Below, piece by piece: positions 1 to 64,000 of a stretch of 64,000 nt of DNA. Origin of the DNA: Edaphobacter lichenicola (GTDB lineage Bacteria > Acidobacteriota > Terriglobia > Terriglobales > Acidobacteriaceae); assembly GCF_025264645.1 (NCBI RefSeq), contig NZ_CP073696.1:62001-126000 (forward strand), given 5' to 3'. How positions within the stretch are numbered: position 1 is the first letter of the stretch; every line of letters starts with the position of its first letter. Under the pieces are notes generated by a model. It was not told where the DNA came from and did no database searches. It saw only the letters and a program-made list of their open reading frames with translations. The translations under genes were made by a program, and so were the position numbers.

Positions 1-174
1 GGGGCCTCCGTTGTCGACCAGGATGGCTTCGAACCCTCCGAGAGCTGCCCAACCTATCGGCTGACCCAGCATGCGGCACACGAGGGATGCGACCAGGACA
101 GCGAGGCCCGCACGTAGACCACGCGACCATTGAAGCTTTCGTGCGGCGCTGTTCCAGTTCCTCAACAACGTCAT
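1..174 (-). CDS. FUSC-family inner-membrane transporter, N-terminal fragment
   Basis: The gene starts with ATG at 174 and runs off the left edge, leaving 58 codons in frame to base 1. The peptide has a basic start (RNW, ARK, WSRGLRAG), then a hydrophobic helix around residues 22-34, then GWAALGGFEAILVDNGGP. This pattern is typical of the first helix of the FUSC/YccS/aromatic-acid-exporter superfamily, in which a basic cytoplasmic segment precedes the first membrane helix. An upstream ATG meets a stop after five codons, so 174 is the only usable start nearby. Family assignment rests on a short piece and substrate cannot be inferred. It is a separate unit, 148 bases downstream of the lipoprotein gene on the same strand. 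Confidence 0.6.
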   Translation of the reverse strand, partial: MTLLRNWNSAARKLQWSRGLRAGLAVLVASLVCRMLGQPIGWAALGGFEAILVDNGGP

Positions 175-322
175 GGAACTAGTCTAGCGTCATGGAAATG
201 AGGAACTCCACTGAACAGGACAGCTTCTGGATGGCAGGCGGCAGCGATTTTGATCAGCCACGTTTGATTGCGCTGCGTGCTTGATTGCGCTGTTTGATGG
301 CGAGTTGTGTCGATGGCAAAGT

Positions 323-775
323 TTACTTCGATGGCTCGGGGGGTATTGGCCGGATGGATTTCATGATGCTTTGTCCACTCTCCTGATGAAAGGTGAGGGC
401 TACGCGCGATCCCTGCTTGATGGATTGCAGCTGCTGGGATTCGGCGGGGCTGATCGCGAAGGTTCGCTGTGAGACTTGTGCCGATGAGTGACCGGCGGGG
501 CTCTGACTGATGGATGGCACGTTGATGGTGATGGAGTCTGCTGTGACTTTTTCGACTACGCCGGTGGTGATTCCGCATTGCGTGTCGCATCCTGCCTTGG
601 GAGGGAAGACGCTGCAGTCGCAGGTGGCGGTCTTTGGCGGCTCGGTTGGACCGGAGGTAGTGACGGGTGTGGGCTTGTCTGGCGGTGTTGGCGCGGGGGA
701 TGAAGGGCATCCGATGAGAAACGGGATGGCGCAGGTGGCTGCTAAGAGAAGAACGGATCTTCCGTGATTCGACAT
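323..775 (-). CDS. Small secreted lipoprotein, unknown function
   Basis: A 150-residue protein with a lipoprotein signal peptide: basic start, hydrophobic stretch at residues 8-20 and lipobox FLIGC with the lipidated Cys at 23. A Pro/Thr-rich linker follows (about 24-50), then a short Cys cluster with four cysteines at about 52-67 (CDCS, GCDTQCG), then a globular-looking part with VTADSITINV and GSRVALTFH, resembling a small beta-barrel. Its ATG overlaps the stop of the upstream gene (TGATG) and is preceded by a strong AGGAGG, so the two genes are translationally coupled. I do not recognise a named family. The paired membrane protein suggests a joint envelope role. Confidence 0.7.
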   Translation of the reverse strand: MSNHGRSVLLLAATCAIPFLIGCPSSPAPTPPDKPTPVTTSGPTEPPKTATCDCSVFPPKAGCDTQCGITTGVVEKVTADSITINVPSISQSPAGHSSAQVSQRTFAISPAESQQLQSIKQGSRVALTFHQESGQSIMKSIRPIPPEPSK

Positions 776-1209
776 CAGGAGGCCTCCTCGGATTGATTGG
801 AGCAGATCCACCACACAATGTATATGAGGAGCCAGACGGCTCCGATGAGGAGAGATATCTCGAGTGAACCGATCTGGATGCGCGTTGCGTTGGTGATCTC
901 TTCGGCGATGCTGTTGAGGGTCTTTTCCTGGGGTGTGGCGCGTGAGGCTACGAGGTAGGCGACGTAGGATCGCTGCACCATGATGCCCTGGTAGATGGAG
1001 ACGGCGAGGCAACACCACATGGGAATGAAGAGAAAGTAGGCGGCGCGGACTTTTTGATTTTGCGGGCGGCGGTAGGAGGTGCTGACGACGATGACAAGGG
1101 AGCCAGCGATGATGAGAAGGCCCCACTGGGAGAGCGATTGCGCGAGAGTCTGCGCGGCTTCGAAGAACTTTGAATCGTCGACCGGTGTGACGGCAGTGGG
1201 TAGGAACAC
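775..1209 (-). CDS. Integral membrane protein, unknown function
   Basis: A 144-residue protein starting with GTG at 1209, preceded by AAGGAC at good spacing. Three hydrophobic segments are visible, at about 29-44 (WGLLIIAGSLVIVV), 58-75 (AAYFLFIPMWCCLAVSIY) and 118-136 (SLLIGAVWLLIYIVWWI). The C-terminus is short and acidic. It is the first gene of a two-gene unit with the lipoprotein, overlapping it by one base, and is divergent from aroC. No family is recognised. A small membrane protein coupled to a lipoprotein suggests a complex, but this is inference from position only. Confidence 0.65.
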   Translation of the reverse strand: MFLPTAVTPVDDSKFFEAAQTLAQSLSQWGLLIIAGSLVIVVSTSYRRPQNQKVRAAYFLFIPMWCCLAVSIYQGIMVQRSYVAYLVASRATPQEKTLNSIAEEITNATRIQIGSLEISLLIGAVWLLIYIVWWICSNQSEEAS

Positions 1210-1388
1210 GTGGGAGTCCTTTGCTGCAGATTCTAAACTTTGTTGTGGGATGTATGGATGTGAGCGAAGGCATTATGTGTGTTTCTGCGTGCTGGTCTGC
1301 GATTTGCGCGTTTTGCCTGCTTCGAGGGGAGGTGATGGGTTGTTACAATTTAAGTTTGAGCGCGTGTTTTGTGAGGGATTGATACGGG

Positions 1389-2573
1389 ATGTTGCGATTT
1401 TCTACAGCGGGAGAGAGCCACGGGGAGAGCCTGGTGGCGACGGTGAGTGGGATGCCCGCGGGCGTTACGGTGGATCAGGAGTTTGTGGATCGCGAGCTGT
1501 GGCGGCGGCAGAAGGGGTATGGGCGCGGTGGGCGCATGCGGATTGAGCGGGATACCGCGCATATCTTGAGTGGCGTAAGGCATGGGAAGACGATTGGGTC
1601 GCCGATTGCAATGGTGTTGGCGAATAACGATTGGAAGAACTGGACTGAGATTTTGCCGGTAGAGGCTGGTGATGCGACGAAGCATAAAGCTGTCGCTTCG
1701 CCGCGGCCGGGACATGCAGATTTGGCGGGGAGTTTGAAGTATGACTTTCCTGATGCGCGGTATGTGTTGGAGAGAGCGAGTGCGCGGGAGAGTGCGGCGC
1801 GGGTTGCTGCGGGGGCGATTGCGAAGTTGTTGCTGCGGGCGCTGGGGGTTGAGGTTGCGAGTCATGTGATTCGCGTGGGGAAGGCTGAGTTGCAGCGGCC
1901 GGCGACGTGGGATGAGATCGCGGCGCTGCAGTTGAAGGATGAGGTTTTGCTGAATTGCGTGGATGCCGAGAGTGAAGCGGCGATGAAGGCCGAGGTGGAT
2001 GCGGTGTTGCGGACGGGCGACACGATTGGTGGCGTGTTCGAGGTGGTGGTGCATGGTTTGCCGCCCGGTGTGGGGACGCATGCGAACTGGGATGAGCGGA
2101 TGGATGGTCTGCTGGCGCAGGCGGTGATGAGTCTGCAGGCGGTGAAGGCTGTGGAGTTGGGACGTGGGGTGACTGCGGCGGAGTCGTTGGGGTCGGCGGT
2201 GCACGATGCGATTGGATATGAGGGCTCGCCTGAGGATGGCCGCGGGTTTACGAAGTTTTCTCGAGAGCAGAATAATGCGGGCGGGATTGAAGGTGGGATC
2301 TCGAATGGCGAGGATGTTGTGGTGCGGGGGTATTTGAAGCCGATTTCGACGTTGAGGCGGCCGCTTGGTTCGGTGAGTTTTGAGACGCGGGAGCCGGTGA
2401 AGGCTGCGTATGAGCGGAGCGATGTGTGTGTGGTTCCGGCGGCTGGTGTGGCGGCGGAGGCGATGGTTGCGCTGACGGTGGCGCGGTTGATGGTAGAGAA
2501 GTTTGGTGGGGACTCGCTGCGTGAGATGCAGCGAAATTTCAATGGCTATTGTGAGCAGATTCGAGCGTATTAA
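1389..2573 (+). CDS. aroC: Chorismate synthase
   Basis: Last step of the shikimate pathway: converts 5-enolpyruvylshikimate-3-phosphate to chorismate using reduced FMN, in the cytoplasm. The 394-residue length fits the family. Signature motifs are present: STAGESHGESL near the N-terminus, GRGGRMRIERD at about 46-56, the PRPGHADL segment, RASARESAARVAAGAIAK, and FSREQNNAGGIEGGISNG in the C-terminal part. It heads a same-strand run aroC-def-(repeat)-fmt-rsmB, and the def reading frame begins at the base after its stop. The aroC start is ATG with only a weak purine-rich leader. Confidence 0.97.
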   Translation: MLRFSTAGESHGESLVATVSGMPAGVTVDQEFVDRELWRRQKGYGRGGRMRIERDTAHILSGVRHGKTIGSPIAMVLANNDWKNWTEILPVEAGDATKHKAVASPRPGHADLAGSLKYDFPDARYVLERASARESAARVAAGAIAKLLLRALGVEVASHVIRVGKAELQRPATWDEIAALQLKDEVLLNCVDAESEAAMKAEVDAVLRTGDTIGGVFEVVVHGLPPGVGTHANWDERMDGLLAQAVMSLQAVKAVELGRGVTAAESLGSAVHDAIGYEGSPEDGRGFTKFSREQNNAGGIEGGISNGEDVVVRGYLKPISTLRRPLGSVSFETREPVKAAYERSDVCVVPAAGVAAEAMVALTVARLMVEKFGGDSLREMQRNFNGYCEQIRAY

Positions 2574-3101
2574 GTGACAGGAAAATTGAACAAGATTCAT
2601 GAGGTGGTGAAGTGGCCTGATCCGGTGCTGGCAAAGCGCGGGGAGACGGTGACGGTGTTTGACGCGAAGCTGAAGACGCTGACGGACGAGATGTTCGAGT
2701 CGATGTATGCGGCGCAGGGGATTGGGTTGGCGGCGCCGCAGATTGCGATCTCGCAGCGCATTACGGTGATCGATGTGAGCTTCAAGAAGAATCCGGAGGA
2801 GAAGCTGGTGCTGATCAATCCCGAGATTATTGAGAGCGAAGGCAAGCAGGTGGAGGAGGAAGGGTGCCTGAGTTTGCCGGAGATTCGCGAGAAGGTGACG
2901 CGGGCGGAGTGGGTGAAGGTGCGGGCGCAGGATGTGAAGGGCGAGTGGTTCGAGGTGGAAGGTACGGAGTTGCTGGCGCGGGCGATGCAGCATGAGATCG
3001 ATCATCTGGATGGCGTGTTGTTTATCGATCGGCTGAGCCGGTTGAAGCGGGATCTGGTGATTCGGAAGATTAAGAAGCTGATTAAGAACGGCGAGTGGTG
3101 A
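2574..3101 (+). CDS. def: Peptide deformylase
   Basis: Removes the formyl group from the N-terminal methionine of new proteins. All three metal-site motifs are visible: GIGLAAPQI, EGCLSLPE (metal Cys) and QHEIDHLDG (two metal His and the catalytic Glu). The 175-residue length is normal. The first possible start is GTG at 2574, immediately after the aroC TAA. A TTG at 2586, preceded by AGGA and giving LNKIHEVVKWPDPVL, fits the usual N-terminus equally well, so the exact start is open. It sits in the conserved def-fmt-rsmB order. Confidence 0.96.
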   Translation: MTGKLNKIHEVVKWPDPVLAKRGETVTVFDAKLKTLTDEMFESMYAAQGIGLAAPQIAISQRITVIDVSFKKNPEEKLVLINPEIIESEGKQVEEEGCLSLPEIREKVTRAEWVKVRAQDVKGEWFEVEGTELLARAMQHEIDHLDGVLFIDRLSRLKRDLVIRKIKKLIKNGEW

Positions 3102-3167
3102 TGTCCTGCCGGACGGGCCCGCTGCGCGCGGGGCGGCCACTTCGTGGCGGGTTTACCTGGTCGTGGT
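3102..3167. repeat. 66-bp dispersed intergenic repeat, copy 1
   Basis: Begins at the first base after the def stop codon. It matches 15672-15737 with about three differences in 66 bases. It contains a short perfect hairpin, GCCAC-TTC-GTGGC, and a G/C-rich inverted stretch before it (GCCCGC...GCGGGGC). It lies in the 225-base gap that separates def from fmt. No coding capacity is supported. Confidence 0.8.
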
Positions 3168-3326
3168 TGGGTTGACTGATGTGGGCCTTCCTTCGGTCGG
3201 CGTAAGATTTTGTCTTTGAGCATTGCTCGGGCCTTGGTGCTTATTGTGGCGAGACAGGTATACGCGTTACGAAGTGACCGCTCTCCGCGCAGGGAGGCCC
3301 GTCTGGCAGGACGAGAGGATAAGACG

Positions 3327-4259
3327 ATGAAGTTGGTCTTTTGTGGGACTCCAGAGTTTGCAGTGCCGACGCTTGAAGCAGTGATCTCAGCAGGGCATGA
3401 GGTTGCGCTTGTGGTGACGCAGCCGGATCGTGCCGCCGGGCGCGGACTGGAGGTGCATGTGCCTCCGGTGAAAGAAGTAGCGCTGAAGCATGGATTGCCG
3501 GTGGTGCAGCCGGAGAAGATCAAGAACAATGCGGAGTTGCGCACGCAACTGGAGGGGATCGCACCCGATGCGATTCTTGTTGTCGCGTATGGGCGGATTA
3601 TTCCGCAGTGGATGTTGGAACTGCCGCGGTTTGGGAATATCAATCTGCATGGGTCGCTGCTGCCGAAGTATCGTGGGGCGGCGCCGATTCAGTGGGCAGT
3701 GGCCTGTGGCGAAGTGGTGACGGGCGTGACGACGATGCGGCTGGACGCGGGGCTCGATACGGGCGATATGCTGCTGGCGGCCGTGTGTCCGATTGGCCAG
3801 GAGGAGACTGCGGTGGATGTGTATGGGTGTCTTGCTCCGTTGGGCGCAGAGTTGATGGTGGAGACGTTGAAGAGGTTGGAGGCTGGGACGATCTGTCCTG
3901 AGGTGCAGGATCACTCGCAGGCGACGCTGGCACCGATCTTGAAGCGTGAGGATGGGCTGGTGGATTTTTCGCGGACGGCGAAGGAGATCTATGACCGATG
4001 GAGAGGTTTTCAGCCTTGGCCTGGGGCGCATACGACGTTGCGAGGAAAGAAGCTGATCGTTGGGAAGATGCATATGGCGAAGGGCACGGATGGTGAGGCT
4101 GGAGTGTTGATGGTGGATGGGGATGTGTTGAAGGTGGGATGTGGCAACGGGAGCCTGGTTGGGCTGGATGAGGTGCAGATGGAAGGGAAGAAGCGGATGA
4201 GTGCGGCTGAATTTCTGCGTGGGTATCAGGTGAAGAGCGGCGAACGGTTGGGGATATGA
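3327..4259 (+). CDS. fmt: Methionyl-tRNA formyltransferase
   Basis: Transfers a formyl group from 10-formyl-THF to initiator Met-tRNA, the counterpart of def. ATG 3327 is chosen because the protein then begins MKLVFCGTPEFAVPTLEA, the standard family start, is 310 residues long, and has GAGAGG upstream. Catalytic motifs: NINLHGSLLPKYRGAAPIQ (Asn and His) and GVTTMRLDAGLDTGDML (Asp). The C-terminal OB-like domain has RDEDG-like KREDGLVDF and GFQPWPGA. The stop overlaps the rsmB start (ATGA), so translation is coupled. Confidence 0.97.
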   Translation: MKLVFCGTPEFAVPTLEAVISAGHEVALVVTQPDRAAGRGLEVHVPPVKEVALKHGLPVVQPEKIKNNAELRTQLEGIAPDAILVVAYGRIIPQWMLELPRFGNINLHGSLLPKYRGAAPIQWAVACGEVVTGVTTMRLDAGLDTGDMLLAAVCPIGQEETAVDVYGCLAPLGAELMVETLKRLEAGTICPEVQDHSQATLAPILKREDGLVDFSRTAKEIYDRWRGFQPWPGAHTTLRGKKLIVGKMHMAKGTDGEAGVLMVDGDVLKVGCGNGSLVGLDEVQMEGKKRMSAAEFLRGYQVKSGERLGI

Positions 4260-5653
4260 AGAGCGGATCGAAGCAAGGAGTTGGTGGGTCGCAGAGTAAG
4301 GCCGGTGCTGATGCTGGCAAGACGATTGCAGGGAAGCAGAGTGTGGGGAAGCAAGTAGTTGTACGGAAGAGGCCGGTGTCGGCGGGACCGACGGCTTCGG
4401 TTGAGGCTGCGGTGGCGAAGATTACGCCGGCGCGGCTGGCTGCGTTTGAGATTTTGAAGCTGGTGGGTGAGGGGAAGGGGCATAGCGACGAGTTATTGCA
4501 TTCGCCTCGGGTGGATGCTCTTTCACCTGAGGATCGAAACCTGACGACGGCGTTGGTGATGGGCGTGCTGCGATGGCAGATTGCTCTCGATGCGCGGGTG
4601 CGTGGGTTGTTGCAGCGACCGGAACAGCGGCTGGCGGAGCCGGTGGCGATTGCGTTGCGGTTGGGGGCGTTTCAGTTGCTGCATCTGGAGCGGATTCCGG
4701 CGCATGCGGCGCTGAGTGAGAGTGTGGAGTTGTGCAGGGCGGCCGGGGAGCCTCATGCAATGGGGATGGTGAATGCGGTGTTGCGGAAGCTGGCGGCGGC
4801 GCAGAGGCCGGGAGTGCGGATTCACGAGTCGGTTGCGGCGTTTGCGGAGCGGCTGGGCCATCCGCGATGGCTCGTGGAGCGTTGGGTGAAGGCATATGGG
4901 CGCGACGCTGCATTGAAGATCTGCGAGGCTGACCAGATGGAGCCTGCTCCGGGTGGGATGTTCAGCGAGAGTGGTGGGGATCTGCCGCAGATGGATGATG
5001 GGTCGCGGCTGGTTGCGGAGATTGCTGCTGTTGCTGTTCCGGAGGCGAAGCGGGTGTGGGATTGCTGTGCTGCTCCGGGAGGGAAGACTTTGATTCTTGC
5101 TCGGCGGTTGAGTGGGGCTGAGTTGGTGGCGAGTGATGTGAGTACGAAGCGGCTGGCGCAGACGGAGGCGCGGCTGAAGAGGTATGCGTATGCGGAGCGC
5201 GTGGTGTTCGATGTGGCCGATGCCGCGGATGCTAAGGGAGTTGAGGGGGAGTTCGATCTGATCTTGTGCGATGTACCTTGCTCGGGGACGGGGACGCTGG
5301 CGGAGAATCCGGAGATTCGGCATCGGCTGAAGGAGGAGGAGTTTGCGCGGCAGGCGGATCGGCAGAGAGCAATTCTTGCAGGGGCGTTGAAGCGGCTGGC
5401 TCCGGGTGGTCGGCTGGTTTATTCAACTTGTTCCTTGGAGCCGGAGGAGTGTGAGGGTGTGGCGGATGCGGTTGCTGGTGCTGCGGGTGTGGTGAAGGTG
5501 CCGGTGGATGGGATGATGGCGGAGCTTGGCGAGCAGGGTGTGTTGTTGAATGGGGTGGAGTTGGGCTCGGCGGTGAGGGATGGTGCGCTACGGACGCTGC
5601 CGGGGGTGCATGGCTGTGATGGTTTTTTTGCGGTGGTGTTGGAGCGGGCTTAG
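4256..5653 (+). CDS. rsmB: 16S rRNA (cytosine-967-C5)-methyltransferase RsmB
   Basis: Methylates a cytosine of 16S rRNA using S-adenosylmethionine. The 465 residues contain a basic low-complexity extension of about 45 residues, an NusB-like helical domain (about 55-200, ITPARLAAFEILKLV, GEPHAMGMVNAVLRKL) and the Rossmann methyltransferase (about 255-465). Motifs: CCAAPGGKTL (SAM), CDVPCSGTGTL with NPEIRHR (motif IV Cys), and STCSLEPEECEGV (catalytic Cys). The start is the ATG of the ATGA overlap with fmt. The Lys/Gly/Ser-rich N-terminal tail is longer than in Escherichia coli. Confidence 0.96.
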   Translation: MKSGSKQGVGGSQSKAGADAGKTIAGKQSVGKQVVVRKRPVSAGPTASVEAAVAKITPARLAAFEILKLVGEGKGHSDELLHSPRVDALSPEDRNLTTALVMGVLRWQIALDARVRGLLQRPEQRLAEPVAIALRLGAFQLLHLERIPAHAALSESVELCRAAGEPHAMGMVNAVLRKLAAAQRPGVRIHESVAAFAERLGHPRWLVERWVKAYGRDAALKICEADQMEPAPGGMFSESGGDLPQMDDGSRLVAEIAAVAVPEAKRVWDCCAAPGGKTLILARRLSGAELVASDVSTKRLAQTEARLKRYAYAERVVFDVADAADAKGVEGEFDLILCDVPCSGTGTLAENPEIRHRLKEEEFARQADRQRAILAGALKRLAPGGRLVYSTCSLEPEECEGVADAVAGAAGVVKVPVDGMMAELGEQGVLLNGVELGSAVRDGALRTLPGVHGCDGFFAVVLERA

Positions 5654-5674
5654 CTAGGGGTGACGACTAAGAAC

Positions 5675-5712
5675 GAGCAACAGCAGATCCCTACGGGATG
5701 ACAACAAAAGAG
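5675..5712. repeat. Hairpin repeat (GCAGATCCC family), single copy
   Basis: Contains ATCCC-TAC-GGGAT followed by GACAACAAAAG. It is the same core as the tandem array at 30.7-31.1 kb and the copies near 9.7 and 33.3 kb. It lies in the 84-base gap between the convergent rsmB and PASTA genes, where it could also act as a mild terminator. The flank AGAACGAGCAACAGCA is shared with 22151-22166. Confidence 0.75.
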
Positions 5713-5737
5713 CAAACAACGGCGATAGTGTCTGGTA

Positions 5738-6568
5738 TTAGTCGGTGAGGGTGATGTGGACCGCGTCGCCTTTGACGACGCGGTGGCCGGCGGCTGGGGT
5801 TTGGGCGATGACCGTGCCGAGGGAGGAGACTACGTGGGCTACGGGTTCGGTTGTTGTTGGAGTGGGGACTGCGGCCCCTGCTGTGGGTGGAGTTGAGGCT
5901 GAAGGTGTGGCGGCGGGTGTGGTGGGGAGGTTGAGGTCTTCTGCGCTGGCGATGTGAAGGCCGATTGCTGCAACGCGGGCGGCGGCGCCAGCGAGGGTGA
6001 GTCCGGCGAGTGAGGGCATGACGAAGGCTTCGGGTGATTCGGCCTGCTCGGGATCGGCGAGGAGGAGGCTGACGCGGGGGCGGTCGATGCCCGTGGCGTT
6101 GGGGTTCGGGGTCTGGGCGATGATGGTGCCGGGCTCGCCGGGGGCGGCGATGTGAGCGACGGTGCCGAGTTCAAGCGAGACGCGGCGGATGTTGATGGAG
6201 GCGGTGCGCTCGGTCTGGCCGATGAGGTTGGGGATGGCGACGTCCTGAGCGCCGAGGCTTTCGGTGATGCGAACGGGCCACTCGCGGCGGACGATTGAGC
6301 CGGGTGCAGGGGATTGGGCGAGGACGCGGCCGGGTGGTGCGGTGGGGGAGTAGAAGCGGTTTTCGAGGTTGAGGCTGAGGCCGAGGGAGCTGGTCTTCTT
6401 GCTGGCGTCGGAGATGGTGAGTCCGCTGAGATTGGGGACTTTGACTTCACGACCGTGAATGGCGAGACGCATGGTGATGAAGGCAGAGACGAGGGCGACG
6501 ACCATCATGGCGAGGGCGCCGAGGACGATGTTGAAGAAGCGATTGATGCGGGCGAGTCTGAGCTTCAT
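5738..6568 (-). CDS. Membrane-anchored PASTA-domain protein
   Basis: A 276-residue protein with a short basic cytoplasmic start, one membrane helix at about 15-35 and three extracytoplasmic PASTA modules. Module 1 spans about 42-107 (VKVPNLSGLTISDA), module 2 about 108-172 (VAIPNLIGQT) and module 3 starts near 182 (FVMPSLAGLT). Module 3 is interrupted by an Ala/Thr/Pro-rich insert of about 35 residues before it resumes at GTVIAQTPAAGHRVVKG. PASTA modules bind peptidoglycan fragments or beta-lactams in Ser/Thr kinases and PBPs. No kinase or transpeptidase domain is attached here. It is convergent with rsmB. Confidence 0.9.
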   Translation of the reverse strand: MKLRLARINRFFNIVLGALAMMVVALVSAFITMRLAIHGREVKVPNLSGLTISDASKKTSSLGLSLNLENRFYSPTAPPGRVLAQSPAPGSIVRREWPVRITESLGAQDVAIPNLIGQTERTASINIRRVSLELGTVAHIAAPGEPGTIIAQTPNPNATGIDRPRVSLLLADPEQAESPEAFVMPSLAGLTLAGAAARVAAIGLHIASAEDLNLPTTPAATPSASTPPTAGAAVPTPTTTEPVAHVVSSLGTVIAQTPAAGHRVVKGDAVHITLTD

Positions 6569-6980
6569 GGGCAGGATCAGGATACAGGGTGTGCGGTGAG
6601 GGTCTCGTGTGAGAAGCCGGCGGATGCGGCTTCATGACTGACTCTCATGAAACTATCCAAAAAATTGTGCTCTTTTGTTTGAAGGGAGACACGGGCCACG
6701 AAACAAGCAACGACATGAAACAAGCAACGACGAAATACAGGGATCCTTCACTGCGTTCAGGATGACGACGTAAAACAACAGCAAAGACGTAAAACAAGGA
6801 ATGGCACGACGTAAATAAGCAATGTCGACACGAGTGTCCGAGTTTGGACAGCGATGGCTTGCAAAACACTGTTGAGTGGACTTTTTTCTGCGGCGGCACA
6901 CTTTTTAAATTTCGCGATTGAACTATTTCTATCGTCGTAGCGTAGTTGCCAAGGAACCCGCACGTCCCTGGAGAAGATGC
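6569..6980. other. 412-base intergenic region with short repeats
   Basis: No convincing gene. It holds a direct repeat of GAAACAAGCAACGAC (6700-6714 and 6717-6731), then a hairpin repeat at 6737-6766, then GACGTAAAACAA-type purine-rich repeats. The base composition (CAAC/AAAC-rich) resembles the flanks of the 30.7-kb array. Open frames here come from the repeats. The permease ribosome-binding site lies at the right end. Confidence 0.6.
6737..6766. repeat. Hairpin repeat (GGATCCT..AGGATGAC family), copy 1
   Basis: ACAGGGATCCT, an 11-base loop containing TGCGTTC, then AGGATGAC. It is nearly identical to 9585-9614 and related in layout to 22181-22218. The stem is ATCCT/AGGAT. It ends in the same ATGAC as the GCAGATCCC family. 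Confidence 0.7.
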
Positions 6981-9518
6981 ATGCATGATGTGATTGTTGC
7001 GTTCCGTCAGTTTCGTAAGTCGCCTGGCTTTGCGATCACTGTTGTTCTTACGATTGCGTTGGGGATTGGGGCAAATACTGCGATCTTCACGCTGGTGCAT
7101 GCGGTTCTGTTGAAGTCGCTGCCGGTGGCGGATCCGAAGACGCTTTTTCGTGTGGGCGATCTGGATGACTGCTGTGTCAATGGCGGATTTATCAATGAAA
7201 ACGGCGACTTTGATCTGTTCTCGTACGACCTCTATAAGAGGTTTCAAGAGACGACGCCAGAGTTTGAAGAGATGGCGGCGATGCAGGCGGGGAACGAGAC
7301 GGTAAGTCTGCGGCGAGGTTCGGAGCCGGCGCGACCGCAGCGTCAGGAGTTTGTTTCAGGGAATTATTTTAAGACGTTTGGGGTGGGGCCATTTATAGGA
7401 CGGGTGTTCACGGATGCTGACGATAATGCGGGCGCTGCGCCGGTTGCGGTGCTGAGTTATCAGGCGTGGCAGTCGGACTATGGGAGCGATCCGAAGGTTG
7501 TGGGCGGGTCGTTTTTTATACAGGGGCAACCGGTGACGATTGTGGGTGTCGCTCCGCCAGGATTTTACGGGGATAGGATTCGGAGTAATCCACCAGCGCT
7601 CTGGGTTCCGTTGTCGGTTGAGCCGTTTATCAATGGGAAGAAGACTATTTTGCATGTGGCGGACAGCAACTGGCTCTATGTGCTGGGGCGGGTGAAGCCG
7701 GGTGTGAGCGTGACGGCGTTGCAGGGGAAGATGTCGGGAAGTCTGCGGGACTGGCTGACGACGCGGCCGATGTATACGCGGAATGGTGCGTCAACACTGA
7801 TTCCGAAGCAGCATGTCGTGATCGTGCCTGGAGGAGCGGGGATTCAGAATCTGCAACTGGAGACGGGGAAGGGATTGAAGTTGTTGATGGCGATCTCTGC
7901 TCTGGTGTTACTGGTGGCGTGCGCGAATGTGGCGAACCTGCTGCTTGCGCGCAGTGCGACGCGGAGAGCGGAGACGTCGGTTCGAATGGCGCTGGGAGCG
8001 GCGAGGAGCAGGTTGATTCGTCAGATGCTGACCGAGAGTGTGCTGCTGGCGTGCATGGGTGGATTTGCGGGCCTGGCTGTAGCGTACGCGGGGACTCGGA
8101 TGATTTTGGCTCTGGCGTTTCCGAACTCGCCGCATCTGCCGATTCAGGCGAGTCCGTCATTGGGGGTGCTGGGGTTTGCGTTTTTGTTGTCGCTGGCGAC
8201 GGGCGTTGTGTTTGGTGTTGTGCCGGCGTGGATCACGTCGCACTCTGACCCTGCAGAGGCGCTGCGTGGAGTGAATCGTTCGACGAGGGATCGGGCTTCG
8301 TTGCCGCAGAGGGCGTTGATTGTGTTTCAGGCGGCGCTGTCGGTGGTGTTGCTGGTTGGGGCAGGGTTGCTGACGCGGAGTTTGCAGAATATCGAGCATC
8401 AGAACTTCGGCTTGCAGACGGAGAATCGGTATGTGCTGCATCTGGATCCGGCTGCGGCGGGTTATACGGAGGACACACTGCCTGCTTTCTATCGGACGCT
8501 GGAGGATCAGTTCGGATCGCTGCCTGGAGTGAAGAGTGTGGGGCTGGCGCTGTACAGCACGCTGGAGGGAAATAATTGGGGCGAGGGTGTTTTCATCGAC
8601 GGACGACCTGCGCCGGCGCCGACCGATAACAATAATTCTTCGTGGGACAGGGTGAGTTCGCACTTCTTCGAGACGATGGGACAGCCCGTTATGCGCGGGC
8701 GCGGGTTTACCGATCAGGATACGGCTACGTCGCAGCCGGTGGCGGTGGTGAATCAGGCATTTGTGAAGAAGTTTTTTCCGAAGGAAGATCCGATTGGGCG
8801 GCGCTTTGGGATTATGGATCAGAAGTACGCGTCGGCGTTTGCGATCGTGGGGATCATGGCAGATGCGAAATATACCAATCCGCGCGAAGAGGTAAGGCCG
8901 ATGTACTTTCGTCCGTTGAACCAAAAGCTGGCGGGACTGACGGAGGCGAACGCGATTATGGCTGAAGGGCGAGGGCTGTATATCAACTCTGTGACGCTGC
9001 ACTTTGACAGGCCGCAACAGAATCTGGATGCGGTCGTGAGGCGAACGTTAGCGAATATTAATCCGAACCTAACGGTGGAGGATCTGCAGTCGCTGGATTA
9101 TCAGGTGGCGGATAACTTCACGCAGGAGCGGTTGATTGCGCGGTTGACGGTGCTGTTTGGTGTGCTGGCGCTGGTGTTGGCGTCGGTTGGTCTGTATGGA
9201 ATTACGTCGTACCAGGTGGCTCGGCGGACGAGCGAGATTGGTTTGCGAATGGCGCTGGGCGCGGATCGCGGGAACGTGGTGCGCATGGTGATGCGTGGAG
9301 CGATTCTGCAGGCTGCGCTGGGATTGGCGATTGGAGTTCCGGTTGCAATGCTGGCGACTCGGTATATGCGGGATCAGCTTTATAGCGTGCACTCGTATGA
9401 TCCTGCGAGTCTGGTGATTGCGGTGGTGGTGCTGGGAGCGTCTGCGGCGATTGCTGGATTTATTCCTGCGCGACGAGCGGCGAATATTGAACCAATGACT
9501 GCGTTGCGTACGGAGTAA
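6981..9518 (+). CDS. ADOP/MacB-type ABC transporter permease
   Basis: A large permease of the acidobacterial duplicated type, with two MacB-like periplasmic core regions and two FtsX domains. The start at 6981 is chosen because it follows GGAGAAG at correct spacing and gives MHDVIVAFRQFRKSPGF, the common family opening (845 residues). Layout: membrane helix about 17-40, periplasmic core 1 about 45-290, FtsX helices about 295-420 (LVACANVANLLLARSATRR), a further helix near 440-465, core 2 about 475-705, and FtsX helices about 713-840. No ATPase gene lies next to it. Such orphans are usual in this phylum and substrates are unknown. Confidence 0.93.
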   Translation: MHDVIVAFRQFRKSPGFAITVVLTIALGIGANTAIFTLVHAVLLKSLPVADPKTLFRVGDLDDCCVNGGFINENGDFDLFSYDLYKRFQETTPEFEEMAAMQAGNETVSLRRGSEPARPQRQEFVSGNYFKTFGVGPFIGRVFTDADDNAGAAPVAVLSYQAWQSDYGSDPKVVGGSFFIQGQPVTIVGVAPPGFYGDRIRSNPPALWVPLSVEPFINGKKTILHVADSNWLYVLGRVKPGVSVTALQGKMSGSLRDWLTTRPMYTRNGASTLIPKQHVVIVPGGAGIQNLQLETGKGLKLLMAISALVLLVACANVANLLLARSATRRAETSVRMALGAARSRLIRQMLTESVLLACMGGFAGLAVAYAGTRMILALAFPNSPHLPIQASPSLGVLGFAFLLSLATGVVFGVVPAWITSHSDPAEALRGVNRSTRDRASLPQRALIVFQAALSVVLLVGAGLLTRSLQNIEHQNFGLQTENRYVLHLDPAAAGYTEDTLPAFYRTLEDQFGSLPGVKSVGLALYSTLEGNNWGEGVFIDGRPAPAPTDNNNSSWDRVSSHFFETMGQPVMRGRGFTDQDTATSQPVAVVNQAFVKKFFPKEDPIGRRFGIMDQKYASAFAIVGIMADAKYTNPREEVRPMYFRPLNQKLAGLTEANAIMAEGRGLYINSVTLHFDRPQQNLDAVVRRTLANINPNLTVEDLQSLDYQVADNFTQERLIARLTVLFGVLALVLASVGLYGITSYQVARRTSEIGLRMALGADRGNVVRMVMRGAILQAALGLAIGVPVAMLATRYMRDQLYSVHSYDPASLVIAVVVLGASAAIAGFIPARRAANIEPMTALRTE

Positions 9519-9584
9519 GGGTTACTGATGCGGCGTCTTTGAGCGAAGTCAAAGTAGGTGTATGTCTCGTAAGTAAAGACGAGA

Positions 9585-9614
9585 TACAGGGATCCTCCAA
9601 TGCGTTCAGGATGA
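9585..9614. repeat. Hairpin repeat (GGATCCT..AGGATGAC family), copy 2
   Basis: ACAGGGATCCTCCAATGCGT followed by TCAGGATGAC. The stem is ATCCT/AGGAT, as in the copy at 6737-6766. It lies just downstream of the permease gene, in the 257-base gap before the convergent secreted-protein gene. Confidence 0.7.
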
Positions 9615-9690
9615 CGGCCTTCAAAGCGACGGAAGGGTCATGGAAATTGGTGACGGAGATCCTGGATCCGTTCTATGGCAATTTCCCTTA

Positions 9691-9761
9691 TGGTGTAGAG
9701 GTTGCAAACGCAGATTCCCTCCGGGAATGACAAACAAAAAAGCGAAGTCGCCTCTACACCA
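9691..9761. repeat. Inverted repeat enclosing a GCAGAT hairpin element
   Basis: TGGTGTAGAGG at 9691-9701 is the exact reverse complement of CCTCTACACCA at 9751-9761. The 49 bases between hold a GCAGATTCCCTCCGGGAATG hairpin element followed by ACAAACAAAAAAG, a variant of the array unit. The whole unit lies between two convergent genes and may serve as a bidirectional terminator or be a small mobile cassette. Confidence 0.65.
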
Positions 9762-9775
9762 ACTGGGGCGTTGCT

Positions 9776-10927
9776 CTAGTTGTATCGGATGAAGCAGAAG
9801 TCAGGGGCTGAGGCACCTTGTCCGTCGCAGCCGTGTTTGGTTGCGTCCTTGATTTCGTCGCAGGTGTTTTGCTGGATGTTGCAGCCGGTGTGGGGTGAAT
9901 GGGTTGCCTTGTTGCAGTCGTCGGCGAGGGCGTTTGCTTTGTCGGCGCCCATAGTCGTCATGCAAGAGTGAGCTTCGATGTATTCGGCGCGCCTTTCCTT
10001 GTCCTGCGAGTCGGTTTGCTGTTGGACTTGCTCTGGGTGGGCGGGCTTGCCGTTGGCATCGACCGCGATGCAGTTGGGGCCGGCCCAGTTTCCGTCGACG
10101 AGATGGACGTCGGAGTCACTCATCTTGCAAAGAGGCTTAGAGCCTCCGCTTCCGGTGTTTGATAAAGGCTGGTTATTGCCCTGGTGCTGCTGTTGATAGG
10201 CGGCGTTGTCGCTCATCTTCTGCCAGAAGCTTCGCTTCTGCTGCGGGGGCGGGTTGCTGACCTGACCTGAACTATTGGCAGAGCCGGGATCGGTGATGTG
10301 GGTTGCGTCGGGGGCTACGATGGGTTGTGAGGATGGTCCTCCATCGCTGACTCTTGCAGTGATGGATACAGGCACACTGACGCGACTTCCGCTCTTGATG
10401 GAGTCGCAGCTTCCCTGGCTGGCGTAGTTGTATGCGAAGGCTGAGTTGCCGCCACTGATGGAGGATTTGTAGACACCGGGAGGGGCGCTTTGCTGTGAGG
10501 GATCGACACGGGCGTAGAGGGTGGCGGTGCCTGTGACTCTTTCGGAGCGACCGATGGGGATGTCGATGGCTGGGGCTTTGACCGTTTTGCTGTACCAGGT
10601 GCCCCAGATGGTGGTGCGGGCCTCGTCGGAGTAGAGGTTGAAGAAGAGTTTGTTGCCGGCGTCATCGGTCATGAAGCGCTGACCGTTGGGGATGCCGAGG
10701 CTGGGGCAGATGCGGACGATCTGACGTGAGTCTCCGGTGCAGGCGTAGTTGAGGGTGCCTGTGGCGTCGTAGGGACGGCCGTTCTTCACGTCGACAGTGC
10801 CGAAGGAGATGTTGGTGATGTTGAAGCTGCATTGCGGTGCGGGGTCTTCAGCGTGGGCAGCGGGTGTAACGAGCGCGAGCAGAAAAAACACGAGGGTGAT
10901 TAAAGGACCATAGCAGTGAGTTTTCAT
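9776..10927 (-). CDS. Secreted spore-coat-U (SCPU)-like protein with Cys-rich tail
   Basis: A 383-residue secreted protein. ATG 10927 is preferred over the GTG three bases upstream because AGGAGG then has six-base spacing. A signal peptide (about 1-27, ending AAHAE) is followed by an SCPU-like domain at about 30-190 (CSFNITNISFGTVDV, NYACTGDS, VRICPSLG, FNLYSDEARTTIWG) with paired Cys. SCPU domains are pilin-like subunits of chaperone-usher systems. After a Ser/Pro/Gln-rich linker (about 200-265) comes a tail of about 115 residues with eight cysteines (NTCDEIKDATKHGC, DFCFIRYN), which I do not recognise. No usher or chaperone gene is adjacent. Confidence 0.75.
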   Translation of the reverse strand: MKTHCYGPLITLVFFLLALVTPAAHAEDPAPQCSFNITNISFGTVDVKNGRPYDATGTLNYACTGDSRQIVRICPSLGIPNGQRFMTDDAGNKLFFNLYSDEARTTIWGTWYSKTVKAPAIDIPIGRSERVTGTATLYARVDPSQQSAPPGVYKSSISGGNSAFAYNYASQGSCDSIKSGSRVSVPVSITARVSDGGPSSQPIVAPDATHITDPGSANSSGQVSNPPPQQKRSFWQKMSDNAAYQQQHQGNNQPLSNTGSGGSKPLCKMSDSDVHLVDGNWAGPNCIAVDANGKPAHPEQVQQQTDSQDKERRAEYIEAHSCMTTMGADKANALADDCNKATHSPHTGCNIQQNTCDEIKDATKHGCDGQGASAPDFCFIRYN

Positions 10928-11003
10928 CACTTGCCTCCTGGAAGATTTACCTGGGCCCGGATGGCAACCATCAGAACATTAATGGCGTTATATGGGAAGA
11001 GAT

Positions 11004-12458
11004 TCAGCGGCGGTTGTCGGTCGCAGGCTCGGGGTGGATGAGGAGACGGGAGACTTCGGGGCAGTCGAGTTTGAAGGCGTTTTCGAGGGCGGTGATGATC
11101 TCGTGGACTTGTGACATGGGGAGGTTGTCGGGGAGGGTGCAGTGGCAGTTGACCTGGATGCGGTCGGCTCCGCCGCTGTGGCTGCGAGTGACGAAGACTT
11201 CGTGAATGTCGAGGATCTCGGGGAAGGCTGCGGCGGCGCGGCGGAGGCGGACTTCGAGCTGGCGGTCGCGCTCGAGTGAAGCAGGGCGCTCGATGGTGGC
11301 AGGCTCACTTTCGATGTGGGTGAGGATGGTGGAGATCTCGGGGATCTCGCGGCGGATGTCGGACTCGAGTTGGGTGACCAGCGCGTGAGCTGCGCTGAGA
11401 GACATGGTCTCGTCGACTTCGAGGTGCTGCTCGACGTGAAGCTCGTGGTTGTACTCCTGGACGCTGACGTCGTGAATGGCGAGGTTTGAGCGTGCGGCGA
11501 CGGCGCGGATGCGGTCGTGGAGGCTTTCGGCGATGGATGCGGTGGGGATGGAGTGGACGACGACGTCGGCTCCTGGGAGATGGCGGCGTACGGCGGCGGT
11601 AGCGGCCATGGTGATCTGTTCGGTGCGCTGGAAGGTGAGGTTGCGGGGGAGACCGAGGGTGACATCGGCGAAGTAGTCGGGGCCAGAGCGGCGGGTGCGA
11701 ATGCGGTCGACGGAGATGACGCCGTCGATGGCTGCGACTTCTCGCATCATGTCACGGGCCTGGGCGCGGGTTTCGATGGGAGTGGCGTCGGTGAGGGCGT
11801 CGATGGTGCGACGGGCGAGGTTCCAGGTGACCCAGAGGATGATTCCAGAGACGATGATGGCGGCGATGGGGTCGGCGAGTTCGAGTTGGGGGATCTGGAA
11901 GCGCTCGCCGATATAGCTTGCGGCGAGGCCGAGGAGGACCGCGGTAGAAGACCAGATGTCAGTGCGGAAGTGGATGGCATCGGCTTCGAGGGCATCGCTC
12001 TTGGTTTCGGCGGCGATGCGGTGGAGCTTGCGAGAGCGGGTGTAGTCGACGGTGATGGAGAGAAGGAGGACGGCGAAGGGCCAGATGGAGAGCTTTAGCG
12101 CGAGGTGCTCGCGATGGGCGATGCGGCGGATGGCTTCGGTGAGGATCCAGACGCAGGAGGCGAGCATGAGGACGGATTCGATAGCGGCGGAGAGGCTTTC
12201 GATCTTGCCGTGGCCGTAGGTGTGGTCGGCGTCGGCGGGGCGGTCGGAGACCTGGACGGAGAAGAGGGTGATGCCGGCGGCGATGAGGTCGATGCCGGAG
12301 TGGGCGGCCTCGGAGAGCATGCCGAGGGAGCCGGTGAGGAGGCCGGTGACGAGCTTGAGGAGAGTGACGGCAAAGGCGGCGAGAACGGAGAAGAGTGCGG
12401 CGGAGCGCTTGGCACCGTGAGGGGTCGCGGCTTGTTCGGGCTTGGCCGTTGTGCTCAT
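11004..12458 (-). CDS. Cation diffusion facilitator transporter with three C-terminal domains
   Basis: A divalent-metal/proton antiporter of the inner membrane. Metal-site motifs are EAAHSGIDL in helix 2 and DALEADAIHFRTDIWSS in helix 5. The membrane part spans about 20-215 with HGKIESL between helices. After it come three regions that look like successive copies of the CDF cytoplasmic domain: about 228-300 (DGVISVDRIRTRR), 305-385 (IHDVSVQEYNHELHVEQHLEV) and 395-478 (ILDIHEVFVTRSHSGGADRIQ). Usual CDF proteins have one. The 484-residue length reflects this. Metal specificity cannot be read from the sequence. Confidence 0.92.
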   Translation of the reverse strand: MSTTAKPEQAATPHGAKRSAALFSVLAAFAVTLLKLVTGLLTGSLGMLSEAAHSGIDLIAAGITLFSVQVSDRPADADHTYGHGKIESLSAAIESVLMLASCVWILTEAIRRIAHREHLALKLSIWPFAVLLLSITVDYTRSRKLHRIAAETKSDALEADAIHFRTDIWSSTAVLLGLAASYIGERFQIPQLELADPIAAIIVSGIILWVTWNLARRTIDALTDATPIETRAQARDMMREVAAIDGVISVDRIRTRRSGPDYFADVTLGLPRNLTFQRTEQITMAATAAVRRHLPGADVVVHSIPTASIAESLHDRIRAVAARSNLAIHDVSVQEYNHELHVEQHLEVDETMSLSAAHALVTQLESDIRREIPEISTILTHIESEPATIERPASLERDRQLEVRLRRAAAAFPEILDIHEVFVTRSHSGGADRIQVNCHCTLPDNLPMSQVHEIITALENAFKLDCPEVSRLLIHPEPATDNRR

Positions 12459-12654
12459 CTGGAGATGCTACATGGTTTGGATTGAGCTGTATTCCGATTT
12501 GTGTGTTCAGAGGATATGGAGTCGCTCGTGAAGTGATTACATTCCTAAGTTCTTCGCGTCTTATCTCTTTGCCCTACTGTGTCGGTAATAGTTGTCAGAA
12601 TAGTTTTCGTGTTAAAGATCAGTCGAATTAGATACTCCAGGAGAAATTGCTTTC

Positions 12655-13143
12655 ATGTCGCTGTGCCGTCGTCTCGCCCTAACTTCCGTTTTCATTGCTC
12701 TCGTCTCTTCTCCCACTATCAGCCATGCCAAAGGCCAAAAGGCGCCCACGGCCGCTGAACAAGAGAAGATTGTCGCAACAGTAGGCACAATCTTTACTTC
12801 AGCGCTCACAGACGATTTTGCGAAGTTCGACTCGGTCATCGCGCCAGGCTTTTATATCTATGACGGGGGCGCCCGGTTCAATGGAGATTCCATTCTCAAC
12901 TTCATCAAGGCTCAGCATGCAGCGGGCAAGCGGTATGAGTGGAACATAACCGAACCTGACGTTCATATCGACGGTAACACTGCGTGGATGGCCTACGTGA
13001 ACAAGGGCAAGATTACCGACGCGTCTGGGACGGTGGATCAGAGGTGGCTGGAGTCGGCTGTTCTTCAGAAGCAAAAAGGGGAGTGGAAGATCGTGTTCAT
13101 GCATAGCACGCGCGTGCCGCCTGCGGCTGCGCCGAAGAGCTAA
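12655..13143 (+). CDS. Secreted NTF2-like (SnoaL/DUF4440-type) protein
   Basis: A 162-residue protein with a signal peptide (about 1-25, TISHAKG) and a single NTF2-like cone fold at about 35-155. Features of that superfamily are the opening helix EQEKIVATVGTIFTSALTDDF, the central aromatic strand GFYIYDGG, and the final WLESAVLQKQKGEWKIVFMHSTRV, where a strand pair closes the pocket. Members range from catalysts to binding proteins, so activity is not assigned. AGGAG precedes the ATG at rather long spacing. It is convergent with ubiE. Confidence 0.75.
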   Translation: MSLCRRLALTSVFIALVSSPTISHAKGQKAPTAAEQEKIVATVGTIFTSALTDDFAKFDSVIAPGFYIYDGGARFNGDSILNFIKAQHAAGKRYEWNITEPDVHIDGNTAWMAYVNKGKITDASGTVDQRWLESAVLQKQKGEWKIVFMHSTRVPPAAAPKS

Positions 13144-13155
13144 TGTGGACCGAAG

Positions 13156-13929
13156 TTAGGGTTTGGTGGCGTGGTAGAGGCCGACGACGCCGAAGGTGTA
13201 GCTCGTCCAGGTGGCGTTGGTGAAGCCTGCGCTCTTGAGGAGCTGGAGCATGCGGGGTGGGCGGGGGAAGCGTTCGACGGAGGCGTTGAGGTAGCTGTAG
13301 GCGCGTTCGTTGCCGGTGATGAGGCCGCCGAGACGGGGCAGGATGGATTTGAAGTAGATGTTGTAGAGCGCGCCGGTGAGGCCTTCGGGCTGATTGCACT
13401 CGAGTATGCCGAGCTGGCCGCCGGGGCGGAGGACGCGGAGGATCTCGGTGAGGCCTTCGTGGTAGTTGGCGAGGTTGCGGAAGCCGAAGGCGGAGGTGAC
13501 GAGGTCGATGGATGCGTCGGCGATGGGGAGGTGGAGGGCGTCGGCTTCTATGGGGACTACGTTGTGGGCCGCGAATTTCTTCATGCCTAGCGAGAGCATC
13601 TGGTGGGAGAAGTCTACGGCCAGGATGGGTGCGGCGCCGGGGGTTGTGGGGCGATGTTTGAGGAGCGCCATCGTCATGTCGCCGGTGCCGCAGCAGAGGT
13701 CGAGGGTGACGGCTTCGGGATGCTGGAGGATTGGTTGGAAGAGGCGGGCGGTGCGAGTCCACCAGGTGCGGTCGATGCCGGCGGAGAGGAGGTGGTTGGC
13801 GCGGTCGTATGCGGGCGCGATGGTGTCGAACATCTGCTGGACGTTTGCTGCGGCGTCCTGCTCGGTGGTGATGCCGGCGGGGCGGGCTCCGGTGGAGCGT
13901 TCGTGTTCGGGTTTGGTTTCGAGTGTCAC
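13156..13929 (-). CDS. ubiE: Demethylmenaquinone methyltransferase
   Basis: C-methylates the quinone ring at the last step of menaquinone (or ubiquinone) synthesis using SAM. The 257-residue protein has the family opening MFDTIAPAYDRANHLLS at about 33-49, SAM motif LDLCCGTGDMT, acidic motif AVDFSHQML, and the UbiE-specific SAFGFRNL, LRVLRPGG and NERAYSYLNASVERFP. The start is GTG 13929. The 30-residue head before the conserved part is Thr/Glu-rich and variable. It is convergent with the NTF2-like gene and divergent from the barstar gene. Confidence 0.95.
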   Translation of the reverse strand: MTLETKPEHERSTGARPAGITTEQDAAANVQQMFDTIAPAYDRANHLLSAGIDRTWWTRTARLFQPILQHPEAVTLDLCCGTGDMTMALLKHRPTTPGAAPILAVDFSHQMLSLGMKKFAAHNVVPIEADALHLPIADASIDLVTSAFGFRNLANYHEGLTEILRVLRPGGQLGILECNQPEGLTGALYNIYFKSILPRLGGLITGNERAYSYLNASVERFPRPPRMLQLLKSAGFTNATWTSYTFGVVGLYHATKP

Positions 13930-13949
13930 AAAGCTTATGTTAGTCCCGA

Positions 13950-14504
13950 ATGCTGATTAGCTTAATTCCGATGACAAGTAGACTGATTGCTATGGCTGCT
14001 TTCACGGAAGACGAAGTAGGCAAGACTTTAGATTGGGAGATTCTCCTCTATGGAAGTATCTCCATGTACCGAAATCGCAAGTATCTAGATGATGATCTGC
14101 AATGGCTGCGACTTCGCGGCTATCGCGTTTATAGCATCGATTGCAAGGCTTGGAAATCTGAAGCCGCGATGCTTGAGAGTTTTGGAGAGGTTCTTTCCTT
14201 TCCAGCTTATTACGGACGAAATTTCAACGCGCTTAGAGACTGCCTTGGGGATGTTGAGGTTCCCGATGAGAGTGGCTTAGTGATTGTCCTCGATTCTTAT
14301 GACTGGTACACGAGGAACGTGGGGTTAGCGGGAAAGACTGTACTCGGCATTCTTGCTGAATGCTCCCGCCACTTTCTCCTCCGTGGACGACGGTTCATCA
14401 CGCTGGTTCAATCGGACGATCCGTTGATGGCCTTCGAAGGGCTAGCAGGTGTTTCGACGCATTGGAACAGGCGCGAATGGCTAAATAAGGATCGCGGGCT
14501 CTAG
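13950..14504 (+). CDS. Barstar-family protein
   Basis: Barstar is the intracellular inhibitor of the ribonuclease barnase. The diagnostic segment is at about 60-115: a strand (YRVYSIDCKAW), then a helix and EVLSFPAYYGRNFNALRDCL, matching the PEYYGxNxDALWDCL signature, then GLVIVLDSYD. The N-terminal 55 residues are additional. Three in-frame ATGs (13950, 13971, 13992) compete and none has a clear ribosome-binding site. The last gives MAAFTEDEV and may be the true start. No barnase-like RNase gene is in the window, so this is an orphan immunity or regulatory protein. Local composition is slightly more A/T-rich than its neighbours. Confidence 0.8.
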   Translation: MLISLIPMTSRLIAMAAFTEDEVGKTLDWEILLYGSISMYRNRKYLDDDLQWLRLRGYRVYSIDCKAWKSEAAMLESFGEVLSFPAYYGRNFNALRDCLGDVEVPDESGLVIVLDSYDWYTRNVGLAGKTVLGILAECSRHFLLRGRRFITLVQSDDPLMAFEGLAGVSTHWNRREWLNKDRGL

Positions 14505-14517
14505 CCAAATATGGTCT

Positions 14518-15657
14518 CTATTTGCGCATGAGGGTGAGCATGGATTGCGTGGCGGCCAGGAGCTCGGGTTCGGTGACGTCGCGGACGATTTCTACTTTGC
14601 CGATGGCGGTGGGGAGGATGAAGGAGCGTATGCCGCTGCGGTTTTTCTTGTCGCGAGCGGTGAGGGCTACTAGTTTTTCGGCGGTGGCTTTGAAGGTCGG
14701 CAGTGGGCCGTAGCGGAGGATCAAGTTTGCGATGCGGTTCGCGTCTTTTTCGCTGAGGGTGTTGCGGGCGCGGGCTACGCTGAGTGCCGCGATGCTGCCC
14801 CAGGCTACGGCTTCGCCGTGGAGGAGCTGCTTGTAGTTGGTGGCGGCTTCGATGGCGTGGCCGATGGTGTGACCGAAGTTCAGGATCATGCGGAGGCCGG
14901 ACTCTTTTTCGTCTTTGCTGACGACGTCGGCTTTGACGCGGACGGAGGCGGCTACTACTTTCGTCAGCGCTTTGGTGTCGGCGTTCTTTTTTGTGTTGCT
15001 TGTGTCCAGGATGGCTTCGGCGTTTTGCTCCATGTAGCGGAAGAGTCTGGTGTCGTAGATTATGCCTGCCTTGATGGATTCCTGTAATCCGGCGCGGAGT
15101 TCGGCGGGGGGGAGGGTGCGGAGGAGGTCGGTGTCGGCGAAGACGGCTTGTGGGTGGTGAAAGCTGCCGATGAGGTTTTTGCCTGCGGCGAGGTTGACGC
15201 CGGTCTTGCCGCCGATGGAGGAGTCGACCTGGGCGAGGAGGGTAGTGGGGATCTGGACGTAGCGGATGCCGCGCATGTAGATGGCGGCGAGGAATCCGGT
15301 GATGTCGCCGATGACGCCGCCACCGAAGGCGAGGAGGAGAGCGTCGCGGTCGGCTCCGGCGGTGGCAAGTTGTTGGGCCAGGGATTCGACGCTGGCGAGG
15401 CGCTTGTGGCGCTCGCCTGGGGGGTGGAAGAGGACGGTTGGGGGTTCTTTGTCTTTGAAGGATGCCAGGAAGGGTTTTGACCAGAGGGCCCAGATGTTGG
15501 GTGAGGTAATGACGAAGGGGCGGAAGGGCTTGCCGGGGTTGAGTTTGCTAAGGCGCGGAGAAAGCGTGCGTAGGAGGCCGGGGGCGATGGTGGCGTGGTA
15601 GCTTGCGGAGGGCGTGTTGACGGGGATGACGGGCACTGTCTTTTTATCGTAGCGCAT
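14518..15657 (-). CDS. aroB: 3-dehydroquinate synthase
   Basis: Second shikimate-pathway step: converts DAHP to 3-dehydroquinate, NAD+- and metal-dependent, in the cytoplasm. Motifs: [11 protein letters not shown] (NAD site), [38 protein letters not shown], metal ligands in [13 protein letters not shown], and [13 protein letters not shown]. Length 379. ATG 15657 lies 15 bases from a 66-bp repeat that fills much of the divergent aroB-nadB spacer. Confidence 0.97.
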
Positions 15658-15671
15658 GGGTTTTGGGGTTG

Positions 15672-15737
15672 TGTCCTGCCGGACGGGCCCGCTGCGCTCG
15701 GGGCGGCCACTTCGTGGCGTGTTTACCCTGTCGTGGT
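15672..15737. repeat. 66-bp dispersed intergenic repeat, copy 2
   Basis: Matches 3102-3167 with about three differences, in the same orientation. It contains the GCCAC-TTC-GTGGC hairpin. It lies between divergent aroB and nadB, so it overlaps the region where both promoters should be. Confidence 0.8.
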
Positions 15738-15809
15738 GAGGTGGGCTGCTTGGTGCTCGCGATGCTCGCGCCGATCATTGGGGGCATGTGTTTCTAGTAG
15801 CATTGATGT

Positions 15810-17375
15810 ATGGAACGGGTTGATTTTTTGGTAGTTGGGGCTGGGATTGCAGGGTTGAGCGCAGCGATTCGATTGGCAGAGGTGGGAACAGTTCTGGTGG
15901 TGACCAAGGAGGAGTTGGCGGAGTCGAATACGGCTTATGCACAGGGCGGGATCGCGGTGGCGATGGGTGGCGACGAGGATGTTGCACTGCATTTGGAAGA
16001 CACGATGGCAGCCGGGGATGGGCTGGTGAATCGTGGGGCTGCGGCGGTGTTGGTGTCGCAGGGGCCGCGCAGGGTGGAAGAGTTGTTGGAGTGGGGGACG
16101 GCTTTTGATCGGCATCCGGCTGCAGAGGGGGGCGAGCTGATGCGGACGCGCGAGGGGGCGCATAGCCTGTCTCGGATTCTTCATGCGAATGGCGATGCAA
16201 CGGGGCGGGAGATTGCGGTATCGCTGCTGCGGCATGTGCGGGAGGGGGGAGTTCGTAAGGGGTCAATAGAGTTGATGGAGTGGACTACGAGTGTGGACTT
16301 GATTGTGGAGGGAGGACGCGTGGTGGGGGCTACGCTGCTGGACGGAGAAGGTGGATTGCGGGTGGTGCAGGCGCGGGCGGTGTTGCTGGCTAGCGGCGGA
16401 GCCGGACAGGTTTATAGCGATACGACGAATCCCGCGGTGGCGACGGGGGATGGGATTGCGATGGCTTATCGGGCGGGAGCGGCGGTGAGCGATATGGAGT
16501 TTTACCAGTTTCATCCGACGGCGTTTACTGCGGAGGGAGCGCCGCGGTTTTTGATGAGTGAGGCGCTGCGGGGGGAGGGTGCGTTGCTGGTGAATGCGGC
16601 GGGAGAGCGGTTTATGGAGAGGTACCATCCGCTGCTAGAGCTTGCGCCGCGTGATGTGGTAGCGAGGGCGATTACGCGGGAGGGAATGGATGGCCCGGTG
16701 TATCTGGATATGCGGCATATGAAGAAGGATTTGAAGGCGAGGTTTCCGGGGATCTCAGGATTTTTGGCGGGGTATGGGCTGGAGTTGGGGAGAGATTTGA
16801 TTCCGGTGCGGCCTGCGGCGCACTACCTGATGGGTGGGGTGAAGACGGATGTGCAGGGAAGGACTTCGCTGCCGGGGCTGTATGCGGCGGGTGAGGTGGC
16901 TTGCACGGGAGTGCATGGAGCAAATCGGTTGGCGAGTAATTCGCTGCTGGAGGGGCTGGTGTTTGGGGCGTTGGCGGCGGAGACGATGTTGGCCGAGTCT
17001 CAAGTGGCAAAGGACGAGTTGGTTGCTGCGCCGGTGGCGGGTAGCCCTGCGGGCGTGACCTCTGAGGCGGCTACTGAGAGGTGGATTCGGGAGTTACGAG
17101 AGTTGATGTGGAAGTACGCTGGGTTGCTGCGCGATGCGGATGGTTTGCGACAGGCTACGCGCGGACTGGATGCGCTGGCTGCGACGATGCCGAAGGGGCT
17201 GTTTCGGCGGGCCGTGGAGGCGCGGAATCTGCATGTGGTGGCTGAGTTGATTGTGGCTTCGGCGTTGGGACGTGAAGAGAGCCGTGGAGCGCACTACCGG
17301 AACGATTTTCCGCTGCGTGATGCGGTCGGGAAGCATTCGGTGATGCAGAGAGGGAGGCTGGAGTTTGCGGCGTGA
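15810..17375 (+). CDS. nadB: L-aspartate oxidase
   Basis: An FAD enzyme oxidising L-aspartate to iminoaspartate, the substrate of NadA, in de novo NAD synthesis. The 521-residue protein has the dinucleotide fold FLVVGAGIAGLSAAIRLAE at the start, the family motif SNTAYAQGGIAVAMG, REGAHSLSRILH, the FAD segment PAAHYLMGGVKTD and GANRLASNSLLEGLVFG. The C-terminal helical domain has SRGAHYRNDFP. It is not linked to nadA, which lies 8 kb away under a riboswitch. No such element is seen before nadB. Confidence 0.97.
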   Translation: MERVDFLVVGAGIAGLSAAIRLAEVGTVLVVTKEELAESNTAYAQGGIAVAMGGDEDVALHLEDTMAAGDGLVNRGAAAVLVSQGPRRVEELLEWGTAFDRHPAAEGGELMRTREGAHSLSRILHANGDATGREIAVSLLRHVREGGVRKGSIELMEWTTSVDLIVEGGRVVGATLLDGEGGLRVVQARAVLLASGGAGQVYSDTTNPAVATGDGIAMAYRAGAAVSDMEFYQFHPTAFTAEGAPRFLMSEALRGEGALLVNAAGERFMERYHPLLELAPRDVVARAITREGMDGPVYLDMRHMKKDLKARFPGISGFLAGYGLELGRDLIPVRPAAHYLMGGVKTDVQGRTSLPGLYAAGEVACTGVHGANRLASNSLLEGLVFGALAAETMLAESQVAKDELVAAPVAGSPAGVTSEAATERWIRELRELMWKYAGLLRDADGLRQATRGLDALAATMPKGLFRRAVEARNLHVVAELIVASALGREESRGAHYRNDFPLRDAVGKHSVMQRGRLEFAA

Positions 17376-17408
17376 AGGGATGATTCTTGGCGATGGGTGG
17401 GGGATTCG

Positions 17409-17660
17409 ATGAAGACTGATGGTGATGATGGGCTTAGCGTGATTGCTGCTATTTTGGGCGCCGTGGTCAGCTTTGGTGTGACCTTTTCAGCGATTTTTTA
17501 CAAAGTGGCGGACGTGCGGGTGAATGGGATCTTTCATGGAGGGCCAACTTCGCTCACGGCTGCGATGGCGGGGCTGTTTGGAGGCGGAGTTGTCGCCTTG
17601 GCCGTGTTGGTGTTTTTGTTGCGTTGGGGGAATCGTCTCGACGATAGCATTGACGGTTGA
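17409..17660 (+). CDS. Small two-helix membrane protein
   Basis: An 83-residue protein with two hydrophobic helices at about 10-30 (LSVIAAILGAVVSFGVTFSA) and 52-75 (GLFGGGVVALAVLVFLL). ATG 17409 is chosen over an in-frame GTG at 17397 because a G-rich leader lies 5-10 bases before it. It follows nadB by 33 bases on the same strand. No family is recognised. Function unknown. Confidence 0.5.
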   Translation: MKTDGDDGLSVIAAILGAVVSFGVTFSAIFYKVADVRVNGIFHGGPTSLTAAMAGLFGGGVVALAVLVFLLRWGNRLDDSIDG

Positions 17661-17699
17661 TGCGTGCGGCCAAGTTCATCTATGCAGCGCGGCCGTTCG

Positions 17700-18272
17700 T
17701 TAGAGGATCGTCAACAGGACGGGGATGACGACGCCAGCTATGAAGATGGCGGTGATCAGGATTCGGTTGCGGATGTACTTGTAGGACATGTACAGGCCGG
17801 TGAGGGTGGAGACGAAGAGGCCGATAGCTACGATGAGGAAGAAGATCTTCAGGGGTAGGGCGTTGTGGGGCTTCGGCGTGGGGGCGTCGGAGGGCTTGGG
17901 TGAGGCGTTGGGCGCGAACTGGGTGGCGACGCTGGGTGACGCCGACTGAGACTTGTCGGTTGTGGGCTTGTCTGCGAGTCTCTCTACGGGGTTGTCATTC
18001 AATTTATCGGATGGCTTATCGCCTGACTTTTCCGGTTTGTCTGGGGGTGGGACCTTTCTGACGGGGACTACGGTGGTTTGCTTCTTGTGGATCTGGCCGA
18101 GGACGACGGCCCAAACGGGTGGTTTGTAGCTGCTGCTACGGGTAGTTTCGTGAAGGCTGAAGGTCTGGAGAGCTCCGGTGAAGGCGAAAAAGAGCAGGGC
18201 TGGGGTGATGAAGACGCCGAGATAGAGATGGACCAGGCGGGTGTACTTCAGAAAGGTATGCGAAGAAGACAT
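17700..18272 (-). CDS. PepSY-associated membrane protein
   Basis: A 190-residue protein. The N-terminal helix LVHLYLGVFITPALLFFAFT (about 13-32) matches the first helix of PepSY-TM proteins, often linked to iron uptake or flavin reductases. A Pro/Lys/Asp-rich low-complexity stretch spans about 70-140. Two helices follow at about 143-165 and 170-190, the last at the very C-terminus. The PepSY periplasmic domain itself is absent, so this is a reduced form. Its neighbour toward higher coordinates is the PEP-CTERM gene. Confidence 0.75.
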   Translation of the reverse strand: MSSSHTFLKYTRLVHLYLGVFITPALLFFAFTGALQTFSLHETTRSSSYKPPVWAVVLGQIHKKQTTVVPVRKVPPPDKPEKSGDKPSDKLNDNPVERLADKPTTDKSQSASPSVATQFAPNASPKPSDAPTPKPHNALPLKIFFLIVAIGLFVSTLTGLYMSYKYIRNRILITAIFIAGVVIPVLLTIL

Positions 18273-18332
18273 TAAGTCTTTTTACCGAAAAAATCGAATT
18301 AGGACGAAGTTTGATCTGAGATTGAATGAGGT

Positions 18333-18365
18333 AAAAAAGGTGGGCCGGTGGCTTCGCACCGGCCC
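18333..18365 (-). terminator. Rho-independent terminator after the PEP-CTERM gene
   Basis: The stem GGGCCGGTG/CACCGGCCC (18342-18350 with 18357-18365) has a six-base loop. On the minus strand it is followed by a run of six T (18338-18333). Confidence 0.9.
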
Positions 18366-18407
18366 ATAATTTGCAAACAAGGATGACTCTTTGGTGTCTG
18401 AGCCTTC

Positions 18408-18959
18408 TTAGGAAGCTGTTGCGAACTTGCGGCGGAGTACTCCAGCAGCGCCGATCAGTCCGGTCGCCATGAGGCTAAGAGTGCCTGGCTCCGGGACGGG
18501 GCTGTTGGCGGCTTTGAAGTCAAAGGAGCCAGTGCCTGCGCCGATACTGCCGTCGAAGTTGACTGAAGCTACATTGCCCTTCGCGCTTGCGTCGAGGCCG
18601 AGGAACGTTCCTACGGTGATGTCCCCGAGGGTCGCATCGGTAAACGAAAACGCGACACTCTTGCAGGGCGCAACAATTCTGAAGACCACGGTGACGGCGA
18701 CGCAAGACTCGGTGACGTTGAGGACGCCGAGGGTTCCGGTGAGGTCGGTGTAGGTCGCGGTAAAGGTCTCGAGGCTGGTGCTGAAGAGATCGGTGTTGAA
18801 GACTTCGTAGTTGAAGACGTCGGCTCCGCCTTTGAGAGTTGGCGTGATGATTTGAGTGCCGGATCCGGTGTCGACGGTGGCGGAGATCGTGTCTGCATGG
18901 GAAACAGCTGGAAGAAGGGCGAGAGTTACCAGAGCGAGAAATGCGGCGTGCAGTTTCAT
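18408..18959 (-). CDS. PEP-CTERM sorting-domain secreted protein
   Basis: A 183-residue exported protein with a signal peptide (about 1-22, AVSHAD), a beta-rich Thr/Val/Asp-rich body and a C-terminal sorting signal: VPEPGTLSLMATG, a hydrophobic helix, then LRRKF. PEP-CTERM proteins are processed by an exosortase and often sit near exopolysaccharide genes. No exosortase is in this window. AAGGAG precedes the ATG at eight bases. It is monocistronic, with a strong terminator. Confidence 0.9.
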   Translation of the reverse strand: MKLHAAFLALVTLALLPAVSHADTISATVDTGSGTQIITPTLKGGADVFNYEVFNTDLFSTSLETFTATYTDLTGTLGVLNVTESCVAVTVVFRIVAPCKSVAFSFTDATLGDITVGTFLGLDASAKGNVASVNFDGSIGAGTGSFDFKAANSPVPEPGTLSLMATGLIGAAGVLRRKFATAS

Positions 18960-19153
18960 AGGTTGAACTCCTTATGCCAAGGAGTAATGCAAGTGCCGGG
19001 CCAAAGAACTGTTCTTACTGGATTTGCCGGAGAGATGCGGTTTTCTGACTTGTTATTGGACAGCTTAAGGAATTTGTAAGACGAGGTGATATCAAAACTG
19101 GATTGCATTTGTCTTTGCAAAGATTGCTCGATTGCCTGCTGGACAAAAGGAAG

Positions 19154-19189
19154 GAAAATACTTTCCACTCGTCGACGGAAAGTGTTCTC
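19154..19189 (-). terminator. Probable terminator after terC
   Basis: The inverted repeat ACTTTCC/GGAAAGT extends outward through GAAAAT/GTTCTC with one wobble and one mismatch. On the minus strand it is followed by TTCCTTCCTTTT. It lies 55 bases past the TerC stop. The 284-base gap 18960-19243 shows no gene. Confidence 0.55.
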
Positions 19190-19243
19190 CTCTCTGCTTT
19201 CTGGCAAGTGACCGTTCCGGTTACTGATGTTGCGGTGCGATCG

Positions 19244-20176
19244 TTACCTGTTCGCTGGTGTCGCTTCCTTATTGCGGAGCAGGAGCGAGAGAGTGATTGT
19301 GAAGCCGAGGATGATCACGATTGTGCTGAGGGAGAGGACTGGGCCTATTTCAAACCAGTGGGCTGAGAGCATCTTGAGTGCCGCGAAGGCGAGGACCGCG
19401 GCGAGTCCGTAGTGCAGAAAGCGAAGTTTGGCGAGGAGGTGGGCCAAGAGGAAGTAGAGCGAGCGAAGACCCATGACCGCCATGATGTTTGAGGTATAGG
19501 CGAGGAAGGGATGGCGGGTGATGGAGAGGACGGCGGGGATGGAGTCGAGTGCGAAGACGACGTCGGTGAGTTCGATGGCGATGAGGGCGAGGAAGAGGAC
19601 GGTGATCATGCGGCGACCGTCTTCGATGACGAAGAACTTGTCCTGACGAAGGCTGACGGGATGCAGGCGGGAGAGCCAGGCTATCCAGCGTGGGGTGTGG
19701 GTCTCGTCTTTTTTGTCGGAGGGCAGGACGAGGCGAATGGCGGCAAGGAGCAGGATGGCGGCGAAGACGTAGCTGATCCATTGAAAGCGGGCGAGGAGAC
19801 CGAGGCCGGCGGTGATGAAGGCGCCGCGCATGAGAATGGCTCCGGTGACCCCCCAGAAGAGGACTTTGGGCTGGTGGCTGGGCTCGATCTTGAAGAGTTG
19901 GAAGAGGAGCAGGAAGAGGAAGAGGTTGTCGATAGACAATGACTCTTCGATGGCGTAGCCGGCGAGGTATTCGGTTGCGGAGTGGCTGCCGAGGGTGCGG
20001 AAGATGAAGAAGGCGAAGGCGAGAGCGGCGCCGATCCAGAGGAAGGTGGCGGCGATGGAGGTGGAATGGACCTTCGCCGGGCCATGGCGGCGGACGTAAA
20101 TGAGTTCGATCGCGAGGAGGGCGAAGATGAAGAGGTGAAAGCCTATCCAGTGGCTGATCGGAGTTTCGGCGAGCAT
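19244..20176 (-). CDS. TerC-family membrane protein
   Basis: A 310-residue, multi-helix inner-membrane protein. TerC/Alx proteins are linked to tellurite resistance and manganese export. Conserved acidic motifs in membrane helices are present: EESLSIDNLFLFLLLF at about 77-92 and IELTDVVFALDSIPAVL at about 198-214. About eight hydrophobic helices are visible. AAAGAG precedes the ATG. I looked for a yybP-ykoY manganese riboswitch in the leader and did not see one. Confidence 0.92.
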   Translation of the reverse strand: MLAETPISHWIGFHLFIFALLAIELIYVRRHGPAKVHSTSIAATFLWIGAALAFAFFIFRTLGSHSATEYLAGYAIEESLSIDNLFLFLLLFQLFKIEPSHQPKVLFWGVTGAILMRGAFITAGLGLLARFQWISYVFAAILLLAAIRLVLPSDKKDETHTPRWIAWLSRLHPVSLRQDKFFVIEDGRRMITVLFLALIAIELTDVVFALDSIPAVLSITRHPFLAYTSNIMAVMGLRSLYFLLAHLLAKLRFLHYGLAAVLAFAALKMLSAHWFEIGPVLSLSTIVIILGFTITLSLLLRNKEATPANR

Positions 20177-20292
20177 CTCTTTTGGATGCTACAGCGCGGG
20201 GAGGCTACGTGCACGGAGGGAGTTGCGGTGAGGGCTCGTCGGGGGAGGGTCGACGGCGCGCTGGTGCCTAGAACGTGGTGCCAGACGTGTGT

Positions 20293-20496
20293 TTAGTGCG
20301 CGCCGGCGACCATGGAGTAGACGGTGTAAACGATAATTGCGATAACCACCCAGAGGATCGAGGACAGGAAGAGGCTGCGAGCGATGTCCACGACGTGATG
20401 GGTGTCGAGGAAACCATCTGCATTGGTTTCGCGTGCTGTTCGGTTGGTTAGGTTTGTGTATCTGGTGTGTATGTCTGAGTATGATGGTGTTTGCAT
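20293..20496 (-). CDS. Small single-helix membrane protein
   Basis: A 67-residue protein with a polar N-terminal half (YSDIHTRYTNLTNRTARET) and one C-terminal helix at about 42-62 (LFLSSILWVVIAIIVYTVYS). The strong AGGAGGT five bases before the ATG supports real translation. No family is recognised. It lies upstream of terC on the same strand, with 116 bases between. Confidence 0.6.
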   Translation of the reverse strand: MQTPSYSDIHTRYTNLTNRTARETNADGFLDTHHVVDIARSLFLSSILWVVIAIIVYTVYSMVAGAH

Positions 20497-20701
20497 GGTC
20501 TACCTCCTATCGGCCAAGACTAGGGCTGACTTTAGTTGTGCACTATCCCTCGAATGCGGCAGTTTGTAACTCGTTTGGGTCATAAATGGGTGTTTTTATA
20601 GGGTGGAAGCGGGTTTTGGCCTAGTTTGGTGACAGGTGGGCCGTGATGGGGTAGGATTTGGCGGTATTCAGGCTACCTAAATTCAATCACCCGGAGTGCG
20701 T

Positions 20702-21208
20702 ATGAAGACAGCGATTCGTTTGATGGCGGTTGCGGCGGGGCTTCTCGGGACACAGCTTGCTTTGGGCCAGGCGACACCACCAGCGGGATCCACCGGAATC
20801 TGTAAGGACGGGACCTATTCGACGGCGGCGAGCAAACAGGGCGCGTGCCGGGGACACCAGGGCGTGAAGGAGTGGTACTCGGCGGCTGCGCCAGCTGCTG
20901 CGGCACCTGCTGCTGCGGCTGCACCGGCTCCTGGCCCGAAGGCTGTTCAGCCAGCTCCTGCTACTGCGCCAATGACTGCCTCAGCTCCGGCTCCGGCTGC
21001 GAAGAGCTCGCCATCGGCGAAGGCGGCGGCGTTGCCTCAGGCGGCGGGTGGTGGTCCGGGGCTGGTGTGGGTGAATACGTCCAGCAATGTCTATCACTGC
21101 TACGGTAGCGACTACTACGGGAAGACCAAGGCTGGAGCGTATATGTCCGAGGCTGATGCGAAGGCCAAGGGCGCTCATGCGGATCATGGGAAGGCCTGCA
21201 CGAAGTAG
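20702..21208 (+). CDS. Secreted DUF3761-type protein
   Basis: A 168-residue protein with a signal peptide (about 1-22, ALGQA). It has two conserved blocks joined by an Ala/Pro-rich linker (about 60-115). Block 1, CKDGTYSTAASKQGACRGH at about 34-52, matches the DUF3761 pattern. Block 2, VYHCYGSDYYGKTKAGAYM with ADHGKACTK, is the short Cys motif seen at the end of many secreted acidobacterial proteins. CGGAG lies seven bases before ATG 20702. Function unknown. Confidence 0.75.
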   Translation: MKTAIRLMAVAAGLLGTQLALGQATPPAGSTGICKDGTYSTAASKQGACRGHQGVKEWYSAAAPAAAAPAAAAAPAPGPKAVQPAPATAPMTASAPAPAAKSSPSAKAAALPQAAGGGPGLVWVNTSSNVYHCYGSDYYGKTKAGAYMSEADAKAKGAHADHGKACTK

Positions 21209-21258
21209 GGTCGCTTCAGGAACTTGAATTCGTCTGCGCCTCTGATGCTCGTCTATGG

Positions 21259-22206
21259 TCAGGGGCGCTGGTTGATTAAGCGGATCATTTCGAGGAAGAG
21301 GTCGCCGGAGATCTGAAGGGATTTGGCGCTGATCTTGTCGAGGGTGTCCTGATCGGTGTGGTGGTAGCCGTCGGGTGTGGCGTCGGTGTGGGGGCCGTAG
21401 TCGAGGTCGATGATGTCGAGGACTGGCACGCCTCGCTGGCGGAAGGGGATGTGATCGTCGCCGAGGCCAGGGAGGTCGTTTTTGAAGATATAGGCGGAGT
21501 GGCCTGTATTTTTTGCGGCGACTTTGAGCATGTCGCGCAGCCAAGGTGTGGACATCTCGTCCAGATCGATGTTAAGGTCCTTGTCCGCGCACATGTCGGC
21601 GAGGAGGAAGGCTTTGATCTTGCTCAGGGTACCGTCGTTGGCCCATTTGGCAGCCAGGTGGCGAGTGCCGTAGAGGGAGTCGGAGTTGGACCACTCTTTG
21701 ACGGCCTCTTCGCCGTCGTCGAACAGGAGCCAGATGGAGTAGCCCTCAGGGGGATGGGTGCGGAGGACGTTGCCGATCTCGATGAGTAGGGCGGTGGTGG
21801 CGGCGCCGTCGTTGGCTCCGTAGAAGTTGATGTCGCGGAGGGGGTAGTTGGTCTCGTAGTGGGTGGCGAGGACGATGATGCCGTCTTTTTTGCCGGGGAA
21901 GCGGACGATGTAGTTGTGCATCGTCTGGAGGCCGGCGGGAGTGGTGGCGGTGAAGGTGTCGGTTTCTAGGTTTCCCTTGGCGGCTTCAGGGGCGAAGTGT
22001 TGCTTGATGAACTCCTCGGCTTTGAGGTGGCCGGGGGAGCCGTTGAATCGCTTGGGGGCGACGTCGAGGAGTTGTTTGGTGAGGTTGTAGGCGGCTTGTC
22101 CGCTGAATTGGGTGTTGGTCTTCTGCGCGTGGAGTTCAGGTGCCAGGAGGAGAACGAGCAACAGCAAAATCGAGATGCGCGGATTCTTTCGCTTCGACAA
22201 GCTCAT
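21259..22206 (-). CDS. M28-family zinc aminopeptidase, secreted
   Basis: A zinc peptidase of the M28 (aminopeptidase Y) type, 315 residues from ATG 22206. It has a signal peptide with an unusual Leu-rich core (ISILLLLVLLLAPELHAQ). Metal motifs: ATHYET (His), NDGAATTALLIEI (bridging Asp), DDGEEA (catalytic Glu pair), ADMCAD and the late YHHTDQDT. A more upstream ATG at 22248 overlaps the tatC stop (ATGA) and adds 14 residues, so coupled initiation there is an alternative. Bases encoding the signal peptide overlap a dispersed repeat (22151-22218). Confidence 0.9.
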   Translation of the reverse strand: MSLSKRKNPRISILLLLVLLLAPELHAQKTNTQFSGQAAYNLTKQLLDVAPKRFNGSPGHLKAEEFIKQHFAPEAAKGNLETDTFTATTPAGLQTMHNYIVRFPGKKDGIIVLATHYETNYPLRDINFYGANDGAATTALLIEIGNVLRTHPPEGYSIWLLFDDGEEAVKEWSNSDSLYGTRHLAAKWANDGTLSKIKAFLLADMCADKDLNIDLDEMSTPWLRDMLKVAAKNTGHSAYIFKNDLPGLGDDHIPFRQRGVPVLDIIDLDYGPHTDATPDGYHHTDQDTLDKISAKSLQISGDLFLEMIRLINQRP

Positions 22207-22218
22207 GGTCAGAATGAC
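22151..22218. repeat. Dispersed repeat overlapping a signal-peptide coding region
   Basis: AGAACGAGCAACAGCA at 22151-22166 is identical to the left flank of the hairpin element near 5.68 kb. GGATTCT (22181-22187) and AGAATGAC (22211-22218) form an ATTCT/AGAAT stem of the same layout as 6737-6766 and 9585-9614. It lies inside the 5' end of the M28 gene. Confidence 0.55.
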
Positions 22219-22244
22219 ACTACTTTTGGAACCAGACGAATACG

Positions 22245-23033
22245 TCATGCGGCTTTTTTGGCCTCTCTGGCTTTGCGGCGGGCTGGGTGGACGAGGAAGG
22301 CGATGCCTACGCCGATGAGATAGAGAACCAGCATGGGGCTGGCGAAGAGACACATGCCGATGGGGTCGGGCGTGGGGCAGATGATGGCCGCAATGATGAA
22401 GATGGCGAGGATTGCGTAGCGGATGTGCTGGACAAGGAACTTCGCGTCAACGATGCCGAAGAGCGCGAGGAAGAAGATGAGGATGGGGAGCTCGAAGGTG
22501 ACGCCCAGGCCGAGGATGACGGCGAGAAAGAAGTTGGTGTAATCCTCGATGGTGAGCACTGGGTTGAAGTTCTTGCCAAAGCCTCCGATGAGGACCTTGA
22601 GCGCGCCGGGAAAGACCCAGTGGTATCCGAACCATGCGCCCGATAGGAAGAGGACGATGGTAGCGGCCATGAAGGGGATGACGTAGCGCTTCTCGTTGGC
22701 GTACATTCCAGGCGCGATAAAGAGCCAGACCTGATAGAGGATGAAGGGTGACGCGAGGATGATGCCGCCGTAAAGGGCGGTCTTGAGGTAGAGGTTGAGG
22801 GGATCGGTGGGGTGGGTGTAGTTAAGGGCGATGTGGAGGTCGTTGAGCGGCTTTTGAATGATGCCGTAGAGCCGGACGTGAAAGGCATAGGCGATGCAGA
22901 AGCCGATCAAAAGGTAGACGGTGGAGTGAATGAGGCGCTTGCGGAGCTCGGTGAGATGCTCCATGAGGCTCATGCCGGGAAGTTCGGCGCGGTCGGTGAC
23001 CGCTGCCCGAACGCTGTCGACCAGATCAGCCAT
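22245..23033 (-). CDS. tatC: Twin-arginine translocase subunit TatC
   Basis: Receptor subunit of the Tat system, which exports folded proteins. The 262-residue protein has the conserved first segment MSLMEHLTELRKRLIHS, then six membrane helices, with FGYHWVFPGAL and LGLGVTFELPILIFFLA matching the family (the conserved Glu is in TFELP). A basic C-terminus (HPARRKAREAKK) is cytoplasmic. It overlaps the end of the tatA/B gene by eight bases, so the two are coupled. Confidence 0.96.
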   Translation of the reverse strand: MADLVDSVRAAVTDRAELPGMSLMEHLTELRKRLIHSTVYLLIGFCIAYAFHVRLYGIIQKPLNDLHIALNYTHPTDPLNLYLKTALYGGIILASPFILYQVWLFIAPGMYANEKRYVIPFMAATIVLFLSGAWFGYHWVFPGALKVLIGGFGKNFNPVLTIEDYTNFFLAVILGLGVTFELPILIFFLALFGIVDAKFLVQHIRYAILAIFIIAAIICPTPDPIGMCLFASPMLVLYLIGVGIAFLVHPARRKAREAKKAA

Positions 23034-23583
23034 GGTGGGTGGCCTCGCTGGTAGTTATCTCGGATATTTCGGACGAATGAGACTGGGGCTCGGAGACATG
23101 GGGGATGGAGTCGAGCACGGGAGTAAGTGCGGAGTTGCTGACGGGAAGGCCGGTGGAGGGTGGCATGAGATTGAGGTCGCCCGAGGTGGCGATGGGCAGC
23201 GGTGCGTGATTGGGCAGAGGCTCGGCGTTTGGTGACGATGAGTTGGAGTGATTTTCGACCAGCTCTTGAGTCAGCTGGGAGATTCGCTCGGGAGTGACGT
23301 CCGATTCGGCGGGTAATGATGTACTGGCGGCTGTACTTTCGGTTTCAGCGGCGATGGCAGGGGCAACGGGTGCGGCCGCTTCCATGGCGGCGATCTTCTT
23401 CCGCTGCTCTTCCTGGTCGGCGACGCGGAGCTCGTCCTCCATCTGCATGCGGAACTCGTTGGAGGCGCGGCGGAACTCGGCCATGAGTTTGCCGAGTTGG
23501 CGTGCGAGTTCGGGCAGCTTCTTCGGCCCGAAGAGGAGGAGGGCGAGGAAGAAGATGACGGCGCTGTCCTGGAAGCTAGGCAT
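23026..23583 (-). CDS. tatB: Twin-arginine translocase TatA/TatB-like subunit
   Basis: A 185-residue protein with one short N-terminal membrane helix (about 5-20), the FGPKKLPELARQLGKLMAEF hinge and amphipathic helix, a charged coiled region to about 75 and a long Pro/Ser/Ala-rich tail to the end. It lacks a clear Glu/Gly distinction between TatA and TatB. Tail length favours TatB, but only one such gene is present here. It is the first gene of the unit tatB-tatC-M28. Confidence 0.88.
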   Translation of the reverse strand: MPSFQDSAVIFFLALLLFGPKKLPELARQLGKLMAEFRRASNEFRMQMEDELRVADQEEQRKKIAAMEAAAPVAPAIAAETESTAASTSLPAESDVTPERISQLTQELVENHSNSSSPNAEPLPNHAPLPIATSGDLNLMPPSTGLPVSNSALTPVLDSIPHVSEPQSHSSEISEITTSEATHHG

Positions 23584-23769
23584 AAGTCTGTCCCATGATA
23601 CGGCTTACGAGTTGTCGGAACAAATGGATGGAAGGTGTTGATCCTGTTGTAAGATTCTTGGTGTAGGACGGTTTGACGTTTTCGATTTAGGCGCATCGTT
23701 TGGATGCAGATTGCGTCTAACACTACGAACGCGCGGCTTTGATGGCCGCGGGTTACTGAAGTAGTCGGG

Positions 23770-23925
23770 AGTTGCAACACCCCCGTGGGTTGGGTGAGGG
23801 CTTGAACGAGTCATCACAGTGAATCCGCTGCAACTTTAGCAGTGCATGCTTTCAACATCCCCGTCTCTGAGGTGAACGAGGTAGCGGCTAGCGCCGGTAC
23901 CGGGTGACCTTGCGAGACTGAAGGC
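23770..23925 (+). promoter_or_regulatory. Tandem NAD+-I (nadA-motif) riboswitch
   Basis: Two domains with the same architecture precede nadA. Domain 1 (23770-23835): outer stem AGTTGCA/TGCAACT, the unpaired 5' strand ACACCCCC, then stem GTGGGT/ATCCGC directly abutting the outer stem. Domain 2 (23848-23925): outer stem GCTTTCA/TGAAGGC, ACATCCCC, then stem GTCTC/GAGAC. The ACAnCCCC bulge and stem order match the NAD+-I class, known from acidobacterial nadA leaders. The 3' strand of domain 2 runs into GGCGGAG, the nadA ribosome-binding site, suggesting translational shut-off when NAD+ is bound. The remaining gap 23584-23769 is the tatB/nadA promoter region. Confidence 0.93.
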
Positions 23926-23933
23926 GGAGTACT

Positions 23934-25088
23934 TTGAACGGACTAATGGAGATCGCTTCGGCTGCGGCCGTGGCTGAGACTGTTGTAGATACGTGTTCCC
24001 TCGACAACTACCTTGCGCAGCCAGACCATACGATGGACGCGCGGATCGCTGCGGCGAGGGAGAAGCTTGGGACCGATGTCGTTTTGCTGGGGCACCACTA
24101 CCAGCGGGACGAAGTGATTCGGTTTGCGGACTTTACCGGTGATAGTTACAAGCTGTCGAAGGTAGCCGCGGAGACCGATGCGAAGTACATGCTGTTCTGC
24201 GGCGTGCACTTTATGGCTGAGACGGCGGATGTGCTTGGTCAGTCGTGGCAGCAGGTTATTTTGCCTGATTTGAATGCAGGTTGTTCGATGGCCGATATGG
24301 CGGAGATCGGGCAGGTGGAAGACTGCTGGGATTCGCTGGAGCGGGCGGGGATTACCGATGAGGCTTCGGGTGGGTTGATTCCGCTGACTTATATGAACTC
24401 GGCTGCTGCGATCAAGGCTTTTTGCGGTGAGCGGGGTGGGTTGGTTTGCACCTCCTCGAACGCTCGTGGCGCCTTCGAGTGGGCGTTTGCACGCGCGGGG
24501 AAGATCTTGTTTTTGCCGGATCAACATCTTGGACGGAACACTGCGTTCGCGATGGGGATTCCGTTGAGCGAGATGGTGGTGTGGGATCCGTACCAAATCA
24601 ACGGTGGATTGAGCCCGGAACGATTGAAGGCGGCGAAGGTCATTTTGTGGAAGGGTCACTGCTCGGTGCATCAACGGTTTTTGCCGGAGCATGTGGATCG
24701 CGTTCGCAGGGAAGAGCCAAAGATGCAGGTGATTGTGCATCCGGAGTGCCGGTGGGAGGTGTGCCAGAAAGCCGATACGGTTGGTTCGACTGAGAGGATT
24801 ATTCAGGCGATCGAGCAGGCGCCGGAGGGCTCCAGCTTTGCCGTGGGGACGGAGATCCACTTGGTGAATCGACTCGCGAAGCGGTTTGCTCCGCTTGGCA
24901 AGCGCGTGATTACGCTTGACGATTCCGGATGTCTTTGCACGACCATGTATCGGATCTCTCCGCAGCATTTGGCTTGGGCGCTGGAGAATCTGGTGGAGGG
25001 CCGGGTTGTGAATCGCATCAAGGTGGACGATGATGTGAAGCAGTGGGCGCGGGTTGCGCTTGACCGGATGTTGGAGATCAAGATTTGA
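23934..25088 (+). CDS. nadA: Quinolinate synthase
   Basis: A [4Fe-4S] enzyme condensing iminoaspartate with dihydroxyacetone phosphate to quinolinate. TTG 23934 is chosen because GGCGGAG lies four bases before it. The in-frame ATG at 23946 would be 16 bases away. The 384 residues show LLGHHYQRDEVIRFADFTGD, LPDLNAGCSMADM (cluster Cys), LVCTSSNA (cluster Cys), HPECRWEVC, GTEIHLVNRLA and DDSGCLCTTMY (cluster Cys). Expression should be set by the upstream NAD+ riboswitch. The stop overlaps the DUF2203 start. Confidence 0.97.
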   Translation: MNGLMEIASAAAVAETVVDTCSLDNYLAQPDHTMDARIAAAREKLGTDVVLLGHHYQRDEVIRFADFTGDSYKLSKVAAETDAKYMLFCGVHFMAETADVLGQSWQQVILPDLNAGCSMADMAEIGQVEDCWDSLERAGITDEASGGLIPLTYMNSAAAIKAFCGERGGLVCTSSNARGAFEWAFARAGKILFLPDQHLGRNTAFAMGIPLSEMVVWDPYQINGGLSPERLKAAKVILWKGHCSVHQRFLPEHVDRVRREEPKMQVIVHPECRWEVCQKADTVGSTERIIQAIEQAPEGSSFAVGTEIHLVNRLAKRFAPLGKRVITLDDSGCLCTTMYRISPQHLAWALENLVEGRVVNRIKVDDDVKQWARVALDRMLEIKI

Positions 25089-25516
25089 GCAAGACGTTTA
25101 CGTTGGGCGAGGCACAAACGTTGCTGCCGGTGGTGGAGGCACTTCTGAAGAGAGCACAGGAGGCGCAATCACGAGCGGCGCAGTTCGAGTACGAGATGCA
25201 GCAACTGAGTCATAGGATATTTCTGTCTGGCGGTATGCATGTGGATGTAAGTGTTGCCGCTCGACGCCGGGCGGAGCGGGAGAAGGCTGTTCAAGAGGCG
25301 AGAGACACGCTGACAGAGATCGATTCGATCGGCGTCCAGGTGAAAGATCTGCAGGAGGGGCTGCTGGATTTTCCTTACGTGATGGATGGGAGGACTGTGT
25401 TGCTCTGCTGGAAGCTGGGTGAGACGGCAATTACACATTGGCACGCAGAGGACGAGGGCTTCGCAGAACGCAAGCCTCTGGATTCACGGTTCGGTAAGAC
25501 CGAGCGGTTGAACTGA
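25085..25516 (+). CDS. DUF2203-family protein
   Basis: A 143-residue cytoplasmic protein. An N-terminal FTLGEAQTLLPVVEALLKRA, a long charged helix (about 20-95), and the conserved ending LLDFPYVMDGRTVLLCWKLGE with HWHAEDEGFAERKPL match the DUF2203 pattern. The TTG start overlaps the nadA stop (TTGA), so it is co-transcribed with nadA and shares the riboswitch. Biochemical role unknown. Conserved His/Asp/Glu near the end suggest a possible metal site. Confidence 0.88.
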   Translation: MSKTFTLGEAQTLLPVVEALLKRAQEAQSRAAQFEYEMQQLSHRIFLSGGMHVDVSVAARRRAEREKAVQEARDTLTEIDSIGVQVKDLQEGLLDFPYVMDGRTVLLCWKLGETAITHWHAEDEGFAERKPLDSRFGKTERLN

Positions 25517-25611
25517 GGGTGTGGCGGGATACGGGGGGAGATCCTAGCGTTCCACTATTACTCGCGGTATGCTTCATGCAGTAACAATCCTCCCCGGCGG
25601 TAATTTTATCA

Positions 25612-26487
25612 ATGGCTTTTGAGAATATTGGCAGCATCTTGCAAACTGGATCCTTCTTCAGCAGTTTCAAGTTGCTGTTGATCGCGGCCTATTCCTCAAG
25701 GCCAAAGCTGCGCCCGATCTGTCTTTTTCTTTTGCGGCCATTTATTAAAAATGGCGAGGTGTTGCTGAGTTACCGATGCTTCGGCCGTGAGACGAAGTGT
25801 TTCATTCGCATTTCGGATCTTCAAAGCGATCTTCTGAGTGTGCTTGAGCTGGGAGTAAGAAATACCTACGATCTGGATCTTGGCTTCCAACCTGAGCTGG
25901 TGATTGATGCCGGGGGAAATATTGGGTTATTCACTCTGCGGGCTGCGGCTGGGACCGCGTCGGTGAGCAAAGCTCCTGTGGAGTTTGTAATCGTTGAGCC
26001 TTTGCCGAGGAATATTGCGCAGATTGAGAAGCATCTGCCCCTGAATCATATAAAGGCGAGATTGATGGCTGGATGTCTGGGTGGGACTCACCGCTCTATC
26101 CCTTTCTATTGTCGCGAGGCGATTGATAGCAGCTTCGATCCAGAGAAGCCTTATCTCAGTGTGTTGGATGTGCCTGTATTCAGGCTCTCGGATGCGATTG
26201 GGAGCTCCGCGGCTCAGCGGATTCTAATCAAGCTGGATATCGAGGGGATGGAGGTTGAGGTGTTGAAGCAGTTTGTACCAACAGAGCGCAGGGCGGTGTA
26301 CGTCGTTGGGGAGCTGCATAACCATCAGGTGAATTCTTCGATCTTCGAAGGGATCTTCCGCGATCAAGGCTGGACGTTCGAGTATCGCTCTATCTCGCAC
26401 GATCATGCGCTCTTCCGGGCCTGCTCTCCGGCAGCTTTGCCGCTGTTGAAGTCGATGGCGTCGATTCCAACTCCAGTACAGGCGTAG
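25612..26487 (+). CDS. FkbM-family methyltransferase
   Basis: A SAM-dependent methyltransferase of the FkbM type, 291 residues. The SAM motif LVIDAGGNIGLFTLRAAAG is at about 95-113, the acidic strand is VIVEPLPRNI, and the signature RILIKLDIEGMEVEVLKQF is at about 202-220. FkbM enzymes modify glycans, lipids or natural products. Hydrophobic residues in the N-terminal 45 suggest membrane association. It is alone, followed by a strong terminator. The substrate is unknown. Confidence 0.9.
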   Translation: MAFENIGSILQTGSFFSSFKLLLIAAYSSRPKLRPICLFLLRPFIKNGEVLLSYRCFGRETKCFIRISDLQSDLLSVLELGVRNTYDLDLGFQPELVIDAGGNIGLFTLRAAAGTASVSKAPVEFVIVEPLPRNIAQIEKHLPLNHIKARLMAGCLGGTHRSIPFYCREAIDSSFDPEKPYLSVLDVPVFRLSDAIGSSAAQRILIKLDIEGMEVEVLKQFVPTERRAVYVVGELHNHQVNSSIFEGIFRDQGWTFEYRSISHDHALFRACSPAALPLLKSMASIPTPVQA

Positions 26488-26620
26488 GACCTGCAGATTA
26501 ATCACTTCTCCAAGAGTGATTCAAAGTGCGGCGAAGGTGAGCCAAGGCTATTGGGTGCAAGATGGAAGAGATGGTGAAGAAGGAAGAACTGGTTCGAGCA
26601 TAAGTAACAAATATCGTTAC

Positions 26621-26655
26621 AAAAAGGCAGCTCCTTCGGGAGCTGCTTTTTTGTT
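26621..26655. terminator. Bidirectional rho-independent terminator
   Basis: The stem GCAGCTCC/GGAGCTGC has a TTCG loop (26627-26646). It is followed by six T on the plus strand and preceded by five A, so it can end both FkbM and the convergent M28 gene. A weaker hairpin AATCACT/AGTGATT lies at 26500-26521. The rest of 26488-26662 shows nothing. Confidence 0.93.
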
Positions 26656-26662
26656 TTCGATT

Positions 26663-27769
26663 TTATTTCTGTAGCGGCTGTGGGGATGAAGAAGTTTGTG
26701 GCGCCGGCGCGGGGTTTGGCCCGGGCTTTTTGCCGGGATTCCACTCTGGCTTCCAGCTGGAGTTCGTAAGCCATCCGATGGGGTCGATCATGGAGGCGAT
26801 GGCGTTGGTCATGTGGGTAAAGTCGATGGTGGAGATTTCGTCGCTGGGCTGATGATAGTCCTTGTGCAAGCCGTAGCTGGATACGGTTTGAGCGATGATT
26901 CCTTGCTGGGCCAATGCGAAGTTGTCGGAGCGCTGGAAGAAGTTCTGCTTTGGGTATGGATCGTTGACCAGGTGGGCGCCGTGTTTGGCGAGTTCGGGGC
27001 CGAGGTTGGAGCGGTCGTAGCCGGTGAGCCAGAGGGTGCCGGTCGGGACTGCGGGATCGGGGCGGCCGATCATCTCAAACTCGAGGTTGGCGACGATGCT
27101 GGTGAGGGGAACGGGTGGATGGGCGAGGAAGGCGCGGTTGCCGTAACCGCCGAGCTCCTCCGAGCCGAAGAGGGCGAAGACGATGGTGCGTCGAGGACGC
27201 GGGCCGGTGGCGAGAATGTGGGCGAGGGTGAGGACGGCTGTGGTTCCGGAGGCGTCATCGTCGGCGCCGTTGTAGTTGGTGTCTCCTGCTGCGTTGGCGG
27301 GGCCGATGCCGAGGTGGTCGAGGTGCGCGGTGAGGAGGATGACCTCGTTGGGGGTTGTGGAGCCGCGGAGGATGGCGATGGCGTTCCAGGTCTCCTTGCG
27401 AGGGACGTTCTGGAATGCGGCGACGCGCTGCTGGGTTCTCGCGGGCAAGGGATCGGGGAGTGGAGACTTCTGGATGAAGGTGTCGTTGTCACCGCCAGGC
27501 TTCAGGCCAAGGGCCTGGAGCTGCGAGGCTACGAAAAGGGCTGCGATGTGCTCGTCGCGTGTGGCTGAGCCGCGGCCGTGAAGCTCGTCGTCGGCCAGGA
27601 AGTTCATATCTGCGTGAACTTCCTGTTGCAGTGCGGCTGCGAGCGATGTCGTTTGCCGGGCTGGTGCGTCGAATGAGTGTGACGGTTGCGCCTGGGATGA
27701 GCAGGTTAGAGCTAGTGTCAGAGAGAACGTGACAAGACCAAGGGATTGCAGGGATTTCGACAGATACAT
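26663..27769 (-). CDS. M28-family zinc peptidase, secreted
   Basis: A 368-residue secreted peptidase with a signal peptide (about 1-28, CSSQAQ). It opens with a region typical of M28 (MNFLADDELHGRGSATRDE). Zinc motifs: LTAHLDHLG, NYNGADDDASGTTAVL, GSEELGGYGN, EFEMIGR and LHKDYHQPSDE. The C-terminus is Pro-rich. It differs in sequence and layout from the other M28 gene at 21.3 kb, so the two are not a recent duplication. Confidence 0.93.
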   Translation of the reverse strand: MYLSKSLQSLGLVTFSLTLALTCSSQAQPSHSFDAPARQTTSLAAALQQEVHADMNFLADDELHGRGSATRDEHIAALFVASQLQALGLKPGGDNDTFIQKSPLPDPLPARTQQRVAAFQNVPRKETWNAIAILRGSTTPNEVILLTAHLDHLGIGPANAAGDTNYNGADDDASGTTAVLTLAHILATGPRPRRTIVFALFGSEELGGYGNRAFLAHPPVPLTSIVANLEFEMIGRPDPAVPTGTLWLTGYDRSNLGPELAKHGAHLVNDPYPKQNFFQRSDNFALAQQGIIAQTVSSYGLHKDYHQPSDEISTIDFTHMTNAIASMIDPIGWLTNSSWKPEWNPGKKPGPNPAPAPQTSSSPQPLQK

Positions 27770-27865
27770 TGCGTGAATTATAGATGTGATCGGATGAACT
27801 AGTCTGAACTAGGCTTAGGATGACGCTGTTGCTGTAGAGATACGAATCAAGAGGGCTTTGCAACG

Positions 27866-29068
27866 ATGGGACGAAGGAAGAGTTTGCGGCGTTGGGCTGT
27901 AGTGTGCGCTGCGTTGTTTTTGCCGATCTTCATGGTCTTAACGGGCTGCTCGGGCTTTTTCCCTCCGATTGATAACTCCGGTGGCGGTGGGACTGCAACG
28001 GGCGACTACGTTTATGTGGCCAACGGGTCGAGGAGCTCAATCGGTGGTCTTTCCATCAGCACGACGACGTCTACCAGTACAACTGGTGTTACGACGAGCA
28101 CTGGCAAGCTGACTTCGATCAGCGGACTTCCGTTTGCTGCGGGATATGTGCCGCAGTCGATGGTGGTGACTCCGAATAATTCGTTCCTTTATGTGGGCGG
28201 AACGAGTGCGATCAGCTTGTACATCATCAATGCGAATGGAACGCTCAGCGTGCCGAGCACGGGGGCGCAGCAGGTGGTGGTGTTTGCACCTTCGATGGCG
28301 GTGTCGCCGGATGGCCAGTGGTTGATTGCACTGGATGGAATTACGCAGCAGCTCGACATCTTCCAGATCAACTCCTCGACAGGAGCGCTGACGGCGGCGG
28401 TGGGCTCGCCTGCGGTTTACACGGTGCCGTCTGGTGTGTGGCAACCAACTTCGGTGAAGGTGTCGCCCAATGGAGCGCTGATCTTTGCTGCGCTTGGTAC
28501 GGGAGGTGATGCCGTCTTCACCTTCAATACGACGACCGGCCTCGCAGTAAGCAATGCGTATCTGCCTACTGGCAACGTGCAGACGAGCGACAACGGATAT
28601 GCGATCGACTCCACGAGCAGCTATCTCTACATTGCCAGGAGCGGTGTGGGCGGCGGTGTTGCGGTGTACACGATTGGGAACGGAGGCACGCTGACTGCAT
28701 TGACGGCGTCTCCGTTTGCCGCGGGCAATGGCACCTTCTCGCTGGTGATGGACAGCACAGGGACCTATGTCTATGCTGCGAACCGTCTGGACGGCACCAT
28801 CTCCGGCTATACGATCGCACCGGCGACCGCTACAGCACAGTTGTCGCTCACTCCGCTGAAGGGGTCGCCTTATACGAGCGGAACTTCGGTGCAGTCGCTG
28901 GGGCTCGACAACTCGGGCAAGTATCTGCTGGCGGCTGCGGTTGGAGGTTCTCCTGACCTGACGATGTACAGCTTCGATATTACGGTTCCAGGACAGCTTG
29001 ATCCGGTGACGAGTATCGCGACCGATACTGATCCGGCTGGTGCCTCCACGATTGCTCTGACACACTAG
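27866..29068 (+). CDS. Beta-propeller lipoprotein (lactonase-like)
   Basis: A 400-residue lipoprotein. The signal peptide ends in lipobox VLTGC (Cys at about 28). A Gly-rich linker leads to seven-bladed-propeller repeats: YVYVANGSRSSIGGLSI, MVVTPNNSFLYVGG, MAVSPDGQWLIALDG, VKVSPNGALIFAALG, IDSTSSYLYIARSG, LVMDSTGTYVYAANRLDGT and LGLDNSGKYLLAAAVGG. These match 6-phosphogluconolactonase/YncE-type propellers. Catalytic residues cannot be assigned. It may be a surface scaffold or binding protein. Confidence 0.88.
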   Translation: MGRRKSLRRWAVVCAALFLPIFMVLTGCSGFFPPIDNSGGGGTATGDYVYVANGSRSSIGGLSISTTTSTSTTGVTTSTGKLTSISGLPFAAGYVPQSMVVTPNNSFLYVGGTSAISLYIINANGTLSVPSTGAQQVVVFAPSMAVSPDGQWLIALDGITQQLDIFQINSSTGALTAAVGSPAVYTVPSGVWQPTSVKVSPNGALIFAALGTGGDAVFTFNTTTGLAVSNAYLPTGNVQTSDNGYAIDSTSSYLYIARSGVGGGVAVYTIGNGGTLTALTASPFAAGNGTFSLVMDSTGTYVYAANRLDGTISGYTIAPATATAQLSLTPLKGSPYTSGTSVQSLGLDNSGKYLLAAAVGGSPDLTMYSFDITVPGQLDPVTSIATDTDPAGASTIALTH

Positions 29069-29084
29069 CCTCCCGGTTCGCGAT

Positions 29085-29125
29085 CCACCTACCCCCCCGG
29101 GGGGTGGGTGGGCATAAGCTTTTTA
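29085..29125 (+). terminator. Terminator after the lactonase-like gene
   Basis: A near-perfect 13-bp palindrome, CCACCTACCCCCC against GGGGGGTGGGTGG with one wobble pair and almost no loop. It is followed by CATAAGCTTTTTATTTTC. Confidence 0.75.
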
Positions 29126-29235
29126 TTTTCTTATATTTGTCAAATCGCGTCCCCGCAAAAATGTCATTCTAAAAGGTTTACGGCTAAATATTTGCAACAA
29201 AAGGACTAACGCCTCAATAGCACTCCTCACATCAA

Positions 29236-29266
29236 GAAAGCCCCGGAGATCTCCGGGGCTTTCTTT
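29236..29266. terminator. Strong palindromic terminator
   Basis: GAAAGCCCCGGAGA/TCTCCGGGGCTTTC (29236-29263) is a perfect 14-bp dyad followed by TTTG. It is about 170 bases past the last gene on the plus strand and 330 bases before the next, so it ends no obvious transcript on its own. It may end a small RNA from the A/T-rich stretch at 29115-29235. Confidence 0.8.
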
Positions 29267-29420
29267 GTTCTGTATTGATTATAGCGATTGGTAAGGAACT
29301 CATACGCCACGCGAATGTGCTGGATTGACGCGGGTTTTGGTGGTTTGGGGGCTTGACAAGGTTTTTTGTGGGAAAAGTGGAAGTGGAAAGAACCAGAAGA
29401 CGGTTCGCGCGTGGCGCGAA

Positions 29421-29451
29421 TGCCCACATCTCAAAATCGAGATATGGGGCA
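29421..29451. repeat. Inverted repeat, intergenic
   Basis: TGCCCACATCTC (29421-29432) and GAGATATGGGGCA (29439-29451) form a stem with one wobble and one bulged base, with AAAATC between. No T-run follows. It resembles a REP-type module, but no second copy is seen in the window. Confidence 0.45.
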
Positions 29452-29598
29452 CCCGGCAACTGCATTGCTGTTGAGGCTCTCCACTGGTTTTTTGCTGGTG
29501 GTAGAGGGCCGCTGAATGGTTGATCGTGATCTTCAGTTTGAGGCTTTCACGACCTTGTTTTCTCGCTCTTGGTTGAGGTTTGGAAGTAGGCTCAACGG

Positions 29599-30666
29599 AT
29601 GAAGGCTTTCATTCGTGCGGCCGTCTCGATTACCTATCTTTGCTTTGCCGGATCTCTGTATGGGCAGGGTGCGTCTTCGGGGTCGTTGCTTGTTCTCTCG
29701 AAGCGGGACCATACTTTGAGCATCGTCGATGTTTCGAGTCTGCGTGTGGTTGCCAAGGCGCCTGTCGGCAACGATCCTCATGAGGTCATTGCTTCGGACG
29801 ACGGCACTGTCGCGTATGTTTCGAATTATGGCTTCGGGGCCTTCAACACGCTCGCCGTCGTCGACCTTGTCACTCAAAAAGCGGGTTCACCGATTGACCT
29901 CGGTCCTCTGCATGGACCGCACGGGCTCGCTTTTGTTGGGGGCAAGACGTGGTTTACGGCGGAGGCTGCGAAGGCGATTGGACGCTATGATCCCGCGACT
30001 CACAAGGTGGATTGGATTCTTGGCACCGGACAGAATCGTACGCATATGATCTACGTCTCGGCAGACGGTCAGAAGATCGTCACTACGAATGTGAACTCCG
30101 GGACGGTCAGCGTGATTGAGCAAGAGCCGGTTCACATGGGGCCACCACCTGGAGTGCATCCGCCGCCAGGAGTTGGTGGAATGCCTCCTCCTGGCCCACC
30201 CGGCGGTCTCGTTCCTCATACTGATTGGAATGAGACTGTGATTCGTGTTGGCAATGGTTCTGAGGGGTTCGATGTGTCTCCGGATGGCAAGGAGATATGG
30301 GTTGCGAATGCTCAGGACGGCACGATTTCGATCATCGATTTTCATGAGAAGAAGGTGACGGAGACACTTGCTCCGAATGTGCCGGGTGCGAATCGGTTGA
30401 AGTTTACGCCTGACGGAAGGCGCGTTCTGGTTTCGAGTGGGCCAGAGCTGGTTGTGCTTGATGGGAGCACTCACAAGGTGGTGAAGCGCATCGCGGTTGG
30501 TCATGGCTCTGCCGGAATTTTGGTGCAACCGGATGGTGCTCGTGCGTTTGTTGCGTGCGGTCCGGATAACTATGTTGCGGTCGTTGATCTTCAGTCGCTT
30601 GCGGTGACGGGCCATATTCAGGCTGGTACTGAGCCGGATGGAATGGCCTGGGCTGTGCGTCGTTGA
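29599..30666 (+). CDS. Secreted YncE-like beta-propeller
   Basis: A 355-residue secreted protein with a signal peptide (about 1-24, SLYGQG). YncE-type blades follow: LSIVDVSSLRVVAKAPVGND, VIASDDGTVAYVSNYG, IYVSADGQKIVTTNVNSGTV, FDVSPDGKEIWVANAQDGTI, LKFTPDGRRVLVSSG and ILVQPDGARAFVACGPDNY. A Pro/Gly-rich insert (about 178-208, GVHPPPGVGGMPPPGPPGG) interrupts the fourth blade. Its role is unknown. Such proteins often bind metals, quinones or surface ligands. Confidence 0.9.
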   Translation: MKAFIRAAVSITYLCFAGSLYGQGASSGSLLVLSKRDHTLSIVDVSSLRVVAKAPVGNDPHEVIASDDGTVAYVSNYGFGAFNTLAVVDLVTQKAGSPIDLGPLHGPHGLAFVGGKTWFTAEAAKAIGRYDPATHKVDWILGTGQNRTHMIYVSADGQKIVTTNVNSGTVSVIEQEPVHMGPPPGVHPPPGVGGMPPPGPPGGLVPHTDWNETVIRVGNGSEGFDVSPDGKEIWVANAQDGTISIIDFHEKKVTETLAPNVPGANRLKFTPDGRRVLVSSGPELVVLDGSTHKVVKRIAVGHGSAGILVQPDGARAFVACGPDNYVAVVDLQSLAVTGHIQAGTEPDGMAWAVRR

Positions 30667-30724
30667 GTCAGTGAGGGTGTTTTGCTCATTGGGTTATTTT
30701 GGCGTGGATGTGATTGTTAGGAAC

Positions 30725-31116
30725 AGACAACGGCAAGAGCGACCGCAGATCCCCTTCGGGGATGACAACCAAAAAGACAGGCAACGACAACTGCAAGAGC
30801 AACAGCAGATCCCTACGGGATGACAACAAAAGGACAGACAACGGTAACGACAAGAGCAACGGCAAGGACAAAAGCAGATCCCTACGGGATGACAACAAAA
30901 GGACAGACAACGGTAACGACAAGAGCAACGGCAAGGACAAAAGCAGATCCCTACGGGATGACAACAAAAGGACAGGCAACGGCAACGACAAGAGCAACGG
31001 CAAGGGCAAAAGCAGATCCCTACGGGATGACAACAAAGGACGGGCAACGACAGCGGCAACGAAAAACGCAGCGGCAAACGCAAACGGAGATCCTTTTCGG
31101 GGCTGACAACAAAAAG
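30725..31116. repeat. Tandem array of hairpin repeats, about six units
   Basis: Core GCAGATCCC-TAC-GGGATGAC starts at 30745 (variant ATCCCC-TTC-GGGGAT), 30805, 30874, 30943 and 31012, with a degenerate sixth at 31086. Periods are 60, 69, 69, 69 and 74 bases. Each core is followed by AACAAAAGGACAG and a spacer rich in GCAACGGCAAGGACAA. The spacers repeat too, so this is not a CRISPR. The 69-base period keeps frame and produces artificial frames with a 23-residue period. It fills most of the 605-base gap 30667-31271. The remainder shows no gene. Confidence 0.9.
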
Positions 31117-31271
31117 GTGCTGCAGTTGATGCTCGGGATTTACCGGATTGTGCGCCTTCGCCGTTAGTATGGGATGAGTCGTGTGTTTTTACCCGGAGTT
31201 TTTGGATCATCGTTTCTTCTTCTCGACAATTCGGTTTTGGCTGGCTCGGTTCGCGAGTTTTTGGTTGCGCG

Positions 31272-32483
31272 GTGAGTGCGATCTTTTTGGTCGCTGGAGT
31301 GAGCGGCTGTTCGAGGCTGCGTCCTAAACCAGAGGCGCAGTATGTGTATGTGACGGCGAAGCAGACGTTTCTGCGAGACCGGGTGGCGGCGGTGTCGAAT
31401 CGCACGGCAACGGTGGAGAACGGCGATCGGCTGGAGGTGCTCGACCATGGACGGCGGTTTGTGAAGGTGCAGACGGCCAAGGGCGAGCAGGGGTGGATCG
31501 ACGACAAGGTGGTTGCGACGCAGGATGTGTTCGATCAGTTTGAAAAGTTGAAGAAGGAGCATGCGGCCGATCCGGTGGTGGCGTCGGCGGTGGTGCGGGA
31601 TGACGTTTATATGCACGCCACGCCGGGCCGCGATACGGAGCGGTTCTATCGGCTGGCGGAGGGTGAGAAGTTGAAGTTGCTGGCGCGGGCTACGCTGACG
31701 AAGCCGCTTCCGCCGGGGACGCGGGTGGCTAAAGCTGCTGCTCCTGTTACTGCCCCGAGTACTCCTGCTGTTGGTGGTGGGGCTGCTTCTGGTGGTGGGA
31801 AGGGTGCTAAGGCCGCTGCGGCTGCAAGTGCGCCTGCTGCGCCGGAGCCAGCGCCTGAGCCTCCCGCGATGGAAGACTGGTGGCTGGTGCGCGACTCGAA
31901 GGGTGATACGGGGTGGCTGTTCAGCAGGATGATGGATGTGGACGCTCCGGATGCGATTACGCGCTACTCGGAGGGGCAACGGATCGTAGGGTCGTATGTG
32001 CTGACGACGGTGAACGATCCTGAGGCGGAGCAGGATGAGAAGAACATTCCGATCTATGTGACGGTGCTGAGTCCGTACAAGGCGGGGCTGACGTATGACT
32101 TCGATCAGTTGCGCGTGTTTACGTGGAACGTGAAGAAGCACCGGTATGAGACAGGATTTCGCGATAGAAATATTGAGGGGTATCTGCCGGTTTCGGTGAA
32201 GATGGCGACGGACCCTTATGGGAAGGGACCGGCGGCGACTACGCCTGCTCCGACGTTTACGTATCGTGTGCTGGCGGATGATGCGGGGCCGGTGGTGCCT
32301 GATCCGGTGACGGGCGCGATTGTGCCGGGGAAGACGGTGTTGAAGACGTATCGGCTGGAGGGGAACCTGGTGCGGCGGGTGCTTCAGCCTGGGACGACGG
32401 CGCCTGGAGAGGCGCGTCCTGAGCCGGTATCGGATAAGAAGAAGGCTGCGGCGGGCAAGGGTGGTAAGAAGAAAAAGCGGTAG
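31272..32483 (+). CDS. SH3-like domain lipoprotein
   Basis: A 403-residue protein with two bacterial SH3-like regions: about 23-85 (YVYVTAKQTFLRDRVAAVSN, FVKVQTAKGEQGWIDDK) and about 105-215 (VYMHATPGRDTERFYRLAEG, WWLVRDSKGDTGWLFSRMM), the latter split by an Ala/Gly/Pro-rich linker. A C-terminal domain (about 230-370) and a Lys-rich tail follow. The only in-frame start is GTG 31272, giving MSAIFLVAGVSGC, a lipobox at residue 13 with no basic head. A signal-like sequence continues upstream in frame without a start codon, so the true N-terminus is uncertain. Confidence 0.75.
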   Translation: MSAIFLVAGVSGCSRLRPKPEAQYVYVTAKQTFLRDRVAAVSNRTATVENGDRLEVLDHGRRFVKVQTAKGEQGWIDDKVVATQDVFDQFEKLKKEHAADPVVASAVVRDDVYMHATPGRDTERFYRLAEGEKLKLLARATLTKPLPPGTRVAKAAAPVTAPSTPAVGGGAASGGGKGAKAAAAASAPAAPEPAPEPPAMEDWWLVRDSKGDTGWLFSRMMDVDAPDAITRYSEGQRIVGSYVLTTVNDPEAEQDEKNIPIYVTVLSPYKAGLTYDFDQLRVFTWNVKKHRYETGFRDRNIEGYLPVSVKMATDPYGKGPAATTPAPTFTYRVLADDAGPVVPDPVTGAIVPGKTVLKTYRLEGNLVRRVLQPGTTAPGEARPEPVSDKKKAAAGKGGKKKKR

Positions 32484-32520
32484 TCGCTGGATCTCGATGG
32501 AGGGCGTGCGTCGAACGGCT

Positions 32521-33291
32521 ATGAGCGATCTGGAAGAGCGGCTTTATGGCGGCAATGTTGCGGATTCGGTAGTGCGCGTTGGTGCGACGGTGCGCAAGCC
32601 TGTGACTGCGGCGACGAGTAGCGTTGAGGCGTTTCTGGAACATCTCTTTGAGGCTGGATTTGGTGGGGCTCCGCGTACGCTTGGGCGTGATGAGAAGGGC
32701 CGGCATGTGCTGGAGTATGTGCCGGGGGCGACGGAGCAACCTTTCTCGTACACGAATGACGAGCTGGTGCGGGTGGGGCGGCTGATTCGAGAGTTCCATG
32801 CGGCTGCGTCGAGTTTTGTTCCGCCGGTAGGGGCGCAATGGCTGGTTGCGATTAAGCCTGATTCGGAGTCGATGATCTGCCATAACGATCTTGCGCCGTG
32901 GAATCTGGTGCGCGGTGGAGAGCGATGGGTGTTTATTGATTGGGATGGGAGTGGGCCGGGGTCGGTGCTGTGGGATGTGGCTTATGCGGCGCAGAGCTTT
33001 GTGCCGTTGATTCATGGGGGAGGGCCTGCCGTGGATGCTCTGCGGCTACGCTGCTTGGTGGATGGGTACAGGCTTGATCGGTCGCAGCGGGAGAGGCTGC
33101 CTGAGATGATGGCCGCTCGGACGAGAGCGATGTTTGAGTTGGGTGAGCGTGCGGCGATGACGGGGGAGCAGCCCTGGGCGCGGATCCATGCGGAGGGGGA
33201 TGGCGGGCGTCATTGGAAGCAGGCTGCGGAGTATGTGGAGCGGCATCTGGATGTCTGGAGAGATGCGCTGCTTGTAGGTCTTGTGGGGTGA
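32521..33291 (+). CDS. Aminoglycoside-phosphotransferase-fold kinase
   Basis: A small-molecule kinase of the APH/choline-kinase superfamily. The catalytic loop MICHNDLAPWNLVRGG and the metal motif WVFIDWDGSGPG are both present, and the upstream VLEYVPGATE fits the hinge. ATG 32521 gives MSDLEERLYGGNV (256 residues). ATG 32497 is an alternative with eight more residues. The start of the frame overlaps the end of the lipoprotein gene. The N-lobe glycine loop is poorly conserved. The substrate is unknown and resistance should not be assumed. Confidence 0.82.
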   Translation: MSDLEERLYGGNVADSVVRVGATVRKPVTAATSSVEAFLEHLFEAGFGGAPRTLGRDEKGRHVLEYVPGATEQPFSYTNDELVRVGRLIREFHAAASSFVPPVGAQWLVAIKPDSESMICHNDLAPWNLVRGGERWVFIDWDGSGPGSVLWDVAYAAQSFVPLIHGGGPAVDALRLRCLVDGYRLDRSQRERLPEMMAARTRAMFELGERAAMTGEQPWARIHAEGDGGRHWKQAAEYVERHLDVWRDALLVGLVG

Positions 33292-33294
33292 GAG

Positions 33295-33335
33295 CAACCG
33301 CAGATCCCCTTCGGGGATGACAACCAAAAGACGAA
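33295..33335. repeat. Hairpin repeat (GCAGATCCC family), single copy
   Basis: GCAGATCCCCTTCGGGGATG followed by ACAACCAAAAG, starting at 33300. It is identical in its core to the first unit of the array at 30745. It lies four bases after the kinase stop, between two convergent genes. Confidence 0.75.
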
Positions 33336-33377
33336 CAAGAACAAAAGCTATAACGCCAACTGTAGCGGCAAAGGGTG

Positions 33378-34544
33378 TCAGGCGTAGAAGGTGGCGATGG
33401 CGTCGACTACGGTTTGCTGCTCGTCTTCGCGTAGCTCGGGGTACATGGGGAGCGCGAGGACTTCGTGGGCGGCGGCTTCGCTGATGGGGAAGTCGCCTTG
33501 TTTGTAGCCGAGAGTTGTCAGGCTGGTCTGGAGATGAAGCGGGAGTGGGTAGTAGATTTCGCTGCCGATTTTTTGATCGGCGAGGTGTTGGCGGAGTGCG
33601 TCGCGGCGTGGGACTCGGATGACGTACTGGTGGAAGACGTGACCGGCGCGTGGGTCGGTGATGGGGAGGACGATGCCTTCGGTCACGCTAGATGCGGTGA
33701 GCTTTGCTGCGTGGAAGAGCTGGTCGTAGCGGGCGGCGTGGTCGCGGCGCTGCTGGTTCCACTTGGGGAGGTATCGGAGTTTGACCTCGAGGACGGCGGC
33801 CTGGATGGAGTCGAGGCGGGAGTTCCAGCCGATCTCGTCGTGGTAGTAGCGGCGGCGCATGCCGTGGGCGCGGAGGACGCGGGCGTGGTCGTCGATTGCG
33901 GCGGAGGTGGTGGTGACGAGGCCGGCGTCACCCATGGCGCTGAGATTTTTTGTGGGGTAGAAGCTGAAAGCGGCAGCGTCGCCGAGGGCGCCAGCGGGAA
34001 TGTTGTTCCAGGTGGCTCCGAAGGCCTGGGCGGCGTCCTCGATGAGGACGAGGTTGTGGTGTTGCTTGAGGGCGGTGAAGGCGTCCCAGTCGGCGCACTG
34101 GCCGTAGAGATGGACGGGGAGGATGGCTTTGACGTTGCTGCCAGCGGGGGAGTGGAGGACCTTCTCAACGGCTGGGGCGGAGAGGTTGAAGGTGGCGGGG
34201 TCGATGTCGGCTAAGAGGGGTGTGGCACCGCAGCGGAGGATGGCGCTGACGGTGGCGAAGAAGCTGAAAGGAGTGGTGATGACGGCGTCGCCAAGGCCGA
34301 TGTTGGCGGCGGCGAGGGCGAGCCAGATGGCGTCGGTGCCGCTGGCGCAGCCGATGGCGTGAGGTGCGGCGCAGGCGGTGGCGGCGGCGAGTTCGAAGCT
34401 GGTGACCTGAGGGCCGAGGATGAAGTGCTGCGAGGTGCAGACGGCTTCGATGGAGTCTAAGATTTCCTGCCGGAGGGTGGCGAACTGGCGGGAGAAATCG
34501 AGCATTGGGACGGGCTGCTGCGTACGGGTCGGCACATCTGTCAT
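33378..34544 (-). CDS. DegT/DnrJ/EryC1/StrS-family aminotransferase
   Basis: A PLP-dependent sugar aminotransferase, 388 residues from ATG 34544 (MTDVPTRTQQPVPMLDFSRQ). Motifs: the substrate/PLP-binding CASGTDAIWLALAAANIG, PTHL-like LPVHLYGQCAD, the acidic IEDAAQAFGA, and the lysine-bearing FSFYPTKNLSAMGDAGL, plus YHDEIGWNSRLDSIQAAVL. These enzymes form amino sugars for cell-surface polysaccharides. No other sugar genes are adjacent. It is convergent with the kinase gene. Confidence 0.93.
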   Translation of the reverse strand: MTDVPTRTQQPVPMLDFSRQFATLRQEILDSIEAVCTSQHFILGPQVTSFELAAATACAAPHAIGCASGTDAIWLALAAANIGLGDAVITTPFSFFATVSAILRCGATPLLADIDPATFNLSAPAVEKVLHSPAGSNVKAILPVHLYGQCADWDAFTALKQHHNLVLIEDAAQAFGATWNNIPAGALGDAAAFSFYPTKNLSAMGDAGLVTTTSAAIDDHARVLRAHGMRRRYYHDEIGWNSRLDSIQAAVLEVKLRYLPKWNQQRRDHAARYDQLFHAAKLTASSVTEGIVLPITDPRAGHVFHQYVIRVPRRDALRQHLADQKIGSEIYYPLPLHLQTSLTTLGYKQGDFPISEAAAHEVLALPMYPELREDEQQTVVDAIATFYA

Positions 34545-34798
34545 GGTATATCGCACAGATACAACTGCGATAACGACTGCTTCCTTTCATTCCTGGTTGC
34601 AATGCGTCTAAGGAAGTATTGCTTTCGCCGGTAGAATATGGCTGGGCGAGTTGATTATTGACGTGGATGCTCGTATTGTTGACAGTCTTGGCTTCAGACT
34701 TGGCATTGCGGCGCGCTAAGTATTCTTCTGAAGCTGATGGGTCACGGAAAACCTCATCGCAGGGCGAACTTAGATTTTAGATAAAGGAGATCGGCACC

Positions 34799-35122
34799 AT
34801 GGAATCAAAGCCGGCACAGAACATTCAGGATACTTTTCTCAACACTGTGCGAAAAGACAAGAGTCCGATCACGATCTACCTAGTAAGCGGCGTAAAGCTG
34901 ACGGGAAAGATTCGGTCATTCGATAAATATTCGGTGCTGCTGGAGAACAACAGCCAGGAGCAGCTGATCTTTAAACATGCGATCTCGACGGTGGTGAGTG
35001 GGCGAGCCGGAGCGCATGGCGATGTGCGGAGCGACGTGAAGCCGGAGGTCCGGGCGACGGTGGGCTCTGCTTCCGCTGCCGGTGCGCCCGTGCAAGAGGC
35101 CACTGGAACCCAAGGCCGTTAG
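34799..35122 (+). CDS. hfq: RNA chaperone Hfq
   Basis: A hexameric RNA chaperone that helps small RNAs pair with mRNAs. It shows the Sm1 motif ([20 protein letters not shown]) and Sm2 (FKHAISTVV), with a 35-residue Ala/Val-rich tail. Length 107. AAGGAGAT lies eight bases before the ATG. It is followed by hflX after three bases. The 254-base gap upstream (34545-34798) shows no gene. A weak TTGGCA...TATTCT pair near 34700 could be a promoter. Confidence 0.96.
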
Positions 35123-35125
35123 CCG

Positions 35126-36589
35126 TTGATCTCAGAAGATCCGAAGGCCGGTGGAGCAAAGCCCGCACGACGCAGCCTGGTTGAAGCTCAGGAGGCGGCC
35201 TCACGTGTTGCTCACAGGGGTGGATTGGCCCATACGGAGCGTGCGGTGCTGGTTGCGGTGGAGTTTACCGGCGAGCGGCGCAAATTGACCGCGGCCGCAA
35301 GGCTGGCGAAGACTGCTGCGGCAGTCTCTGCCGGGACGATGCTTGATGCTCATGACGAGGGTGCTGCGCCGAAGCTGGCCGTCGATCTGGACTTCCATGC
35401 TTCGCTTGCGGAGTTTGAAGAGCTTGCACGAAGCGCCGGGGCGGAGGTTGCGGCGACGCTGATTCAGCGACGGCCGAAGCCGGATCCTGCGACGCTGGTG
35501 GGACAGGGCAAGCTGGAGGAGATTGAGGCTGTCATCGCCTCGGCTGGGGCTGATCTGGTTCTGTTCGACCATGATCTGACGCCGTCGCAGTTGCGGAATC
35601 TGGAGGCGAAGCTGCCGTGTCGCGTGATCGACCGGACGCAGCTGATTCTGGATATCTTTGCACGTCATGCGAGAACCAGGGAGGGCCAGCTGCAGGTGGA
35701 GCTGGCGCAGCTGGAGTATCAGCTGCCACGGCTGGCGGGGCGTGGGAAGGCAATGTCTCAGTTGGGCGGCGGTATCGGCACGCGCGGACCGGGTGAGACG
35801 CAGTTGGAGACGGATCGCCGGAAGATCAATCTGCGCATCGATCATGTGAAGGAGCAGCTGGAGTCGGTGCGGCGGATTCGGCGGCAGCAGCGGCAGCGGA
35901 GAGAGGCTGTGCCGGTGCCGGTGGTTGCGCTGGTGGGCTATACGAACGCTGGGAAGAGCACGTTGTTCAATGCGCTGACTGAGGCGGGAGTGCTGGAGTC
36001 GTCGCGGATGTTTGCGACGCTCGATCCGAAGCTGCGGCAACTGACGCTACCGTCGCGGAGAAAGATTCTGCTGTCGGATACGGTGGGGTTTATTCGGAAT
36101 CTACCGCACACGCTGGTTACGAGCTTTCGCGCAACGCTGGAAGAGGTGGAGCGGGCAGAGCTGTTGCTGCACATTCGTGATGCTTCGAGTCCGATGGTGG
36201 ATGAGCAGAAGGCGCAGGTGGAGAAGGTGCTGGCGGAGCTGGATGTCTCCGGGAAACCGGTGATTGAGGTGTTGAACAAGATCGACCTGGTGGCGGATGG
36301 CGAAGAGATGCCGATGGGTGCGCCGGGAAGCATCGCCGTATCGGGGTTAAAGAAGCTGGGATTGGATCATCTGCTGAGCGCCATTGATGCTGCGCTGGTG
36401 GTGGATCCATTGATCGAGATGCAGTTTCGTCTGCCGCAGTCGGAGGGTGCTGTGCTGGCGGCGTTGGAGGCGGGGGCAATCGTGGATGGGAAGCGGTTTG
36501 AGGGAAACCTCGCGTATGTGACGGCGCGTGGGCCTGCGTCGCTGTTGAACCGGTTTCGACGGTTTCGCGAACGGGCTGGGCAGAGATGA
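35126..36589 (+). CDS. hflX: GTPase HflX
   Basis: A ribosome-associated GTPase that splits stalled ribosomes. The 487-residue protein has an N-terminal HflX domain (about 90-255, [38 protein letters not shown]) and a G domain with G1 [15 protein letters not shown]3 [15 protein letters not shown] and G4 LNKIDL. The start appears to be TTG 35126, four bases after the hfq stop, giving [10 protein letters not shown]. No ATG is available before residue 70, so this is the best choice. hfq-hflX is a conserved pair. Confidence 0.95.
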
Positions 36590-36785
36590 AGAAGGGGCCG
36601 TTAACTAGCATAGGCCGCCTGAAGGGGAGCGGAGGTGGTGTCCCCAATCACGCGACCTATGTGACCCAGAGTTTAGGGTCCAGGTGGTGTATTAAGTCTA
36701 GTCTTTTGGTTGTAGATGTCAAAGGCTAAGTTCGGTGGCTAAGTTGGGTCAGATCAGGGAGAAGAGTGGTTTTAACGGTCTGTGC

Positions 36786-36812
36786 GAATATCGCTACCTG
36801 TGAGCGATATTC
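36786..36812. promoter_or_regulatory. Perfect dyad upstream of the atp promoter
   Basis: GAATATCGCT (36786-36795) and AGCGATATTC (36803-36812) are exact reverse complements separated by seven bases. No T-run follows, so it is unlike a terminator. It ends 13 bases before the -35 element, a common place for an activator or repressor site. Confidence 0.55.
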
Positions 36813-36825
36813 AACCATACGTTTG

Positions 36826-36855
36826 TTGACACTCTAGTTAGCGCTTTGCTAAAAC
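36826..36855 (+). promoter_or_regulatory. Candidate sigma-70 promoter of the atp operon
   Basis: A consensus TTGACA at 36826-36831 and TAAAAC at 36850-36855 with an 18-base spacer. The -10 is imperfect. It is the only strong -35 in the gap and lies 111 bases before atpF. Confidence 0.5.
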
Positions 36856-36966
36856 TAGGTGTACCTCGAACTATCACGCAGCGTCTGCGCCAGCGTTTTC
36901 TGGTCAGAGTCGCGGTGTGAGACAGCTGACGATAGGACTTCCAAGCGGCCCCGGCCGACCCCATTC

Positions 36967-37434
36967 ATGGATCAGATTCTGAATCAACTCGGTGGACTTG
37001 TGCTCGGCTCCGTGCCGACGATGGTCTTTTTTATTTTGCTGGTAACAGCGTATGGATTCCTCGTTCGCAGGCCACTCGATCGTGTGTTGGCCGAACGACG
37101 TGCGCGCACCTCGGGCGCCATCGAACAGGCCAAGCGTGCGATTGCCGCGGCTGAGGCGGAGACTGCCCGGTACGAAGAGAAGCTGCGCAAGGCTAAGGCT
37201 GAGATATTTCAACTGCGCGACCAGAGGATGAAGCAGTGGAACGCCGAGCGGGAAGCGGCTCTGGGACTGGTTCGTCAGCATACGCAGGACCGGGTTCGCG
37301 GGGCGAAGCAGGAGATTGAGCAGAGCGCACACGAGGCGCGGCTGCAGATCGCAGGTATGAGCGAGGAACTCAGCTCGAAGATTCTCAATGCAGTGTTGCC
37401 GGCCGACGTTCGTGCGACGGAGGTTGTGCGGTGA
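36967..37434 (+). CDS. atpF: ATP synthase F0 b-type subunit (first)
   Basis: Peripheral-stalk subunit, 155 residues from ATG 36967 (MDQILNQLGGLVLGSVP). One membrane helix lies at about 17-35 (VFFILLVTAYGFLV), followed by RRPLDRVLAERRARTSGAIE and a long charged coiled coil (about 45-140, AAAEAETARYEEKLRKA), the usual b/b' design. The following gene is a second b-type subunit and overlaps it by GTGA, so a b-b' heterodimer is likely. Confidence 0.9.
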   Translation: MDQILNQLGGLVLGSVPTMVFFILLVTAYGFLVRRPLDRVLAERRARTSGAIEQAKRAIAAAEAETARYEEKLRKAKAEIFQLRDQRMKQWNAEREAALGLVRQHTQDRVRGAKQEIEQSAHEARLQIAGMSEELSSKILNAVLPADVRATEVVR

Positions 37435-38156
37435 AGATTTCATTTGTGAAGCGGTTTCTCACCGTGGTGATGTTTGCGGCGTTGCTGGTTGTTCCTGCGC
37501 ACTCGCTTCGGGCTCAGGATGCGGGCTCTGCTGATCCCAGCATTGCAAGGCAGAGCACGCCTGAAGCACAGGCTCCGGCGAAGGAGAAGCAGGAAGTAGA
37601 CGAGAACGACCAGTATCTGCACTCTGACACCGTGCGTGGGCTGGGGGCGAAGGTTGGCTTGAATGCGGAGCAGGCGGCTACCGCGTTTACGGTTCTGAAT
37701 TTTGTCGTGCTGGCGGCGTTGCTGGGATGGTTCCTGGTAAAGAGTTTGCCTAAGAAGTTCCGCGATCGCAGCACGGAGATTCAAAAGCAGCTTGTGGATG
37801 CTCGCACGGCGACCGAAGAGGCGAGTGCGCGGTTGAACAGCGTGGAAGATCGTTTGAGCAAGCTGGACGGTCAGATTGCTGCGATGAAGGCACAGGCTGA
37901 GAAGGACTCCGCTCACGACGAAGAGCGCATCAAGGCCAGTGTGGAAGACGAGAAGCAGAAGATTCTTGCGGCGGCGGAGCAGGAGATTACGGCCGCGACC
38001 GCTTTAGCGCAGCGGCAGATTCAGCAGTATGCGGCCGAGCTGGCGATAGAACAGGCGGCGCGCAAGCTGGTGGTGACTGCCGAGACCGACAGGTTGCTGG
38101 TGCAGGACTTTGCACGGCGACTGACCGGTGATGATACGAAGAAAGGACAAAATTAA
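37431..38156 (+). CDS. atpF: ATP synthase F0 b-type subunit (second, with signal peptide)
   Basis: A 241-residue b-type subunit. Unusually it begins with a signal-peptide-like segment (VKRFLTVVMFAALLVVPAHS, about 6-25, then LRAQD), a 55-residue acidic spacer, then the true membrane helix (about 83-105, FTVLNFVVLAALLGWFLVK), then PKKFRDRSTEIQKQL and a coiled coil to about 210. The GTG start overlaps the previous stop. An N-out orientation is implied, as in bacterial b subunits. The periplasmic extension is characteristic of this lineage as far as I can judge. Confidence 0.88.
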   Translation: MKISFVKRFLTVVMFAALLVVPAHSLRAQDAGSADPSIARQSTPEAQAPAKEKQEVDENDQYLHSDTVRGLGAKVGLNAEQAATAFTVLNFVVLAALLGWFLVKSLPKKFRDRSTEIQKQLVDARTATEEASARLNSVEDRLSKLDGQIAAMKAQAEKDSAHDEERIKASVEDEKQKILAAAEQEITAATALAQRQIQQYAAELAIEQAARKLVVTAETDRLLVQDFARRLTGDDTKKGQN

Positions 38157-38695
38157 TGTCTGTCCTTTCGTTGCGTTATGCTCGTGCGTTTGCCACAGTG
38201 GCTTCGGCTGCCCATCTGGATGCTGCAGCAGCACAGCAGCAGTTGGCTGATTTCAGTGGGACGTTCGCTGGGAGCCAGCAGTTGCGTGAAATTTTGATGA
38301 ATCCCTCGATTCCGAATGAGCAGAAGTTGAAGGTGCTCGACGCGATCGCTGGACGTATCGGGATGTTTCCGCAGGTGAGGAATTTTCTTGCGGTGATCAT
38401 GGATCATCAGCGGCTTGATGAGTTGAATGAGATTTTGGATGAGTACCATCTGGTTGCGGACGAGCAGTCCAACCTGGCTGAGGCGGAGATTACCAGTGCG
38501 CGTCCGCTGAATGAGCAGGATCGCGTGGAGCTTGAGGCGCAGGTGGCGAAGCTGGCTGGAGGGCGCGTTCGCGTGACCTATGGCCAGGATGCGACGTTGT
38601 TGGGCGGCGCGGTGGTGCGGATCGGATCGACGGTCTATGACGGGTCCATTCGAGCGCAGTTGCAACAGCTGAAGCAGAAGTTAGTGAACGCATAG
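38156..38695 (+). CDS. atpH: ATP synthase F1 delta subunit
   Basis: Links F1 to the peripheral stalk. The 179-residue protein has the standard start LSLRYARAFATVA, the six-helix bundle to about 105, LNPS-like MNPSIPNEQKLKVLDAI, and the conserved C-terminal DATLLGGAVVRIGSTVYDGS. The ATG overlaps the previous TAA (TAATG). Confidence 0.95.
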   Translation: MSVLSLRYARAFATVASAAHLDAAAAQQQLADFSGTFAGSQQLREILMNPSIPNEQKLKVLDAIAGRIGMFPQVRNFLAVIMDHQRLDELNEILDEYHLVADEQSNLAEAEITSARPLNEQDRVELEAQVAKLAGGRVRVTYGQDATLLGGAVVRIGSTVYDGSIRAQLQQLKQKLVNA

Positions 38696-38746
38696 ATTTC
38701 GTGCCGGCGACGGCTAGTTTTTTCAGATTTGACACGAAGCGAGTAG

Positions 38747-40303
<1,557 letters not shown>

Positions 40304-40306
40304 ACC

Positions 40307-41398
40307 ATGGCAAACGTACTCGATTTACGGCGTCGCATCCGCAGTGTGAAGAACACGCGGCAGATTACGAAGGCCATGAAGATGGTTTCGGCGGCTAAGC
40401 TGCGCCGTGCGCAGGATCGCGCGATGCAGGCACGGCCTTATGCGCAGATGCTGATCAACGTGCTGGAGTCGCTGGTTCGCCGCACGGATCTTTACAACAA
40501 GGATACGGGCCAGATCTTTCATCCGTTGCTGATTGAGCGGGATGAGAAGAACGTCCTGGTGCTTGTGATCGCAGGCGATAAGGGTTTCGCCGGTGGATTC
40601 AACTCCAATGTTGGCAAGGCTGCGCAGAAGTTCATCGATAGCCGGCTTGCGAAGGGGCAGAACATCGATCTGGAGCCGATCGGTAAGAAGGCGATTGGTT
40701 TTTACAAGAGAAAGTTTCCCGCGGCACAGTACGAGAAGACTGAAGAGCACTACGACAACGATCTTTCGACTCACTATGAGACGATTCGGCATCGAGCGGC
40801 GCAGGTCGAGGTGTCGGAGGAGTATCCCGATCTTCTTTTGAAGACGGAGTTCAGCGCAGTTGCGGAGCTTGCGCACTCCATCGTGGAGCGGTATAGCCGA
40901 TCGGAGATCGACTCGGTTTATATCGTCTACAACGAGTTCAAATCGGTTCTGTTGCAGAGGATTGTGGTTGAGAAGCTTCTGCCGATTGAGAAGCTTGGAG
41001 CACCGAGTGTTGTGGCGGAGCAGATTCCGACGGAAGAAGAGCGCGAAGCTGCAGTGAAAGCGGCGCAGTCGGAGGGCATCAGTGTGCATGTGCCCGAGCA
41101 GAGCGAGATGGAGGAGGAGGCCAAGAAGTTTGGCACGGCGGATGTCGATTACATCTTCGACCAGACGCCGGAAGAGCTCTTCAGCCACCTGATGCCGCGG
41201 TATGTGACGACGCAGATCTTCCATGCACTGCTGGAATCGACTGCCGCTGAGCACGCGGCGCGCATGACGGCGACCGATGCCGCTACGAAGAACGCAGGCG
41301 ACCTGATCGACAGCCTGAGCCTTACCATGAACCGTCTGAGGCAGGCGGCGATTACGAAGGAAATTATTGAGATTGTGAGTGGCGCGGCTGCCCTGTAA
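40307..41398 (+). CDS. atpG: ATP synthase F1 gamma subunit with acidic insert
   Basis: The rotor shaft. At 363 residues it is clearly longer than the usual 285-300. Conserved ends are intact: LRRRIRSVKNTRQITKAMKM with SAAKLRRA at the start and HAARMTATDAATKNAGDLID to NRLRQAAITKEIIEIV at the end. The extra length is mainly a Glu-rich insert at about 230-279 (PTEEEREAAVKAAQSEG, PEQSEMEEEAKKFG), between the Rossmann-like head and the C-terminal helix. Confidence 0.95.
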   Translation: MANVLDLRRRIRSVKNTRQITKAMKMVSAAKLRRAQDRAMQARPYAQMLINVLESLVRRTDLYNKDTGQIFHPLLIERDEKNVLVLVIAGDKGFAGGFNSNVGKAAQKFIDSRLAKGQNIDLEPIGKKAIGFYKRKFPAAQYEKTEEHYDNDLSTHYETIRHRAAQVEVSEEYPDLLLKTEFSAVAELAHSIVERYSRSEIDSVYIVYNEFKSVLLQRIVVEKLLPIEKLGAPSVVAEQIPTEEEREAAVKAAQSEGISVHVPEQSEMEEEAKKFGTADVDYIFDQTPEELFSHLMPRYVTTQIFHALLESTAAEHAARMTATDAATKNAGDLIDSLSLTMNRLRQAAITKEIIEIVSGAAAL

Positions 41399-41418
41399 GT
41401 ACGGGAGAGCTGCAATAA

Positions 41419-42873
<1,455 letters not shown>

Positions 42874-42876
42874 ACC

Positions 42877-43308
42877 ATGGCAGAGACGACGAGCAATTCG
42901 GGGTTGTTAGCGGTTCGGCTGGTTACGCCGGACCGTGTTCTGCTGGACGCGACGGCGGAGTCGGTCGAGCTGCCGTCGATGTCGGGGTATCTGGAGGCTC
43001 TGTATGGAGCTGCGCCGCTGCTCGCGGAGCTTGGTGCGGGTGAGGTGCGGTTGCATGGGGGTAGCTCGGGCGATCAGAAGTTCTTTGTTGCCTGGGGTTT
43101 TGTTGAGGTGCTTCCGCAGCGTGTGACGATTCTGGCAGAGACTGCGATGCCTCCGAATGAGATCGACCGCGCTGAGGCCCAGAAACAGCTTCAGGAGGGC
43201 GACAAGCTCTGGCATGAGGCTGGCGACGATGGCGCGAAGTATGACGAGGCCAATGCCATCACACGTGAGGCCGAAGAGAAGATTGCTTCTGCGGAAGGAA
43301 AGAGCTAG
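42877..43308 (+). CDS. atpC: ATP synthase F1 epsilon subunit
   Basis: Regulatory and coupling subunit, 143 residues. The N-terminal beta-sandwich (LLAVRLVTPDRVLLDATAES, MSGYLEALYGAAPLLAELGA) and the C-terminal helical hairpin (about 88-140, RAEAQKQLQEG) are typical. It starts three bases after the atpD stop and ends the operon before a strong terminator. Genes for subunits a and c (atpB, atpE) are absent from the window, so the F0 ring is encoded elsewhere. Confidence 0.95.
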   Translation: MAETTSNSGLLAVRLVTPDRVLLDATAESVELPSMSGYLEALYGAAPLLAELGAGEVRLHGGSSGDQKFFVAWGFVEVLPQRVTILAETAMPPNEIDRAEAQKQLQEGDKLWHEAGDDGAKYDEANAITREAEEKIASAEGKS

Positions 43309-43625
43309 GTTTTCTTCCAACGAGTACGAGTCTTCGGAGCCGCCCTTGAACGGGGCGGCTTTTGTTTTTTCAGGGATTGTCTGGTAGATGGCATTAGTCG
43401 CGTTTTTGTCAAAAAAGCCTAATTTCTGTAAAAAGTAGCGGCGATCAGAAACTTTCAATCAGGTTTGTGGATCACACCTTCCGAGATGGCTTACTGCAGC
43501 AGATCGCATCCTTGCGACCTGCCAGCCTGCGGCGTCACTGTTGAACGTATTCAAGAGCCCACCACCTGATGAGCTTGGGGCGATCGAAGCACAAGGCAGA
43601 CTCGCAACTCTCAGGAGGAAACACG
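43309..43625. other. 317-base intergenic region after the ATP synthase operon
   Basis: Beyond the atp terminator (43339-43370) it holds a small hairpin at 43500-43521 (TCGCA-TCCT-TGCGA with an outer CAG/CTG) and the strong ribosome-binding site of the next gene. No other gene is supported. Confidence 0.55.
43339..43370 (+). terminator. Terminator of the ATP synthase operon
   Basis: The stem GCCGCCC/GGGCGGC (43339-43345 with 43353-43359) is followed by TTTTGTTTTTT. Confidence 0.93.
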
Positions 43626-43841
43626 ATGCGTTCCGAACTAGTCTTCAAAGCAATCGCCCATGAGTCTAACCGCTATCTGCTGGTCAAACTCGTCGCCAAG
43701 GGAACCCGCAGTCTACATCGACCTAACACGCGGGTGCAGGATACGACCAACGAGATGTTCGAGCGCTTCGCTGTGCCAGCGTCGACGGCCGAATCTGTAC
43801 CGTTCGAACAAATACCGGATCAACAGAGGCGTGCCGCCTGA
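43626..43841 (+). CDS. Small omega-like (RpoZ-type) protein
   Basis: A 71-residue protein starting at ATG 43626, preceded by AGGAGG at seven bases. The segment SNRYLLVKLVAKGTRSLH aligns with the NRFxLVxxAxxRARQL core of RNA polymerase omega subunits, and HRPNTRVQDTTNEMFERF follows. Acidobacterial omega proteins have this general shape. It may be a paralogue rather than the main rpoZ, which is usually near gmk. The next gene resembles a sigma factor, which fits a transcription role. The identity is by motif only. Confidence 0.6.
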   Translation: MRSELVFKAIAHESNRYLLVKLVAKGTRSLHRPNTRVQDTTNEMFERFAVPASTAESVPFEQIPDQQRRAA

Positions 43842-43885
43842 TAAAGCGGTTTCGGCGGGTTTCACGAGAGGTGGGTCTGTCTGAG

Positions 43886-43915
43886 CCGGCACAGACGGGC
43901 CCGGCACAGACGGGC
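43886..43915. repeat. Perfect 15-bp tandem duplication
   Basis: CCGGCACAGACGGGC occurs twice in direct succession (43886-43900, 43901-43915), in the 91-base gap between the omega-like and sigma-like genes, ending 17 bases before the sigma-like start. It may be slippage or paired binding sites. Confidence 0.7.
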
Positions 43916-43932
43916 TGGCAGGGGGCAGAGTT

Positions 43933-44436
43933 ATGTCAACTTCCTTCACTCAGCCGTACCAAGTCTCGAGCGCCGGGGATTCACGCAAAAACGTTGCATG
44001 GTACCTATTGTTTCTGGAACATCTGGATGAGTTTGCAACGCTGGCGTGGTACCTGGTGGTTGATCATCAGCTGGTCGTGGAGACGATCTTGCGGACGATG
44101 GCTCTGCTGGATACGGTCCCCTTCGATGCTGCAACCCCGCTGCTTGCGTATACCCATGCACGAGAGACGCTGATTACCGAGGCTATCGCTGGACTGGGAG
44201 TGAGGTACAAACACAGTCAGGAGAGCCAGGTCTTCGCACCGGGCTCTCTTGACGAACTCCCCGATTTTCCGCGGCTGGCTTACGTGCTGAAGGTGGTGCT
44301 GCGTTCGTCTGAGGCTGAGGTTGCGAAGTTTCTTGATGTCACGCCGTTGAAGGTGCGTGAACTGGTGCAGCATGCGATTGACCGGATGAGTCTGCAGGTG
44401 CCTCTTTCCGTGCTGACGGGATGTTATGACGCCTGA
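43933..44436 (+). CDS. Degenerate ECF sigma-like protein
   Basis: A 167-residue protein with the length and layout of a short ECF sigma factor. A helical N-terminal half (about 20-85, FLEHLDEFATLAWYLVVDHQ) resembles region 2 but lacks the DxxQE-type signature. The C-terminal helix-turn-helix (about 125-155, SSEAEVAKFLDVTPLKVREL) matches region 4. It is 91 bases after the omega-like gene, and GGCAGAG lies before the ATG. It could be an inactive or specialised sigma, or an unrelated HTH protein. Promoter recognition is unproven. Confidence 0.55.
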   Translation: MSTSFTQPYQVSSAGDSRKNVAWYLLFLEHLDEFATLAWYLVVDHQLVVETILRTMALLDTVPFDAATPLLAYTHARETLITEAIAGLGVRYKHSQESQVFAPGSLDELPDFPRLAYVLKVVLRSSEAEVAKFLDVTPLKVRELVQHAIDRMSLQVPLSVLTGCYDA

Positions 44437-44460
44437 AGGCAGCCTGAGGGTTTAAAACGA

Positions 44461-44489
44461 AAGAACCCGGATCGCTCCGGGTTCTTTTT
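44461..44489. terminator. Bidirectional terminator
   Basis: AAGAACCCGGA/TCCGGGTTCTT (44461-44471 with 44476-44486) with a TCGC loop, followed by T residues on plus and preceded by A residues. It serves the sigma-like gene and the convergent aroDE. Confidence 0.92.
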
Positions 44490-44507
44490 GTCATGGGACT
44501 GTGATGG

Positions 44508-46103
44508 CTATGAGGCTTTTTTGGTCTTGGTTGCGGGCGCTGGGGCCTCGGTCGCGGACTCGGCCTGCTGGCGCAGGGAGTGGATGACGACTCGCAGCAT
44601 CTCTTCTTCGGGAGCTGGCTTTCCGGTCCAGATCTCGAACTGACGGGCGCCCTGCTGAACGAACATCTCGATGCCGGTGATGATGGGAATGTTCTGCTGA
44701 CGGGCGAGACGGAGGAGCGGGGTTTCGAGTGGGTTATAGACCAGATCGAAGACCAGCTTGGTGTTGAGGTCCTTGGCTTCGAGCAGAGGCGCGCCCTTGA
44801 TGCCGGCCATGCCGATGGGGGTCGCGTTGATGATGACGTCGAACAGCGTCTTGGCGAGTGCGTCCTTCTTGATGGTCTTCGAGCCGGACTGCTTGGCGAG
44901 CTTCTGGCCGGTTTCGGCGGTGCGGTTGAGGATGAAGACATCCGCTCCTTTGTCGCGAAGACCGAAGACTGCGGCTCGTGCAGCGCCGCCGGCACCGAGG
45001 ACGAGGGCTTTTGCGCCACGGAGCGACATGCGCTTTTCGAGCGGGCCGGTGATGCCGGCGACGTCGGTGTTGAAGCCATAGAGCTTGCCGTCTTGCGCGC
45101 GAAGAACCGTGTTGCAGGCGCCGATCTTCGCCGAGAGGGGATCGGTCTTCTCGAGGTGCGCCATGATCTCCTGCTTGAGCGGCATGGTGACGCTGAGGCC
45201 CTGAATGGGGATCTCGTGGACGAGCTTGAGGAGGTCGGAGAGCTTGGTGGCCTGGAGCGCGAGATAGACGGCGTTGACGGTCTCGCGACGGAAGGCAGTG
45301 TTCATCATGATAGGGGAGAGCGAGCTGCGGATGGGGTTGCCAGCGACGCCGTAGACCTTGGTGGCGGCGTCTACCTGATCGATGCGGTAGGTTTCGATGA
45401 GCGTGCGGGCTGCGATCTGTCCGGGCGCGGTCTCCTCGCCTGCCGTGGCTGCGGCGAAGGTGAATGCACTGCCGGCGCGGAGGCCGAGGACGCGCGAGAT
45501 GATGCCTGCGTCGCCCATACAGACGCCGACGATGTTGGAGTGCTCGTTCATGCGCTCGATGAAGCGCATGAGGGTGAGGTTGTCGGTGAGGGTCTTGGCC
45601 GTGGGGACGATCTTGATGAAGTCGGGCTGGAGGGGCTCGATGCGCTTGTAGATTCCGTCGAGGTCTTTGGTGGCGGCGAAGTCGTGATGGCTGATGATGA
45701 GAGCCACGCCGGTGTCGCGGAGCTTCTGGAGCTCGCCCTTTTTGAGGCTTTCGGCGGATTCGAGCTCGAGGTCGACGATGTGGAAGCCGGAGGTTGCGGC
45801 CTTGGAGAGAATCTCCATCTCGGCGGCGAGGTTACCGGAGAACTTGCCGCCGTTGGCTGCGCGGCGGCAGGTGGCGATGGCAGTCGCAGCGGTGTTTTCG
45901 CTGATGAAATGCTTCAGCTTGGGCAGAGCAAGCAGTGGCTTTTCGAGGTAGTCGAGCCGGAACTCGAGGAAGGGCGTCTCTTTGACGACGGCGGTAGCTT
46001 TTTCAAGCATCTCGGCAGGGGTTGCGCCAATGATGGCGACACAGACTTTGCCGATACGGGAACGAAGAAATTGGGGGCTTACGCTGGGCACATTCACTCT
46101 CAT
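44508..46103 (-). CDS. aroDE: Fused type I 3-dehydroquinate dehydratase / shikimate dehydrogenase
   Basis: Steps 3 and 4 of the shikimate pathway in one 531-residue polypeptide. Dehydratase part, about 15-245: EFRLDYLE, LIISHHDFAAT (catalytic His), PDFIKIVPTAKT (Schiff-base Lys), GDAGIISRVLG. Dehydrogenase part, about 255-510: IRSSLSPIMMNTAFR, LSVTMPLKQEIM (catalytic Lys), GACNTVL, GFNTDVAGI, VLGAGGAARAAVFGL, NRTAE and INATPIGM. The order is as in plant DHQ-SDH. A short Ala/Thr/Lys tail ends it. aroA and aroK are not in the window. Confidence 0.97.
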   Translation of the reverse strand: MRVNVPSVSPQFLRSRIGKVCVAIIGATPAEMLEKATAVVKETPFLEFRLDYLEKPLLALPKLKHFISENTAATAIATCRRAANGGKFSGNLAAEMEILSKAATSGFHIVDLELESAESLKKGELQKLRDTGVALIISHHDFAATKDLDGIYKRIEPLQPDFIKIVPTAKTLTDNLTLMRFIERMNEHSNIVGVCMGDAGIISRVLGLRAGSAFTFAAATAGEETAPGQIAARTLIETYRIDQVDAATKVYGVAGNPIRSSLSPIMMNTAFRRETVNAVYLALQATKLSDLLKLVHEIPIQGLSVTMPLKQEIMAHLEKTDPLSAKIGACNTVLRAQDGKLYGFNTDVAGITGPLEKRMSLRGAKALVLGAGGAARAAVFGLRDKGADVFILNRTAETGQKLAKQSGSKTIKKDALAKTLFDVIINATPIGMAGIKGAPLLEAKDLNTKLVFDLVYNPLETPLLRLARQQNIPIITGIEMFVQQGARQFEIWTGKPAPEEEMLRVVIHSLRQQAESATEAPAPATKTKKAS

Positions 46104-46406
46104 GTCTACAATCGCGGTATCTTACAGACCCACGGGGAAGGATGCAAATTTTCGTTGAAGTAAAAAGAGGTTAAAGGCTGACCCTCGAACTGCAAATGGA
46201 ACACGTCTTTTGGATGCGTGAAGCTCGGCATTGGCACTAGATGTAGACGATGTATATACAAGAATGTTACAGGTCGCGACCGTAAAGTGATTTGGACGGG
46301 ATGGGTCAAACGCCCGTCATGGCCTAAAATTGTGAGCGGCAGGCCCGCGTCAGGATACAACAAAGGTGGCGGATCGTGCAGGCGCGTTCAAAATAAGGGA
46401 GTTACC

Positions 46407-47246
46407 GTGGGTGATGAGGTTTCAGTGGTGCGGGTTCCGGGTTGGCAGCGGTTTGAGTGGTTGCGACATGGGTTTAGTACGAGGGCTGGAGGGGTTTCCA
46501 CTGCTTATGGGGAGAGATCGCTGAATCTGGGGTGGACGAAGGACGTCGAAGTCGCTTTGGTTGCGGAGAATCGACGGCGGTTTGTGAATGCGATTGGCGG
46601 CGCGGACAGGATGAGGCTGGTTGGGGTTCGGCAGATTCACTCCGATACGGTTTGGATGGTGGGGGAGGGGGATGGCGCTCTTGAGGGGAGGTTGCAGACT
46701 GCGGAAGGGAAGGCCGTGCTGGAAGGGGATGGCCTGATAACAGATGTTCCTGGGGTGTTGATAGGGGTTGGAACTGCGGATTGCGTTCCGGTGCTGGTGG
46801 TGGATGGAAAGAAGAAGGTGGTGGGGGCGTTTCATGCGGGGTGGAGGGGGACGGTGGCCGGAATCGTCGAGCAGGGCGTTGCGAGGATGGTAAGTGAGTA
46901 TGGATCGCGGGTGGAGGATCTGGAGGCGGCGGTGGGGCCGAGCATCGGAGCTTGCTGCTATGCAGTGGGACACGAGGTACACAAGAAGTTTGGAGCACGG
47001 TTTCGGTATGCGGAGGAGCTCTTTCGTGTGGGGGACGAGGAGGATTTAACGACGTGGTATCTGGATCTTTGGGAGGCGAATCGGCGGCAGTTGTTGGATT
47101 CTGGTCTCAAGGAAGAGCAGATCACGGTGATTGGGGAGTGTACCGCTTGTGTGGAGGATGGGAGTGGGGCGATGAAGTACTTTTCGCATCGAGGAGAGAT
47201 GGGTGTGGCCGGACGGATGCTTAATGTGGTGGGAGTGGCTCGGTAA
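46407..47246 (+). CDS. pgeF: Peptidoglycan editing factor PgeF (YfiH, laccase-domain)
   Basis: A 279-residue cytoplasmic protein of the multicopper-polyphenol-oxidase/YfiH family. Family members edit peptidoglycan precursors and have purine-nucleoside activity. GTG 46407 is chosen because GGGAG lies six bases before it and it gives VPGWQRFEWLRHGFSTR near the start. Metal motifs: VGVRQIHSD (His), GVGTADCVPVLVVD (Cys), GAFHAGWRGT (His) and GPSIGACCYAVG. Upstream in-frame sequence to 46218 has no family similarity. Confidence 0.92.
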   Translation: MGDEVSVVRVPGWQRFEWLRHGFSTRAGGVSTAYGERSLNLGWTKDVEVALVAENRRRFVNAIGGADRMRLVGVRQIHSDTVWMVGEGDGALEGRLQTAEGKAVLEGDGLITDVPGVLIGVGTADCVPVLVVDGKKKVVGAFHAGWRGTVAGIVEQGVARMVSEYGSRVEDLEAAVGPSIGACCYAVGHEVHKKFGARFRYAEELFRVGDEEDLTTWYLDLWEANRRQLLDSGLKEEQITVIGECTACVEDGSGAMKYFSHRGEMGVAGRMLNVVGVAR

Positions 47247-47268
47247 CGATTTTTAGCTGCGTTAAGTA

Positions 47269-47307
47269 GAAAGAGCCAGAAGCGTTTGTTGCGCATCTGG
47301 CTCTTTC
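47269..47307. terminator. Hairpin between pgeF and the S9 peptidase
   Basis: The 12-bp stem GAAAGAGCCAGA/TCTGGCTCTTTC with a 15-base loop lies between convergent genes. A T-rich tail is only moderate, best on the minus strand. Confidence 0.7.
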
Positions 47308-47340
47308 GGTGTGTGCTGCTCATTCGCGTTGGTTGTTCGT

Positions 47341-49467
47341 TTAGTCCATCAGCTTTCGGGTCAGGTAGGTGTATTGTTCGGCGCGGGTGTTGGCTTGCTC
47401 CTTGAGATTGGCTCCGGCTGCGTGGCCGCCTTCGATGATCTCGTCGTAGTAGAAGGGCTTGTGGAACTCCTCGAGTTTGGCGGCGAACTTACGTGCGTGA
47501 ACGGGGCCCACGCGATCATCCTTGGTGGTGGTGAAGATGAGCGGCTCGGGGTAGTTGGTGTTGGGGTTGAGCTGGTTGTAGGGCGAGATGGAGGCGAGGA
47601 ACTTGCGCTCGTCGGGGTTGGTGACGGTGCCGTATTCGCCGACCCATGAGGCGCCAGCGGCGATGTGTTCATAGCCGAGCATATCGAGCAGGGGGACTTG
47701 GATGACTACGGCGTTCCACATCTCTGGGTGCTGGGTGAACTCGACGCCCATGAGGAGGCCACCGTTGGAGCCGCCGACGATGCCGAGGCGGCGAGGCGAG
47801 GTGATCTTGCGGGTGACGAGGTCCTGGCCGACGGCGGCGAAGTCGTCGTAGATGCGCTGACGGTGAGTTTTGAGGCCGGCCTCGTGCCACGCAGGACCGA
47901 ACTCGCCGCCGCCGCGGATGTTGGCCATGACGTAGATGCCGCCGCGCTCGAGCCAGAGCTTGCCGAGGACGCCGGAGTAGGTTGGGGTTTCCGAGACCTG
48001 GAAGCCGCCGTAGGCACCCATGAGCGTGGGGTTGGAGCCATCGTACTTGATGTCTTTGTGGCGGACGACGAAGTAGGGGACCTTGGTTCCATCTGTGGAG
48101 GTGGCCTGCAGTTGCTCGACGATCATGTTCGAGGCGTCGAACTGGGCCGGGAGAGTTTTGGCCGGCTTGAGGGTTGCAGTGGCTGCGTCGCCGAGAAGAA
48201 GCGAGGACGGTGTAAGGAAGCCAGTGGTTTCGAGGAAGAACTGATTGCTGGAGTCGTCCGTTGTTGCGATGTCGACGCTGAGGTTGTCGGGGATGTCGAT
48301 CTTCTTGCGCGTCCAGCTGTTTTTTCCGTCGCGCGTGTAGACGTAGGCACGGCCCTGAACGTGGTCGAGCGTGGTGAGGATGAGGTGATTTTTGGTGATG
48401 GAGGTCTCTTGTGCGAACTCCTCGGTTGTGGGCGTGAAGATGACGGTGGGCTTGAGGTGAACCTGATCCTTGCGGACAGCTTCAAGGTCAAGCGAGACGA
48501 CCGAGCCTTGAGGCAGAGTCGTGGACGAGCCCTCCGGCTTCCAGTCTTCGTTGAGGGTGACGATGATCTGACCGTCGAGCAAACCGTTGATCTCGGACTT
48601 GGCTGGCGTGGAGATCTTCTTTGGACCGGAGGGGGTGTCGAGTGCAACTTCGCGCTCGAAGAAGTTGACGCCGCGCTCGAAGAGGATGGCGTGATGTCCC
48701 TGACTATCGTGAAGAGAGCTCGCGGCGGCGCTGACGTCAGCTTCGGTGCCACGATAGACCTCTTTGGCCTGATCGAGTGGCTGGCCGCGCTTCCAGAGTT
48801 TGACGATGAATGGGTAGCCGGACTGAGTCAGGCTGCCAGGACCCCAGTCGCGTGAGACGAGGAGGGTGTTCTTGTCGACCCAGGTGACCTCCTGTTTCGA
48901 TTTCGGGAGGACAAAGCCGCCTTCCACGAACTTGCCGGTCTTCAGGTCGAACTCGCGAAGGGTTTCTGCGTCCTCGCCTCCGGCTGAGAGGGCGACGAGG
49001 CAGAGTCCGCCGCCGGGATAGAGGCAGCGGAGGCCTTTCTGTACCCACTTTTCGTTATCCTTCGCGGCGAGGGCATCGTAGTCGATGACGGTGTGCCAGT
49101 CGGGGTTCGGGGTGAGGTAGCTGGCCATCGTTGTCTTGCGCAGGATGCCGCGTACGTGCTGCGCGTCTTGCCAGGTGTTGTAGATCTCGCCGACGACTAA
49201 GTTAGGGGAAGGGAGGCGGGTTGGGGACTCGAGGACCTTCAGTGCGGTTGCAGACAGCTCCGCGAAGCGTGGATCGGCCTGAAGGACCTTGGCGGAGCGC
49301 TCGTTTTCTGCGTTGACCCAGGCCATGGATTTTTCGCCTGAGACGTCTTCGAGCCACACGTACTTATCAGGCTGTTCGGTGGAGTTCTGGGCTTTGGCGT
49401 GGACGCCCAGCGTTGTGGCTATCGCGAATGCTGTCAGGACTACGGTCTTGCGGCTACGAAGCTGCAT
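47341..49467 (-). CDS. Prolyl oligopeptidase-family serine peptidase (S9), secreted
   Basis: A 708-residue secreted peptidase. ATG 49467 is chosen because GGGGA lies seven bases upstream and a signal peptide follows (LTAFAIATTLGVHAKAQ). Domains: beta-propeller about 30-450, starting DKYVWLEDVSGEKSMAWV, then alpha/beta hydrolase about 450-708. Catalytic triad: Ser in GIVGGSNGGLLMG (about 565), Asp in TTTKDDRVGP (about 652), His in IIEGGHAAGAN (about 680). The open frame continues upstream to 51510 but that part is only the shadow of the ABC permease. Confidence 0.95.
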   Translation of the reverse strand: MQLRSRKTVVLTAFAIATTLGVHAKAQNSTEQPDKYVWLEDVSGEKSMAWVNAENERSAKVLQADPRFAELSATALKVLESPTRLPSPNLVVGEIYNTWQDAQHVRGILRKTTMASYLTPNPDWHTVIDYDALAAKDNEKWVQKGLRCLYPGGGLCLVALSAGGEDAETLREFDLKTGKFVEGGFVLPKSKQEVTWVDKNTLLVSRDWGPGSLTQSGYPFIVKLWKRGQPLDQAKEVYRGTEADVSAAASSLHDSQGHHAILFERGVNFFEREVALDTPSGPKKISTPAKSEINGLLDGQIIVTLNEDWKPEGSSTTLPQGSVVSLDLEAVRKDQVHLKPTVIFTPTTEEFAQETSITKNHLILTTLDHVQGRAYVYTRDGKNSWTRKKIDIPDNLSVDIATTDDSSNQFFLETTGFLTPSSLLLGDAATATLKPAKTLPAQFDASNMIVEQLQATSTDGTKVPYFVVRHKDIKYDGSNPTLMGAYGGFQVSETPTYSGVLGKLWLERGGIYVMANIRGGGEFGPAWHEAGLKTHRQRIYDDFAAVGQDLVTRKITSPRRLGIVGGSNGGLLMGVEFTQHPEMWNAVVIQVPLLDMLGYEHIAAGASWVGEYGTVTNPDERKFLASISPYNQLNPNTNYPEPLIFTTTKDDRVGPVHARKFAAKLEEFHKPFYYDEIIEGGHAAGANLKEQANTRAEQYTYLTRKLMD

Positions 49468-49610
49468 CTGTCTTCCCCTTGGTGGAACGCATCGTGTGGC
49501 GGCTCCGCATACTTGGACGTGGGCCGAATGAGTTTGTCTGCGAAGACAGCTAGTGTAACGCAGGTTTGGCGAGGGTTTTGTCATGGGATTCGGGGTAGCG
49601 TGTGGCTGCT

Positions 49611-51359
49611 TTATGTTTTGCAGAGTTCTTCTGAGAGCGCTTCGCGATGATTGATGGCGATGGTGTCGAGGCGGTTCAGGACCTGAATGTAGAAGACGAA
49701 TGCGGCGGCAGCCAGGGCGAGGAAGATGGGAACTAATAGCCACGGACGATTGAGGTGGTTTGTCAGGAGTACCCCGCCGTAACCGACTCCGAAGCAGGCG
49801 ATCACGATAGCCAATGCGATGAGGGCGCTGAGTTGCGAGGTCTGCTTGCGGCTGATCTTGGAGAGATCGATCTTCTTCGGAGCGGAGAGGGAGCGGAGGT
49901 TGCCTATCGCGCCGTTGGTGAAGGTGGCGAAGAGGAGCCAGCAGACTGTCGCGAGCGTGATGAGGAGCGAGGGTGGATGGCCGACGAAGGTGATGACGGC
50001 GAAGATCAGGACAAGCTCGACGAGGTTGAGGAGGAAGCCGACGAGGTTTTTGGCGAGGAAGACAGTGCGGAGACGGATGGGTGCGAGGAAGTAGAGTTGG
50101 ATGCCGGGGCCATCCATGCCGAGGCAGTTGTAGGAGAGGATCGAGACGCCGAGGATGGAGTACGCAACGGCAGCGGGAAAGACGAAGGCTCCGAAGCGGT
50201 CGCTGCTGCCGATGCGGCTGGCGAAGAGGAAGACCATGAAGATGGGTGCGACGAAGCCGTAGAGTTGGTTGGTGTTGCGGCGGACGTAGAGGAGTTCTTT
50301 TTGCAGGCAGGCGACGATGGTGGGGCTTAGGCCATAGGTGTTGGTTGTTGTTGCCGCTGATTGCGCGAGTGTGGGTTGGGCGGATGGCACAGCGATGGAT
50401 GCTGTTCGAGAGGGTGGAGGCTGTTTGGTTAGTTCGCTGAGGTTCTCTCCTCTGAACTCGCGGTGCATGCGCCAGGCGTAGATAGTGAGGAAGAGGCAGG
50501 CGAAGGCGATGAGGCCAAAGAGCGACGCGAGGGAGGGTAGGTACCGGGCGCGGTCGAAGCTGGCGATGGAGGTCGCCGTCAGTCCGGGGGGGAGGAGTGC
50601 GGCGATTGGTTGGATGTGATGAAAGACCTTGAGTAGGAACGGGAGATGATTTGGGTGGTGGCGGCTTTGCTGAAAGCCGGGGTTGTAGTTGAGGTTGATG
50701 TACTGGAACCCAAGAGACGCGAAGAGGATGAAGGCGGTGAGAAGTTCGCGGGCGCGGCGGGTGGAGAGCCAGCGGTCGACCCACGCGAGCACCATTCGGG
50801 TGAAGAAGATGTTTGCGAGGGCGAAGGTTGCGAAGAGGAGTGTTGACCACGGGAGGAGCGAGGGTTTTGCGATGCCGATGCCGATGTCGGCGGCGATGAG
50901 AGCGATTGTGCCGATGACGTTTGAGGCAGAGAGAAGGCCGAAGAAGAGGCGCGCGATGAGGTAGCGGGGGAAGCTGAGGGGAAATCGGATGATGGTGTTG
51001 ATGTCGAAGCTGAGGCCGGGTGGGGAGATGTTGAGAACGACGAGTTGCCAGAGAGCGAAGATGCTCCAGGTGAGGACGGGGAGCTTGGCGAGATTGCCCG
51101 ATGTGACGAGATAGTAGCCGCCGAGGCCTGCGCCGACGATTGGACCGATCGCGATGGCTGCGATGAATGGGAGAAAGATAATGCGGGCGATGAGTTCGCC
51201 GGCTCCGCCTTTGCGGCGGAAGGCATTGCGAAAGATGCACCAGCGGAGTTGAGCGAGGGCTGCGAATTGGGCGCGACTTTGACTTGCAGTCCAGGGTTGG
51301 GGATGGGCCGCTGTCGCGTTTGTCGGGAGTGGAGGCGGGGGTGGAGTTAGCCCAGCCAT
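49611..51359 (-). CDS. ABC-2-type exporter permease
   Basis: A 582-residue permease with about 11-12 hydrophobic helices in two groups (about 55-310 and 385-570) joined by a hydrophilic loop. A Pro-rich N-terminus comes first. Its start overlaps the ATPase stop by 13 bases, so the pair forms one exporter. It has no close named family, and its length is greater than single ABC-2 permeases because both halves are fused. The substrate is unknown. Confidence 0.9.
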   Translation of the reverse strand: MAGLTPPPPPLPTNATAAHPQPWTASQSRAQFAALAQLRWCIFRNAFRRKGGAGELIARIIFLPFIAAIAIGPIVGAGLGGYYLVTSGNLAKLPVLTWSIFALWQLVVLNISPPGLSFDINTIIRFPLSFPRYLIARLFFGLLSASNVIGTIALIAADIGIGIAKPSLLPWSTLLFATFALANIFFTRMVLAWVDRWLSTRRARELLTAFILFASLGFQYINLNYNPGFQQSRHHPNHLPFLLKVFHHIQPIAALLPPGLTATSIASFDRARYLPSLASLFGLIAFACLFLTIYAWRMHREFRGENLSELTKQPPPSRTASIAVPSAQPTLAQSAATTTNTYGLSPTIVACLQKELLYVRRNTNQLYGFVAPIFMVFLFASRIGSSDRFGAFVFPAAVAYSILGVSILSYNCLGMDGPGIQLYFLAPIRLRTVFLAKNLVGFLLNLVELVLIFAVITFVGHPPSLLITLATVCWLLFATFTNGAIGNLRSLSAPKKIDLSKISRKQTSQLSALIALAIVIACFGVGYGGVLLTNHLNRPWLLVPIFLALAAAAFVFYIQVLNRLDTIAINHREALSEELCKT

Positions 51360-52156
51360 GAGAGCTCCTGCTCGGGGTGGACGGCGTTGGGGTCGCTGCC
51401 GACGATGCTGAGGAAGATCTGTTCGAGGGTGAGGGTTTGGTTGGCTGTGCTGGCGTTGCCTTCGGGATTGCGGGCCTGGACACCGGCACGGAGCTCTTCG
51501 AGAGAGCCATTTGCGATGAGGTGGCCGCGGTCGATGATGGCGATGTGGGTGCAGAGGCGCTCGACGATTTCGAGGACGTGTGAGGTGAGGAAGATGGTGG
51601 CGCCGCGAGCGATCATGCCCTGTAGCATGGCCTTGAGCGTGCCGGATGCGATGGCGTCGACGCCTTCGAAGGGCTCGTCGAGGAAGAGGATTCTGGGACC
51701 GTGGATGACGGCTGCGGCGAGGGCGAGCTTTTTCTGCATGCCATGGGAGAAGTCGGTGATGAGCTTGCGAGTTTCTCCGGCGAGGCCCATGAAGTCGAGG
51801 AGTTCCGTGGTGCGGGCTCCGGTCGTTGCACTGTCGAGGCCGTACATGCGGCCTACAAAGCGGAGGTATTCGGCGGCGGTGAGACGGCCAAAGAGGGCCA
51901 GGCCTTCCGGGACGACGCCTATCTGTCGTTTAACCTCGATGGGGTTGGTGATAGCGTCCAGGCCGAGGATCTGAATGGAGCCAGAGGTGGGGGCAAGGAG
52001 GCCGGTGAGCATCTTGATGGTGGTGGATTTGCCTGCGCCATTGGGACCGAGGAAACCGAAGAACTGGCCAGGAGCGACGGTGAGGTTAACGTCTTGAACG
52101 GCGGTGAATTCGCCGAAACGGCGGGTGAGGCCTGTCGTGGTAACGGCGGGAACCAT
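51347..52156 (-). CDS. ABC transporter ATP-binding protein
   Basis: An ATPase of the exporter above, 269 residues from ATG 52156. Walker A GFLGPNGAGKSTTIKML, signature FSHGMQKKLALAAAV (SHGMQ variant of LSGGQ), Walker B RILFLDEPFEGVDA, and switch His in TIFLTSHVLE. The family is the ABC-2/CcmA-DrrA type. A TTG at 52198 would add 14 residues. The ATG is preferred as it gives the usual short head before TGLTRRFGEFTAVQDV. Confidence 0.95.
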   Translation of the reverse strand: MVPAVTTTGLTRRFGEFTAVQDVNLTVAPGQFFGFLGPNGAGKSTTIKMLTGLLAPTSGSIQILGLDAITNPIEVKRQIGVVPEGLALFGRLTAAEYLRFVGRMYGLDSATTGARTTELLDFMGLAGETRKLITDFSHGMQKKLALAAAVIHGPRILFLDEPFEGVDAIASGTLKAMLQGMIARGATIFLTSHVLEIVERLCTHIAIIDRGHLIANGSLEELRAGVQARNPEGNASTANQTLTLEQIFLSIVGSDPNAVHPEQELSWLG

Positions 52157-52499
52157 GTGAGGGAAGGATACCTCAGGGGGAAATTCGGCTGGAGCCAAAT
52201 TTGATGGGTCCGGGGATGGTGAAATGTGTTGATTTCTCAGATTGACCCTCTGCTTCTATTTCTTTTTGATAAGAAGAAAAGCTTTTTACTTAGTCCTTTC
52301 ATTTGATAGAAGGTAAAAGATTTAGAGGTATCGCGTCAGTCTGCGACAACGTCTAATGATTGTGGTTGGGATGAGCAACAAGGGATAGCTTTGAGGGTTG
52401 ATATACTTAAGAGCTACCTCATTTAGCCGAGTTCAGGATGTGGTACGTGTTTGGCGCAGGACGCTACGCTCGGTAAGCGAGACTGCAGAACAGGTTTTG
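52157..52499. other. 343-base divergent intergenic region
   Basis: No gene. Contains A/T-rich stretches (52250-52330) and TATACT at 52402-52407, a good -10 for dxs without a clear -35. The promoter of the ABC unit must also lie here. Confidence 0.45.
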
Positions 52500-54392
52500 A
52501 TGAGTAACATTCTTGAGACGATCAACTCTCCCGCCGATGTGAAGAAGCTGACGATTCCTGAACTTACGCTTCTGGCGGAGGAGATACGGGCGCGACTGAT
52601 TGTCGGAGTTTCGAAGACGGGCGGACATATCGGGCCGAATCTTGGCGTCGTCGAACTGACCCTGGCGATGCACTATGTGTTCGATACACCGACGGATAGT
52701 TTTGTCTTCGATGTGAGCCACCAGGCTTATGTGCATAAGCTGCTGACCGGGCGAGAGAAGTTGTTTCATACGATTCGGCAACCGGGTGGGCTGAATGGGT
52801 TTATGCTGCGCACGGAGAGCGAGCATGACAGCTACGGCGCGGGGCACGCTGGAACGGCGCTGAGCGCTGCGCTGGGGATGGCGGTAGCGCGGGATATGTC
52901 GGGCGGTAAGGAGCATATTGTCGCGCTGGCGGGTGATGCAGCGTTTACGAACGGGATCTCTTTTGAGGCGCTGAATAATATTGCCGCGCAGACGAAGCGC
53001 CTGATTGTTGTGTTGAACGACAATGCGTGGTCGATCGATAAAAACGTTGGTGCGATTGCGGAGTACTTCCACAAGATTGTGACGAACCCGACGGTTTCGA
53101 GCCTTCATGACAAGGCGGCTGATCTGTTGGAGCGGTTTGGTGGCAAGACGGCGCGGCATGTGGTGCGCAAGGCAGAAGAGGCCGCAAAGGGACTGATCGG
53201 GCCAGGAATGCTGTTTGAGGAGTTTGGGCTAAGCTACTTCGGGCCGCTTGATGGACATAATCTCCCGTTGCTGATTGAGACGTTCAAGTATCTGAAGCAG
53301 CAGAATCGGCCGGTTGTGCTGCATGCGATTACGCAGAAGGGCAGAGGCTTCCAGCCTGCGATTGAGAAACAGAAGAAGTTTCATGGGCTAGGGCCGTATG
53401 ACGCGCAGACGGGAGAGACAAAGGCTGCGGGGCAGAAGACCTACTCGGAGATATTTGCCGAGTCGTTGACCAAGCTGGCAACTGCGAACGACAAGGTGGT
53501 TGCGATTACGGCGGCGATGCCGAATGGGACTGCTCTCGATCTGTTCAGGCCGCATCATCCGAAGCGGTACTTTGACGTGGGGATTGCTGAAGAGCATGCG
53601 GTGATCTTTGCCGCTGGCATGGCGACGAAGGGATACAAGCCATTCTGTGCGATCTATTCGACGTTCCTGCAGCGGGCGTTCGATCAGATTGTGCACGATG
53701 TGTGTCTGCAGAATCTGCCGGTGGTGTTCTGCATGGACCGTGGCGGTCTGAGCGGTGATGATGGGCCGACGCACCATGGACTGTTCGATATCAGCTATCT
53801 GCGTAGCGTGCCGAATCTCATCCACATGGTGCCGAAGGATGAGGACGAACTGGCGGACATGATGTACACCGCGATGCTCCATGAAGGGCCTAGTGCGATT
53901 CGTTATCCGCGTGGGACCGGGCCTGGTGTTGCGGTGAAGGAACAGCCGGTCGCGCTTGAGATCGGAAAAGCTGAGGTGATTCGCGATGGGGCGGAGGTTG
54001 CGATCTTCGGACTGGGAGCGATGTTGCCAGAGGCGCAACGTCTCGCTGAACTGTTGCGGGGAGAGGGTTTTTCAGCGGCGGTGATCAATCCGCGATTTGC
54101 GAAGCCGGTGGACCGCGAATGCGTGGCTGACTTCGGCGGCCGATGTGGGCTGGTGGTGACGCTTGAGGATCATGTGCTGGCGGGTGGATTCGGTTCGGCA
54201 GTGATGGAGGCGCTGAACGATCTTGAGCTGCAGGTGCCGGTGGTGCGCGTGGGTTGGCCGGATGCGTTTATCGAGCATGGCAAGGTTGAGTCGCTGCGAG
54301 AGAAGTATGGTTTGACGGCAGAGGCTGCTCTTGAGAAGGCAAGACCTTATCTGGCGAAGATGATGGACCATGTGCTGGCAAAGCATTCCTGA
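52500..54392 (+). CDS. dxs: 1-deoxy-D-xylulose-5-phosphate synthase
   Basis: First step of the MEP isoprenoid pathway: condenses pyruvate and glyceraldehyde-3-phosphate, TPP-dependent. The 630 residues from ATG 52500 show GGHIGPNLGVVELTLAMHY, DVSHQAYVHKLLTGR, YGAGHAGTALSAALGMA, the TPP motif GDAAFTNGISFEALN with LNDNAWSIDKNVG, YFGPLDGHN, and GLSGDDGPTHHGLFDISYL in the pyrimidine domain. The motif is GDA rather than the usual GDG. Its length and other motifs are normal. It ends with a terminator. Confidence 0.96.
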   Translation: MSNILETINSPADVKKLTIPELTLLAEEIRARLIVGVSKTGGHIGPNLGVVELTLAMHYVFDTPTDSFVFDVSHQAYVHKLLTGREKLFHTIRQPGGLNGFMLRTESEHDSYGAGHAGTALSAALGMAVARDMSGGKEHIVALAGDAAFTNGISFEALNNIAAQTKRLIVVLNDNAWSIDKNVGAIAEYFHKIVTNPTVSSLHDKAADLLERFGGKTARHVVRKAEEAAKGLIGPGMLFEEFGLSYFGPLDGHNLPLLIETFKYLKQQNRPVVLHAITQKGRGFQPAIEKQKKFHGLGPYDAQTGETKAAGQKTYSEIFAESLTKLATANDKVVAITAAMPNGTALDLFRPHHPKRYFDVGIAEEHAVIFAAGMATKGYKPFCAIYSTFLQRAFDQIVHDVCLQNLPVVFCMDRGGLSGDDGPTHHGLFDISYLRSVPNLIHMVPKDEDELADMMYTAMLHEGPSAIRYPRGTGPGVAVKEQPVALEIGKAEVIRDGAEVAIFGLGAMLPEAQRLAELLRGEGFSAAVINPRFAKPVDRECVADFGGRCGLVVTLEDHVLAGGFGSAVMEALNDLELQVPVVRVGWPDAFIEHGKVESLREKYGLTAEAALEKARPYLAKMMDHVLAKHS

Positions 54393-54412
54393 GAGCTTTG
54401 AACGATGTGTGG

Positions 54413-54446
54413 AAAGGGGACCGCTGATGCGGTCTCCTTTTGGTTT
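54413..54446 (+). terminator. Terminator of dxs
   Basis: AAAGGGGACCGC/GCGGTCTCCTTT (54413-54424 with 54429-54440), one G-T pair, TGAT loop, then TTGGTTT. Confidence 0.85.
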
Positions 54447-54483
54447 AAGAAATTGCTATCAGATCCAGGTTTGAATTGGCGCA

Positions 54484-55023
54484 CTACGAACGTGGAGCCT
54501 GGCGAGACAGCAGTTCGTCCGTGCGCTTGTGGCGGTAGGCAAAGGTGCTGTGGAGCTGTCCTGTGACGAAGAGGTGGTTCGCTAGGTCGCCTAGTTTACC
54601 GAGAGGCAGTTCGTATTTGACTTCGTCGCGGAGCAAAGTTCCAGAGGTGTTGGTGCGAGTCTCCGAGCGAAGACTGTGGCAGTGGTGCCAGTAAGCAAAT
54701 GGGCCGCGGAGTTGATCGTCGCAGAAGTGATCGTTCCAGACGAACTCTGTGATTTCGGCTTCCCATGGGATTCGCATGGGAGCGTAGGGAAGGGGTTTGA
54801 AGCTGAGGGTGATGCGCGATCCTGCTCCAGCAATGACGCCTTCGATGCGAGAGGATGGAGCCGATCCGACTGGCGTTGGTGGAGCTGTAAAAACAGCCTC
54901 TTCGATACGAGCCTTCTGCCAGGGAGGCATGAGTCGCGGCAGATTTTCGGGGTTGGCGAAGAAGGCAAAGACGAGGTCGATTGAATAGGGAAGCCACTGT
55001 TCGGAGTGGTAGGTGTGGCGCAT
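54484..55023 (-). CDS. SRPBCC (START-like) ligand-binding protein
   Basis: A 179-residue single-domain protein with the helix-grip opening: SEQWLPYSIDLVFAFFANPE then NLPRLMPPWQ. The middle has RITLSFKPLPYAPMRIPWEA and FAYWHHCHSLR, and the closing helix is LANHLFVTGQLHSTFAYRHK. Similar cyclase/dehydrase-like proteins are common in bacteria. Ligand unknown. Confidence 0.85.
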   Translation of the reverse strand: MRHTYHSEQWLPYSIDLVFAFFANPENLPRLMPPWQKARIEEAVFTAPPTPVGSAPSSRIEGVIAGAGSRITLSFKPLPYAPMRIPWEAEITEFVWNDHFCDDQLRGPFAYWHHCHSLRSETRTNTSGTLLRDEVKYELPLGKLGDLANHLFVTGQLHSTFAYRHKRTDELLSRQAPRS

Positions 55024-55103
55024 GGCTGGCTTGGTTATAACGTGTTGTCAGAAAAACTACGAGCCTCGAGTCATTTGAGAGTTTCTGTTTGCTTGGTGCT
55101 ATG

Positions 55104-55132
55104 AAAAAAACGGCGCCTCGTGATGAGGCGCC
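55104..55132 (-). terminator. Terminator after the fasciclin gene
   Basis: GGCGCCTC/GAGGCGCC (55112-55119 with 55125-55132). On the minus strand it is followed by seven T (55110-55104). Confidence 0.92.
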
Positions 55133-55154
55133 AATGGCAATGCAGGAGGAACAC

Positions 55155-55709
55155 TTAGTTGGGCATGAGGACGGTGTCGATGACGTGGATGACACCGTTG
55201 GATTGGAAGACGTCTGCTGTGGTAACGGTAGCTGTTCCACCCTTGGCGTCCGTCAGAATGATCTTGCCGCCGGACGTGGTTGCGGTGAGGTCTTCTCCTT
55301 GTACGGTCTTGAGTGTGGCCTTACCGCCGCCCTTCTTGATCATCTTCTCGAGTTCTTTCGCACTGACTTTTCCGGAGACGACATGATAGGTGAGGATCTT
55401 GACGAGCGTGTCTTTGTTTTCGGGTTTGACGAGGGTTTCGACGGTGCCTGCGGGGAGTTTCGCGAAGGCGTCATCGGTTGGAGCAAAGACGGTAAAGGGT
55501 CCGGGGCCGTTGAGGGTATCGACCAGGCCGGCAGCTTTGACGGCAGCGACGAGGGTCTTGTGGATGGGTGAGTTGGCTGCGTTCTCGACGATGGTCTTGT
55601 TGGCGTACATAGCGGCGCCACCGACATCTGGATCTTTCTGGGCGTGAGCGCTCAGTGAGGTTACGGCCAGAGCGGCCACTGCAAGTACTGCGAGGAATGT
55701 CTTCTTCAT
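55155..55709 (-). CDS. Secreted fasciclin (FAS1)-domain protein
   Basis: A 184-residue protein with a signal peptide (about 1-24, LSAHAQ) and one FAS1 domain (about 45-183). H1 motif: FTVFAPTDDAFAKLPAGTV. H2 motif: KILTYHVVSGKVSAKEL. The ending VFQSNGVIHVIDTVLMP is typical. FAS1 proteins mediate adhesion or matrix contacts. AAGGA precedes ATG 55709. It is followed by a strong terminator. Upstream 55710-55974 shows no gene. Confidence 0.96.
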   Translation of the reverse strand: MKKTFLAVLAVAALAVTSLSAHAQKDPDVGGAAMYANKTIVENAANSPIHKTLVAAVKAAGLVDTLNGPGPFTVFAPTDDAFAKLPAGTVETLVKPENKDTLVKILTYHVVSGKVSAKELEKMIKKGGGKATLKTVQGEDLTATTSGGKIILTDAKGGTATVTTADVFQSNGVIHVIDTVLMPN

Positions 55710-55974
55710 TGTGGTTATCCTTTTTTGTTGTTTACGATTTCTAGAAGCTCGTTCCCTGCAGGGGCACTCATAAGCATCTACGTCCGCTCGCGCGAACTGG
55801 ATTCTGGTACATCTCCATGCTGCGCGCAAAAGATGATGGAGAATGGGAGCGCGGAGAGCTTGATTTCGTGAGCACAATTGTTCTGGGGTTGATGTTGATG
55901 CGGTAAAGAATCAGGTGCTACGGACGGGGCGTTGACAATTCCACGGAGTCACCGTCAACTGAAAGTCGGAGCTC

Positions 55975-56502
55975 ATGCAAAACGAATCGAGCATCAGTCG
56001 CGGGATGATACAGGCGCAAGAGGGCGAAGGCCACGCCAGCGGTAAGCGAGACCGCGGCCTGCTGCTGATCGGCCTGTTCAAACTGGCGAAGGCGATTTTT
56101 TTCTTTTGTATCGGCGCGGGAGCACTTCACCTGCTGCATAAAGATCTGGGAGACGAGATATTGCGGCTGGCTGTAAAGCTGAAGTTCGATCCGGAGAGCC
56201 GGTTTGTCGCACTGCTGCTCGACAAGGTCGATCTGATCGACGCGCACCGGCTAAGACAGATCAGCGTTGCGACGTTTGGTTATTCGGCACTGGCTCTTAC
56301 GGAAGGTGTTGGACTGCTGATGGAGAAGGTCTGGGCAGAGTATCTGACTCTGGTGTTGACCGTCTCGTTTTTGCCGTGGGAGCTGTATGAGCTGGTGCGT
56401 CGCCCGGATTGGTTCCGATTGAGCCTGCTGTTGATCAATCTGGCGGTGCTGGCTTACCTGATCTGGCTGCTTCGGCGGAAGAGACTACTGGGCGGGAGCT
56501 AG
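55975..56502 (+). CDS. DUF2127-family membrane protein
   Basis: A 175-residue membrane protein with helices at about 29-48 (LLLIGLFKLAKAIFFFCIGA), 97-115, 120-140 and 149-168. RGLLLIGLFKLAKA and AYLIWLLRRKR at the end fit the DUF2127 pattern. Function unknown. Its N-terminus is polar and Gly-rich. A start near 56005 (ATG, MIQAQEGEG) is an alternative. Confidence 0.8.
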   Translation: MQNESSISRGMIQAQEGEGHASGKRDRGLLLIGLFKLAKAIFFFCIGAGALHLLHKDLGDEILRLAVKLKFDPESRFVALLLDKVDLIDAHRLRQISVATFGYSALALTEGVGLLMEKVWAEYLTLVLTVSFLPWELYELVRRPDWFRLSLLLINLAVLAYLIWLLRRKRLLGGS

Positions 56503-56826
56503 TACTTTCGCTTTTATTTCGCTTTACCAGATGGTTTCTGGGCTTGCAAGTGACTCGGAAGCTATGAACCACGGAAGCTAACACTGCCTGTAGTGGTTGT
56601 CGTTCTAGGTTGCCCAAGAGGCTGAGTTATCCACATCCCGATACGGGAAATACACAGAAGTTGCACAAATTAACCCTTTACAGGGTGGGGAGGCTCGGCG
56701 ATGCTGGTGGAGCGAAGTAGAAGATTTTGGAGTTTGGTGGATCAAACTAGATTCCTTGCAAGCAAAATTCTACGACGCGAAGTGATTTTGGACCGGATTT
56801 GAGTTGGGCAAGGTATCGAGGTCGTT
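56503..56826. other. 324-base region upstream of the dcw cluster
   Basis: No gene. Contains a consensus DnaA box (56627-56635), two small hairpins (CCCG-ATA-CGGG and CCCT-TTAC-AGGG at about 56637-56690), and an imperfect inverted repeat GTAGAAGATTTTG (56717-56729) with CAAAATTCTAC (56763-56773). MraZ-type repeat boxes could not be identified with certainty. Confidence 0.55.
56627..56635 (+). promoter_or_regulatory. DnaA box
   Basis: TTATCCACA exactly matches the high-affinity DnaA box. It lies 192 bases before mraZ. Only one is present, so this is more likely a regulatory site than an origin. Confidence 0.5.
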
Positions 56827-57288
56827 ATGTTTCGGGGAAATCACCCAACACGGGTTGACGAGAAGGGGAGACTAAAACTCCCTGCCGAGTTCAAGCGCCG
56901 TGTGGATGAGCTGTACGGACCCCAGTTCTACATAACGAGCATGGATGGGAAGCGGGCGCAGGTTTATCCGCTGAAGGAGTGGGAGCAGATCGAGGCGTCG
57001 CTGTCGAAGATGTCCCCGATGGATCCGGTTCGGAAGAAGTTCCAGGATGTAACGAACTTCTATGGGCAGATGGCTGAGATGGACGCACAGGGCCGGGTGC
57101 TGATTCCGCAGAAGCTGCGGGAGTTGGCGAAGGTTACGGGCGAGGTCAATGTTCTGGGGTCGCAGACGTTGTTGGAAGTGGTGAATGCAGAGCTGTTCGA
57201 TGCCGAGATGAAGAAGGCCAGTGGAGCGGTTGAGCTGACGGATGCGGATCTGATGGCATTCGCAGACAAGACGAAGGCAGTTGCTTAG
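56827..57288 (+). CDS. mraZ: Transcriptional regulator MraZ
   Basis: First gene of the division and cell wall cluster. Encodes a 153-residue protein with two SpoVT/AbrB-like halves: FRGNHPTRVDEKGRLKLPAE at about 2-21 and QMAEMDAQGRVLIPQKLRE at about 79-97. MraZ usually represses its own operon. GAGG precedes the ATG at five bases. Confidence 0.97.
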   Translation: MFRGNHPTRVDEKGRLKLPAEFKRRVDELYGPQFYITSMDGKRAQVYPLKEWEQIEASLSKMSPMDPVRKKFQDVTNFYGQMAEMDAQGRVLIPQKLRELAKVTGEVNVLGSQTLLEVVNAELFDAEMKKASGAVELTDADLMAFADKTKAVA

Positions 57289-57334
57289 CAGGTGCAAGGT
57301 GGCCCCCAGGGGCAGCACAGAAGGCGGGTGAACG

Positions 57335-58228
57335 ATGAAGAGTCCGCAACATGTGCCGGTTCTTTTAGAAGAAGTTTTGGAGTATTTGAATGTGCGGCCG
57401 GGCGGCGTGGTGGTTGACGCGACGCTGGGTCTGGCGGGGCACTCTTCGGAGATTGCGAAGAGGCTGGGCGGCAAAGGTAAGTTGATTGGCTTTGACCGCG
57501 ACCCGGAGGCGATGGAAAAGGCTAAAGCAAGGCTTGAGGTTTTGCGGGCTGAGCTTGGAGACGAGATGCCGGAGGTGGTATTTGAGCCGAGGGCGTTTTC
57601 GGAGGCTTCGAGCCTGATTGAGCCGGGGAGCCTGGATGGATTGCTTGCTGATTTTGGCGTGAGCAGCCTGCAGCTGGACGAGGCGCACAGAGGATTTAGT
57701 TTTCGGACGGATGGCCCGTTAGATATGCGGATGGATACGCGCAGCGGGGAGACGGCCGAGCAAGTGGTAAATCAGGAAGACGAAAACGAACTCGCCGACC
57801 TGATTTACGAATTCGGAGAGGAAAGGAGGTCGCGGAGAATCGCCAGAGCCATTGTTAGGGCCCGGCCGATTACGACTACAGCAGAATTGGCTCGAATCGT
57901 ATCGGCCGAGGCCCCACCAATGAAAGGCGAGAAGATTCATCCCGCTACTAGAACCTTTCAGGCACTTCGAATTCGCGTGAATAACGAGTTGGGAGAGATT
58001 CAATCGCTGCTGAAGAGCGCGGGGTCTCTGTTGAAGCCGGGAGGAAGGCTGGTGCTGATCAGCTTCCACTCTTTGGAGGACCGGCTGGTGAAGGATGCGT
58101 TCAAGGCGGCAAAGAACGCGAAGGTGTTTGAGGTTTTGACGAAGAAGCCGGTGGTAGCGGCAGAGCAGGAACAGATGAGAAATCCGCGGTCGCGTAGTGC
58201 AAAGATGCGGGCTGCAGAAAAAGTTTAG
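57335..58228 (+). CDS. rsmH: 16S rRNA (cytosine-1402-N4)-methyltransferase RsmH
   Basis: A 297-residue methyltransferase. Motifs: HVPVLLEEVLEYLNVRPGGV, VDATLGLAGHSSEI (SAM), DGLLADFGVSSLQLDEAHRG, FSFRTDGPLDMRMD, FQALRIRVNNEL and RLVLISFHSLEDRLVK. It follows mraZ by 46 bases in the usual order. Downstream is a 202-base structured gap before ftsL. Confidence 0.97.
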   Translation: MKSPQHVPVLLEEVLEYLNVRPGGVVVDATLGLAGHSSEIAKRLGGKGKLIGFDRDPEAMEKAKARLEVLRAELGDEMPEVVFEPRAFSEASSLIEPGSLDGLLADFGVSSLQLDEAHRGFSFRTDGPLDMRMDTRSGETAEQVVNQEDENELADLIYEFGEERRSRRIARAIVRARPITTTAELARIVSAEAPPMKGEKIHPATRTFQALRIRVNNELGEIQSLLKSAGSLLKPGGRLVLISFHSLEDRLVKDAFKAAKNAKVFEVLTKKPVVAAEQEQMRNPRSRSAKMRAAEKV

Positions 58229-58236
58229 GTACAAGC

Positions 58237-58377
58237 TTCTCTGTTGCACTGAAAATGGTGCAATCTATATAGACAGAGAAAACATGTGATCGGGCCGGGG
58301 TTGTCCCACCTTCTTTCAGGCGAAAGACAACTCAGTACGACAAAGTCCCTTCCTCCAATAGCGATCCCGGCCCGGTT
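58237..58377 (+). ncRNA. Structured leader between rsmH and ftsL, unknown
   Basis: Two strong inverted repeats. First: TTCTCTGT/ACAGAGAA (58237-58244 with 58273-58280), enclosing TGCAC/GTGCA. Second: CGGGCCGGG/CCCGGCCCG (58291-58299 with 58366-58374), extendable with wobble pairs. Inside it are GTTGTC/GACAAC (58300-58305 with 58326-58331) and CTTTC/GAAAG (58313-58317 with 58322-58326, sharing one G). There are no T-runs, so it is not a simple terminator. I do not recognise it as a known RNA family. Confidence 0.45.
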
Positions 58378-58430
58378 CGTACGTTTTGGAGAGTGGCAAA
58401 GATTAGAACGACAAGTGAGTGAGGTACACG

Positions 58431-58952
58431 ATGGCAGCTTCGGCGATAGCAGGACGACAGATGGAGATGATGGGTTCGCGGGCGCAGAGCCGTGCGGAGT
58501 CGTTGACTGCGCGCAATCGTGAACTCTATGAGGCGCAGCGGCGTGCGCGGCGTGGACCGACTCCTGAGGTTTTCTTTACCAAGCATATCGACAACAGCCG
58601 CATCGTGAAGGCGGATGATCCAGAGCGCCGGCGAGAGATGCGGACGTTCACCTCGGTGATGAGCGTGTTGTTTGTGCTAGTGATGACTTATGTGTGGCAG
58701 CATTTTTCTGCGATCGAGATTGGTTATCACGTTGAGGCCCAGAAGATGCAGGTTGAACAACTGCGCGAGGAGAACCGGCAGCTTCGGCTCTCTGAAGCTC
58801 AGTTGACTGATCCGGGCCGGATCGACAAGCTTGCCAAGCAGCTTGGGCTGGCGGAGCCGCAACCTGGGCAGGTGGTGCGGCCGGAGGGTGGAGATCCAAA
58901 CGCTCCAGTGTTGGCGCAGGCGAATGCTCCTGCGATGCAGATCGTGCAGTAG
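58431..58952 (+). CDS. ftsL: Cell-division protein FtsL-like
   Basis: A 173-residue bitopic membrane protein between rsmH and the PBP, the usual ftsL position. A charged cytoplasmic head of about 75 residues precedes a membrane helix at about 76-95 (TSVMSVLFVLVMTYVW), then a short coiled coil (about 100-130, EAQKMQVEQLREENRQLRLS) and the conserved DPGRIDKLAKQLGL. A Pro/Ala-rich tail ends it. ATG 58431 follows GAGG at good spacing. Confidence 0.85.
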   Translation: MAASAIAGRQMEMMGSRAQSRAESLTARNRELYEAQRRARRGPTPEVFFTKHIDNSRIVKADDPERRREMRTFTSVMSVLFVLVMTYVWQHFSAIEIGYHVEAQKMQVEQLREENRQLRLSEAQLTDPGRIDKLAKQLGLAEPQPGQVVRPEGGDPNAPVLAQANAPAMQIVQ

Positions 58953-59050
58953 GTTTGTTAGGCCGGGAAACATCGGAAGGTCTTCGAATTTGCTGAGGTG
59001 TTAGACGAAGAGGCCAGTGACGTACGACTAAACGAAGAAGCAGGGATGGA

Positions 59051-61387
59051 ATGAACAAAGCGCCACGGCAGACGTTGACCGCTCCGATACGGAGGATCCG
59101 TTTTGCGTACGTGGCGCTGTTTTTTTGTTGCTGGACGTCGCTGATTGCTCTACGGCTCGGGTGGTTGCAGGTCGTGCGGCACGGAGATTTTGTGCACCGC
59201 GCCGCGCTGCAGCAGCAGAGGACATTTGAGGTCGCTCCGCGACGGGGCATGTTGTATGACCGGAATCTTCGCGAGCTTGCGGTGACGGTGCAGGTGGACA
59301 GCGTGTATGCGGTGCCGTCGGAGTTGGGAGACAATCGCGCGAGTGCGGCGGAGATACTTGCGGAGATCGTTCATGCCGATTCGCGGGATAACTTTACGTC
59401 GCAGCAGCAGATGCTGGCGCGGTTCAATGCTTCGAGAAACTTTGCGTGGGTGGCGCGGAAGGTTGATCCGGAGATCGCTGATCGCCTGCGGGAGTTGAAT
59501 CTGAAGGGGGTCTATTTTCAGAAGGAGTTCAAGCGGTTCTATCCGAATAATGATTTGGCGGCGCAGGTGCTTGGGTATGTGGGCACCGACGATGTGGGGC
59601 TGGGAGGATTGGAGAGGCAGTTCGACGAAGACATGCATGGCGAGCCTGGGCATATGCTGACGGCGCTCGATGCGAAGCGGCACGTGCTGGGTAGCGAAGA
59701 GAGCCAGCCGATGCCAGGTGAGAACCTTGTGCTGTCGATCGACGCGAACATTCAGTACATGGCGGAGCGGGCGCTGGATGCTCAGATGCTGAAGACGAAG
59801 GCGCTGCACGGCACGGTGGTGGTGCAGGATCCGCACACGGGACAGATTCTGGCGCTAGCGATTTCACCGCGGTTCAACCCAAACGACCAGAAGCACATGG
59901 ATTCAAGCGTGTTGCAGAACCTGGCGGTGAGCGATGTGTATGAGCCGGGGTCAACGTTCAAGCTGGTGACGTATTCGGCGGCGCTGGATGGTGCGGGTGT
60001 GCAGCCGACGGACTTGGTGGACTGTCAGAACGGGGCGATGACGATGTATGGCCGTACGCTGCACGACGACCACAGCGACCACTTTGGCGTTGTTACAGTG
60101 CAATATGCGTTGGAGCACTCGAGCGATGTGGGCGCGGCAAAGATGGCGCTGAAGCTGGGGCCGAACAAGTTTTACAGCTACATGCGCGGGTTTGGATTTG
60201 GGGACCGGTCGGGGATTGAACTGCCGAGCGAGACGCGTGGTCTGCTGCGGGCGCCGAAGAAGTGGGGAGCGACGAGCATTCTGTCGATGGCGATTGGGCA
60301 GGAGGTCGGCGTGACGCCGGTACAACTGGTGACAATGGTGAGTGCGCTCGCCAATGGCGGGGTGTATATGCCGCCGCATGTGCTGTTGCAGTCGACCGAT
60401 GAGATGAAGGGGGATGCTAGGTTGAAACCCGCGGCGTTTCGGCCATCGAATCAGTTGCCATCGACGCTGCCGGATGGAGCGCACCGGGTGATCTCGGAGA
60501 TGACTTCGGCGAAGATGCGGATGATGATGCAGGGGATCGTGACCGAGGGTACGGGTAAGCTGGCGGCGTTGAACGGATATAGCTCCGCGGGCAAGACGGG
60601 GACTGCACAGAAGATTGATGTGGCGACGCACACGTACTCGCACACGAAGTTGGTGGCGAGTTTTGCGGGCTTTGCGCCGGTGAGCAATCCGGCGATCTCG
60701 ATTGCGGTCGTGATCGACACGCCGACGGCTGGTGGGGAAGCGGCGCACTATGGTGGAGCGGCGAGTGCGCCGGTGTTCGCGGATGTTGCGCAGCAGGTGC
60801 TGGAGTACCTGGGAGTGCCGCACGATCAGCCACTGAAGACGAAGAAGGAGTTGCAGATCGCGCAGAAGGACGCTGTCGATGACTCTCCTGCCGATAGCAC
60901 GGCGGACCTCAGCGCGATGTTTGACGATGTAAATAATTTGCCAGCGGATGATCCGTTGCGCTCGCCTGCGAATGCGGCCGCGGATGTTGCAGCGAATGAG
61001 AAGCCTATCGTCGTTCCGCCGACGAAGGCTCCGAGCAAGACCTCAGGGATTGTAAGTCTGCTGCCAGCGAAGGTGTTGGCGGCATTCCAGGCGAACGGCG
61101 GAACGAGTTCGACCTCGGGGAATGAAGGGGCTTCGGCACGATTGGCCCCCACTAAGGTTGTGCCTGCGGTCTCGGTGAAGGACAAAGGCTCTGTTGTGGT
61201 GGACGCAGGGCTGCGAGTGCCGGTGCCCTCTTTTGAGGGAGTGGGGCTGAGGGGCGTTGTAGAGCGTGCGGATACCGTGGGTCTGCGGGTGCAGGCGGTG
61301 GGAAGTGGATTGGCTCGTGAACAGGTGCCTGCGGCTGGAACGATGGTTCCTGCGGGAACCGAGGTCATTGTGCGGTTCAGTCGATAG
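59051..61387 (+). CDS. ftsI: Peptidoglycan transpeptidase FtsI/PBP (class B) with PASTA domain
   Basis: A septal transpeptidase of 778 residues. Membrane helix about 18-40, dimerisation part about 55-230 (EVAPRRGMLYDRN), transpeptidase about 260-600 with SxxK in YEPGSTFKLVTY, SxD in ALEHSSDVGAAK and KTG in AGKTGTAQKID. A linker rich in Ala/Asp/Thr spans about 600-705. One C-terminal PASTA module (about 712-778, LRVPVPSFEGVGLRG) follows. PASTA modules are typical of Gram-positive and some other PBPs. It sits between ftsL and murE. Confidence 0.95.
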   Translation: MNKAPRQTLTAPIRRIRFAYVALFFCCWTSLIALRLGWLQVVRHGDFVHRAALQQQRTFEVAPRRGMLYDRNLRELAVTVQVDSVYAVPSELGDNRASAAEILAEIVHADSRDNFTSQQQMLARFNASRNFAWVARKVDPEIADRLRELNLKGVYFQKEFKRFYPNNDLAAQVLGYVGTDDVGLGGLERQFDEDMHGEPGHMLTALDAKRHVLGSEESQPMPGENLVLSIDANIQYMAERALDAQMLKTKALHGTVVVQDPHTGQILALAISPRFNPNDQKHMDSSVLQNLAVSDVYEPGSTFKLVTYSAALDGAGVQPTDLVDCQNGAMTMYGRTLHDDHSDHFGVVTVQYALEHSSDVGAAKMALKLGPNKFYSYMRGFGFGDRSGIELPSETRGLLRAPKKWGATSILSMAIGQEVGVTPVQLVTMVSALANGGVYMPPHVLLQSTDEMKGDARLKPAAFRPSNQLPSTLPDGAHRVISEMTSAKMRMMMQGIVTEGTGKLAALNGYSSAGKTGTAQKIDVATHTYSHTKLVASFAGFAPVSNPAISIAVVIDTPTAGGEAAHYGGAASAPVFADVAQQVLEYLGVPHDQPLKTKKELQIAQKDAVDDSPADSTADLSAMFDDVNNLPADDPLRSPANAAADVAANEKPIVVPPTKAPSKTSGIVSLLPAKVLAAFQANGGTSSTSGNEGASARLAPTKVVPAVSVKDKGSVVVDAGLRVPVPSFEGVGLRGVVERADTVGLRVQAVGSGLAREQVPAAGTMVPAGTEVIVRFSR

Positions 61388-61430
61388 TTTTGTACTGCAA
61401 GGTGTTGCTTCTGTCAGCTAGCATCCATAT

Positions 61431-62930
61431 ATGAATTGGGAGATGGTGTGTGAGAGGTTGAACGCCACGGACCGTTGGTGCGCGTCGGTTGATGTTGCCG
61501 GGGTCGAGTATGATTCGCGGCGAGTGGGGCGAGGCGATGTCTTTGTCGCGATGCGGGGTGAGGCGACGGATGGAAATCGGTATATCGATGCTGCTGTCGC
61601 TCAGGGCGCGGCGGCTGTCGTAACGGATTCGAGGGAAGCGTATGAGAGTTTGCGCCGAACGCATGGCGGTGTAGGCGCAGCTTTGGTCGAGCGCGGGCGG
61701 CGAGCGCTGGCGGAGGTTAGCTCGGCTGTGATGGACCATCCGGAGCGTGGGCTTGCGTTGAGTGCGGTGACGGGAACGAACGGCAAGACGACGACCGCGT
61801 TTTTGCTTGAGACGATGTTGCGAAGCGTTGGGCGAACGTGCGTGCTGATTGGGACGATTGAGACGCATGTAGGGAACGAAGTGCGAGTGTCGCAGCATAC
61901 GACTCCGGAGTCGCGCGATATTCTTTCGCTCTTTGCCGATGGCGTGAAGGCAGGTGCGACCGAAGCGGTGATGGAGATGTCGTCGCACGCTCTGGAGCAG
62001 GAGAGAGTGTGGGGAATTCCAGTGGATGTGGCGATGTTTACGAATCTCACGCAGGACCATCTGGACTATCACGGAACGATGGAAAGATATTTTGCGGCGA
62101 AGGCGAGATTATTTGAAGGGGTTGGAGCGCCGCCGCCGAGGGTTGCAGTAGTGAATCTTGATGATGAATACGGAGGTGCGATTGAGAGAGCGGCTGCTGG
62201 ATGCGGCGAAGTCTGGACTTACGGGTTGGGGAACCATTTCGGTTGGGTGCCGCAGTTTCGAGCGGAAGATGTAGTGTTGGGAGCGGGTGAGACGAGCTTC
62301 GATTGGAAGACGCCCAGGGGAACGGTGGAGATGAGGTCGTCGCTGACTGGCCGAGTGAATGTGTATAACTTGCTCGCAGCGTCGTGTGCGGCGCTGGCCC
62401 GGGGTCTTAGCCTGGAGCAGATTGCGATGGCAGCCGAAGAGCTGGTGCCCGTGCCAGGGCGGTTTGAAACGGTATCAAATGGGTTGGGAATTACGGTAGT
62501 GGTGGACTATGCGCATACGGATGATGCTTTGAGGAATCTGATTGCGTTGGCGCGGGAGTTGGTGGGGAGCGGCAAGGTGATTACGCTATTTGGATGTGGC
62601 GGAGATCGGGATAGGACGAAGCGTCCGCGCATGGGGCGGGCTGCGGGTGAGGGAAGCGATCTAGTGATATTGACCAGCGACAATCCTCGCAGCGAGGAGC
62701 CGATGGTGATTATTGAAGAGGCTCTGGCGGGAGTGAGGGAGACGGGTACGACTTGCATAGTGGAGGAAGATCGAGCAGGGGCGATTGAGATTGCAATTCG
62801 CGCTGCGCGAGTTGGAGATATTGTTTTACTTGCCGGAAAAGGGCATGAGAAGGTGCAGATCTTGAAGGATGGCACCGTGCCGTTTGATGATGTTGCTGTC
62901 GCTGCGAGAGTTCTCAAGGAGATTGCTTGA
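61431..62930 (+). CDS. murE: UDP-MurNAc-tripeptide synthetase MurE
   Basis: Adds the third peptide residue to UDP-MurNAc-L-Ala-D-Glu. The 499 residues have VAGVEYDSRRVGRGDVFVAM, P-loop VTGTNGKTTTAFLLE, TTPESRDILSLF, MEMSSHALEQERV, and TSDNPRSEEP. The DNPR motif indicates meso-diaminopimelate as the added residue. The stop overlaps the murF start (TTGA). Confidence 0.97.
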   Translation: MNWEMVCERLNATDRWCASVDVAGVEYDSRRVGRGDVFVAMRGEATDGNRYIDAAVAQGAAAVVTDSREAYESLRRTHGGVGAALVERGRRALAEVSSAVMDHPERGLALSAVTGTNGKTTTAFLLETMLRSVGRTCVLIGTIETHVGNEVRVSQHTTPESRDILSLFADGVKAGATEAVMEMSSHALEQERVWGIPVDVAMFTNLTQDHLDYHGTMERYFAAKARLFEGVGAPPPRVAVVNLDDEYGGAIERAAAGCGEVWTYGLGNHFGWVPQFRAEDVVLGAGETSFDWKTPRGTVEMRSSLTGRVNVYNLLAASCAALARGLSLEQIAMAAEELVPVPGRFETVSNGLGITVVVDYAHTDDALRNLIALARELVGSGKVITLFGCGGDRDRTKRPRMGRAAGEGSDLVILTSDNPRSEEPMVIIEEALAGVRETGTTCIVEEDRAGAIEIAIRAARVGDIVLLAGKGHEKVQILKDGTVPFDDVAVAARVLKEIA

Positions 62931-64000
62931 ACCTGACACTGGGGCAGATTGCAGATTGGATTCATGCGGATGGGGAGTTCGATACGTCGGCGGAGGCGGT
63001 TGGATATGCGATCGACTCGCGGACGATTGGCGCAGGAGAGCTGTTTTTTGCTGTGCGTGGAGAAAGGCTGGACGGGCACGAGTATGTTCAGACTGCGCTT
63101 GCGAATGGAGCGGTTGCGGCGGTTGTGAGTAACCGGTGGATCGTCCCGGCAGAGGTGGATGAAGCTCGATTGCTGCTTGTCGCAGACGCTGAGGACTGCG
63201 TGCTGAAGGCACTGCAGCAGCTTGCCCATGCTGTGCGACGAGAGTGGGGTGGCCGCGTGATCGGCGTGACTGGATCGGCAGGCAAGACGACCACGAAGGA
63301 GGCGGTGGCTCAGGTTTTGGGAGCGAAGTTCAATGTGTTGAAGTCGGCGGGGAACTTGAATAATGGGTTCGGCCTGCCGTTACAGCTGTTGAAGCTGGAG
63401 CCTGAACATGAAGTTGCCGTGATTGAGATGGGCATGAACCATGCGGGGGAGATTGCTGCATTAGCCAGAATTGCAGAGCCGGACTGGGGACTCGTTTCGA
63501 ATGTCGGGCCGGTGCACCTTGAGTTTTTTGCAGATGGGATCGCCGGGATTGCACGGGCGAAGTTTGAATTGATACAAGCGCTGCCGTCGGATGGGGTGGC
63601 AGTGTTGAACTTCGACGATGCGTATGTCGCTTCGTTCGGGCGAGGGCTTGGCGGGCGCGCAGTTTTCTACGGGATGGGTGAGGGAGCTGGCGTGAGAGCA
63701 GTTCATGTGGCGGAGGTGGGTGCTGAGGGCGTGGTCTTTACCGTGGAGGCGAACGGCGAGCGTGCGAGCGTGCGTCTGAAGATGCTGGGAAGGCATAACG
63801 TTCCGAATGCGCTGGCGGCCATTGCCGTGGGTCTGCGGAGCGGAATCTCTTTGGAGGACTGTGCGGCCGCAGTGAGTGAGATGCGAGCGGGAGATAAGCG
63901 CGGCGAGGTGCTGGAGTGGCGCGGAGCAATGTTGATTAACGACTGCTACAACTCGAATCCGACAGCGCTGAATGCCATGGTGGAGGCGCTGATGGCGATG
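62927..64000 (+). CDS. murF: UDP-MurNAc-pentapeptide synthetase MurF, 3'-truncated by the window
   Basis: Adds D-Ala-D-Ala to UDP-MurNAc-tripeptide. 358 codons are in the window and the frame runs off the right edge. TTG 62927 overlaps the murE stop. Motifs: AIDSRTIGAGELFFAVRGE, P-loop GVTGSAGKTTTKE, SAGNLNNGFGLPLQLL, VIEMGMNHAGEIAAL, NVGPVHLEFF, LGRHNVPNALAA and LINDCYNSNPTAL, all in the expected order. It continues the dcw order mraZ-rsmH-ftsL-ftsI-murE-murF. Confidence 0.96.
   Translation, partial: MNLTLGQIADWIHADGEFDTSAEAVGYAIDSRTIGAGELFFAVRGERLDGHEYVQTALANGAVAAVVSNRWIVPAEVDEARLLLVADAEDCVLKALQQLAHAVRREWGGRVIGVTGSAGKTTTKEAVAQVLGAKFNVLKSAGNLNNGFGLPLQLLKLEPEHEVAVIEMGMNHAGEIAALARIAEPDWGLVSNVGPVHLEFFADGIAGIARAKFELIQALPSDGVAVLNFDDAYVASFGRGLGGRAVFYGMGEGAGVRAVHVAEVGAEGVVFTVEANGERASVRLKMLGRHNVPNALAAIAVGLRSGISLEDCAAAVSEMRAGDKRGEVLEWRGAMLINDCYNSNPTALNAMVEALMAM

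Follow-up and report, generated by a model that had tools for sequence, protein, structure and literature searches.

Two structured RNA domains stand in series ahead of nadA in Edaphobacter lichenicola, and the locus raises the question of whether two domains imply two ligands and a special regulatory response or whether the arrangement is the ordinary one of a described riboswitch class. An earlier note on this DNA placed two tandem domains before nadA, assigned them to the NAD+-I (nadA motif) class of acidobacteria, and expected two ligand-binding domains to give a steeper or two-threshold response. Both domains lie where that note put them, with the stems it gave, and the class assignment is upheld by the covariance model, the downstream gene, the relatives, and the literature, which agree that the element is an NAD+-I riboswitch. 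The expected response fares differently, as set out below.

When compared with Rfam 15, the window (the whole 64-kb stretch that was analysed) yielded two matches at the gathering threshold and no more, each to RF03013 (nadA riboswitch). The covariance search that the note had proposed thus places both domains above the gathering threshold of 37.5 bits (Table 1; E-values are for the whole 64-kb window against 4,227 families). No other Rfam family, NAD+-II included, matched in the window. In the 5.66-Mb genome these two domains are the sole RF03013 matches, and none was found in 14 control genomes.

Table 1. Features of the nadA riboswitch locus (positions are those of the window)
Feature	Position	Strand	Basis and reading
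NAD+-I riboswitch domain 1	23770..23835	+	RF03013, 56.3 bits, E 1.5e-10; read as ADP-moiety sensor
Bulge J1 of domain 1, ACACCCCC	23777..23784	+	Direct reading; class consensus ACANCCCC (PMC7297122)
AGUG strand, internal loop J2 of domain 1 (GYG clamp)	23818..23821	+	Direct reading
Interdomain linker, 12 nt	23836..23847	+	
NAD+-I riboswitch domain 2	23848..23925	+	RF03013, 41.3 bits, E 3.9e-6; read as expression platform
P1' 3' strand UGAAGGC	23919..23925	+	Direct reading; overlaps Shine-Dalgarno 5' half
Shine-Dalgarno sequence AAGGCGGA	23921..23928	+	Direct reading; anti-Shine-Dalgarno of the genome's 16S rRNA is CACCTCCTT
nadA, quinolinate synthase, UUG start, 384 aa	23934..25088	+	TIGR00550, 310 bits; PF02445, 324.5 bits

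A single-sequence fold of positions 23765 to 23960 yields both domains, but the folding energies are unremarkable (z-scores of −1.2 for the whole region, −1.5 for domain 1, and −3.1 for domain 2), and thermodynamic folding by itself would have missed the element. The whole-region z-score is the one point in favor of chance stem-loops that happen to resemble the motif, an explanation that is refuted by the E-values of the two matches, by the covariation of the helices, and by the retention of the element ahead of nadA across the family, and to which we give practically no credence. The E-values, the uniqueness of the matches in the genome, and the covariation of the domain 1 helices put the domains far beyond chance.

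Domain 1 is complete. Its outer stem P1 (AGUUGCA/UGCAACU) forms seven of seven pairs, the sixth being a C:G pair of the C6:G47 type; the ACACCCCC bulge follows; P1a (GUGGGUU/AAUCCGC) also forms seven of seven pairs, two of them G-U; and beyond P1a a GG stands opposite AGUG, so that the clamp is present. In domain 2, P1' (GCUUUCA/UGAAGGC) forms seven of seven pairs with one G-U, the bulge is ACAUCCCC, and the inner stem P1a' (GUCUC/GAGAC) has five pairs, then a bulged C, after which the helix continues. The bulges of the two domains each lie between two abutting paired stems, as does the ACANCCCC bulge of the class. That every helix is perfect or wobble paired is therefore true of P1, P1', and the domain 1 stem P1a but not of the second stem of domain 2. 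Likewise, a common layout extends to the outer stem, bulge, and abutting stem but not to the GYG internal loop (AGYG of domain 1), which domain 2 does not have.

The tandem layout is the norm of the class and not a peculiarity of the Edaphobacter copy. RF03013 RNAs were found in 84 of 120 sampled genomes of the Acidobacteriaceae, nearly all with exactly two copies; within the genus, each of the 14 other genomes sampled has the RNA. The remaining 36 family genomes, some of them near-complete, gave no match. Outside the family, 297 genomes of the phylum gave two matches, both below the cutoff at 27.7 bits; these were treated as chance, and by eye their flanks resemble protein-coding sequence. 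Among 80 close nadA loci from named genomes, a pattern search found two domains in 69 and at least one in nine more; of the last two, one is cut off where its contig stops at the gene, and the other has a gene start that differs from the assumed coordinate. Two sampled genomes with one match each were rejected as single-domain cases, one (G096) because a run of N in the assembly cuts the locus and the other (G101) because its second domain is visible by pattern. No single-domain copy was thus confirmed among the sampled family genomes, in agreement with the literature, in which two domains are described as a constant of the class (PMC9481103, PMC10702441). Phage copies of the RNA were sought and gave no match. 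The element is an ordinary member of a described class, known both in kind and in its host group.

The gene downstream is read as starting at UUG, which is kept in close relatives, while an in-frame AUG at 23946 is not. Across 120 tandems the start (UUG, GUG, or AUG) most often lies 8 nt after P1' (60 of 120). NadA identity, 95 to 96% at best, places the host in Edaphobacter, near strains that bear the name E. lichenicola. A DUF2203 gene (25085 to 25516) shares 4 nt with the end of nadA, and the two are probably cotranslated; upstream of nadA, a TatA/B-like gene and tatC run in the opposite direction.

The region between domain 1 and these Tat genes holds two further features. Directly upstream of domain 1 is a hairpin at 23735 to 23755 (CGCGGC-UUUGAUG-GCCGCG), with apparent compensatory changes, judged by eye, in Edaphobacter relatives (GCGAUC..GGUCGC, GUGAUC..GAUCAC, and ACGGCU..AGCCGU). 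It is possibly an extra element of the 5' untranslated region; the region from 23670 to 23760 has a folding z-score of −3.1. An imperfect palindrome, TTAGGCGCATC...GATGCAGATTGCGTCTAA, lies at 23687 to 23721, between tatA and nadA. Relatives conserve portions of its two arms (GCA and CGTC.AA); it could serve as an operator or form another hairpin.

The link between riboswitch and gene lies in the ribosome binding site. The canonical 16S 3' end occurs once in the genome, and the last base of AAGGCGGA is 5 nt ahead of the UUG. The 5' half of this Shine-Dalgarno sequence (AAGG) sits within the P1' 3' strand, and in the ensemble model P1' of the Edaphobacter sequence has a pairing probability of 0.97 to 1.0. 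In the same model G23927 and A23928 of the Shine-Dalgarno sequence are unpaired and outside P1', which counts against masking of the ribosome site by P1'. CUGAAGGCGGAGU is invariant in 24 Edaphobacter and Granulicella tandems. No intrinsic terminator was found after the riboswitch, and a transcriptional switch by way of such a terminator was rejected for want of any terminator-like site.

We therefore consider it very probable that the element represses nadA at the level of translation when the cofactor is abundant, with domain 1 as the sensor and domain 2 as the mask of the ribosome site. The present analysis shows what the element is and how it is built, its gene context and conservation, and that the Shine-Dalgarno sequence overlaps P1'; the ligand, the stoichiometry, and the gene-off direction come from the literature on other members of the class (PMC10702441, PMC7708056, PMC7297122, PMC9481103), for which the published mechanism has the ADP moiety bound by domain 1 and the ribosome site covered when P1' of domain 2 closes (PMC7708056, PMC10702441). 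By analogy with these members, we infer that the Edaphobacter copy behaves as they do and that the signal is relayed through coupling of its two domains. With its P1, ACANCCCC bulge, and GYG clamp, domain 1 would fold around the ADP portion of a single NAD+ (or around ADP or ATP); once occupied, it would favor folding of domain 2; and P1' would close over the 5' half of the Shine-Dalgarno sequence, block the ribosome, and so repress quinolinate synthase and with it de novo NAD+ synthesis. In crystal structures the GYG clamp pairs with CC of J1 (PMC7297122, PMC7708056); it preforms the domain 1 pocket, and domain 2 is without it here. Full-length NAD+-I RNAs do not discriminate between NAD+ and ADP or ATP in vitro (PMC10702441), so that the true effector is still argued.

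Conservation across 120 to 128 tandems, in which related sequences count many times, bears on the debated role of domain 2. When distinct tandems were compared, P1 and P1a of domain 1 were 97.6% paired with many double changes: in P1 at pairs 1, 3, and 5 (19, 38, and 39 sequences, respectively) and in P1a at pairs 2, 3, 6, and 7 (23 to 44 sequences). Pair 1 of P1 varies among G-C, A-U, U-A, and C-G, and the paired counts at pairs 3 and 5 exceed those of 500 of 500 shuffles. P1a' of domain 2 also covaries. P1' is GCUUUCA/UGAAGGC in 98 of 120 tandems, with the remaining changes almost only A-U or G-U equivalents, an invariance that is somewhat overstated, as domain 2 was located by its GCUUUCA strand in one comparison and by ACANCCCC in another. 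P1' is thus nearly invariant and yields no covariation signal, which fits a strand that doubles as the Shine-Dalgarno sequence.

The ligand site of domain 2 has kept one part and lost another. At the distance seen in domain 1, GYG occurs in domain 1 of 120 of 128 tandems and in domain 2 of 15; the clamp is missing from domain 2 in the other 113, the Edaphobacter copy included. Of the 128 domain 2 bulges, 116 read ACAUCCCC and 121 keep CCCC, only the second C ever changing (seven sequences), in a set that was selected on the domain 1 P1a pairs and not on the bulge. The bulge is conserved almost as strictly as that of domain 1, and the equivalents of C6:G47 and A7:U46 are present in domain 2 of all 120 scored tandems. 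Loss of the clamp with conservation of the bulge, a point made by one crystal structure, is thereby extended to the family.

These counts cut both ways for the model proposed by Chen et al. in 2020 (PMC7708056) and disputed in 2023 (PMC10702441), in which domain 1 is occupied already at low NAD+, and repression is triggered by another NAD+ that domain 2 takes up at millimolar concentration. The near-equal conservation of the bulge and the universal C6:G47 and A7:U46 equivalents speak for it, as do a crystal structure of a domain 2 with NAD+ and a KD of 3.4 mM, both from relatives (PMC7708056, PMC10702441). The clamp is nonetheless gone from most domain 2 copies, and published isothermal titration calorimetry on relatives gives a single ligand per full-length RNA (Hill coefficient, 1.0) and undetectable binding to domain II, which was put at 3.4 mM by fluorescence (PMC10702441). 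We regard a two-threshold sensor as unlikely, and the steeper or two-threshold response expected in the earlier note is unsupported. The reading that two domains imply a special response in the Edaphobacter copy is thereby corrected, and one more genome joins those with this known type of NAD+ feedback control.

A stoichiometry of one ligand per RNA (PMC10702441) would also suit a single NAD+ shared between the domains, with its ADP half in domain 1 and its nicotinamide half in domain 2, as Malkowski et al. (2019) hypothesized according to PMC9481103. It would account for a domain 2 bulge and stem that are strictly conserved despite loss of the GYG clamp. The nicotinamide mononucleotide moiety is, however, invisible in crystal structures of domain 1, and the full-length RNA binds ATP and ADP as well as NAD+ (PMC10702441, PMC7297122), and we think sharing of this kind quite improbable.

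The retention of CCCC in domain 2 together with the loss of GYG, and the cost to regulation of the published C13A mutation in domain 2, suggest that the CCCC strand may contact something other than its own internal loop: domain 1 in a docked full-length fold, or GG.GGA of the Shine-Dalgarno region as a direct mask. This is a speculative proposal that we would not expect to hold; if true, the latter pairing would give the expression platform a contact that the NAD+-I papers cited do not mention. Across 24 relatives RNAalifold prefers a fold in which the 5' strand of domain 2 pairs near the gene start (UUCAA and UCCCC with the start and Shine-Dalgarno regions), a point against masking by P1'. 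As a ground state this pairing was rejected, since it excludes P1' and, in the Edaphobacter sequence, is 4.1 kcal/mol worse and has a probability of ∼0.002. The N position of the bulge lends it no support, being U in 82 of the 87 sequences in which GGA follows P1' and in 39 of the other 41. In the Edaphobacter sequence, predicted pairing of the interdomain linker with the spacer and UUG start (23929 to 23937) would extend P1', but partner shuffles were equal or better in 220 of 500 cases within the clade and in 113 of 200 within length classes, giving no coevolutionary support.

Repression of nadA translation through domain 2 as expression platform thus remains the preferred reading, and it can be set beside known systems. 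With NAD+-I riboswitches (RF03013) the element shares its two domains, ACANCCCC bulges, 7-bp P1, and Acidobacteriaceae host, as well as the 7-bp P1a and GYG clamp of domain 1, the overlap of the Shine-Dalgarno sequence with P1', and the site ahead of nadA. Nothing material sets it apart: its domain 2 has an inner stem of 5 bp with a bulged C and a longer hairpin (78 nt), and most domain 2 copies of relatives are likewise without the clamp at that place. The NAD+-II riboswitch (pnuC motif) is also reported to sense NAD+-related ligands but has another fold and is associated with pnuC (PMC7749635, PMC10085692). The tandem glycine riboswitch similarly joins two homologous aptamers to one expression platform, and binding to its domain 1 is thought to stabilize P1 of domain 2 (PMC10702441), but it is unrelated in sequence, structure, and ligand, and both of its aptamers bind glycine.
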